A DNA stretch of 36,504 nucleotides, taken from positions 1 to 36,504 of the forward strand of contig RDXI01000081.1 of assembly GCA_004292795.1 (NCBI GenBank). Reading direction: 5' to 3'. This document shows, one piece after another, positions 1 through 36,504 of this stretch (position 1 is the first letter of the stretch; the number at the start of each line of letters is the position of its first letter). The position numbers were made by a program, and so were the translations under genes. This DNA comes from Bacteroidota bacterium (GTDB lineage Bacteria; Bacteroidota; Bacteroidia; Cytophagales; Microscillaceae). The notes beneath the pieces are model-generated. The model saw nothing but the letters and a program-made list of their open reading frames with translations. It ran no database searches and had not been told where the DNA came from.

Positions 1-1081
1 AGCTATTCATAAACCGCTTTTTGTCCGTGTAGCGAGTCGCTTCTACGCTTTCCCAAATATTGCCCACGCCTATTGTGAGGGCATTTTTTTCGTTCCAAAC
101 ATAGTCCGCTTGTATTTCGGGGCGTGTAAAGTTTTGCCTGAAGTAAGTTTCATCGAACAGGTTTTGGTCTGCATTGTAGGCAAGGAAGGCACTTGTAAGA
201 TATTGGCTTTTGTAAAATCTTGCCTGCACTTTGAAACGACTCGAAAAAATATAATCTGCTGTAGGATTGAGGTTATAGTCTTGCACCTTGCCTGCCCCCG
301 ATACGTTTTGCAGGTTTTGGGCAGTACCTACTTCAAACCTTGCCTGCTGATTTTCTACAAAATACCTTCCCGAAATTTTGAGTTTTAGGCGCGTATTTGG
401 ATTGTAATGGATTTTGCTTTGGAGCGTATAATTGTGATAAGGCTCTACGGTTTGCCCATACGTGTCAGGCGTAAAATCGTAACCGCTTGTACTATAACGA
501 TTTAGAAAAATATTAGCTCCCCATTTTTCTTTTTTGTAGGCAAGGTTCGCGCCCACGTCAAGCGTTTGATTGCTCCCATATCGGCTCGACAAAGTAGCTT
601 TAGTTTGTTGTGGGTTTTCGGTAATGATGTTGATAACGCCCGCCAATGCCTCTGAACCATACAAACTCGAACTCGCGCCTTTGATGATTTCTATTTGTTT
701 GATATTGCCCACCGCAAGGCGCGACAACTCCAAAGTGCCTGCCGTTCTGCCCACCAATGGCTCGCCATCTATCAAAATGAGCGTATAATCAGGGCTAAAC
801 CCTTGTAATTGGATTCCTTGCCCATGCTCATTTACAATAGCAAGCCCCGTTTGCTCTTGCAATACTTCGTTCAGGCGCAAACTCCCCATAGCCTTTATTT
901 GGGCTTTGTCAATCACCAACACAGGCAGAGGCACAGCCGAAAGAGCCTTTTCGGTGCGAGTAGCCGTAACCACGACTTCGGACAAAGCTTGCAAGCTGTC
1001 CGTTTGGGCAAACACACAACACGCTGAAAATGAAGCAAATAAACAAGTAAGTACGGCACGCATAGCGGAAAGCGGTTTCAT
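1..1081 (-). CDS. TonB-dependent outer-membrane receptor, N-terminal part (runs off the left edge)
   Basis: Reading the minus strand from an ATG at 1081 gives about 360 open residues with no stop before the window edge. Residues 1-26 look like a signal peptide ending FAQ. A plug domain follows directly: LSEVVVTATR near residue 33, a conserved IDGEPLVGR stretch, and SLYGSEALAGVINIIT near residue 140, which is the classic plug signature. After it come alternating amphipathic segments typical of barrel strands. There is no CarboxypepD_reg extension, so it resembles BtuB/FepA-type receptors rather than SusC. It should import a scarce ligand (iron chelate, haem or cobalamin) using TonB energy; the substrate cannot be told. 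ATG 1063 is an alternative start. The gene is divergent from the DUF6607-like gene at 1267 and shares its symmetric promoter region. Confidence 0.93.
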   Translation of the reverse strand, partial: MKPLSAMRAVLTCLFASFSACCVFAQTDSLQALSEVVVTATRTEKALSAVPLPVLVIDKAQIKAMGSLRLNEVLQEQTGLAIVNEHGQGIQLQGFSPDYTLILIDGEPLVGRTAGTLELSRLAVGNIKQIEIIKGASSSLYGSEALAGVINIITENPQQTKATLSSRYGSNQTLDVGANLAYKKEKWGANIFLNRYSTSGYDFTPDTYGQTVEPYHNYTLQSKIHYNPNTRLKLKISGRYFVENQQARFEVGTAQNLQNVSGAGKVQDYNLNPTADYIFSSRFKVQARFYKSQYLTSAFLAYNADQNLFDETYFRQNFTRPEIQADYVWNEKNALTIGVGNIWESVEATRYTDKKRFMNS

Positions 1082-1110
1082 TTTGAGAAAGGTTTTGCGA
1101 TAAACCTTTG

Positions 1111-1127
1111 TTTAGAACAAATCTAAA
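1111..1127. promoter_or_regulatory. Operator-like dyad 1 (TTTAGA-N5-TCTAAA)
   Basis: A 17-bp perfect dyad with 6-bp arms. It lies between the predicted -7 box of the receptor gene (1138-1145) and its start codon, where a bound repressor would block transcription. It has the same consensus as the dyads at 1153 and 1185. The form resembles metal-dependent DtxR/MntR-family operators, but the regulator is not identified. Confidence 0.55.
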
Positions 1128-1137
1128 TAAGACGTTG

Positions 1138-1145
1138 CAAAATTA
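1138..1145 (-). promoter_or_regulatory. Bacteroidota promoter for the TonB receptor gene
   Basis: On the minus strand the box TAATTTTG, followed by C, matches the Bacteroidota -7 consensus TAnnTTTG. A TTTG -33 box lies at 1166-1169 with a 20-bp spacer, inside operator dyad 2. The leader would be about 50 nt. Confidence 0.6.
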
Positions 1146-1152
1146 TGTACTA

Positions 1153-1169
1153 TTTAGAATTATTCCAAA
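1153..1169. promoter_or_regulatory. Operator-like dyad 2 (TTTAGA-N5-TCCAAA)
   Basis: A 17-bp dyad with one mismatch between arms. It covers the predicted -33 box of the receptor promoter. It is the exact mirror image, in arm positions, of dyad 3 around position 1177. Confidence 0.55.
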
Positions 1170-1190
1170 TAATTTCTGAAATTATTTGGA
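1164..1190. repeat. 12-bp perfect inverted repeat at the promoter symmetry centre
   Basis: Arms TCCAAATAATTT (1164-1175) and AAATTATTTGGA (1179-1190) surround CTG. The arms join the inner halves of dyads 2 and 3 and contain both predicted -33 boxes. Confidence 0.8.
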
Positions 1191-1201
1191 TTTAGTCTAA
1201 A
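1185..1201. promoter_or_regulatory. Operator-like dyad 3 (TTTGGA-N5-TCTAAA)
   Basis: A 17-bp dyad with one arm mismatch, covering the predicted -33 box of the rightward promoter. Centres of the three dyads are at 1119, 1161 and 1193, i.e. 42 and 32 bp apart, close to four and three helical turns, so all would face the same side of the DNA. Confidence 0.55.
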
Positions 1202-1208
1202 TAAAAAT

Positions 1209-1216
1209 TATTTTTG
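1209..1216 (+). promoter_or_regulatory. Bacteroidota promoter for the DUF6607-like gene
   Basis: TATTTTTG followed by C matches TAnnTTTG; the -33 TTTG is at 1185-1188 with a 20-bp spacer. Its distance from the symmetry centre at 1177 is exactly that of the leftward -7 box. Confidence 0.6.
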
Positions 1217-1266
1217 CGACATCAATCCTTCAAAAAAATCATTAAACCATTAAAAACCAAGTATTT

Positions 1267-2163
1267 ATGAAAAATTTACTGCTCACTGCGTTTTTGGCTC
1301 TTGGCACTGCCTTCGGAGCGACTGCCCAAGACAAGCGCGACAACGAAGCCATCAAAAGTATGTGCGGTTGCCACGAAGTTACGTTCAATTTTGGCGAAAC
1401 CTTCTCGCCTGACAAGGACTACAAATTTCACGACAATCACCAATCTAAAGGGCTTGAATGGGTGGAATTGGTGGAGGACAGCAAGGGCAAAATCGTATTG
1501 CAACACCTGCTTATCGTTACAGACAGCACAGGCAAGCAAGAGCTTGTGAAGCATTGGAGGCAAGATTGGTTGTTTGAAAACACCGACTTCTATCTTTTTG
1601 ACAAAGAAAACAAGTGGAAATTTGCTCGCCTGCCCAAAGAAAAAGTGAAAGGGCAATGGACTCAAAAAGTGTATCAGGTGGACGATAGCCCGCGCTATGA
1701 AAGCTCGGCTACGTGGGTGCATACAGACGGCAAACACTATTGGGAAGCCTTTGCAGACACGCCTCTGCCCCGCAGGGAGTTCACACACCGAAGCGACTAC
1801 AACGTGCTAAAGCGCAGAAACCGCCAAGAAATCACAGCTTGGGGCTGGGTGCATGAACAAGACAATGAAAAAATAGTACGCGCTGATAATCAAGCAGATA
1901 GGCTCATTGCTAAAGAAAAAGGCGAGGATACCTACAAGAAAGTAGAAGCCTCTAAGTGTGCGTTTGCGCAAAAATGGTGGAAAGAGAATCAAGGTTTTTG
2001 GGCGGTAGCAAGGGCAGAATGGGCAAAGATATATGCTCAAAACAAAGACCTTGCTTTGGAGAAAACGGTAGATAAAAAACCGCTCTTTATGCACCTTTTC
2101 CCACTCAAGCCCGAACAAACTGCCGAAATAAAACCTATCCTACAAAAGTTTGTGAAGCCATAA
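1267..2163 (+). CDS. Secreted DUF6607-like protein
   Basis: A 298-residue protein with a signal peptide (residues 1-20, cleavage after ATA-Q). The mature N-terminus carries MCGCHEVTFNFGETF (32-46), with Cys33 and Cys35. The body is rich in Trp, Lys and Asp, with the pattern QDW, HWRQDW, YYW and AWGWVHEQDNEKIVR, which I associate with the DUF6607 family of unknown function. The ATG at 1267 is well placed behind the promoter at 1209. The gene is divergent from a TonB receptor and appears to be under the same regulator, so a role in handling the imported ligand outside the inner membrane is likely. That is inference from context; no catalytic motif is visible. Confidence 0.78.
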   Translation: MKNLLLTAFLALGTAFGATAQDKRDNEAIKSMCGCHEVTFNFGETFSPDKDYKFHDNHQSKGLEWVELVEDSKGKIVLQHLLIVTDSTGKQELVKHWRQDWLFENTDFYLFDKENKWKFARLPKEKVKGQWTQKVYQVDDSPRYESSATWVHTDGKHYWEAFADTPLPRREFTHRSDYNVLKRRNRQEITAWGWVHEQDNEKIVRADNQADRLIAKEKGEDTYKKVEASKCAFAQKWWKENQGFWAVARAEWAKIYAQNKDLALEKTVDKKPLFMHLFPLKPEQTAEIKPILQKFVKP

Positions 2164-2170
2164 AGGTAAA

Positions 2171-2301
2171 AACATATAGCTTTTTCTTCAGAAAAAGCTA
2201 CAGCAGGCAAAAACATATAGCTTTTTCTTCAGAAAAAGCTACAGCAGGCAAAAACATATAGCTTTTAAAACATATAGCTTTTTCTGAAGAAAAAGCTATA
2301 T
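2171..2301. repeat. Tandem 41-bp repeat carrying hairpins, plus one inverted copy
   Basis: A 24-nt hairpin (arms TAGCTTTTTC/GAAAAAGCTA, loop TTCA) is at 2177-2200 and again at 2218-2241, exactly 41 bp later, with identical linkers. A third repeat starts at 2259 but is cut after 8 bp. It is followed at 2272-2301 by a hairpin with 13-bp arms and loop TGAA, the reverse complement of the others. The block can end transcription of the upstream gene. Its last arm overlaps the -7 box of the next gene. Confidence 0.9.
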
Positions 2302-2304
2302 TTG
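2297..2304 (+). promoter_or_regulatory. -7 box for the nicotinamidase-like gene
   Basis: TATATTTG followed by C fits TAnnTTTG and lies 28 nt before the start codon. Its first bases are part of the third hairpin. No clear -33 TTTG was found. Confidence 0.45.
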
Positions 2305-2332
2305 CTAAGTTTAACCTTATACCTAATGCCTT

Positions 2333-3124
2333 ATGCGCAATCAAAATGCCTTTCTTATCATTGATGCCCAATATGACTTTTGCAACCCTAATGGCGCGCT
2401 CTACGTGCCGGGAGCGGAAAAGGACATGGAGCGTCTGAAAAATATCATTCTGAACAACTTGGACAAGGTCGACCATATTTGCGTAACCTTAGACTCGCAC
2501 CCTGTGAATGACATTTCGCACCCCGCCTTTTGGCAAGACAAAGATGGCAACTTTCCTCCGCCCTTCACCCAAATCACGCTCAAAGACGTGAACGAAGGCA
2601 AGTGGACGGCTCGCTTTTATCCTAAAGAGGCTATCAAATATTTGACTGACCTCGAGTCGCAAGGCGAATTCCCGCATCTTATCTGGCCTGAACACTGCCT
2701 CATAGGTTCGAAAGGGGCTTCGCTTGATGAGCAACTTATGGAAGCCCTGAAAGCATGGACGCGCAAGGGTAAGTATTACCAAGCCGTAACCAAAGGCACG
2801 TATCCGCTAACAGAACACTTCGGTATCTTCATGGCGCAAATCCCTGTGGCAGACCGCCCTGAAACGCAACTTAATCAATCGCTCATCAAAACATTGGAGA
2901 ATTATCAGAATGTATATTTGGCAGGCGAGGCAAAGTCGCATTGTGTAGCCACAAGTTTGAAACAAGCCATCAAATACGCGCCTAACCTTGCCAACAAAAT
3001 CACAGTAATAGCCGACTGTATGTCTGATGTGCCAAATATGGGCTTTTTGGGCGACCCAATTTATCAAGAGGCGCGAAATTTAGGAATCCGCTTCACGGAC
3101 TCACAAAGTATTCAGCTCGCCTAA
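2333..3124 (+). CDS. Nicotinamidase-like cysteine hydrolase (isochorismatase superfamily)
   Basis: 263 residues. The catalytic triad of the superfamily is visible: Asp11 in IIDAQYDF, a Lys near 154 (VTKGTYP), and Cys204 in GEAKSHCVATS. A metal site like that of nicotinamidase is suggested by Asp54 and His56 (TLDSHP) and His63. WPEHCLIGSKGASL (118-131) matches the nicotinamidase WPxHC block. Members hydrolyse amides such as nicotinamide to nicotinate in NAD salvage. The protein is somewhat longer than PncA (about 210 residues) and has KSHC instead of the usual DYC or DVC, so the true substrate may differ. It has its own promoter and a strong terminator, hence is monocistronic. Confidence 0.85.
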   Translation: MRNQNAFLIIDAQYDFCNPNGALYVPGAEKDMERLKNIILNNLDKVDHICVTLDSHPVNDISHPAFWQDKDGNFPPPFTQITLKDVNEGKWTARFYPKEAIKYLTDLESQGEFPHLIWPEHCLIGSKGASLDEQLMEALKAWTRKGKYYQAVTKGTYPLTEHFGIFMAQIPVADRPETQLNQSLIKTLENYQNVYLAGEAKSHCVATSLKQAIKYAPNLANKITVIADCMSDVPNMGFLGDPIYQEARNLGIRFTDSQSIQLA

Positions 3125-3152
3125 GCAGGCAAGCTTGCCTACCCTACGCGCC

Positions 3153-3189
3153 AAACGCTTCGAAGACCGCAGTCTTCGAAGCGTTTTTT
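3153..3189 (+). terminator. Intrinsic terminator after the nicotinamidase-like gene
   Basis: A perfect 15-bp stem (3153-3167 with 3172-3186), loop CGCA, followed by a T run to 3189. Confidence 0.9.
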
Positions 3190-3274
3190 GTATGACACAA
3201 AAGCACTACAGGCTCGATAGCTTGTGCCAAACTGTGCCAAAGAAGTCTTTAAAATCTGATTGCTTGCCAAAAAA

Positions 3275-3289
3275 CTGACAAAATGTCAG
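3275..3289. promoter_or_regulatory. Dyad upstream of dnaK (CTGACA-AAA-TGTCAG)
   Basis: A perfect 6+3+6 palindrome about 80 bp before dnaK. It is neither the CIRCE element nor a TAnnTTTG box, and no standard -7 box is obvious before this gene. It may be a heat-shock control site. Confidence 0.5.
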
Positions 3290-3370
3290 ATTATATGACT
3301 TGGCATATTGGTTGTTAAAAGAGTCAATAAAGAACTCATTTAACCTCCAATTTATAGTTTTAATTACGTT

Positions 3371-5299
3371 ATGGGAAAAATTATTGGCATCGACTTAGGT
3401 ACTACGAACTCTTGCGTTTCGGTAATGGAAGGCAACGAACCTGTAGTAATTGCAAACAGCGAAGGCAAGCGCACAACTCCTTCTATAGTAGGCTTCTTGG
3501 ATAACGGCAATGGCGAGCGCAAAGTGGGCGACCCCGCAAAGCGTCAAGCAATTACCAATCCACACAATACTGTGTATTCTATCAAACGCTTCATGGGCAA
3601 AAAGTTCACTGAAGTACAAGAAGAATTGAAAATGGTGCCTTACAAAGTGGAAGAAGGCGCGAACAATACGCCCCGTGTGCGCATAGGCGACCGCCAATAT
3701 ACGCCCCAAGAAATCTCGGCTATGATTTTGCAAAAAATGAAGCAAGCGGCAGAAGATTATTTGGGAACGACAGTTACCGAAGCGGTTATCACGGTGCCTG
3801 CTTACTTCAATGATGCAGAACGCCAAGCTACGAAAGAAGCTGGTCAAATTGCGGGCTTAACTGTGCGCCGTATCATCAACGAACCTACTGCGGCGGCTCT
3901 TGCCTACGGTTTGGACAAACGCCACAAAGAAATGAAAATCGCGGTTTTCGATTTGGGTGGTGGTACTTTTGACGTTTCTATCCTTGAATTGGGCGAAGGC
4001 GTATTTGAAGTAAAATCTACGAATGGTGATGTGCATTTGGGCGGTGATAACTTTGATGAGCGTATCATTCACTGGTTGGCTGACGAGTTCCTACGCGACA
4101 AAGGCATAGACTTGCGCAAAGATGCGATGGCTATGCAACGTTTGAAAGACGCGGCTGAAAAAGCAAAAATCGAACTTTCAAGCTCGGCACAAACCGAAAT
4201 CAACCTTCCTTATATTATGCCTGTAGATGGCATTCCTCAACACTTGGTTTGCACGCTTACACGCGCTAAGTTTGAGCAGTTGGTTGATGACCTTATCCGC
4301 AGAACGCTTGAGCCTTGCAAAAAGGCAATGCAAGATGCGAACCTTAAAATTGCAGACATTGATGAAGTAATATTGGTGGGTGGTTCTACACGTATCCCCC
4401 GCATACAAGAAGAAGTAGAGAAATTCTTTGGCAAAAAGCCCTCGAAAGGTGTAAACCCTGACGAAGTGGTGGCAGTGGGCGCGGCTATTCAAGGCGGTGT
4501 GTTCACAGGCGAGGTAAAAGACGTGATTTTGTTGGACGTTACGCCCCTTTCTTTGGGTATCGAAACGTTGGGCGGTGTGATGACTAAATTGATTGAGTCG
4601 AACACGACTATCCCTACCAAAAAATCGGAAACGTTCTCTACGGCTGCCGACAATCAGCCTTCAGTAGAATTGCACGTATTGCAAGGAGAACGCCCTATGG
4701 CAAAAGATAACCGCACTATTGGTCGTTTCAACCTTGATGGCTTGCCTCCCGCGCCTCGTGGTGTGCCTCAAGTAGAAGTTACGTTTGACATTGATGCAAA
4801 CGGTATCTTGCACGTATCAGCCAAAGACAAAGGCACAGGACGCGAGCAGAAAATCCGCATCGAGGCTTCTTCTGGTTTGAGCGAAGAGGACATCTTGCGT
4901 ATGAAGCGTGAAGCAGAAGCAAACGCTGACACTGACAAGGCGGCACGCGAAAGCATCGACAAAATTAACCAAGCTGACTCTTTGATTTTCCAAACAGAGA
5001 AACAGTTGGCAGAATTTGGCGATAAACTCTCGCCTGCTAACCGTGATGCCATATCTGGCGCACTCGGACAACTTCGCAACGCACATGGAGCGCAAGACAT
5101 AGCGGGCATCGACCTTGCTATGAAAGCCTTGAATGATGCGTGGGCAAAGGCTTCTACAGAAATGTATGCCAATGCAGGCGGTAATCCAAGCAACCCTTTT
5201 GATGGTATGGGCGGTATGGGTGGCAACCCGAACCAAAACCAAAACCCCAATCAAGATGGCGGTTTCACTGATGTAGATTATGAAGAAGTGAAGAAATAA
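3371..5299 (+). CDS. dnaK: Chaperone DnaK (Hsp70)
   Basis: 642 residues, the normal length. The ATPase domain starts [36 protein letters not shown], the [10 protein letters not shown] block, the phosphate-2 loop [13 protein letters not shown] and [14 protein letters not shown] are all intact, as is the linker [15 protein letters not shown]. The substrate-binding domain and helical lid follow. The tail is Gly/Asn/Gln-rich and ends DVDYEEVKK rather than a canonical EEVD. It folds and refolds cytosolic proteins with DnaJ and GrpE. Neither partner gene is adjacent, so dnaK stands alone here, between its own terminators. Confidence 0.99.
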
Positions 5300-5319
5300 T
5301 TTGCTTCCCAACGCATAGA

Positions 5320-5359
5320 AAACCCTTGCCTGCGCTCTGTAGGCAAGGGTTTGTTTTTT
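5320..5359 (+). terminator. dnaK terminator built from the AGGCAAG word
   Basis: A 12-bp stem AAACCCTTGCCT (5320-5331) pairs with AGGCAAGGGTTT (5341-5352), followed by G and six T. Both arms contain the window's over-represented word. Confidence 0.9.
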
Positions 5360-5366
5360 AAAGCAA

Positions 5367-5396
5367 AAGTAGGCAAGATGCGAGTCTTGCCTGCTT
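5367..5396. repeat. Second AGGCAAG inverted pair downstream of dnaK
   Basis: Arms at 5367-5378 and 5385-5396 pair over 11 of 12 positions around a 6-nt loop. There is no T run. It lies just upstream of the DUF1016 gene start. Confidence 0.75.
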
Positions 5397-5411
5397 GCTC
5401 AAATTTCAAAT

Positions 5412-6359
5412 GTGTATGAGCAGGGGAGGCAGAAAGTGTTTCAATATGCCAACCACACTTTAGTAGAAACTAATTGGTGGACAGGGCATTACATTGTAGA
5501 GTTCGAGCAACAAGGCAATGCAAAAGCAAAGTACGGGAAAGCTATCCTCGAAAATCTTGCAAAAGACCTCTCTATCAAGTACGGTAAGGGCTTTAGTCGC
5601 TCCAATCTCAATTATATGCGCAACTTGTATTTGTTTTACCCAATTTGTGAAACACTGTCTCACAAATTGAGCTGGTCGCATTATTGCGAATTGGTAAAAA
5701 TAAGTGATGTGCTTGAGCGTGGTTTTTACGAAAAACAATGCCTGAAAGAAAGTTGGTCACTTGCCGAACTCAAACGCCAAAAGAAAACAGCCCTCTTTTT
5801 ACGCCTCGCGGCAGGCAAGGACAAGGAAGGTATTTTAAAATTGGCGCAAGAAGGACAACAAATAGCCTCGCCTGAAGATTTGATGCGCGAACCTTATATT
5901 TTTGAATTTTTGAAAATACCCGAACCCTATCATCTCTCCGAAAAAGACCTTGAAACCCGCTTAATTGACAATCTACAGCCTTTCCTGCTCGAGCTTGGCA
6001 AAGGCTTTGCGTATGTGGGTAGGCAATACCGCATCACTATCAACAACGAACATTATTAGGTGGATTTGGTATTTTACCACCGTTATTTGAAATGTTATGT
6101 CCTGATTGACTTGAAAATCACTGCATTGCACCACCAAGACATAGGGCAAATGAATATGTATTTAGGCTATTTTGCCAATGAGGAAAATGTAGAAGGAGAC
6201 AATCCGCCTATAGGCATTATTTTAACCAAAGACAAAGACGAACTTATGGTCGAATATGCCATGTACGGTATGAGTAGCCAACTTTTAGTAGCAAAATACC
6301 AACTTTACTTACCTAATGCAGACGATTTGCGAAAATGGATTTTGGAAGTAGATGAGTAG
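5412..6359 (+). pseudogene. DUF1016/YhcG-type PDDEXK nuclease interrupted by an in-frame TAG
   Basis: The first 215 residues contain the DUF1016 N-terminal domain (ETNWWTGHYIVEFEQQG, YGKAILENLAKDLS, GFSRSNLNYMRNLYLFYP). They continue into the nuclease domain up to YRITINNEHY, where TAG at 6057-6059 stops translation. The same frame goes straight on with VDLVFYHRYLKCYVLIDLKI and runs to 6359. In relatives the motif reads EHYYxDLVFYHR, so the stop replaces one aromatic residue (one base from TAT or TAC). It falls immediately before the catalytic Asp; the E/D-x-K part (LIDLKI) lies after it. The start is GTG 5412; no good ATG exists in frame. Such proteins occur in mobile and defence-associated patches. 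It is either dead, read through, or a sequence error. Confidence 0.85.
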
Positions 6360-6427
6360 AAATTTTATCAATTATCCTTATCGAAAAAGCCCTTACCAAG
6401 TAAAAATAACCTAAACCTTTATATAAC

Positions 6428-7261
6428 ATGGAGCATCAACTCGAAATCCAAAACCTAAACGGCATACAGGTAATAGATAGCCGTATCATCGCTAATGGCT
6501 TGAATATCAATCATAAAAGCCTGATGGAAACAATCCGAGAGTACCAAAAAGACCTCGAAGACTTGGGAGTTTTGCCGTTTGAAACGGCGAAACCTCCTAA
6601 GGAAAGTAAAGGAGGCAGACCAGAAACCTTTTGCTATCTGAACGAACTGCAAGCGCATTTGTTGGTAACGCTTAGTCGCAACTCGCCTGAAGTGGTGGCG
6701 TTCAAGAAAAGTTTGGTAGTGGCTTTTGTGCAAGCCCGCAATGAAGTAGCTCTCCTGCAAGAAGTCATCAACGAAAGTGTTGATGTGTTGGAGAAAAAAC
6801 GCCTCTACTACAAAAAACAAGGCTACAATGATGCGTGGATTGAGGAGCGTTTGAAAAATATAGAGGTAAGGCAAGAATTGGAGGCTATTTGGTGCAAACG
6901 CGGAGTGAGTACGCCCAAACAATATGCTGTTTTGACAAGTATTATTTCCAAAGGTGTTTTTGACCTTACGCCCAAAGAACACAGCGAGCTAAAAGGACTT
7001 AACAAACAACCTTTGCGCAATCACATGACGCGCCTTGAGTTGATTTTTATGACGTTGGCGGAAGGTGCTACAGCAGAATTTACGGAAGCGCGTGATGCGC
7101 AAACCTACCAAGATATGAAAGACTGTGCCAAAGATGGAGGCGATTTTGCAGGGCAATCTCGCCTACAGCTCGAAGCCCAAACAGGCAGAAAGGTAGTAAG
7201 TACCTTGAATTTCTTGCCCGAAAACCGCCATTTGTATCAAATACCCACCACTACAGCCTGA
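6428..7261 (+). CDS. Rha-family N-terminus joined to a DinD/BRO-like C-terminus
   Basis: 277 residues. Residues 1-105 match the phage regulatory Rha family: VIDSRIIANGLNINHKSLMET, then FETAKPPKESKGGRPETFCYLNELQAHLLVTLSRN in outline, then FKKSLVVAF. The C-terminal half (about 165-265) resembles DinD and BRO-type proteins: RGVSTPKQYAVLTSIISKG, LRNHMTRLELIFMTLAEGAT, the Gly-rich turn DGGDFAGQSRLQLEAQTGRKVVS. Both parts are typical of phage antirepressors or damage-inducible factors. It is 68 bp after the DUF1016 gene, on the same strand, and could be co-transcribed. No phage structural gene is nearby. Function beyond DNA-linked regulation is inference. Confidence 0.72.
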   Translation: MEHQLEIQNLNGIQVIDSRIIANGLNINHKSLMETIREYQKDLEDLGVLPFETAKPPKESKGGRPETFCYLNELQAHLLVTLSRNSPEVVAFKKSLVVAFVQARNEVALLQEVINESVDVLEKKRLYYKKQGYNDAWIEERLKNIEVRQELEAIWCKRGVSTPKQYAVLTSIISKGVFDLTPKEHSELKGLNKQPLRNHMTRLELIFMTLAEGATAEFTEARDAQTYQDMKDCAKDGGDFAGQSRLQLEAQTGRKVVSTLNFLPENRHLYQIPTTTA

Positions 7262-7318
7262 AAAACAGGTTTTGCCACAGTGTAGATGAAGAAATAATCT
7301 TTTTTCGATATAGTCGAA

Positions 7319-7344
7319 AATCCTTGCATAAGTTTGCAAGGATT
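7319..7344. terminator. Hairpin between the Rha/DinD and DUF1963 genes
   Basis: A 10-bp perfect stem AATCCTTGCA/TGCAAGGATT with a 6-nt loop. The T tract after it is weak (CTTTACTTTTG), so termination may be partial. Confidence 0.55.
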
Positions 7345-7347
7345 CTT

Positions 7348-7355
7348 TACTTTTG
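7348..7355 (+). promoter_or_regulatory. -7 box for the DUF1963 gene
   Basis: TACTTTTG fits TAnnTTTG, 31 nt before the ATG at 7387. A weak TTG at 7324-7326 is the only -33 candidate. Confidence 0.4.
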
Positions 7356-7386
7356 TAGTACCTTCGTCTTTTAGCTTCTTTTGGTT

Positions 7387-8181
7387 ATGCAAAATACTTT
7401 TGATAAAAACGATTTGATGCGCTTGTTAGAGCCTTCCAAAACGAACACTATTCACATTCAGGCTACTGTAGCGCAAGATTTGCCTCTTACTGCCAGCAAA
7501 TTTATAGGCAAGCCTTACCTGCCTGTAGGCGAGTCTTACCCTTTGGCGAGTGATGGCACGCCTTTGATGCTCTTGGCGCAAATCAACTTTGCAGAACTTC
7601 CGCCCCTCGATGACTATCCAACAGAAGGCATTTTGCAGTTCTACATTCACCCCTATAGCGATACTCATGGCGTAGATTTTCGTAGAAATTATCCCGAAAA
7701 TACCATAGAACAAAAAGATTTTCGAGTAGTTTTTCACGAAAAAGTGCAGGCAAGCCAAGCGCAAACCGCCTTGCCTACTTTTGATGCAGAGCGCATTATT
7801 AGCCCTGTTTTTCAAGAACACGCCTTGCAGTTCAGCGTAGGCGAGGAGTATGTCCCCTCTACCGATTGGCGTTTTGAACAGTATTTTGGGCAAGAGTATT
7901 TCGTTTTTTCTAACAATCAAGGAACAGAAGAATTATGGCGCGACTACAACGACCACTACAACAGTAGCGGACACAAAATAGGAGGCTATGCGTGCTTTAC
8001 GCAGTGGGATATACGAAGCAAAGACTTGTTTTCAGATTATGAGTTATTGTTGCAGATTGACTCAACCGAAGCTGACGAGATATGTTGGGGAGATGTGGGC
8101 GTGGGCAATTTCTTCATCAGGCGCGAAGACTTGCGCAACCGTGATTTTAGCAAAGTCCTTTATACATGGGACTGTTGCTAA
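7387..8181 (+). CDS. YwqG-like DUF1963 protein
   Basis: 264 residues from the ATG at 7387 (a TTG two codons earlier is less likely). The order of blocks matches DUF1963/YwqG: SKFIGKPYLPVGESYP near 35, the LMLLAQINFAELPPL strand near 60, GILQFYIHP near 80, a central variable region, then HKIGGYACFTQWDIR near 200 and a C-terminal LLLQIDSTEADEICWGDVGVGNFFIRREDL. These proteins are cytosolic and their biochemical role is unknown. It has its own predicted promoter and is followed by a 430-bp gap. Confidence 0.82.
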   Translation: MQNTFDKNDLMRLLEPSKTNTIHIQATVAQDLPLTASKFIGKPYLPVGESYPLASDGTPLMLLAQINFAELPPLDDYPTEGILQFYIHPYSDTHGVDFRRNYPENTIEQKDFRVVFHEKVQASQAQTALPTFDAERIISPVFQEHALQFSVGEEYVPSTDWRFEQYFGQEYFVFSNNQGTEELWRDYNDHYNSSGHKIGGYACFTQWDIRSKDLFSDYELLLQIDSTEADEICWGDVGVGNFFIRREDLRNRDFSKVLYTWDCC

Positions 8182-8613
8182 ACAATTATATAAAAAAATA
8201 AAGGAATCTTTGTATTATTGCCAAAAAAGCACTAACATTGTGGACTGAAAGAACAGCTTAGGCAAAAATGAGGGTGTGTGCGGGTGTGTGCCTACGATTG
8301 GTCAGCGAGATTTTTCCTTTCAAATTTAACTATATATATTTAATAAGTAGGTGTTCCGCAAGTCTTTTCATATAATAGTTCATAAATTCATCTTTTTTGA
8401 GTTTGTAACAAAACGCTTGTATTCATATCAGCATCTGCACTTTTAGTGTTTCGACATAGCCCTTTGGACTATGCTGAACTCATATTTGTTTGTTTGGATA
8501 GGTCATAAAAGTATCGTTTGTCTGAACGGCACACGGCAATTTACAATGCCTCACTCTTATAGGCTTAAGGGGTTCTCTATCTATACATAACCCTTAAACC
8601 TTTAAAATCACTC
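8182..8613. other. Intergenic stretch without a gene, upstream of rny
   Basis: 432 bp with no convincing ORF. It holds a perfect 10-bp tandem duplication (GGGTGTGTGC twice, 8272-8291) and a short hairpin, CATAG/CTATG, near 8455-8473. I see no exact TAnnTTTG box; TATCGTTTG near 8513 is one base too long. Confidence 0.6.
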
Positions 8614-10221
8614 ATGGAAATTCTAATATATGCCCTACTCGCCCTCCTGATAGGGGTGGGAATAGGTGTAGCGGTTGACCGCTCTATGTTCAAAAAAGTC
8701 CTCGACAGGCAAGAGGCAGAGGCTCAAGAAAAAACAAGGCTCATCATCAAAGAAGCAGAGATTAAAGCCGACAACATCAAACAAGAAGCCGAAAACCAAA
8801 AACAAAACAAACTACTCGAAGCCAAAGAAAAATACCTCAAAATGAAGGCGGAAGTGGAAGAAGACTCCAACAAACGCAAGCAACAATTCATACAAAACGA
8901 GAACAAGCTCAAACAACGCGAACAACAATTCACCCAAAAAGAACAAGCCCACAACAAAGCCTTAGAACAAATCAAACGCAAAGAAGGGGAGATTGACGCG
9001 CTCAAAGAAAGCCTTACCGAACAAAACGAACTTGTCGCCAAAAAACGCGAAGAAGCCGAAAAATACCGCAGTCAGCAGGTAGCAAGCCTCGAAAAAATCG
9101 CTGGACTTACCGCTGAACAAGCCCGCAATCAACTTGTGGACGCGCTACGCAACGAAGCACAAAGCCGTGCAAGTTCGTACATCAAAGACATCATGGACGA
9201 GGCTAAACTCTCGGCTACCAAAGCCGCCAAAAAGGTGGTCATAGAAACCATACAACGCACCGCTACCGAACACGCCATCGAAAACTGTGTGTCGGTGTTC
9301 AACCTCGAATCTGACGAAATCAAAGGTAAAATCATTGGGCGCGAAGGGCGCAATATCCGTACTCTTGAGTCGCTTACAGGCGTAGAGATTATCGTTGATG
9401 ATACGCCAGAGGCTATCATTATTTCGGGCTTCGACCCTGTGAGGCGCGAAATAGCTCGCCTATCGCTACAGCGTTTGGTGCAAGATGGACGTATTCACCC
9501 TGCCCGCATCGAGGAAATCGTAGGCAAGACTACCAAAAACATAGAGGACGAAATCGTAGAAATAGGAGAGCGTACTGTGATGGATTTGGGTATTCATGGA
9601 CTGCACCCCGAGTTAGTGAAAATGGTGGGCAGAATGAGATACCGCAGTTCGTATGGGCAAAACCTCTTGCAACACTCACGCGAAGTAGCCAAGTTATGCG
9701 CAAGCATGGCGGCAGAATTGGGCTTGAACTCCAAACTCGCCAAACGTGCAGGACTTTTGCACGACATAGGCAAGGTATTTCCTGAAGACCTCGAATTGCC
9801 TCACGCTATCGTGGGTATGCAACTTGCCCAAAAATACAAAGAAAATCCTGAAGTGTGCAATGCCATTGGCGCACACCATGACGAAATAGAAATGACTTCG
9901 CTCATCTCGCCTATCGTACAGGCTTGTGATGCTATATCAGGCGCAAGACCGGGCGCAAGACGCGAAGTGATGGAAGCCTACATCAAACGCTTGAAGGATT
10001 TGGAAGCCTTAGCTGTTTCGTTTACAGGCGTAAATAAGTGCTATGCTATCCAAGCAGGGCGCGAGTTGCGTGTGATTGTGGACTCGGACACCGTTACAGA
10101 TGGGCAGGCAAGCCAACTTTCCTTCGACATCTCGCAAAAAATAGAACGCGATATGCAATACCCTGGGCAAATCAAAGTTACGGTTATCCGCGAAATGCGT
10201 GCTGTGAATTACGCAAAATAA
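8614..10221 (+). CDS. rny: Ribonuclease Y
   Basis: 535 residues, close to the 520 usual for RNase Y. An N-terminal membrane helix (about 3-22) is followed by a long Lys/Glu/Gln coiled coil to about 190. The KH domain carries [15 protein letters not shown]. The HD phosphohydrolase domain shows [12 protein letters not shown], then LLHDIGK near residue 383 and IGAHHDEI, the metal ligands of the family. It starts mRNA decay by endonucleolytic cleavage at the inner face of the membrane. The gene is alone, between a long 5' gap and a strong terminator. Confidence 0.97.
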
Positions 10222-10246
10222 GGCGATTGCTTCTTTCCTATAATTC

Positions 10247-10284
10247 TACCTCTTTCAAAATATTTTGAAAGAGGTATTTTTTTT
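10247..10284 (+). terminator. rny terminator
   Basis: Arms TACCTCTTTCAAAA (10247-10260) and its complement (10263-10276), then eight T. Confidence 0.92.
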
Positions 10285-10285
10285 G

Positions 10286-10293
10286 TATTTTTG
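10286..10293 (+). promoter_or_regulatory. Possible promoter for the phosphoesterase gene
   Basis: TATTTTTG with TTTG at 10264-10267, spacer 18 bp. The -33 box lies inside the rny terminator stem and the region is T-rich, so chance is possible. Confidence 0.35.
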
Positions 10294-10317
10294 TTTTTCT
10301 TTGTATCCAATATTTGT

Positions 10318-11019
10318 ATGAACCCAAAATGGTATGCCATACCCACGCCCCAAGAAGGCAGACGATTTGCAGTAGGCGACATTCATGGCTGTAACCTTAC
10401 CTTGCAAGCCCTCGTCAAAGAGCAATTACAACTTACCAAGCAAGACCAATTATTTTTATTGGGCGATTATGTCAATCGCGGTCCCGATAGTATGGGTGTG
10501 CTACAGTTTATCATGGGTTTGCAGGCGGAAGGCTATCAAGTCTTTGCTTTGCGGGGCAATCATGAACAAATGTTGCTTGACAAAATCTCTATGCGTGATA
10601 GGCTTTCCCAAGATACAGTTTTGATGGGCTATACTTCTTTGGCTCGAAGCATCAACCAAGAGCAACAAGCGTGGCTCGAAGCCTTGCCTTATTTTTTTGC
10701 TTTGAATAATTTTTATTTGGTGCATGGGGCTATAGATACAAGCGTTGCAAACCCATTGGAGAACTATAAATATATGCTTTGGGAGCGCGAAACGCACCAT
10801 GCAGGCGAGTTTTTGCGAGGCAAACAACTCATTTTCGGGCATACCAAATATATGCTTACCTACATCAAACGCGCCGTAGAAGAACGCCACGATTGTATTC
10901 CCTTAGACAATGGCTGTTACATGGGTTGCAAAGAATACAACGAAACAAGAGAATTTGGCTCTTTGTGCGCCTTAGACCTTGACGCATGGCAACTGTATGT
11001 GCAGGAGAATGTAGATTAA
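10318..11019 (+). CDS. PPP-type metallophosphoesterase (serine/threonine phosphatase-like), copy 1
   Basis: 233 residues from ATG 10318 (a TTG at 10291 would add nine hydrophobic residues and is less likely). Calcineurin-type motifs are in order: GDIHG (20-24), GDYVNRG (49-55), GNHEQ (81-84), a later LVHG His and FGHT. They bind two metals and hydrolyse phosphate esters in the cytosol. The second motif has Asn53 where the family has Asp (GDxxDRG). The paralogue at 30198 keeps the Asp. The two share QDQLFLLGDY, EGYQV/EQGYQV, RGNHEQ and a FGxLCALxLD ending. Substrate unknown. Confidence 0.87.
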   Translation: MNPKWYAIPTPQEGRRFAVGDIHGCNLTLQALVKEQLQLTKQDQLFLLGDYVNRGPDSMGVLQFIMGLQAEGYQVFALRGNHEQMLLDKISMRDRLSQDTVLMGYTSLARSINQEQQAWLEALPYFFALNNFYLVHGAIDTSVANPLENYKYMLWERETHHAGEFLRGKQLIFGHTKYMLTYIKRAVEERHDCIPLDNGCYMGCKEYNETREFGSLCALDLDAWQLYVQENVD

Positions 11020-11050
11020 AAAACTGCCTATAGCATTGGCTGTAGGCAGT
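11018..11050 (-). terminator. gldC terminator
   Basis: Read on the minus strand, the arms at 11040-11050 and 11023-11033 form an 11-bp stem with one G-U pair. It is followed by six T (11018-11023 complement). Confidence 0.75.
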
Positions 11051-11071
11051 CGTTGTTTGGTAGGCAAGTTA

Positions 11072-11410
11072 TTATTGCCCCTCCAATTCGCGCTCAAGGC
11101 GAGCCGTAAGGCTTTTGCACAGGTTGTCTATGTCCATTGCCATCAGTTCATCAGCCGTAGCACGGCGGAGCGTTTCAGAAATGCCCGCCATCATTTCTAT
11201 AGCAAAGCGTTTCATTTCGCGGACTTCCATTTCCTTGTTCCAAAGGTCTATTTTAAGCGTGCCTTGTGCCGTGCCGTCCCAAATAGCAAGGGCTACCGCT
11301 TTGGCTTCTTGCCACCCTTCGGCAGGCGAGTCGTCTGCCATCCAACGTACACGTTCAGGTACTTGGTCATCATCAAGGGTTACCGATATGTTGATTTCTG
11401 AATTACGCAT
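11072..11410 (-). CDS. gldC: Gliding motility protein GldC
   Basis: 112 residues, the normal GldC length. The N-terminus MRNSEINISVTLDDDQVPE and the block KIDLWNKEMEVREMKRFA match GldC, followed by an amphipathic helical C-terminus (SETLRRATADELMAMDI). It is a small soluble protein needed for full gliding in Flavobacterium, where it usually sits beside gldB; gldB is not in this window. The start codon is preceded by an array of TTGAAAGTTGA repeats and no recognisable promoter. Together with the T9SS Plug gene at 16804 it marks the organism as a glider. Confidence 0.88.
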   Translation of the reverse strand: MRNSEINISVTLDDDQVPERVRWMADDSPAEGWQEAKAVALAIWDGTAQGTLKIDLWNKEMEVREMKRFAIEMMAGISETLRRATADELMAMDIDNLCKSLTARLERELEGQ

Positions 11411-11417
11411 TGAATTG

Positions 11418-11479
11418 TTGAAAGTTGAATTATTGAATTATTGAAAGTTGATTGTTGAAAGTTGATTGTTGAAAGTTGA
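11418..11479. repeat. Array of TTGAAAGTTGA repeats directly before gldC
   Basis: Four exact copies of the 11-mer begin at 11418, 11441, 11455 and 11469, linked by ATTG/AATTG. In the gldC mRNA sense they read as TCAACTTTCAA and would form its leader. Confidence 0.85.
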
Positions 11480-11495
11480 ATTGTTGTTAGCTTGC

Positions 11496-12566
11496 CTACC
11501 CTTCCACCCTTACCCCTTCCATCTCCTTAATTTTGGCTACAGCTTGGGCGCAGTTAGACGTTTCGAGGATAATTTCTTCGTAGTCCAACATCTTCATACA
11601 GTATAGGTCATTTTCGTAGAAGTCGGTAGTGCAAGTCATATTCGGCACTTCCACGTCCATGTATTGGCGTATGAAACACACCGTATAACAGTCATCTTCT
11701 ACCAAATAGCCCACCGCGAGCCAAACGTCTGCATTTTTATCATAATTGATAGCAAAAAACGAAGGATTTTTTACCCCAAAACTCAAATAGCCAAAAGAAA
11801 AGAAGGGATACAATATTTTTTTGAACGACACTTCGCTTGCTATCAATGCCTCCTCGAGTTCTTGCATACGTTCTTTGTAAAGCGTAACATTGCCACGCTC
11901 CAAAGGCAATTTGTGCATACCTTTCCACCAACCGCGCCAATCGTAATATTGGAACGTACCAATGCGCAGTTTGTAGTCGAAGGCATTGTCGCCACCAATG
12001 ATATACCCAGGGTAATAAAATTTACGGTTTGTTTCTTGCCCAAATTGTATTTCGCGGAGCATTGTATAAGTCCCCAAACTGTATTTGGTATAATTCATAT
12101 CATACAAACCCAACAAACTTACTACACACTTTCTGCCCACATCAAAGAAACTTACCGCCACCAATTTGTCCGCATCATACACACACACTTCGTAGGTTTC
12201 GAAGATAGTATCGCCTTGCGCATTTTCAGGAAAAACATTGAAAAAATGCGCTAACTTATCGAATATAAAACCCTTGAACTTGCCTTTTTGTTGTTGATAG
12301 AGGCGTTCTTTTTCCTCATTTAGCTCCAAAAGTTGTACGGTAGTCGTAAATCTTTTGTCGTTTTGGTTCAATAATTTGCGCAAATTTTTCTTGAAAGTAT
12401 GCCTTTCTAAATTCAGCCGAATATTGATAACCTCGCGCACATCTTCCGAAATGCACATCACTTCCGACCTATACAACATATACGAACTACGAAACCACCC
12501 ACTCGCCATGTAGCTATCAAGGCGCGAGGGAGAGAGCGATTTGGGTACGTATAATTGAACAATCAT
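11496..12566 (-). CDS. Arginyl/leucyl-tRNA-protein transferase-like protein (ATE/Bpt fold)
   Basis: 356 residues from ATG 12566; a longer start at 12593 would overlap the upstream kinase gene. The early segment SRLDSYMASGWFRSSYMLYRSEV and the core KLVAVSFFDVG, YSLGTYTMLREIQFGQE, FYYPGYIIGG are those of the ATE/Bpt transferases. That GNAT-like fold moves an amino acid from charged tRNA to protein N-termini, marking them for ClpSAP. The extra C-terminal 130 residues are not recognised. Its last codons (GVRVEG) are written by the same purine-rich sequence type seen before the ABC genes. It lies 10 nt downstream of the kinase, with its own -7 box inside the kinase 3' end. Confidence 0.65.
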   Translation of the reverse strand: MIVQLYVPKSLSPSRLDSYMASGWFRSSYMLYRSEVMCISEDVREVINIRLNLERHTFKKNLRKLLNQNDKRFTTTVQLLELNEEKERLYQQQKGKFKGFIFDKLAHFFNVFPENAQGDTIFETYEVCVYDADKLVAVSFFDVGRKCVVSLLGLYDMNYTKYSLGTYTMLREIQFGQETNRKFYYPGYIIGGDNAFDYKLRIGTFQYYDWRGWWKGMHKLPLERGNVTLYKERMQELEEALIASEVSFKKILYPFFSFGYLSFGVKNPSFFAINYDKNADVWLAVGYLVEDDCYTVCFIRQYMDVEVPNMTCTTDFYENDLYCMKMLDYEEIILETSNCAQAVAKIKEMEGVRVEG

Positions 12567-12576
12567 CGTTGATTTT

Positions 12577-14346
12577 TTACAAAGATACGGCAAAAGTTGG
12601 GAAACTCAAAGTAAACGTGCTTCCCTTTTGCCATTCGCTCTCGAGGCTGATATGCCCGCCCAATTTTTCGGTCAAGATTTTGGCAATAGAAAGCCCTAAG
12701 CCTGTGGAACTCTCGCCTGCAGTGGGGCGAGCTGTGAGTTTCTGAAATTTTTGGAAAACTTTTGCTTTGTCTTCTATAGTGAAGCCTTGTCCTTCGTCTT
12801 CGATGCTAAGGCGCACCTGCCTTGCCTGCCCTTCGAGGCGCAACGTAACGTTTTTGTCAGTAGGCGAGAATTTGATAGCGTTGCTCAATAGGTTGCCCAA
12901 AATGCGCGAAAGCGTGTCTTCGTCTGTAGGCAAGATTATAGGCTCTTGCGGTGCTATGAGGTGTAATTGTATATTTTTCGCGGTGGCTTGTGGCAAAAAA
13001 TGCTCAATCAACGCTTGCAGGTAAGGCTGTAGCTCCACAGGCGCGGTAGGCAAGCTTTCCCCTTCGTACTCCGCCCTGCCTATCACGAGCAAGTCGTCAA
13101 TGAGTTGATGACTGTCTTGGATAGCCTTGTCAATCATACGGCAATATTGCATCTGTTCTTCGCCCCAATCGTTGGTGATTTTCATAATTTCCATCAAGCC
13201 CTTTATTCTATTCACAGGCGAGCGCAAATCGTGTGCAACGATATTGAGGAGTTGGTCTTTTTCGCGGTTCAGGTCTTGCCATCGCTTGTTTGCCTCTGCC
13301 AGCAGGCGGTTGCTTCGTTGCTTGGCTATGTAATTGTAGAACACAAAAGACACCAACAAACCCAACGCCAACACGCCCAAAAACAAGACATTGCGCTGAA
13401 AAGTTTGCTGTTTGAGTTGTATCTCTTTTTTGCTCAACTCCGCACTTTGCAATTCTTTTTCTTTGTTCAAGAGCAAAATCTCCTTGCCTAAATCGCTGTT
13501 CGTGGAGTCGCGTATTATTTTTTGGATTGTTTCGTTTACATCATTGCCAAAGTGCTTTTTCAAAATATCTTGTATGATGTTTGGGTAGTTTTTCGAAGCA
13601 AAAAAAGCCTGCATGGGTTCTATCCAATCACTTTGCTTGGGCAGAATAACGCCATAGCCTTTGCGCCCAACTTTGTAAAATTTTTGGCGTGTGATTTTCG
13701 TCCCCTTTTTCATATCCAGCAGGTAAGCAGGCAATTCTACGTAGGCAAACAAATTATCCTCCTCCTCCACGCGCTTCCTGATGTCTTGGTTCGAGGGCGA
13801 AATCTCTGTTTTCAGTTGGGGGATTACAGACCGCAGGGCAGTCATATTTTCTTGAAAGGTGCTACCCTCCACAAAAAGTCCTTTGATATTGGCAAGGGCT
13901 TGATTACATTCGTTTTTGTCGCTGAAAGAAGGAATATTTTTGCTTGTGATAAGTAGCTCATAATCAGCCATATAGGGCGGGCTAAAAAGCACTTCCCTTT
14001 CTCTTTGCTCTGTGATAGAAAAGGAGCAAATACCAAAATCGTTCTTTCGGGGCGAACCCTTTACGCGGTTATATGATTCTTGAAAGGTATTGGCTCGCCT
14101 GAACTCACACGAAAGTTCTACCTGCAAGTTTTCATTAACAAATTTGACGAAGGCAAGCATCAAATCATACTCGATACCTTCTATCTTGTGGTTAGCTATA
14201 GTAGATACAAAAGGGTAATTATCGTAATAATGCACAACGATATGCCCTTTCATGTCGCGTTTGGCTTTTTTCCACGCATAGTCGTATTGGGCAATGCAAG
14301 GTTGCCAAACGCCCCAAAAAATACAGAATAGCCACCAATATTTCAT
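12577..14346 (-). CDS. Sensor histidine kinase with periplasmic solute-binding domain
   Basis: 589 residues from ATG 14346, which gives a proper signal sequence (MKYWWLF...CIAQ). Residues about 35-255 are a family 3 extracellular solute-binding domain (YYDNYPFVS, GIEYDLMLAFVKFVNE, NDFGICSFSITEQRE, LFSPPYMADYELLI). One membrane helix lies near 315-338. The cytosolic part has HisKA with phospho-acceptor His372 in AHDLRSPVNR, and HATPase_c with NLLSNAIKFS near 484, DEGQGF and GLGLSIAK near 549. It should sense a small molecule such as an amino acid in the periplasm and autophosphorylate. No response regulator is encoded nearby, so it is an orphan kinase. Confidence 0.93.
   Translation of the reverse strand: MKYWWLFCIFWGVWQPCIAQYDYAWKKAKRDMKGHIVVHYYDNYPFVSTIANHKIEGIEYDLMLAFVKFVNENLQVELSCEFRRANTFQESYNRVKGSPRKNDFGICSFSITEQREREVLFSPPYMADYELLITSKNIPSFSDKNECNQALANIKGLFVEGSTFQENMTALRSVIPQLKTEISPSNQDIRKRVEEEDNLFAYVELPAYLLDMKKGTKITRQKFYKVGRKGYGVILPKQSDWIEPMQAFFASKNYPNIIQDILKKHFGNDVNETIQKIIRDSTNSDLGKEILLLNKEKELQSAELSKKEIQLKQQTFQRNVLFLGVLALGLLVSFVFYNYIAKQRSNRLLAEANKRWQDLNREKDQLLNIVAHDLRSPVNRIKGLMEIMKITNDWGEEQMQYCRMIDKAIQDSHQLIDDLLVIGRAEYEGESLPTAPVELQPYLQALIEHFLPQATAKNIQLHLIAPQEPIILPTDEDTLSRILGNLLSNAIKFSPTDKNVTLRLEGQARQVRLSIEDEGQGFTIEDKAKVFQKFQKLTARPTAGESSTGLGLSIAKILTEKLGGHISLESEWQKGSTFTLSFPTFAVSL
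12580..12587 (-). promoter_or_regulatory. -7 box for the ATE-like gene, inside the kinase 3' end
   Basis: TATCTTTG on the minus strand, a perfect TAnnTTTG, overlaps the last three sense codons of the kinase (VSL-stop) and is 13 nt from the ATG at 12566. Confidence 0.5.
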
Positions 14347-14374
14347 TGCATCATACAGCCTAATTATTTTAACA

Positions 14375-14382
14375 CAAATATA
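14375..14382 (-). promoter_or_regulatory. -7 box for the sensor kinase gene
   Basis: TATATTTG on the minus strand, 28 nt before the ATG at 14346, supporting that shorter start. Confidence 0.45.
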
Positions 14383-14439
14383 ACGAAAACTATCTAACAA
14401 AACAATAAAACAAAAAACTTTGTGGCATTACACCCCAAA

Positions 14440-15030
14440 CTACAGGCTATCCTTCCACCGCCAAAGATAACGGCAGGCGAGGCTTCGGTTCGGCTTCCAA
14501 TTTTCGGCAAGCTCAAGCATTTGTTTCTTGAGTTCCTTGCCTTCTGTTGTGAGGGTGTATAGTTTTTTGATAGCTTGTTGAATACCCAAATCATCAACCG
14601 CAAACACATCAGGGCGTTGCAAGGCGAAAATGAGCAACATCTCGACAGTCCACTTGCCTACACCTTTTATCTGCGTCAGGTAAGCGATAATCTCGGCATC
14701 AGTCTTGCCTACCAAGTCCGCATAAGCCATGCCATGCGTGCTGTGGAACTTGGCTACTTCTTGCAAATAGGTTGCCTTTTGGCGCGAAAGCCCCACACTG
14801 CGCAGGGTTTCTAAGGTTTCTTGCATCAACAATTCGGGAGCGGGATATGCGTCAGGAAAGAGTGCCAAAAAGCGTTTGAAAATCGTATCCGCTGCCTTCA
14901 CAGAAAGCTGTTGGCTCACGATAGACTCCAACAAAACGATATACAAATCCTCTTGGAGCGCGGGTGCAGGCAAGTTGATGGTTTCGGTAATGGCTTGTAG
15001 GCGAGCATCAAGCGGAAAAAGTAGAGGCAT
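14440..15030 (-). CDS. DNA-3-methyladenine glycosylase II-like (AlkA/HhH-GPD)
   Basis: 196 residues from ATG 15030; an upstream in-frame start exists but adds unrelated sequence. LLESIVSQQLS (33-43) is the first HhH-GPD helix block. RSVGLSRQKATYLQEVA precedes the helix-hairpin-helix LTQIKGVGKWTVE (118-130). The catalytic Asp is in FAVDDLGIQQ (146 or 147). No Cys cluster follows, so it is an AlkA-type rather than an Nth-type enzyme, removing alkylated bases from DNA. It lacks the N-terminal AlkA domain, as in short AlkA homologues. Confidence 0.9.
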   Translation of the reverse strand: MPLLFPLDARLQAITETINLPAPALQEDLYIVLLESIVSQQLSVKAADTIFKRFLALFPDAYPAPELLMQETLETLRSVGLSRQKATYLQEVAKFHSTHGMAYADLVGKTDAEIIAYLTQIKGVGKWTVEMLLIFALQRPDVFAVDDLGIQQAIKKLYTLTTEGKELKKQMLELAENWKPNRSLACRYLWRWKDSL

Positions 15031-15362
15031 AGCGAAGGCAAGGAGCGAATATTGTTGGAATTTAAGAGGTTTTTCTGTAAAATTGTGCAAAAAAGCTGAA
15101 AAAACCAAAGTCTTTCTTGTGATGAACTATCACCAAAATCACCGAATTTCTGACGCTCAAGGCATAAGTCGAACAGTTCCACCAATAAAAGTTGCTCTTA
15201 CTTTGTTGCTCTGCGAAAATACGTTTCGCGCCTTTCCAACATTTGACAAATTTGAGTAATTTCGTGAGTGCTGTTAATGCTGGGTTAAAGCGAGCTATAG
15301 ATAACAATAGTTCGTGTTTTTTTGCGTAAATTTGCCAAAGAAACAGCTAAATTATCGAGGTT
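15031..15362. other. Divergent intergenic region without a gene
   Basis: 332 bp between the glycosylase gene (leftward) and the DUF4476 gene (rightward). It is AT-rich. I see only the rightward -7 box at 15327 and no convincing leftward promoter. Confidence 0.6.
15327..15334 (+). promoter_or_regulatory. -7 box for the DUF4476 gene
   Basis: TAAATTTG followed by C, 28 nt before the ATG. The context TTTTTTTGCGTAA is nearly the same as before cmk (23645-23664). Confidence 0.5.
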
Positions 15363-16132
15363 ATGAAACGCTTATCTTATGTACTTGTGGTTTTCCTGAT
15401 AGGTTGCTTGCCTACTTTTGCTCAAAGCAACAACGCCCCGAAAATATCCATGACCTTCTTTTCTGAAAAAGGAGAACGCTTTTGGGTGGTTATCAATGGA
15501 GTGCGCCAAAACCAACAAGCCACACAAAACGTAAAAATCCCGAACTTGACAGGCAGTGCTTGGAAAGCCCAAATCGTATTCGAGAATGAGAACTTGCCTG
15601 AAGTAGGCAAGTCGATTTATATACCTACCGCCCCTACACAATGCGTTTATTTAGCTCTACGGGCTTTCCTAACCAAATGGTGGAAATCATCAAAGGCTCA
15701 GGAGGCACGTTCCGCTTGCCTCGCCTACCCTTTCCCGAAGTGGACATCAACAACTTGCCTAACCCTTTTCCGCAAAATCCTAACAACAACCCCAATCCTA
15801 ACCCCAACAACAACCCGCACCAACCACAACGCACTTGCAATGTGATGATGGACGAAATGACGTTTGACCGCCTGCGCGACAACATCAGGGCGCAATCTTT
15901 CGAAGATACGAAACAAAACACCGCCAAACAAGCTATAGGCTACTATTGCGTGTCTTCGGCGCAGGCAAGGCAAATTTTGAAACTTTTTAGCTTCGAGCAA
16001 ACACGCCTCGAATTTGCAAAATGGGTGTATGACTATACCTACGACCAGCAAAATTTTTATCAAGTGAATGATGTCTTTGATTTTAGTATGAGCGTGGACG
16101 AATTGCAAGAATATATCAGACAAAAACGATAA
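15363..16132 (+). pseudogene. Secreted DUF4476 protein with a frameshift
   Basis: The first frame (from ATG 15363) encodes a signal peptide of about 21 residues ending TFAQ. A beta-rich segment follows (FFSEKGERFWVVINGVRQN, VKIPNLTGSAWKAQIVFEN). After about residue 90 sense is lost. The correct protein continues in a second frame: MRLFSSTGFPNQMVEIIKG, a Pro/Asn-rich linker, then the DUF4476 helical domain (DEMTFDRLRDNI, YYCVSSAQARQILKLFSFEQTRLEFAKWVYDYT, DFSMSVDELQEYI). One added base, for example in CCCC at 15631-15634, would restore a single reading frame of about 256 residues. DUF4476 proteins are common, secreted and of unknown role in this phylum. A one-base error in a homopolymer is as likely as true decay. 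Confidence 0.8.
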
Positions 16133-16140
16133 TTTGTCAA

Positions 16141-16148
16141 TAAATTTG
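16141..16148 (+). promoter_or_regulatory. -7 box before the membrane protein and Plug genes
   Basis: TAAATTTG followed by C, 9 nt after the DUF4476 stop and 36 nt before the ATG at 16185. Confidence 0.5.
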
Positions 16149-16184
16149 CATAGAATTTAGACTGTATGTCGTTTATCTTGCAAT

Positions 16185-16832
16185 ATGAAAAAAATCATTC
16201 TTTTGCTGTGCTTCTTTTGGTTGGGTTCTTCTTGCGTGTGGGCAAAGAGCATCATAGCCCGCGACACGCTCAAAGACAAAGAGCAACAAGCCCAAAGCAA
16301 AGACACAGAGGGGCTTTTGCCCGCGTCAGACTCGCCTACCGACACCTACTACAGCCGTACTTGGCGCGATAAAATCAAAAAAACGCCTCACAAATTGGGC
16401 AAAAAACACAATAAAAAACGCCCTAAAGGAAATTTCATCGAGCTTGACCCGCTTATGGTGGGCTTGGCTTTTGTGATAGGAATGGGCTTCTTGTTGTTGA
16501 TTTGGTTTTTGTTCAGGGGCATCAGCAACCTCACGTTTGGCTGGGCTTTTTTGGTGGCTATAGGTTTTGCATTGGCATTGTTTTTTTGGCTCTTGGCAAA
16601 TAGCGAATCGGTGGACACTGTAGCAGGATACGAATATTTTATAAAATTTGGTATCTTTGCAATGGTTGGGCTTTTGCTGTTGTTGGGTGGATTTATTGCT
16701 ATGTTTGGTGGAATGCCGAATATGGGCAAATTTTTCTTGTGGGGTTTGATTTTGGGAGGCATAGCCTTGCTACTTTCTATCATCTTCAAAAACAGTGTTT
16801 TAAATGAAATTTTCCCCTATTGGTTTAGGTAA
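16185..16832 (+). CDS. Unrecognised secreted-leader membrane protein
   Basis: 215 residues. A signal peptide (1-20) is followed by about 65 polar residues very rich in Lys (KKTPHKLGKKHNKKRPKG). Then come four membrane helices at about 90-110, 118-138, 152-174 and 181-201, with short loops and a YWFR end. I do not recognise the family. Its 3' end overlaps the start of the T9SS Plug gene by 29 nt, so the two are almost certainly translated together, and a role at the cell envelope is likely. No catalytic motif is visible. Confidence 0.8.
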   Translation: MKKIILLLCFFWLGSSCVWAKSIIARDTLKDKEQQAQSKDTEGLLPASDSPTDTYYSRTWRDKIKKTPHKLGKKHNKKRPKGNFIELDPLMVGLAFVIGMGFLLLIWFLFRGISNLTFGWAFLVAIGFALALFFWLLANSESVDTVAGYEYFIKFGIFAMVGLLLLLGGFIAMFGGMPNMGKFFLWGLILGGIALLLSIIFKNSVLNEIFPYWFR

Positions 16833-18147
16833 GATGGGCGTGTTGGCAGGGTTGGCTTGCCTGTTGGTAGGGTGTATCGACTTGCCTATCCAACAAACAG
16901 CCGACTCCTCGCCTACAGCTTTGTCGCTGAACAAACCGCTCCTTACCTACAATCACATCTACGAACCTGCTACCATCAAAACAGTGCGTATGTATGCAGG
17001 CGAGGCTTCCGCCAACCCGAAGCAATATTTCAACCCGCCTGTAGTGCCTTTGGGACAAAACGAACCGATAATGCTTGAGTTCGACCAAATGGGACACTCG
17101 CCTACGCAATACCAAGCCAAAATTGTGCATTGCAACCAAGATTGGACTCCTTCGAAACTGTTGGATATGGAGTTTATCAATGAAATCAACGAGTTTCAGG
17201 TGCAACGCTACGAGGTTTCTTTTCGTACCAAAGTCAATTATTTGCATTATAAATTCACTGTTCCCAAAGTCAAAATTTCGGGCAATTATCTTTTGGTAGT
17301 TTACCAAAATAACAACCAAGAAGACCGCATACTTGCACACCGCTTTATGGTGTATGAAAACAAGGTACACATCACGCCAGAAGTGCGTATGCCTTTGGAA
17401 GCAGACTCAAGGGAGCGCAAGCAACAGATTGATTTGCGCATTTCATACACTGACTACAACGTCATCAATGCCACTGAAGAGTTCAAAATTACCATTCGAC
17501 AAAACTATCGTTGGAACAATGCTCGCCACAACCTCAAACCTACCGCAGTACGCGAGTTTGACCATATAGCCGAATACGCGCCTATGAATGGCGAAAATTA
17601 TTTTGCAGGTTTGAACGAACATCGTAGATTTGATGCTCGAAGCACGCGCTTTTTGGGCTACAGAATTAGCGGTTTGAATTTGAAGGACTCGCTTTCTCTC
17701 GAAGTAGAGCCAGATGTGAGTCGAGGCAATACACCGTATTTTCGTTTTCCCGATTTCAATGGCAATTTTATCGTAGGTAGGCAAGATGCCCAAGTAGCAC
17801 ATATAGAAGCCGACTATGTGCGGGTGCAGTTTCAGCTTCGAGTGCCTAAAATAGACTCGCCTGTGTATGTGATAGGCGCGTTCAATAATTGGCAAACCAA
17901 CGAAGAAAACTTGCTACAATATGACGAAAAACTCAAGGCTTATCAAACGCAAGTGTATCTCAAACAAGGCGAGTACAACTATATGTATGCTATCAAAGAT
18001 GGCGAAACTTTGGACAGTGTACCCTCTGAAGGCACTTTTCAAACTACCGAAAACGACTATGATGTGTTCGTATATCACAAGCCTTTGGGCAGTCGTGCCG
18101 ATAAAATCATAGGCTACAAACGTTTCAATACTTCGCAATCGCATTAA
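16804..18147 (+). CDS. Type IX secretion system Plug protein (DUF5103 lipoprotein)
   Basis: 447 residues. A lipoprotein signal ends at the lipobox LLVGC (Cys24). The DUF5103 order is clear: TIKTVRMYAGEA, PVVPLGQNEPIMLEFD, YQAKIVHCNQDWTPS, INEFQVQRYEVSFRTKVNYLHYKFTVP in outline, DRILAHRFMVYE, then a C-terminal early-set domain (VYVIGAFNNWQTNEEN, GEYNYMYAIKDG). In Flavobacterium the DUF5103 protein closes the periplasmic end of the SprA translocon. ATG 16804 keeps Lys2 and Lys10 ahead of the hydrophobic core; ATG 16834 would avoid the overlap with the upstream gene but leave no positive charge. sprA is not in the window. Confidence 0.85.
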   Translation: MKFSPIGLGKMGVLAGLACLLVGCIDLPIQQTADSSPTALSLNKPLLTYNHIYEPATIKTVRMYAGEASANPKQYFNPPVVPLGQNEPIMLEFDQMGHSPTQYQAKIVHCNQDWTPSKLLDMEFINEINEFQVQRYEVSFRTKVNYLHYKFTVPKVKISGNYLLVVYQNNNQEDRILAHRFMVYENKVHITPEVRMPLEADSRERKQQIDLRISYTDYNVINATEEFKITIRQNYRWNNARHNLKPTAVREFDHIAEYAPMNGENYFAGLNEHRRFDARSTRFLGYRISGLNLKDSLSLEVEPDVSRGNTPYFRFPDFNGNFIVGRQDAQVAHIEADYVRVQFQLRVPKIDSPVYVIGAFNNWQTNEENLLQYDEKLKAYQTQVYLKQGEYNYMYAIKDGETLDSVPSEGTFQTTENDYDVFVYHKPLGSRADKIIGYKRFNTSQSH

Positions 18148-18168
18148 AAAATAGTACAAAAATCTTTA

Positions 18169-18246
18169 GACAAGATTAACAAGTAATTTTTGCGTGTTTT
18201 TATTGTTTTCGAAGCCCTAAAATCCTGCAAATCTTGTAATCCTGTC
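18169..18246. repeat. Imperfect inverted repeat before the PLP enzyme gene
   Basis: GACAAGATTAACAAG (18169-18183) and CTTGTAATCCTGTC (18233-18246) are complementary apart from one inserted base and one G-T pair. The right arm belongs to the ATCCTG-type intergenic repeats often seen in this phylum. Confidence 0.55.
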
Positions 18247-18282
18247 CAAAAGAACTAAACTTTCTTTATTCCTCTTTTCCTT

Positions 18283-19449
18283 ATGGATTTCGACCTTTCC
18301 TACATACTCAATCATTTAGGCGAGAACCGCGAAGATTATCTCAATTCTGTCGCGCCTCCCATTTTCCAAACGGCTATGTTTGCCTCGCCTACGGTGGAGG
18401 CTATGCGTTTGATGATTCAAAACGAACAACATCAGCCTTTTTATACGCGGGGCAATAACCCGACTACGAACATCTTGCGCGAAAAAATGGCGGCACTCGA
18501 AGGCACAGAAGACGCGCTTATTTTTGCAAGTGGTTCAGCGTGTATTGCGGCGGCGGTCATGGCGAATGTGCAGGCAGGCGAGCATATCGTAGCGGTGCAG
18601 AAGCCGTATAGCTGGACGCGCAAGTTGTTAAGCACGCTTCTTCCGCGTTTTGGCGTAGAGGTTACGTACATTGATGGCACAGAAGCGGAAAATTACGAAA
18701 AAGCCATTCAGCCCAACACGAAGGTTTTGTTTTTGGAAAGCCCCAATTCGTGGACGTATGAACAGCAAGACCTCGAAGCAGTAGGCAAGATAGCCAAAGC
18801 GCGTAATTTGGTAAGCATCATCGACAACAGCTATGCCACGCCTCTCTTTCAGCAACCCGCGAAGTATGGCATAGACATCATGACGCACTCGGCTACGAAG
18901 TACATAGCAGGACACAGCGACACAGTGGCGGGCGTTTTATGCGCTTCGAAGGAAATGACCGATAAAATTTTCAGAGGCGAGTTTATGACGTTGGGAGGCA
19001 TCATTTCGCCCTTCAATGCGTGGCTACTTTTGCGTGGATTGCGTACCCTCGAAGTACGTTTGGAGCGCGTAAGCAACACAACGGCAAAGGTCATAGAGTT
19101 TTTGGAGAAACATCCTCGAATAGAGCAAATTTGGTATCCCTTCCAAGCGCAAAATCCGCAGTTCGACCTTGCTCAAAAGCAAATGAAACAAGGCGCGGGT
19201 ATGTTTACTATAGCTATCAAGGCGCAAGACATAGCCGAAGTAGAGCGCGTTTGCAATGCCTTGAAGCGTTTTTTGTTGGCGGTTTCGTGGGGTGCTTACG
19301 AATCGCTTGCCTTCCCTGCTTGTACGCTGTACGGCTCGCCTAACTATCCCTCGCCTGACTTGGGCTGGAATTGGGTGCGTATGTGCATAGGCTTAGAAGC
19401 TCCCGAAGTATTGATAGCCGACCTTGAGCAAGCCTTAGCGGTGGCATAA
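18283..19449 (+). CDS. Trans-sulfuration PLP enzyme (cystathionine gamma-synthase/beta-lyase family)
   Basis: 388 residues, the usual length. Tyr54 and Arg56 in YTRGNNPT bind the phosphate of the neighbouring subunit's cofactor. ALEGTEDALIFASGSACIAA carries the Gly/Ser phosphate loop. Asp181 in IIDNSYATPLFQQP contacts the pyridine N, and the Schiff-base lysine is Lys206 in HSATKYIAGHSD. Members act on cystathionine, homoserine esters or methionine in sulphur amino acid metabolism; which reaction this one does cannot be told from sequence. It converges on the methyltransferase gene with only 4 bp between the stop codons. Confidence 0.92.
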   Translation: MDFDLSYILNHLGENREDYLNSVAPPIFQTAMFASPTVEAMRLMIQNEQHQPFYTRGNNPTTNILREKMAALEGTEDALIFASGSACIAAAVMANVQAGEHIVAVQKPYSWTRKLLSTLLPRFGVEVTYIDGTEAENYEKAIQPNTKVLFLESPNSWTYEQQDLEAVGKIAKARNLVSIIDNSYATPLFQQPAKYGIDIMTHSATKYIAGHSDTVAGVLCASKEMTDKIFRGEFMTLGGIISPFNAWLLLRGLRTLEVRLERVSNTTAKVIEFLEKHPRIEQIWYPFQAQNPQFDLAQKQMKQGAGMFTIAIKAQDIAEVERVCNALKRFLLAVSWGAYESLAFPACTLYGSPNYPSPDLGWNWVRMCIGLEAPEVLIADLEQALAVA

Positions 19450-19453
19450 TGTA

Positions 19454-20644
19454 TTACATCTTTTCGGTCAAAATAAGCACTTGCTCGCCTGCAGGCAAGG
19501 TTGTAGCGAATATGTACTGCTCGCCTCCTTCGGCTATGCGTAGTTTTTGGCGAATTTGCGCCACTGAGTCGCGGAAGTTGCGTGTGGTGATGTTCGCTTT
19601 TTGGGTAGGCAAGGCATTTTTCTTGTAAGGATAAATGCCTTTTATTTCAAAAATCCTTGCAGGCAAGTTCGTTTGCAGGTCTTGACTCGTGTATAGGTGC
19701 GTATGTGGGTGCAATTTTGCCAAACCATAGCGCGTAGCAAATACCTTGAACGCTCCCGCTTTCATCAGGGCAGGCAAGGGTTCATACAAAAACCGCAAAG
19801 GCTCGCTGTAGGTAGGCAAGGAACTTGCCTCCTCTGATATACTATAGCTAAAAGTGTGATTTTTTTCCAATGACACCGCATGAACAGTAGGCAAGGCAGG
19901 CGAGGGCGTAAGATGAAAAAGTAACTCTTTTACTTCTTGCTTGTGCGCCAATACAAACACCTCCGCCACCTTGCCAAGCGTTTCGATGGCTTGTGAGATG
20001 TCCAACAAAGGCGAAGTTTTGAGCCACACATGAGGCGCGAGTTCGAGCATAGCAGGCAAGAGAGCCACCACATTAGGCGAATAATCTTGCAACAAGACCA
20101 ATTTTTGCCCCTCTTTGCCACGCCTCGCGGGGTCTATGTAAAAGGCATCAAAACTTTCGTTATTTTGGGTGTAACGCTCCAAAAAGCTCTCGGCAATTTC
20201 CGCACAAAAGGTTACATTTTCTTGCCCCAAGACCGCGAAATTGTGTTTCGTAATGGCTTGCAAGTCGGGGCTTGCCTCCACATGGAAAACTTGCCTACAA
20301 GTCTGTGCCAAATAAAAACTATCCACGCCCAAACCGCCTGTAAGGTCTGCCACTTTTTCGCCTCGAACAAGGTTGTTTTTGAACAAAGCTGTAGCTTCAG
20401 AAGAGGCTTGTTGAAAGGCAAGCGAAGGCAACAAAAGCCCTTGCCTACCTGCCCAAGCAGGCATTTTCTCACCTACTTTGCGCAAAGAATCTAACTGTTC
20501 CAAGACTTCGGGAAAAGGTACATCAGGAAATTTGGGCTTCAACAACGCCACTTTGTCTATGGGCGTTTGGCTGTGCGTGGCTAAGAAGGCTTGCACATCA
20601 GGGCGCAAAATAGTTTGCCACCTTTCAAAAATGGGAAGTTGCAT
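19454..20644 (-). CDS. Class I SAM methyltransferase with THUMP-like domain
   Basis: 396 residues. The central Rossmann domain has motif I VADLTGGLGVDSFYLAQ, the acidic strand HVEASPDL, and the catalytic-loop motif FYIDPARRG, which matches the Bacteroidota THUMP-like methyltransferase family. The C-terminal part (FEIKGIYPYKKNALP, ITTRNF, IRQKLRIAEGGEQYIFATT) is the THUMP-like RNA-binding domain. The likely substrate is an RNA base; the exact target is unknown. The gene is very rich in the AGGCAAG word (around ten copies). It starts just left of the Uma2 terminator. Confidence 0.85.
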   Translation of the reverse strand: MQLPIFERWQTILRPDVQAFLATHSQTPIDKVALLKPKFPDVPFPEVLEQLDSLRKVGEKMPAWAGRQGLLLPSLAFQQASSEATALFKNNLVRGEKVADLTGGLGVDSFYLAQTCRQVFHVEASPDLQAITKHNFAVLGQENVTFCAEIAESFLERYTQNNESFDAFYIDPARRGKEGQKLVLLQDYSPNVVALLPAMLELAPHVWLKTSPLLDISQAIETLGKVAEVFVLAHKQEVKELLFHLTPSPALPTVHAVSLEKNHTFSYSISEEASSLPTYSEPLRFLYEPLPALMKAGAFKVFATRYGLAKLHPHTHLYTSQDLQTNLPARIFEIKGIYPYKKNALPTQKANITTRNFRDSVAQIRQKLRIAEGGEQYIFATTLPAGEQVLILTEKM

Positions 20645-20662
20645 ACAAGGACATTAAAAACA

Positions 20663-20690
20663 ATATCCCAAAAAGCATTTTTTGGGATAT
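20663..20690 (-). terminator. Uma2 gene terminator
   Basis: A 12-bp stem (20663-20674 with 20679-20690), loop GCAT. Read on the minus strand it is followed by TTGTTTTTAATG. Confidence 0.8.
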
Positions 20691-20709
20691 ATACACCAAT
20701 TCAACAAAA

Positions 20710-21705
20710 CTATTGTGCAGGCTCTAATCCCATTTCTTTCAGTCGTTTCAACAATTCTTGCACTTTCGCCTCTGCTTCTAAGGCGCGTTGGGCTTCTGCT
20801 TTTGCCTTTGCCTCCGCTTTTTCAGCCTTTTTAGCTTCTCTTTTAGCTTTCGCGTCAGCTTCTTTGGCGCGTTGCGACTCTTGTTCAGCACGTTGCGACT
20901 CCTGTTCGGCACGTTGTGCTTCTTGTTCAGCGCGTTGCGACTCTTGCTCCGCAAGTAATCTTGCCTGCTCTGCACGCTCTTCGGCTTCTTTGGCACGCTT
21001 TTCTTCTTCGGCAATGCCTTCCGCGCCTGTTCGAAGCACAGTCCCCGCTTTATCGCACCAACGTATGTATGGGGCAGAGGCATTTTCAAAAATACCTTCC
21101 CACAAACGCAAACCAAGCGTTATTTCGGGCATATAACAATGCTCCTCCGCTTGATACGGCTCATATTTACCATTCACAAGCTGAAAAACATTGAGTTCTT
21201 GCTGATACAACTCTTTGTAAGGGTCGTGAATGATGTAATACAGCACGCCAATACTCGCATAAATGTCGAACTTGGTCGTATTTTCGTTTCCTTCCTTGTT
21301 CGAAACAATCTCAATCACAAGTTCAGGAGCTTTTTTCATACGCCACAAGAAGTAACATTTGTTCTTTTTGTCGTGCCATTCTTTGGGTTTGGTAACATCA
21401 AAACTCAAGAACATATCAGGCACTACAGGCGAGGCTTTGGGTTTGTAATAAATGGCTACATTCGAGCAAGCCATAAAATCGCGGTCTGTCCATTGACTCG
21501 CATACAACGGGTCAATGTAAACCCTTTGCTGGGTTTCAGAAAATAGATTGTCCACAGGCGTTTCGTCTTCGGTTACGAATTTGTCATAATCAAACTTCGG
21601 CACTTCATAATACAAGGTATGGGCGTAGATTTCCGTTTCCTCGTTTTCATACACGAGGGTATAAGTTTCTTCTAAGCCCAATGCTTCTGTGAGTGACTCT
21701 TCCAT
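20710..21705 (-). CDS. Uma2-family (DUF820) PD-(D/E)XK-like protein with coiled-coil tail
   Basis: 331 residues from ATG 21705; a TTG nine codons upstream is less likely. Residues about 35-205 are the Uma2 domain: YEVPKFDYDKF, SNVAIYYKPKASPVVPDMFLSFDV with the first acidic residue, APELVIEIVSNKEG with the second, KFDIYASIGVLYYIIHDP. After about residue 230 a charged coiled coil holds seven-residue repeats of the type RAEQESQ/RAEQEAQ, then KAKAEA runs, and ends LLKRLKEMGLEPAQ. This domain plan, including the LxxLGxxP-like end, is very common in cyanobacteria. Its physiological role is unknown. The gene has its own promoter and terminator. Confidence 0.85.
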   Translation of the reverse strand: MEESLTEALGLEETYTLVYENEETEIYAHTLYYEVPKFDYDKFVTEDETPVDNLFSETQQRVYIDPLYASQWTDRDFMACSNVAIYYKPKASPVVPDMFLSFDVTKPKEWHDKKNKCYFLWRMKKAPELVIEIVSNKEGNENTTKFDIYASIGVLYYIIHDPYKELYQQELNVFQLVNGKYEPYQAEEHCYMPEITLGLRLWEGIFENASAPYIRWCDKAGTVLRTGAEGIAEEEKRAKEAEERAEQARLLAEQESQRAEQEAQRAEQESQRAEQESQRAKEADAKAKREAKKAEKAEAKAKAEAQRALEAEAKVQELLKRLKEMGLEPAQ

Positions 21706-21729
21706 GAGAATACTGTTTTTTTGATGAAA

Positions 21730-21761
21730 CAAATTTAAACAAAAGACAACAAAACACCAAA
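21730..21761 (-). promoter_or_regulatory. Promoter of the Uma2 gene
   Basis: Minus strand: -33 TTTG (21758-21761), 20-bp spacer, -7 TAAATTTG (21730-21737), then 24 nt to the ATG. Confidence 0.55.
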
Positions 21762-21777
21762 TTATGTGGCAAAATAT

Positions 21778-22197
21778 TTATTCCTCTTCCGCATTGATTA
21801 AAAGATAAAATAATTTATCGGGGTCGCTGTCATTGAGTTTGAGCGTGCCTTTGAGCGTGATTTGTCGACTGGTAAATTTGAGCGGTTTTTTTACCGTAAC
21901 TTCTATGACCGATTCGGGTCCCGCGCCTCCACAAAAATAGCACATACTCACAGGATAAAACGAAAGCATAAAAAATTTGTGAACAGGAGCTTCTTCGTAG
22001 GCATACATATAGCCCGTAACCGTAACTTGTTTGCCATCATAAGCACGTTGTTTGGCATCAAACAAAGGAATGTGTGCATCTCGTTTTTGTTGCGACTTTA
22101 CCGCCAAAAGGTCTTTCCAAATGCCTTCTTGCGCGTGTGCAGGCAAGGCAAGGACACTGATAAAAAGAACAATCCCTAACTTTAACGTATTTTTCAT
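21778..22197 (-). CDS. Small exported protein with CYFCGGAGPES motif
   Basis: 139 residues. Signal peptide 1-22 (LPAHA-Q). The mature part has the strand pattern GKQVTVTGYMYAYEE, FFMLSFYPVSMCYFCGGAGPESVIEVTV and QITLKGTLKLN. This looks like an OB-fold-like periplasmic domain, related in outline to DUF3299 proteins. The two Cys of CYFC could bind metal or form a disulphide. I know it only as a conserved hypothetical. It is divergent from the permease at 22289; no clear promoter box was found. Confidence 0.75.
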   Translation of the reverse strand: MKNTLKLGIVLFISVLALPAHAQEGIWKDLLAVKSQQKRDAHIPLFDAKQRAYDGKQVTVTGYMYAYEEAPVHKFFMLSFYPVSMCYFCGGAGPESVIEVTVKKPLKFTSRQITLKGTLKLNDSDPDKLFYLLINAEEE

Positions 22198-22288
22198 ACA
22201 ACCTAAAACGAAAAAGCAACGGGTTTATTTTGTAACAAAACCCTCATTTTGCCTACTCATACAGCAAAGTATCTATACCCCCAACGCC

Positions 22289-23545
22289 ATGTTCAAATTC
22301 TTCATTCAGATATGGGAAAGTTTGCGCTTTGCTATGCAAGCCTTGCGCTCCAACCTTTTGCGTACACTTTTGTCGCTTCTGGGGGTTACGATAGGCATTT
22401 TTGCCATTATTTCGGTGTTTACGATTGTGGACTCTTTGGAGCGAAACATCAAAAGTAGCTTTGACTTTATAGGCAGTGATGTCATGTTTTTGCAAAAACG
22501 CCCTTTTATCTTTGCAGACCCGCGAGATTATCCTTTTTGGAAATACGAAATGCGCCCTGTGAATAGTTACAACGACTACAAATTTTTGGAAAACAATGTC
22601 CGCAATACGGCAGGCGTGGCTATGGTTTCAGTACGTGGCGGAACAACCGTAAAGTACAAAAGTAGTAGCATCAGCGAAATAGCCACTACAGGCGCGACTT
22701 TTGGCTATAACCGCGTGGTCAATTTTGAGATAGCCGAAGGGCGATATTTCCAACAACAAGAATCAGAAAATGCCCGAAATGTAGTCTTGATAGGTCACGA
22801 AGTAGCCGAAAAATTATTCAACAACGAAGACGCACTCGGAAAAGCTATCAAAATCAAAGGGCGACCTTTCACGGTGATAGGTGTTTTGAAGCGCGAAGGC
22901 AACAATATTTTTGGTGAAAGTTCTTTCGATAGGCGTGTGATTATTCCTTTCCTTTCCTTCACCAAAATTTTCAAAGTAGGCAAGGGCGGACTCGAACCCT
23001 CCATAGCTTTCAAAGGCACACCCGAAGACAAAGGGCTGTTCGAACTCGAAGGCGAGATAAAAGGCTTGCTTCGAGCCAAACGCGGACTAAAACCCAACGA
23101 AGAAGATAATTTCGCCCTGAACCGCACCGAGATTTTCGCCAACTTGCTTAAATCACTTTTTGGTGTCATTACCATTGCGGGCGGTGTGATAGGCAGTTTT
23201 TCTATTTTGGTAGGCGGTTTTGGCATTGCGAATATTATGTTCGTGTCCGTAAAAGAGCGCACAAGCATCATAGGTATTCAAAAATCATTGGGAGCTAAGA
23301 ATTATTTTATTCTGTTCCAATTTTTGTTCGAAGCCTTGTTTTTGAGTTTGATAGGCGGTTTGGTGGGTTTGTTTTTGGTGTATCTCATTACTTTCGCGCC
23401 TTTGGGTTCGTTGGTTTTGACGCTTACCTCCAAAAATATCATCACAGCCCTTAGCATTTCTTCCATTGTGGGCGTAATATCGGGCATCATTCCTGCCTAT
23501 ATCGCCTCGCGCATGAATCCTGTAGAAGCTATCAGAGCGAAGTAA
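22289..23545 (+). CDS. MacB-like ABC transporter permease, unlinked copy
   Basis: 418 residues from ATG 22289; a longer reading to 22052 lies over the opposite gene and is rejected. Helix 1 is RTLLSLLGVTIGIFAIISVFTIVDS. The MacB periplasmic core follows (about 50-270: GSDVMFLQKRPF, VVNFEIAEGRYF, VVLIGHEVAEKLF, IKGRPFTVIGVLKRE). Three C-terminal FtsX helices follow, with the KERTSIIGIQKSLGAKN coupling motif between the first two and PVEAIRAK at the end. It would work with a LolD/MacB-type ATPase to move lipoproteins or other envelope cargo. No ATPase is adjacent on this strand; the nearest is at 29324. Confidence 0.92.
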   Translation: MFKFFIQIWESLRFAMQALRSNLLRTLLSLLGVTIGIFAIISVFTIVDSLERNIKSSFDFIGSDVMFLQKRPFIFADPRDYPFWKYEMRPVNSYNDYKFLENNVRNTAGVAMVSVRGGTTVKYKSSSISEIATTGATFGYNRVVNFEIAEGRYFQQQESENARNVVLIGHEVAEKLFNNEDALGKAIKIKGRPFTVIGVLKREGNNIFGESSFDRRVIIPFLSFTKIFKVGKGGLEPSIAFKGTPEDKGLFELEGEIKGLLRAKRGLKPNEEDNFALNRTEIFANLLKSLFGVITIAGGVIGSFSILVGGFGIANIMFVSVKERTSIIGIQKSLGAKNYFILFQFLFEALFLSLIGGLVGLFLVYLITFAPLGSLVLTLTSKNIITALSISSIVGVISGIIPAYIASRMNPVEAIRAK

Positions 23546-23656
23546 GAATTTTCCTCAAAAAAATAAAAAATCATACATTTACCCCCGTTTTCGTGTAGTT
23601 TATCGCTTTTTTTGAGAAAAAAACGGCGGTTTTATGAAGCATAGCTTTTTTTTGCG

Positions 23657-23664
23657 TAATTTTG
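23657..23664 (+). promoter_or_regulatory. -7 box for cmk
   Basis: TAATTTTG followed by C, 22 nt before the ATG. Confidence 0.5.
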
Positions 23665-23686
23665 CAAACGGTAACCAAGACCGTTC

Positions 23687-24388
23687 ATGAAAAAGATAAT
23701 CATCGCTATAGACGGCTATTCGGGCTGTGGCAAAAGCACCACCGCCAAGATAGTGGCAGAAAAGCTCAACTATGTGTATATAGACTCTGGAGCTATGTAT
23801 AGGGCAGTTACGCTCTACTTCTTACGCCACCAAATTCCCCTCGACGACACAGAAGCCGTTATCAACGCCCTCAAACGCATCGATATACGCTTCGAATACA
23901 ATCCCCACACACACAAGAGCGAAACTTACCTGAATGGCGAAAGCGTGGAAGGCGAAGTACGCTCTATGGCTATTTCGGACAAGGTAAGTGATGTGAGCAA
24001 AATTCACGAAGTACGCGAGGCGTTGGTTATGCTCCAGCAACGATTGGGCTTGCAAAAGGGCATTGTCATGGATGGGCGCGACATAGGCACGCAGGTATTC
24101 CCACAAGCAGAACTCAAAATTTTTATGGAGGCAGACATTGATATTCGTGCAGAACGCAGGCAAGCCGAATTGTTGGCAAAAGGCGAGGACTTACCCCTGT
24201 CCGACATTATCCAAAACCTCCAAAAGCGCGACCTCATCGACACCCAAAGAAGCGAAAGCCCTTTGCGTAAGGCTGATGATGCCATAGAGCTTGACTCAAG
24301 CAACATTACCATCGAGGAGCAAACGCAATATGTGATAGAACTTGCCCAAAAAGTAATACAAGAAGTGAATGTAATGGAATTGGTATAG
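23687..24388 (+). CDS. cmk: Cytidylate kinase
   Basis: 233 residues, normal for bacterial Cmk. The P-loop is IAIDGYSGCGKSTTAK (6-21). YIDSGAMYRAVT is the CMP-kinase signature. The CMP-binding insert (about 60-120) is present. MDGRDIGTQVFPQAELKIFMEAD and the lid RRQAELLAKG, QKRDLIDTQRSESPLRKADDAIELDSS complete the enzyme. It phosphorylates CMP and dCMP with ATP in the cytosol. It has its own promoter and a strong terminator. Confidence 0.97.
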   Translation: MKKIIIAIDGYSGCGKSTTAKIVAEKLNYVYIDSGAMYRAVTLYFLRHQIPLDDTEAVINALKRIDIRFEYNPHTHKSETYLNGESVEGEVRSMAISDKVSDVSKIHEVREALVMLQQRLGLQKGIVMDGRDIGTQVFPQAELKIFMEADIDIRAERRQAELLAKGEDLPLSDIIQNLQKRDLIDTQRSESPLRKADDAIELDSSNITIEEQTQYVIELAQKVIQEVNVMELV

Positions 24389-24395
24389 ACAAAGA

Positions 24396-24434
24396 GAGGC
24401 TGTCCGAAAAGTCGGACAGCCTCATTATTTTTTA
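24396..24434 (+). terminator. cmk terminator
   Basis: A perfect 12-bp stem GAGGCTGTCCGA/TCGGACAGCCTC with loop AAAG, followed by a T-rich tract. Confidence 0.92.
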
Positions 24435-24503
24435 TTACTATAACGTGAGTTCGGAATTAGATTTAAATGTAAAATATTGTAAATCAATGGATTGAATAGG
24501 CTT

Positions 24504-24530
24504 GCCCCAGCGGGGCTATATCTTTGTAGC
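24504..24530 (+). repeat. Palindrome-headed repeat, copy A
   Basis: The unit is a head GCCCCAGCGGGGC, then GACATCTTTGTAGC. This copy has TATATC in place of GACATC. Confidence 0.8.
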
Positions 24531-24551
24531 CCTATAACAGCCTTGCCTACA

Positions 24552-24604
24552 AGCCCCAGCGGGGCGACATCTATGCACTATCAAGATGTCGCCCCGCTGG
24601 GGCT
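24552..24604. repeat. 21-bp perfect inverted repeat made of two opposed repeat copies (B and C)
   Basis: Arms at 24552-24572 and 24584-24604 are exact complements (each AGCCCCAGCGGGGCGACATC plus T, or its complement) around an 11-nt loop. The right arm and loop encode the last ten residues of the GNAT protein, whose stop codon is in the loop. Confidence 0.92.
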
Positions 24605-25032
24605 TTGGAAGACTTAAACCGTTGTGCTACAAAGATGTCGCCCCCTGCACGCCAGCCTTGTTGGATATAAAACCTTTCGGCGCGTGTGGCAGGCGAGGTA
24701 CTAAGCCAAATAGTGCTAATAGTCTGTGCGAAGTACCAATCTAACACAATTTTATGTAAAGCCTTGCCTATGCCTTGTTCGGCATAATCAGGGTGGACGA
24801 ACAACGCCCAAATACTATTTTCTTGCAGGTCTGCTATAGCAAACCCGACTATCTCCTTGCCTACCTCGCATACCCAACCTTTGCCCCGTTGATTGATGTA
24901 TTCCTCACAATCGGCAGGCGTTACTAAGGCAGGATTGGAAAGCACATTTTCTTTGACTGCGAAGCGGACTTCCATCATTTGTGGAATGTCTGCTGTGGTG
25001 GCTTCGCGGTAGGTAGGCAAGTTATTATTCAT
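24571..25032 (-). CDS. GNAT N-acetyltransferase with repeat-encoded C-terminus
   Basis: 153 residues. The GNAT fold is clear: YREATTADIPQMMEVR, GWVCEVGKEIVGFAIADLQ, IWALFVHPDYAEQGIGKALHKIVLDWY (motif A, acetyl-CoA loop QGIGKA), then TIWLSTSPATRAERFYIQQGW. After GW a normal member would end with something like GEIRFEL. Here it reads GGDIFVAQRFKSSKAPAGRHLDSA, largely encoded by repeat copies C and D. It overlaps the stop of the upstream permease gene by 8 nt, so translation is coupled. The acetyl acceptor is unknown. Confidence 0.85.
   Translation of the reverse strand: MNNNLPTYREATTADIPQMMEVRFAVKENVLSNPALVTPADCEEYINQRGKGWVCEVGKEIVGFAIADLQENSIWALFVHPDYAEQGIGKALHKIVLDWYFAQTISTIWLSTSPATRAERFYIQQGWRAGGDIFVAQRFKSSKAPAGRHLDSA
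24626..24647 (-). repeat. Partial repeat, copy D, inside the GNAT gene
   Basis: GCTACAAAGATGTCGCCCC is the complement of the same repeat unit, with the palindromic head lost. In the gene it encodes GDIFVA. Confidence 0.7.
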
Positions 25033-26278
25033 CTTTCAAAGCAACTACAGGGTTTACATTGGCGGCTTTCAGGGCAGGAATCAAACCCGCTAAAGCACCT
25101 ACAAATACGAGCATAATCAAAGACGTTACGGCTACAGAAGTATTGACTTCGGGATTAGCGAAAAAGCCTCCTTGGTCTGCGCCTGTAGCTTTCAATAGCA
25201 TATTGATACCTTCTACCAAACCCACACCCGCCATAAGTCCCAAATAGCCCGCTACCAAGGTAATCACAACCGCCTCTTGAATGATAAGGCTGATGATAGA
25301 AGCAGGAGTCGCGCCCAAAGCCTTTCTAACGCCTATTTCTTTGGTGCGCTCTTTTACTGTGATGAGCATAATGTTGCTCACGCCAATAATGCCCGCCAAG
25401 ATAGAGCCAATGCTCACAAACCAGCTCAATGTCGCAATGCCATCAAACAAGTTTTGCGCTTTGCCAAATTCTTCTTCCACATTGGCAGAACCAAACGCCT
25501 TCAGGTCATCAGGGGATACGCTATGTTGCCTGCGCAAAACCTCTTTCACTTTTTCCTCTACAATAGAAGCCTTTACGCCCTTTTTAGGCAAGATACCAAA
25601 CCAATACACATCTTGTCCTTGGTTGTAGGTAAGTTGCATAGTGCTATGAGGCATATAAATCGTCTTGCCTTTTTGCTCTACATCTTGCGCACCACCTGTG
25701 GCTCTGAAAATGCCCACGACTTGAAAGAAAACACCTTTGATTTTGATGTATTGCCCCAAAGGCTTTTCATCTTTGGTAAAAAGTTCTTTTTCTACTGTTT
25801 CGCCTATGACAATGGTCTTGCGCCTTTCGTCTATGTCCGATTGATTGATAAATCGCCCTTCTAAGATGTGGATAGGCTCTACTTTAGGCAAGGTCGGATA
25901 ATCGCCAAACACATCATAAGACGCATTTTTGTTTTTGCGCTCTACGGTAAAGCCCGCGCCTAAGTTGTTTCGAGGAGAAAGTGCTTCTATTTCGGGTACT
26001 TCGCGCCTGATAGCTTCAATATCGCCATTTTTCATACGTACAAAACGCCCCACTTTCAGCCCTTTGTAGGGAATAGACGTTTTTTGCGACCACACAAATA
26101 TAGCATTAGGCGCAACGTCAAGCGTGGATTTTACGCCGTTCTCGAAGCCTTTGCTCGCGCCCAGCATTACCACGAGCATGAATATTCCCCAAAACACACC
26201 GAAGCAGGTAAGGAATGTACGCAATTTATGTTTTTTTACGGAGGCGTATATTTCGCTCCATTTATCCAAATCGAACAT
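25025..26278 (-). CDS. MacB-like ABC transporter permease (operon copy 2)
   Basis: 417 residues from ATG 26278, which matches the start of its paralogue (MFDLDKW). Helix 1 FLTCFGVFWGIFMLVVMLGASKG is followed by a MacB periplasmic domain with ILEGRFINQSDIDERRKTIVIGETVEKELF and IKGVFFQVVGIFRATGGAQD. The FtsX half has SNIMLITVKERTKEIGVRKALGATP and ends NVNPVVALKDE. It is about 45% alike by eye to the neighbour at 26407, from which it arose by tandem duplication. With that neighbour and the ATPase at 29324 it should form a heteromeric inner-membrane exporter. Confidence 0.93.
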   Translation of the reverse strand: MFDLDKWSEIYASVKKHKLRTFLTCFGVFWGIFMLVVMLGASKGFENGVKSTLDVAPNAIFVWSQKTSIPYKGLKVGRFVRMKNGDIEAIRREVPEIEALSPRNNLGAGFTVERKNKNASYDVFGDYPTLPKVEPIHILEGRFINQSDIDERRKTIVIGETVEKELFTKDEKPLGQYIKIKGVFFQVVGIFRATGGAQDVEQKGKTIYMPHSTMQLTYNQGQDVYWFGILPKKGVKASIVEEKVKEVLRRQHSVSPDDLKAFGSANVEEEFGKAQNLFDGIATLSWFVSIGSILAGIIGVSNIMLITVKERTKEIGVRKALGATPASIISLIIQEAVVITLVAGYLGLMAGVGLVEGINMLLKATGADQGGFFANPEVNTSVAVTSLIMLVFVGALAGLIPALKAANVNPVVALKDE

Positions 26279-26312
26279 GGTAAGAGGTTGAAAGGTTGAA
26301 AGGTGGAAGGAC
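26279..26312. repeat. Purine-rich repeat leader before the second permease
   Basis: Two copies of GGTTGAAA, then GGTGGAAGG, directly abut the start codon. In the mRNA they are pyrimidine-rich. The TTGAAAG core also occurs in the gldC leader array. Confidence 0.65.
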
Positions 26313-26406
26313 AATTTTTGTGGAAATGTAGGTATTTGATTTATCAAATAACCTTCTGCTACAAAAGTGTCAGAGAACCCAATTTTTGAAGATAGCTTGT
26401 TGAAAG

Positions 26407-27606
26407 TTAATCTGCTCTTAGAGCCTCAATCGGCTTAATGTTTGCGGCACGTAAGGCAGGCATAAGCCCTGCAAACGCTCCTGCAATTACTAATACCACA
26501 ATCGCATTCAAACCCGTAGCAATATCTATTTCGGGACGATAGAAGAAACCAACACGCGCTCCGCTTGCCTCCGCCATGTCTATCAACCACGCAAACAACG
26601 CCAACAAAGAAGAACCTGCCAACAAACCAAAGTATCCCGCCAAACTTGTGATAACGATAGACTCTTGAATAATCAAACTCACTATAGAAAAAGGAGTCGC
26701 GCCCAAAGCCTTTCTAACGCCAATTTCGCGTGTGCGTTCTTGCACAATGATAAGCATAATGTTGCTCACGCCCACAATGCCCGCTATCAAGGTCATAATG
26801 CCAATTCCCCAAACAAACGTTGCAATCGCACTGACAAGCCCCTCTTCTAAGGCAAATTTGTGCTTTTTCGCCATGTAGGTTCTGATTTTGTGTATCATTT
26901 CTTTGGGTTCTTCGCCTTTCTTGCCTACCAATGTGATGCGCTCCACGCGGTTTTGTTGCCCGAATGTGTGCTGTAGCGTAGAGAAAGGAATGTAGCCACG
27001 TTCTTCGTTTTGTCCGTTGTTTTCGTTACTGTTGTAAATACCTACTACCTGAAAATAAACGCCTTTGATGTCTATCCACTTTCCTATAGCATCATCATCA
27101 CCAAAAAGTATTTTCTTGGCTTTCTCGCCCAGCATCACTACTTTTCTTCGGCTTCTTTCGTCATGTTGGTTCAGCAAACGCCCCTTGTTGAGCTTCTCGC
27201 CATTGATAGCAAAAAACTCGCTTGACGCGCCAAACATACGGAAAGAACCATTTTTGTCTTTGTACTTCACTACATACTCGCCAAACAAATTATTGCGCGT
27301 GCCTACAAACTCCACGCCTTCCACGTATTGTTGCAGGTCTTTCACGTCTTGATTGTCAAAAATAACTTGCCTACCGGGTTTTAGCCCATGACTTGGTACG
27401 GTAGTTTTCCAAGCCCACAGCCAATAGGAATTGCTTACGCGGTCGCCAAACTCGCGTTTGATACCATTTTCCATACCCTTGCCTGCGCCCAGCAATACAA
27501 TGAGGATAAAAATCCCCCAAAATACGCCAAAGGCAGTCAGGAAAGTGCGCAGTTTATTTCGGCGCATGGTATCAAATATTTCTTGCCATTTATCTAAGTC
27601 AAACAT
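26407..27606 (-). CDS. MacB-like ABC transporter permease (operon copy 1)
   Basis: 399 residues. MFDLDKWQEIFDTMRRNKLRTFLTAFGVFWGIFILIVLLGAGKG opens as in its paralogue. The periplasmic domain has LNKGRLLNQHDERSRRKVVMLGEKAKKILFG and IKGVYFQVVGIYNSNENNG. The FtsX half carries SNIMLIIVQERTREIGVRKALGATP and ends NIKPIEALRAD. It belongs to the leftward operon that begins with the ATPase at 30010 and lies upstream of the second permease with a 128-bp gap. Likely cargo is a lipoprotein, peptide or lipid, as for MacB/LolCE relatives; not determinable here. Confidence 0.93.
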   Translation of the reverse strand: MFDLDKWQEIFDTMRRNKLRTFLTAFGVFWGIFILIVLLGAGKGMENGIKREFGDRVSNSYWLWAWKTTVPSHGLKPGRQVIFDNQDVKDLQQYVEGVEFVGTRNNLFGEYVVKYKDKNGSFRMFGASSEFFAINGEKLNKGRLLNQHDERSRRKVVMLGEKAKKILFGDDDAIGKWIDIKGVYFQVVGIYNSNENNGQNEERGYIPFSTLQHTFGQQNRVERITLVGKKGEEPKEMIHKIRTYMAKKHKFALEEGLVSAIATFVWGIGIMTLIAGIVGVSNIMLIIVQERTREIGVRKALGATPFSIVSLIIQESIVITSLAGYFGLLAGSSLLALFAWLIDMAEASGARVGFFYRPEIDIATGLNAIVVLVIAGAFAGLMPALRAANIKPIEALRAD

Positions 27607-27660
27607 GAGGAAAGGGTAGAGGGGTGGAAGGGAAGAAAGGTAGAAGGGTTGAGGGGTAAG
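27607..27660. repeat. Purine-rich leader array before the first permease
   Basis: An almost pure G/A tract made of GAGGGGTGGAAGGG- and GGTAGAAGGGTTGAGGGG-type units. It occupies the whole gap between the hypothetical gene and the permease start, and shares GAGGGGTGGAAGGG with the ATPase leader at 30025. Confidence 0.65.
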
Positions 27661-28110
27661 TTATAGTTCGAGGGTAAGGGTTATTTCGTTTTTTTGTTGC
27701 CATGTTTGGAGTAATTTTTCGTATTCTTGTTGCATTTTTTCTATAGTTTCAGGCAAGATGCGGTAAGGCAAATTGTCTGTTTGTAATTCTAAGTATAGCA
27801 TATTCAGAAAATCGTCTTGCCTACACGCCCCTGAAGCGAGGGTTTGCAAGGCTCTTGTTATCACTTCTGCGTGCATACTTTCGGTAGGCAAGGTTTTGAT
27901 AACGTGCTTATCGTTCAGTTGTGCGAAAGTGTAGCCTTGCCAAATATTGCCATAAAAACCTTGTTGCATACCTAAAGTATTTTCCACTACAAAGTGCGCC
28001 AAGTCATGGGCAGGAAAGGAATCGCCCAAGTCTATAGTATCTGTCGTTTTGTCTTTCCTGTCGCATATCATCAAAGTACGCGAACCTTTTTTAATGAGGC
28101 GGATTTGCAT
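27661..28110 (-). CDS. Conserved hypothetical protein in the ABC operon
   Basis: 149 residues, no signal peptide or membrane helix. The visible motif is FPAHDLAHFVVENTLG (about 31-46), with two His in an HDLAHF arrangement that could bind metal, followed by a mainly helical C-terminus. I do not recognise a named family. It sits between the ChaN/TIKI-like gene and the first permease gene of the operon, 54 bp from the latter. Confidence 0.75.
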   Translation of the reverse strand: MQIRLIKKGSRTLMICDRKDKTTDTIDLGDSFPAHDLAHFVVENTLGMQQGFYGNIWQGYTFAQLNDKHVIKTLPTESMHAEVITRALQTLASGACRQDDFLNMLYLELQTDNLPYRILPETIEKMQQEYEKLLQTWQQKNEITLTLEL

Positions 28111-28149
28111 GAGTGAATGAGTGAATTAATGTCAATTCAATAATTCAAT

Positions 28150-29272
28150 TTAGTATTTTGAGGCGGTAACTTCGGGAATGATAATGAGATAGTCGTAGCC
28201 AAGTAGTGCGCGCACAAGCATTTTTTCTTGTATAGTCAATTTTCCTTTTTCATATTCTTTTTTGATAAGTGAAAGGTCAAAGCAGTGCCATGCCTTGCCT
28301 TCGGTTGCCTTGAAAAAGGGTTTCAGGAAAGCTAAATCGCCATTTTCGGGGTTCAAGGTACGTGCTTGCATACCCTCGAAAGGATATCCCTGTGTGCCAT
28401 TTTTGCCTACAATCATGCGGTGAAGACATCTTTCGTATTGACTTTCTGCTCGACTCGCCTTTCGGGGTGTGTACTGCACCATATTTGTAAAGGTTTCGTT
28501 TGTTTTGCAGGGCAGGCAAGTTTTTGAAAAATTGGTTTTTCATAAGTTGTATGCGCAAGGCGTGATTTTGTTCGGTATAGATACGCACACTCAATTTCAG
28601 TGCTTCGATTTGTTCTTTTTCTTCGGAACTCACAGGCAAGGCTAAAAGTGCCTCCAAATCCTTGCTAAAATCGGGCTTGAACATATAAAAAGGCTCTTGT
28701 GGGTTTTGCAAGAACTTCGCCATACAGTCCTTCGATTGGGCTTGTATTTTTTCATAAATTGCCCTTGCCTGCTTATTTTTGGTCTTACCTGCCCACTCCG
28801 CACAAATCAACCCATCAGACATAGCTGTTATTTGGTCTGTTCCCCAAAACTTCACTTTGTCCTTTGCCAACTGCTCCAGCAGTTTAAATTCAGGCGCAAG
28901 TGCATAAAACGAAAACGCGCTTTTGTATTGTTTGAAAAAGGCTTCGTTTTGGGCAGGTTTTGTCAATCTCGCCTCTAAAATCTTAGCTGTATAGGTGTCT
29001 ATTTCACAAATAAAATTATCAAACTTGACAATTTTCACTACTTCGCTTGTGAATAAGGGTATTTCTTGAAAAAAATGATCTTCGCCTATCAAAACGTTGT
29101 TTGTTTTTTTCATTTCGTTTGTCAAGCGTTCCCAAGCCACGCCTTGAAAAGCATTGTCTTTCCACTCAAAAGTTGTTACGTTTTGGCGGGCTAACACTGT
29201 CAGCAAAGAATCTTGCGCACTTGCCTGTAGGCAAGCTAAGGAAAGTAGAAAAGAAAGAAGAGTGGATTTCAT
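28150..29272 (-). pseudogene. Secreted ChaN/TIKI-like protein with a frameshift
   Basis: From ATG 29272 the frame gives a signal peptide (1-19, ASA-Q), then NVLIGEDHFFQEIP, ICEIDTYTAKILE, KFWGTDQI and YKYGAVHTPKGES. The GEDH and GAVH His motifs recall the ChaN/TIKI/erythromycin-esterase group. Near 28440-28455 this frame becomes nonsense and runs on to 28277. The true C-terminus is in another frame, ending at 28150: HRMIVGKNGTQGYPFEG, LNPENGDLAFLKPFFKATEG, LLGYDYLIIIPEVT. A length of unknown size may also be missing at the junction. The gene lies just downstream of the ABC ATPase in the same operon. Confidence 0.7.
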
Positions 29273-29323
29273 TGGTAAGTTATTGGGTTGTTATTTTTTG
29301 TTGAACAGAAAACAAATAAAATG

Positions 29324-30010
29324 TTAAACTACTTCTATTTTATAATCCGCACTTTCTATTACGCCATCTTTCAGGCGGATAACGCGCTGTGTTTGTGCCG
29401 CTACGTCATTTTCGTGGGTTACGATAACTACAGTCATGCCTTGCCTGTTTACATCTTTAAAAATGTTCATAACCTCTTGCGAAGTTTTGGAATCGAGTGC
29501 GCCTGTGGGTTCATCAGCCAAAATAACTTTGGGCTGTGAGATAAGGGCGCGGGCTATGGCAACCCTTTGTTTTTGCCCACCCGACATTTCTTGGGGTGTG
29601 TGGTTTGCCCATTCGCGCAAGCCCACTTTGTCCAAATATTCAAGGGCGATTTTGTTGCGCTTGGCACGGCTTACTTTTTGGTAATACAAAGGCAATGCTA
29701 CGTTTTCCATAGCATTTTTAAAGGATAGCAGGTTGAAGGATTGGAAGACGAAGCCCAAAAAGCGATTGCGATAAAATGCCGCTTTGGAGGCAGAAAGATT
29801 TTTGATAAGGGTGTCGTTCAAGCGATACTCGCCTGATGTGTAGTCGTCGAGTATGCCCAAGATGTTGAGCATTGTGGACTTGCCCGAACCCGAAGAACCC
29901 ATAATGGACACCAACTCGCCTTCCCCAATGTGCATATTCACACCCTTGAGTACGTGCAGTTTGTTTTTGCCCATTGTGTAATATTTGTTGATATTGCGAA
30001 GGTCTATCAT
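29324..30010 (-). CDS. LolD/MacB-type ABC transporter ATPase
   Basis: 228 residues, the usual LolD length. Walker A GSSGSGKST (39-47), Q-loop FVFQSFNLL, signature MSGGQKQR, Walker B VILADEPTGALD and the switch His in VIVTHEND are all intact. It is the first gene of the leftward operon and should power the two permeases at 26407 and 25025, possibly also the unlinked one at 22289. Its mRNA leader is long (about 100 nt), with a purine-rich first half and a pyrimidine-rich second half. Confidence 0.96.
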   Translation of the reverse strand: MIDLRNINKYYTMGKNKLHVLKGVNMHIGEGELVSIMGSSGSGKSTMLNILGILDDYTSGEYRLNDTLIKNLSASKAAFYRNRFLGFVFQSFNLLSFKNAMENVALPLYYQKVSRAKRNKIALEYLDKVGLREWANHTPQEMSGGQKQRVAIARALISQPKVILADEPTGALDSKTSQEVMNIFKDVNRQGMTVVIVTHENDVAAQTQRVIRLKDGVIESADYKIEVV

Positions 30011-30110
30011 TTTGAGGTAGAAAGGTTGAGGGGTGGAAGGGTTGAGGGGTTGAGAGGTTCGGAGGGTGAAGTGGTGTTTTTCTTTCTACCCTTCTACCTT
30101 TCCTCCCTTC
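30011..30110. repeat. Leader of the ABC operon: mirrored purine and pyrimidine arrays
   Basis: Plus-strand 30013-30070 is a G/A-rich array (GGTAGAAAGG, GAGGGGTGGAAGGG, TTGAGGGG). 30080-30115 is a C/T-rich array (TTTCTACC, CTTCTACC, CTTTCC). CTTTCTACC and GGTAGAAAG are exact complements and could close a large stem in the leader RNA. Confidence 0.6.
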
Positions 30111-30116
30111 TACCCT

Positions 30117-30124
30117 GCAAAGCT
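30117..30124 (-). promoter_or_regulatory. -7 box for the ABC operon
   Basis: The minus strand reads TAGCTTTGC across 30117-30125, a TAnnTTTGC match. No good -33 box. Confidence 0.45.
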
Positions 30125-30197
30125 ATTATGTATTGCAAGGTACTATATTATTCGCAAGAACTTAAAGTTTATTACACAAGGGCGCAAAAAAAATGTG

Positions 30198-30944
30198 TTA
30201 AAAATCCAAACAAGGTTGTACCACTAAACGAAAGTCGTCCAGATTCAAGGCGCAGAGATTGCCAAAATCCGCCAAACGTGCATCTGGTTCGTTGAGCAAA
30301 GGCACAAAACAACCATTGTCTAAGGAGAGAATAATGTTTTTATTCTCCACCCAAGCCCGAATATCGGATATTTTTTGGATTGAATGTCCCACCACAATAC
30401 GCCTGTTTTGGGTTTGTTCGTAGGCAAGTTCGGATTTGGAAAAATTGCGTATCCAAATCATTTCTTCGTAGTTTTGGAAAGGGGCAGGCGAGGCAAAATC
30501 AAACCCTGCATGCACTAAATAAAAATCTTCCAACACCAAAAAGAACGGCAGGTGCGTCAAAAAATGCCAATAACGCGGTATCACTTTGAAAGTATTGTCC
30601 AATAATTTCTCGGTTCGATTCTCTAAGCACATCTCAAATATCGCTTCGAGATTGCTTCGCGTGGAGAGGGTACTGAAAAATTGGTAGTTTTCTATAAACT
30701 CTTGTTCGTGATTGCCACGAATAGCATATACTTGATAGCCTTGTTCTCGCAGGTTTATTAAAAAATCTAACACTTCCGCGCTGTTCGGTCCTCTGTCTAT
30801 GTAGTCGCCAAGCAAAAAAAGTTGGTCTTGTCTTGTCAAGTTTAGTCCCTCAACTAAAACTTGCAATGTTTTGGCACACCCATGTACGTCAGACACTACC
30901 CAGCGCGTGCCTGACAAGGGTTTATCTATTTTCTGAAAAAGCAT
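30198..30944 (-). CDS. PPP-type metallophosphoesterase, copy 2
   Basis: 248 residues from ATG 30944; the -7 box lies almost against this codon, so longer starts are excluded. Motifs: SDVHG (18-22), GDYIDRG (46-52), GNHEQ (77-81), then LVHAGFD, VGHSIQ and SLDNGCF. It keeps the canonical Asp50 lost in copy 1 at 10318, and has Ser in place of the usual Gly before the first metal Asp. It shares long blocks with copy 1 and is a clear paralogue. Substrate unknown; both may act on phosphoproteins or nucleotides such as Ap4A. Confidence 0.88.
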   Translation of the reverse strand: MLFQKIDKPLSGTRWVVSDVHGCAKTLQVLVEGLNLTRQDQLFLLGDYIDRGPNSAEVLDFLINLREQGYQVYAIRGNHEQEFIENYQFFSTLSTRSNLEAIFEMCLENRTEKLLDNTFKVIPRYWHFLTHLPFFLVLEDFYLVHAGFDFASPAPFQNYEEMIWIRNFSKSELAYEQTQNRRIVVGHSIQKISDIRAWVENKNIILSLDNGCFVPLLNEPDARLADFGNLCALNLDDFRLVVQPCLDF

Positions 30945-30947
30945 GGT

Positions 30948-30956
30948 GCAAAGATA
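30948..30956 (-). promoter_or_regulatory. -7 box abutting the start of phosphoesterase copy 2
   Basis: TATCTTTGC on the minus strand ends three bases before the ATG at 30944. Transcription would start at or inside the start codon region, suggesting a leaderless or near-leaderless mRNA. Confidence 0.5.
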
Positions 30957-31002
30957 ACACTTTTTGGGTGTTTTTTGTTCGCAATGGGTAGGCAAGGCGA
31001 GG

Positions 31003-32061
31003 CTATTCCAAACGCACACGTGGGTCTATGAGTGCGTACAAAATGTCCACAATGATATTGATAACCACAAAAACACACGCTATCACGATAGTAGTACCCA
31101 TGACAACAGGCATATCGCGTTGCCCTACGGCTTCTATAGTAGTGCGCCCTAAGCCCTGCCAACCAAACACATATTCAATAAAAAATGCTCCTGCCATCAA
31201 ACTTGCCAACCAGCCCGAAACGGCTGTAATTACAGGATTGAGGGCGTTTTTGAGGGCGTGTTTCAATACTATTTTGCGGAAATGTACGCCTTTGGCGCGG
31301 GCTGTGCGTATGTAGTCTTGCGACAAAACTTCCAGCATCGAACTGCGCGTGAGTTGCACAATGATAGAAAGCGGGCGCAATGCCAACGTGAAAGCAGGCA
31401 AGACAAGGTTCTTGAGTCGTAGCTCCTTCTCGCCTGTGAAGGGGTTTAAGTCCCAAAGCGAGCCTGTGAGTTTCAGCCCTGTATAATCTGCCAAATAAAA
31501 CCCAAAAAAGACCGACACCAAAATAGCCAACACAAACGAAGGAATGGAAATGCCCAAGACAGAAATCGAAACTAAAGTATAATCTATCCACGTGTTGGCA
31601 CGCAAGGCGGCAATGATGCCTATGCCCATGCCTATCACCGTAGCGAAGAACATAGCCGTAATAGCCAATACTATCGTGCCTTCTATGTCTTGCCAAATAA
31701 TCTCGCCTACGCGCCTGTTGTTTTGGTAAGAACGCCCCAAATACGGCACTTTCAACACCAAACTATACGAACCTAAAGGAATAAGTCCAAAATAAGTATA
31801 TTTTTTTTGATTTTCGGGTGTGAGTTCATGCAAGCCTATAGGCGAAAGGTCGTTCACATAATATATAAATTGCACAGGCAAGGGTTTGTCCAAACTCAAT
31901 TCTCGCTCAAGGTTACGGCGCGTCAGTTCATCGCCCTTGCCTCCCATCATAGCCGAAACGGGGTCACCGGGCAATACATAAAACAGCAAGAACAAGACGA
32001 TAATCACCCCAAGCACCACCAAAAAACCATATCCTATACGCCTAAGCACAAAATACAACAT
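31003..32061 (-). CDS. DppB/OppB-type ABC transporter permease
   Basis: 352 residues. N-terminal helix RRIGYGFLVVLGVIIVLFLLFYVLPGDPVSAMMG is the family signature. After a long periplasmic insert come five more helices. The EAA loop reads DYIRTARAKGVHFRKIVLKHALKNALNPVI. The end MAGAFFIEYVFGWQGLGRTTIEAVGQRDMPVVMG...DILYALIDPRVRLE is typical of DppB/OppB. It forms half the channel of a peptide or nickel importer. The partner permease, ATPases and binding protein are not beside it, as is common for scattered Opp genes in this phylum. Confidence 0.94.
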   Translation of the reverse strand: MLYFVLRRIGYGFLVVLGVIIVLFLLFYVLPGDPVSAMMGGKGDELTRRNLERELSLDKPLPVQFIYYVNDLSPIGLHELTPENQKKYTYFGLIPLGSYSLVLKVPYLGRSYQNNRRVGEIIWQDIEGTIVLAITAMFFATVIGMGIGIIAALRANTWIDYTLVSISVLGISIPSFVLAILVSVFFGFYLADYTGLKLTGSLWDLNPFTGEKELRLKNLVLPAFTLALRPLSIIVQLTRSSMLEVLSQDYIRTARAKGVHFRKIVLKHALKNALNPVITAVSGWLASLMAGAFFIEYVFGWQGLGRTTIEAVGQRDMPVVMGTTIVIACVFVVINIIVDILYALIDPRVRLE

Positions 32062-32076
32062 AATGCAATAGTTTTC

Positions 32077-32085
32077 GCAAAGATA
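32077..32085 (-). promoter_or_regulatory. -7 box for the DppB/OppB gene
   Basis: TATCTTTGC on the minus strand, 15 nt before the ATG at 32061. Confidence 0.5.
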
Positions 32086-32110
32086 TAAGAAAAAGTGTAA
32101 AACTTACAAA

Positions 32111-32148
32111 AAACTTTCTTGCCTACACAGCAGGCAAGAAAGTTTTTT
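32111..32148. terminator. Terminator made of an AGGCAAG inverted pair
   Basis: A 14-bp perfect stem, AAACTTTCTTGCCT with its complement at 32132-32145, and a 7-nt loop. T runs follow on either strand. It serves the leftward gene at 32171. Confidence 0.88.
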
Positions 32149-32170
32149 ACTTATATTTTCAAAATATCAG

Positions 32171-32614
32171 TTAAAGAAAGATAGCCAAAAAAGTTATGAG
32201 GATTGCTAACGCAAGCAAAATAACCAAGCCACCTAACACAACTCCAGCAATACCCATACCTTCTCCACTATATTCAGTACCCTCACCCGAATTATTGATG
32301 CCTATAATACCAAATACTAACGCGGCAATAGCAGTAATGCCTCCGAAAAAAACAAGAACACCGCATATCAAGGCTGCTACGTTTGCCCAATGCACAGGTC
32401 TTTTTTCTGTTTTTGCCTTTTTGGGTTTAGGTGAAAGGGCTTTGCGTTGTTGTTTCTCAATTTTCTTTTGCACGATATTGAGCAAGACGCGCTCTTTCCA
32501 CTTGAGTTTTGGCGGGGCTTCGGGTTTGGGCGCGGTTGCCGAAGTGAAGACAAGCAACACCAAGAAGGCAAAGGTGTAGCTTCTGGCAGCATACAAAAAG
32601 GCTTTCAGGTTCAT
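32171..32614 (-). CDS. Small membrane protein, DUF4190-like
   Basis: 147 residues from ATG 32614. A leader helix (about 12-27) ends near TSATA. A basic stretch follows (KWKERVLLNIVQKKIEKQQRKALSPKPKKAKTEKR). The C-terminal half has two membrane helices, NVAALICGVLVFFGGITAIAALVFGIIGI and IAGVVLGGLVILLALAILITFLAIFL, joined by a Gly/Ser/Glu loop. The GxxxGI pattern resembles DUF4190 domains. Function unknown; probably an inner-membrane protein. Confidence 0.75.
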   Translation of the reverse strand: MNLKAFLYAARSYTFAFLVLLVFTSATAPKPEAPPKLKWKERVLLNIVQKKIEKQQRKALSPKPKKAKTEKRPVHWANVAALICGVLVFFGGITAIAALVFGIIGINNSGEGTEYSGEGMGIAGVVLGGLVILLALAILITFLAIFL

Positions 32615-32675
32615 AGCAGTTATTGTAAAGGTTGAAAATGCTTTGCTTGTCAAAGCATCACACAAATATACAGTT

Positions 32676-33629
32676 TTATTTGATGTGTGCAACGCCTGCA
32701 AGGAACTTGCCTATTTTTTCGACCAAAACTTCGTTTATTCTGCGATAAGACTCAAACGTCCACCCTGCAATGTGAGGCGTGAGAATGGCTTGTTCGCTTT
32801 GTGCGAGATAGTCGAAATGCGCTTGTTGTTCTGTAGTGAGGGCATTGATTTTTTCGTTCTCCAACACATCAAATCCCACGCCTAAGAGCTTGCCTGCCTC
32901 CAAAGCCTTGCATACCGCGCCCAACTGCACTACTTCGCCCCGCGAGGTATTGATTAGCCAAATGGGTTTGGCAAATTGCGCTATGTATTCCTCGCCTACC
33001 ATTTTTTTGGTTTCGGAGGTAAGCGGAACGTGCAACGTGAGTATGTCGGCTTTGGCAAAAATGGTTGCCATGTCCGTTTCTTGTGCTTGTGCTATGGCGT
33101 GATGTTTGGGGCGTATATCGTAGGCGAGTACCTCACAGCCAAAAGCTACTAATCGCTTGGCTACCTCATAGCCTATATTGCCATAGCCCACAATGCCTAC
33201 AGTTTTGCCTTTCAGTTCGTAGCCTCTGTTGGCTTCGCGTAGCCACTTGCCTGCTTTGACTTGGGCATTGCCTACGGCGGTTTTGTGCAAAAGATTGATT
33301 AACAAGCCTATAGCGTGTTCGGCTACAGCATCGCGGTTTCCTTCAGGAGCATTGACACAAGTAATTTTTTGCCTATTGGCTATTTCGAGGTCTATCAAAT
33401 CTAAGCCTGAACCTGCCCTTGCTATGAGGCGTAGGCGAGGTGCGTGAGCAAGAAACTCGGCATCGATGGGCGTTTTGCTACGCACAATCAAGCCCTCAAA
33501 CTCGCCTACATTTGCCAATATATCAGCGCGTTTCCAGTCGGGCTGATACTCAAACTGAACGGTAGGCAAGGCTTTGAGCAATTCGAAAATAGAATCGTGC
33601 AAAGTGTCGATGGCTAATAATCGGAACAT
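32676..33629 (-). CDS. D-isomer-specific 2-hydroxyacid dehydrogenase (SerA-like)
   Basis: 317 residues from ATG 33629. The catalytic domain starts MFRLLAIDTLHD and contains GLIVRSKTPI and LIARAGSGLDLID. The NAD-binding motif is VGIVGYGNIGYEVAKRL. Catalytic Arg is in LINTSRGEVV, Glu in the DVLENE region and His in LTPHIAGWT. It resembles short 3-phosphoglycerate dehydrogenases without the ACT domain, the first step of serine synthesis, but other 2-hydroxyacids are possible. No serC or serB is adjacent. Confidence 0.9.
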   Translation of the reverse strand: MFRLLAIDTLHDSIFELLKALPTVQFEYQPDWKRADILANVGEFEGLIVRSKTPIDAEFLAHAPRLRLIARAGSGLDLIDLEIANRQKITCVNAPEGNRDAVAEHAIGLLINLLHKTAVGNAQVKAGKWLREANRGYELKGKTVGIVGYGNIGYEVAKRLVAFGCEVLAYDIRPKHHAIAQAQETDMATIFAKADILTLHVPLTSETKKMVGEEYIAQFAKPIWLINTSRGEVVQLGAVCKALEAGKLLGVGFDVLENEKINALTTEQQAHFDYLAQSEQAILTPHIAGWTFESYRRINEVLVEKIGKFLAGVAHIK

Positions 33630-33643
33630 AAGCGGTTTTATTT

Positions 33644-33652
33644 GCAAAGGTA
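33644..33652 (-). promoter_or_regulatory. -7 box for the 2-hydroxyacid dehydrogenase gene
   Basis: TACCTTTGC on the minus strand, 14 nt before ATG 33629; it rules out the longer TTG start, which would lie inside the box. Confidence 0.5.
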
Positions 33653-33739
33653 TTCATTTTTTTAAAACTTCACACCCCGCTTTGCGCAGTAGGCAATAAG
33701 CGAGGTGCGAGATAAATTCGTATATCGAGTGCAGAAGGC

Positions 33740-34828
33740 TTACCTACTCATTTTGAGTCTGCCCATTTCCTCAATGCGTTTCAAAGCAAGTTGCAAGGCG
33801 GCTTGATGCGTATTGATGTTGTCGGTTTCGGCAGTCGCAAAGATGTTTTGGGTATAGTCATAAATGCGTTCTGCGTGTTTGTTTACGCGCTCTCGGCTAT
33901 AATTGCCCACGATTTCATAATACACATTGATAATACCCCCTGCATTGATGAGGAAGTCGGGAGCGTACAAAATATTGCGCTCTTTGCACATATCGCCATG
34001 ACGTTTTTCGTCTTCGAGCTGATTGTTTGCCGCGCCTGCCACGATACTACACTTCAATTTAGCAAGCGTATTGTCGTTGAGCGTTGCGCCCAAGGCACAT
34101 GGCGAATAGATGTCCACATCAAGGTCATAGACTGATTCCTTATCTATTACTTCCACTTTGTATTTTTGAGCGACTTCTTTGGCGCGGTCTTCATAAAAGT
34201 CAGAGATGAAAACTTTGGTATTTTCTTTGACCAAATGCCCCACCAAGTACGAACCCACATGACCAACGCCTTGCACCAAGATACGTTTGCCTTGCAAGCT
34301 ATCCGAGCCGTAGGCTTTTTTGGCGGCGGCTTTCATACCCATGTACACGCCATACGCTGTAACAGGTGAGGGGTCCCCGCTTCCGCCCATGTATTCGGGC
34401 TTACCTGCCACGTGTTGCGTTTGCATGGCGATATATTCGATGTCTGCGGTGCTTATGCCCACATCTTCAGCAGTAATGTATTTTCCATTCAGGCTTTCAA
34501 CGAATTTGCCAAAAGAACGGAACAATGTTTCTGTTTTTTGGGTGCGGGCATCGCCTATGATAACCGCCTTGCCTCCTCCCAAATTCAAGCCAGAGATAGC
34601 ATTTTTGAAGGTCATACCCCTTGATAGGCGCAATACATCATGCAAAGCATCTGCTTCGTTGTTGTATGCCCACATGCGCGTTCCCCCTGCGGCGGGACCG
34701 AGTACGGTATTGTGAATGGCAATGATAGCTTTTAGCCCAGCCTGTTTGTCTTGACAGAATACTACTTGCTCGTGTTCGTATTGAGCAAGTTGTATAAAAA
34801 CGGAGTTATTATTGACGAGGGTTTCCAT
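33740..34828 (-). CDS. Leucine dehydrogenase-like Glu/Leu/Phe/Val dehydrogenase
   Basis: 362 residues from ATG 34828. The substrate domain has AIHNTVLGPAAGGTRMW, LRLSRGMTFKNAISGLNLGGGKAVIIGD with the catalytic Lys, and YITAEDVGIS. The NAD domain has ILVQGVGHVGSYLV. PCALGATLND, AGAANNQLED and APDFLINAGGIINV are typical of the leucine dehydrogenase branch. It reversibly deaminates branched-chain amino acids to 2-oxo acids, feeding the branched-chain fatty acids common in this phylum. Its own -7 box lies 30 nt upstream. Confidence 0.93.
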   Translation of the reverse strand: METLVNNNSVFIQLAQYEHEQVVFCQDKQAGLKAIIAIHNTVLGPAAGGTRMWAYNNEADALHDVLRLSRGMTFKNAISGLNLGGGKAVIIGDARTQKTETLFRSFGKFVESLNGKYITAEDVGISTADIEYIAMQTQHVAGKPEYMGGSGDPSPVTAYGVYMGMKAAAKKAYGSDSLQGKRILVQGVGHVGSYLVGHLVKENTKVFISDFYEDRAKEVAQKYKVEVIDKESVYDLDVDIYSPCALGATLNDNTLAKLKCSIVAGAANNQLEDEKRHGDMCKERNILYAPDFLINAGGIINVYYEIVGNYSRERVNKHAERIYDYTQNIFATAETDNINTHQAALQLALKRIEEMGRLKMSR

Positions 34829-34858
34829 ACGCAAGAAAGAATATTGCAAAAAAATCTT

Positions 34859-34867
34859 GCAAAACTA
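34859..34867 (-). promoter_or_regulatory. -7 box for the leucine dehydrogenase gene
   Basis: TAGTTTTGC on the minus strand, 30 nt before the ATG. Confidence 0.5.
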
Positions 34868-34930
34868 CCATTTTAATTTAGAAAAACAATAGGCAAGCTA
34901 AAGGTGGTTGGAAAAACCCGAATCGCGTTC

Positions 34931-35125
34931 TTATGAGCCTATCAAACGTTTGAGGACGAGCATAACTTGCGTGTTTTTTTGGGCATCTGCGGGGTATTGG
35001 TCGCGTGTGCTACCCGCCAACTCCCAGCCGTTTCTTCCCTCTTGATGCAATATCCGTTCTATGTGGGGCGTGGTGTCATGATGCCTACAGTCAGCAAGCA
35101 AAACACGATATTCAAATTTTTTCAT
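34931..35125 (-). CDS. Small DUF4177-like protein
   Basis: 64 residues from ATG 35125 (35152 is an alternative). MKKFEYRVLLADC, an amphipathic helix HIERILHQEGRNGWEL and a final strand TQVMLVLKRL fit the DUF4177 pattern: strand, helix with GWEL, strand with FLKR. These are tiny alpha/beta proteins of unknown role. No promoter box seen. The following 285 bp, up to the gene at 35411, hold nothing I can name. Confidence 0.65.
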   Translation of the reverse strand: MKKFEYRVLLADCRHHDTTPHIERILHQEGRNGWELAGSTRDQYPADAQKNTQVMLVLKRLIGS

Positions 35126-35410
35126 GGAGTAGTATAAATGAGAAGAAGTCATACAGTTAGGTAAGCCGTATTTTAGTCATCTACCTATTTATGCCTTTTG
35201 AGGGGAAAGGGTAAGTGCCAAAACTGATATTTTTTAAAATGTTTAAGTAGTTTTCACATTCCTTGCAGGCAAGGCACACAAAACTATGCCATCAAAGTTG
35301 CAACACCAAACCGAAACTATATCGTTTTCGCAACCGATTGTATTCAATGTATGGTTTTTCCAAAAAACTACTATAACTTAGCCCATATTTTATTGTATTT
35401 TTTTGAGTCT

Positions 35411-36504
35411 ATGAAAACAAGTCTATCCGCTTATATCACGCACTTTTTGGGGTGCTTCTTACTCTCTATCTCGTTGGCACAGGCTCAAGTAGATACTGAA
35501 TTTTGGTTTGCCGCGCCTGACGTTACCACAAGCCATGCAGACCGCCCTATCTTTTTGCGTATAGCTACTTTTGCTAATGCCACTACCGTTACGATAAGCC
35601 AACCCGCCAATGCAGGTTTCACGCCTATTGTGCGCAATATTCCTGCAAACAGTGGGGAAACGGTGGAGCTTACAAGTTCTATTGGCATTATCGAAACACA
35701 ACCCACTGCGCAAATCGTGAGTACGGGTTTGAGAATTGTAGCCACAAATCCCATAAGCGTCTATTATGAGGTATTGGCTACGGGTTCATTGCCCAATAAC
35801 TTTCCTTTGAACCCCGAAATTTATGGTTTGAAGGGCAAAAACGCACTTGGGCAAAATTTTCTGATACCTGGGCAACAATTTTGCTACAATGCCTTCAACT
35901 CTACAGAGTCGGTGGACATCGTGGCAAGTGAAGATAACACCACCATTCAATTTACGCCTTCTACGGAGTTGGTAGGAAGTCCGAGCAATTATCAAGTAGG
36001 AGCTACTTACAATGTTACACTGAACAAAGGGCAAACTTTTAGCCTTCGCCCTACTACAGGCAACGAAAATTTTTCGATGCGTGGCACACAAATTACCTCT
36101 AACAAGCCTATTGCCGTTACGATAAGTGATGACTCCATCAACCGCGATGGCTCGCAGGATTTGATAGGCGACCAACTTTTCCCCATAACGAAGTGTGGCA
36201 AGGAATACATTGTTTTGCGCGGTTTGACAGGCGCGAACCAAGATAGAATTTATATTTTGGGTACAAAAAACAATACAGCTTTGAGCATAAACGGTACTTC
36301 TGTAGGCAACATCAATGCCAAGCAAACATACGAACTAAACAATGTTACGAATGACGCGACTTATATATCGGCTTCGGATACGGTGTATGTGATGCACCTC
36401 ACAGGACATCAGGGCTTCGGAAGTGGAATTGAAAGTGCGATGTCGGTCTTGCCTACCATTACGGGCTGTGTGGGTACGCGAGATGCGAGCTTTTTCAAAA
36501 GTAC
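35411..36504 (+). CDS. IgGFc-binding-domain surface protein, N-terminal part (runs off the right edge)
   Basis: An ATG at 35411 opens a frame of 364 residues that reaches the window edge without a stop. Signal peptide about 1-25 (SLAQA-Q). The rest is the IgGFc-binding N-terminal domain type: TEFWFAAPDVT, PIFLRIATFANATTVTISQPAN, ISVYYEVLATGSLPNNFPLNPEIYGLKG in outline, SVDIVASEDNTTIQFTPS, ITSNKPIAVTISDDSI, GCVGT. In this phylum such proteins are often very large and exported by the type IX system through a C-terminal sorting domain, which would lie beyond the window. The start is preceded by a T-rich stretch without a clean -7 box. Confidence 0.85.
   Translation, partial: MKTSLSAYITHFLGCFLLSISLAQAQVDTEFWFAAPDVTTSHADRPIFLRIATFANATTVTISQPANAGFTPIVRNIPANSGETVELTSSIGIIETQPTAQIVSTGLRIVATNPISVYYEVLATGSLPNNFPLNPEIYGLKGKNALGQNFLIPGQQFCYNAFNSTESVDIVASEDNTTIQFTPSTELVGSPSNYQVGATYNVTLNKGQTFSLRPTTGNENFSMRGTQITSNKPIAVTISDDSINRDGSQDLIGDQLFPITKCGKEYIVLRGLTGANQDRIYILGTKNNTALSINGTSVGNINAKQTYELNNVTNDATYISASDTVYVMHLTGHQGFGSGIESAMSVLPTITGCVGTRDASFFKS

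Follow-up and report, generated by a model that had tools for sequence, protein, structure and literature searches.

A RhuH-type haemophore gene and a TonB-dependent receptor operon probably share a Fur-repressed bidirectional promoter in a bacterium of the phylum Bacteroidota

The window, the whole stretch of 36,504 nucleotides that was analysed, very probably carries a Fur-repressed bidirectional promoter located between a RhuH-type haemophore gene and a TonB receptor-DoxX-HmuY operon of haem/iron uptake. The proposal is carried by the anatomy of the region, by the protein families and by the conservation of the boxes, of their spacing and of their overlap with the promoters, from which we infer the binding of Fur, the repression and haem as the cargo. 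An unnamed operator receives in this way its likely identity, that of a Bacteroidota Fur box, and a gene of the DUF6607 family is identified as a RhuH homologue. The haem system and its Fur regulator were already known. The new elements are the position of the locus, apparently outside the Flavobacteriales, the presence of three boxes and the conserved merging of the -33 box with the operator, a geometry for which no description was found in the open-access papers searched.

Flanking genes and organization of the intergenic region

The following features were located (coordinates of the window; boxes are candidate Fur boxes and promoter elements are predicted):

2-1081, minus strand: TonB-dependent receptor, N-terminal 360 aa (plug), truncated by the contig end
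1111-1127, no strand: box 1, TTTAGAACAAATCTAAA, exact match, 42 bp from box 2
1138-1145, minus strand: -7 box TAATTTTG of the leftward promoter (given as CAAAATTA at 1138-1145), 20-bp spacer
1153-1169, no strand: box 2, TTTAGAATTATTCCAAA, right arm including the leftward -33 box
1164-1190, no strand: perfect palindrome of 13+1+13 bp with its centre at 1177, which connects box 2 to box 3 through their inner arms
1166-1169, minus strand: -33 box TTTG of the leftward (receptor) promoter, within box 2
1185-1188, plus strand: -33 box TTTG of the rightward (rhuH) promoter, within box 3
1185-1201, no strand: box 3, TTTGGATTTAGTCTAAA, left arm including the rightward -33 box
1209-1216, plus strand: -7 box TATTTTTG of the rightward promoter, 20-bp spacer
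1267-2163, plus strand: RhuH-type haemophore homologue (DUF6607), 298 aa, Pfam PF20311 with E 4e-104

By its sequence, the rightward protein is a homologue of the haemophore RhuH. Its residues 15-296 match the RhuH structure (PDB 8xjc) with 56% identity (E 1e-107), the haem ligand His96 of RhuH is aligned with His96 of the protein, and Asp154 and Glu160 are kept too. A literature search for DUF6607 found no paper. On the other strand, the receptor is interrupted by the end of the contig. The source genome is a fragmented assembly that is 82% complete. The remainder of the receptor was found at the start of another contig (C117; L109:3-1010), where it is followed by a DoxX-like gene and a HmuY-family gene. 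The plug (PF07715), the beta-barrel (PF00593) and the HmuY partner (PF14064) of this operon were all detected. The best scores of the receptor fragment were obtained with vitamin B12 receptor models, below the cut-off, and not with haem models. A strict search of the receptor for the haem-receptor motifs FRAP/NPDL recovered none, and a similar stretch FKAP...NPDE is visible. Haem is the presumed cargo of the receptor operon.

The receptor start (1081, leftward) and the start of the rightward gene (1267) are separated by a gap of 185 bp containing 77% A+T. A pattern scan with TTTRGA-N5-TCYAAA recovered exact matches at 1111-1127, 1153-1169 and 1185-1201 and no others in the window; their centres (1119, 1161 and 1193) are 42 and 32 bp apart. 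A first-pass annotation made from the DNA letters had placed the three 17-bp dyads and their centres correctly to the base. When two mismatches were tolerated, the scan of the window gave 12 matches for 10 expected, which is the chance level; this result was not used as evidence, and the weight therefore rests on the cluster of three exact dyads.

A sequence scan showed that promoters of the Bacteroidota type, TTTG-N20-TAnnTTTG, face outward on both strands. In their positions, boxes 2 and 3, the two -33 boxes and the two -7 boxes are exact mirror images about 1177, as had been annotated. The coordinates also agree with the earlier placing of each -33 box inside an operator and of box 1 in the interval from the leftward -7 box to the start codon of the receptor gene. 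No other 24-bp-arm centre in the window scores as well as the one at 1177, where 21 of the 24 arm positions match, and 5000 shuffles of the intergenic region never reached this match. The perfect 13-bp arms at 1164-1190 could also evoke an RNA hairpin or a terminator rather than operator DNA. This explanation appears extremely improbable: the arms would leave a loop of one base and are situated upstream of both predicted start sites, the palindrome is accounted for by two inward-facing operator half-sites, and the outer arms and the spacings are kept in other loci.

Two minor observations concern the same DNA. Among the perfect inverted repeats in the window, the longest (15-bp arms, even centre) is located at 10261 and is possibly a terminator. 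A stretch resembling TTTGC-nn-CATCAA follows the -7 box on both sides of the divergent promoter (1209-1227 and 1131-1145) and is also found in the loci L046, L048, L051 and L064; it is perhaps a conserved initially transcribed sequence.

Comparison with characterized Fur boxes and haem uptake loci

The Fur box of Riemerella anatipestifer, a bacterium of birds, is ATTTAGAATTATTCTAAAT, and Fur binds fragments of its target promoters in EMSA (PMC5609570); the Fur box of rhuB in the same species is ATTTAGAATTATCCTAAAT (PMC10986502). With its flanks, box 2 reads ATTTAGAATTATTCCAAAT and is one base apart from ATTTAGAATTATTCTAAAT. Comparison by eye with the R. anatipestifer box gave 18 of 19 positions for box 2, 16/19 for box 3 and 15/19 for box 1. 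The inward arms of the window differ from the published box by a G at position 5, which is part of the -33 box. On the basis of the box and the locus published for Riemerella, the three dyads are considered as candidate Fur boxes, with Fur as the likely binder.

In R. anatipestifer CH-1, rhuH and rhuR-rhuA share a bidirectional promoter of 122 bp containing a Fur box, and rhuH is upregulated in a fur mutant, in a box mutant and under iron limitation (PMC11967795). The locus of the window has in common with this system a haemophore homologue and a TonB receptor that are divergent, a Fur-type box between them, and a gene for a haem-binding partner within the receptor operon. Since the genes, the box and the divergent layout match, the locus has the plan of the Riemerella rhuH/rhuR-rhuA locus. 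Contrary to the 122-bp Riemerella promoter, for which one Fur box is reported, the region of the window extends over 185 bp and displays three boxes, two of which (2 and 3) contain the -33 boxes. In the receptor operon, the HmuY-family gene occupies the position of rhuA and is a candidate counterpart of it. The hosts also differ, as Riemerella belongs to the order Flavobacteriales whereas the host of the window is Cytophagales-like, judging from its relatives. The main carriers of RhuH have been named as Weeksellaceae and Flavobacteriaceae (PMC11967795). A RhuH homologue and a Fur-type box found apparently outside the Flavobacteriales suggest that the RhuH system and its iron control are wider in the phylum than that description. 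Concerning the HmuR-HmuY system for haem uptake of Porphyromonas gingivalis, the common trait is the association of a TonB receptor and a HmuY-family lipoprotein in one operon; unlike this system, the window adds on the other strand a RhuH-type haemophore homologue, predicted from the sequence.

Conservation of the boxes and proposed mechanism

The comparison set brought together 65 distinct regions lying upstream of RhuH-family genes and drawn from several orders; close relatives are over-represented in it, so that the counts do not represent independent events. A box with at most one mismatch was detected in 32 of the 65 regions (mean of 0.2 and maximum of 2 in shuffles, which preserve base composition only), and at least two boxes with at most two mismatches were present in 30 regions (0.2 in shuffles). 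Several RhuH loci among those compared display no recognizable box. In a sample of 395 genomes of the phylum, the best match to the Riemerella RhuH has 58% identity.

The spacings between boxes form two clusters, at 32-33 bp (10 cases) and at 41-44 bp (16 cases), and the layout of three boxes seen in the window (42+32) is also found in L056 (41+32) and L057 (43+33). The helical phasing initially proposed could be read from just two spacings in the window; it gains from the recurrence of these distances in related loci. In the ten loci with a spacing of 32-33 bp (window included), the inward half-sites read TTTG in 19 of 20 cases and the outward ones TTTA in 17 of 20, and the conservation reaches 0.91-0.99 in the half-sites against 0.56-0.59 outside. 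In these sequences, the R of TTTRGA is positional, with a G where the half-site doubles as a -33 box. The first-pass annotation had missed that the choice between A and G depends on the position. This rule (G where the half-site is also promoter) offers a simple means of predicting where Bacteroidota carry Fur-repressed promoters and which way these point. In the loci L024 and L029, where rhuH and the receptor gene are co-directional, there are two boxes 38-42 bp apart, the first over the -33 region and the second immediately beyond the -7 region; this pair corresponds to boxes 2 and 1 of the leftward promoter of the window.

In the proposed mechanism, when iron is sufficient, Fe2+-Fur dimers would occupy boxes 2 and 3 and mask the back-to-back -33 boxes, which are predicted to form part of the inward half-sites themselves. 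Box 1, situated immediately downstream of the -7 box of the leftward promoter, would receive a third dimer, giving the receptor promoter a second lock. When iron is scarce, Fur would leave the DNA and both genes would be transcribed. As the two -33 boxes are only 15 bp apart, two polymerases could hardly bind simultaneously. More tentatively, and with a little less than even confidence, we propose that the haemophore loci of Bacteroidota share a conserved composite element whose bases serve both as Fur half-sites and as -33 boxes, at fixed spacings of 32-33 and 41-44 bp, and through which adjacent Fur dimers would close a pair of mutually exclusive promoters together. This joint shutting is possibly cooperative.

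Candidate regulators and copies of the box in the source genome

At the scale of the genome, TTTRGA-N5-TCYAAA gave 17 exact matches (5 for a reversed control), and the extended pattern ATTTRGA-N5-TCYAAAT with at most one mismatch gave 24 (3 for the reversed control). The exact matches situated inside coding regions (L001, L002, L004, L010, L011, L013 and L014) were regarded as probable chance occurrences and left out of consideration. One box is located 116 bp upstream of feoA in a feoA-x-feoB cluster (C174), and other intergenic boxes precede genes encoding an imelysin lipoprotein (C142), a DUF4856 protein (C244) and an outer-membrane efflux protein (C402). Among the genes preceded by a box, at least feoAB and the imelysin gene are iron genes; further copies before metal-uptake genes, whose search had been advised, do exist in this genome. 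The search for a regulator, also advised, recovered one clear Fur orthologue (L016; PF01475, E 5e-28; best PDB matches with Fur proteins), a second Fur-family protein with its best score to Zur (L017) and a DtxR/MntR-like regulator with a C-terminal FeoA domain (L074:14-859). A point against Fur is that a MerR-type regulator of iron homeostasis has been reported from a different member of the phylum (PMC9478572).

The first-pass annotation had likened the dyads to targets of the DtxR/MntR family. A 6-5-6 dyad is not unlike MntR sites, and a binding of L074 to the boxes, with a response to manganese or iron, would find some argument in the presence of this gene in the source genome and of DtxR-family matches in 27 of 28 box-bearing relatives (one of them, in G022, marginal). 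No box was found near the DtxR gene of the source genome, and a near-identical box is bound experimentally by Fur in Riemerella. Moreover, the genome G056 (93% complete) contains a perfect box (L068) and no DtxR-family match, and G022 (99% complete) contains paired boxes (L051) with a match limited to 26 residues. A Fur orthologue is present in all 28 genomes checked. As Fur is found in 28/28 genomes and the DtxR family is not found in all, and given the published genetics, Fur is favoured and the DtxR/MntR assignment appears very improbable; the likeness first drawn is unsupported, the dyads matching the published Fur box and a box occurring in G056 without DtxR hit. A slightly lower probability is attributed to another member of the Fur superfamily (the Zur-like L017 or a PerR-type protein) as main binder, with zinc or peroxide as signal. 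The second Fur-family protein of the source genome is a candidate for this role, but such a paralogue was found in just 6 of 28 genomes (by a search with Fur as query, which would miss distant paralogues), the Fur characterized in Riemerella uses this same box, and the targets are iron genes (feoAB, imelysin, HmuY and the haemophore homologue), which argues against a zinc or peroxide signal. The earlier idea of one metal-responsive repressor acting on both genes is in agreement with this analysis, with Fur as the probable repressor.

A separate observation concerns a perfect copy of the published Fur box ATTTAGAATTATTCTAAAT at L110:3669-3687 (G000, contig C423), 86 bp upstream of an operon. 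SMEK relatives in the 395 other genomes are distant ones only. The genes of this operon encode a SMEK-domain protein, a middle component of the ABC-3C type (MC6) and a DUF2326/PDC-M68B-like protein; it is a candidate anti-phage operon and may be under iron control.
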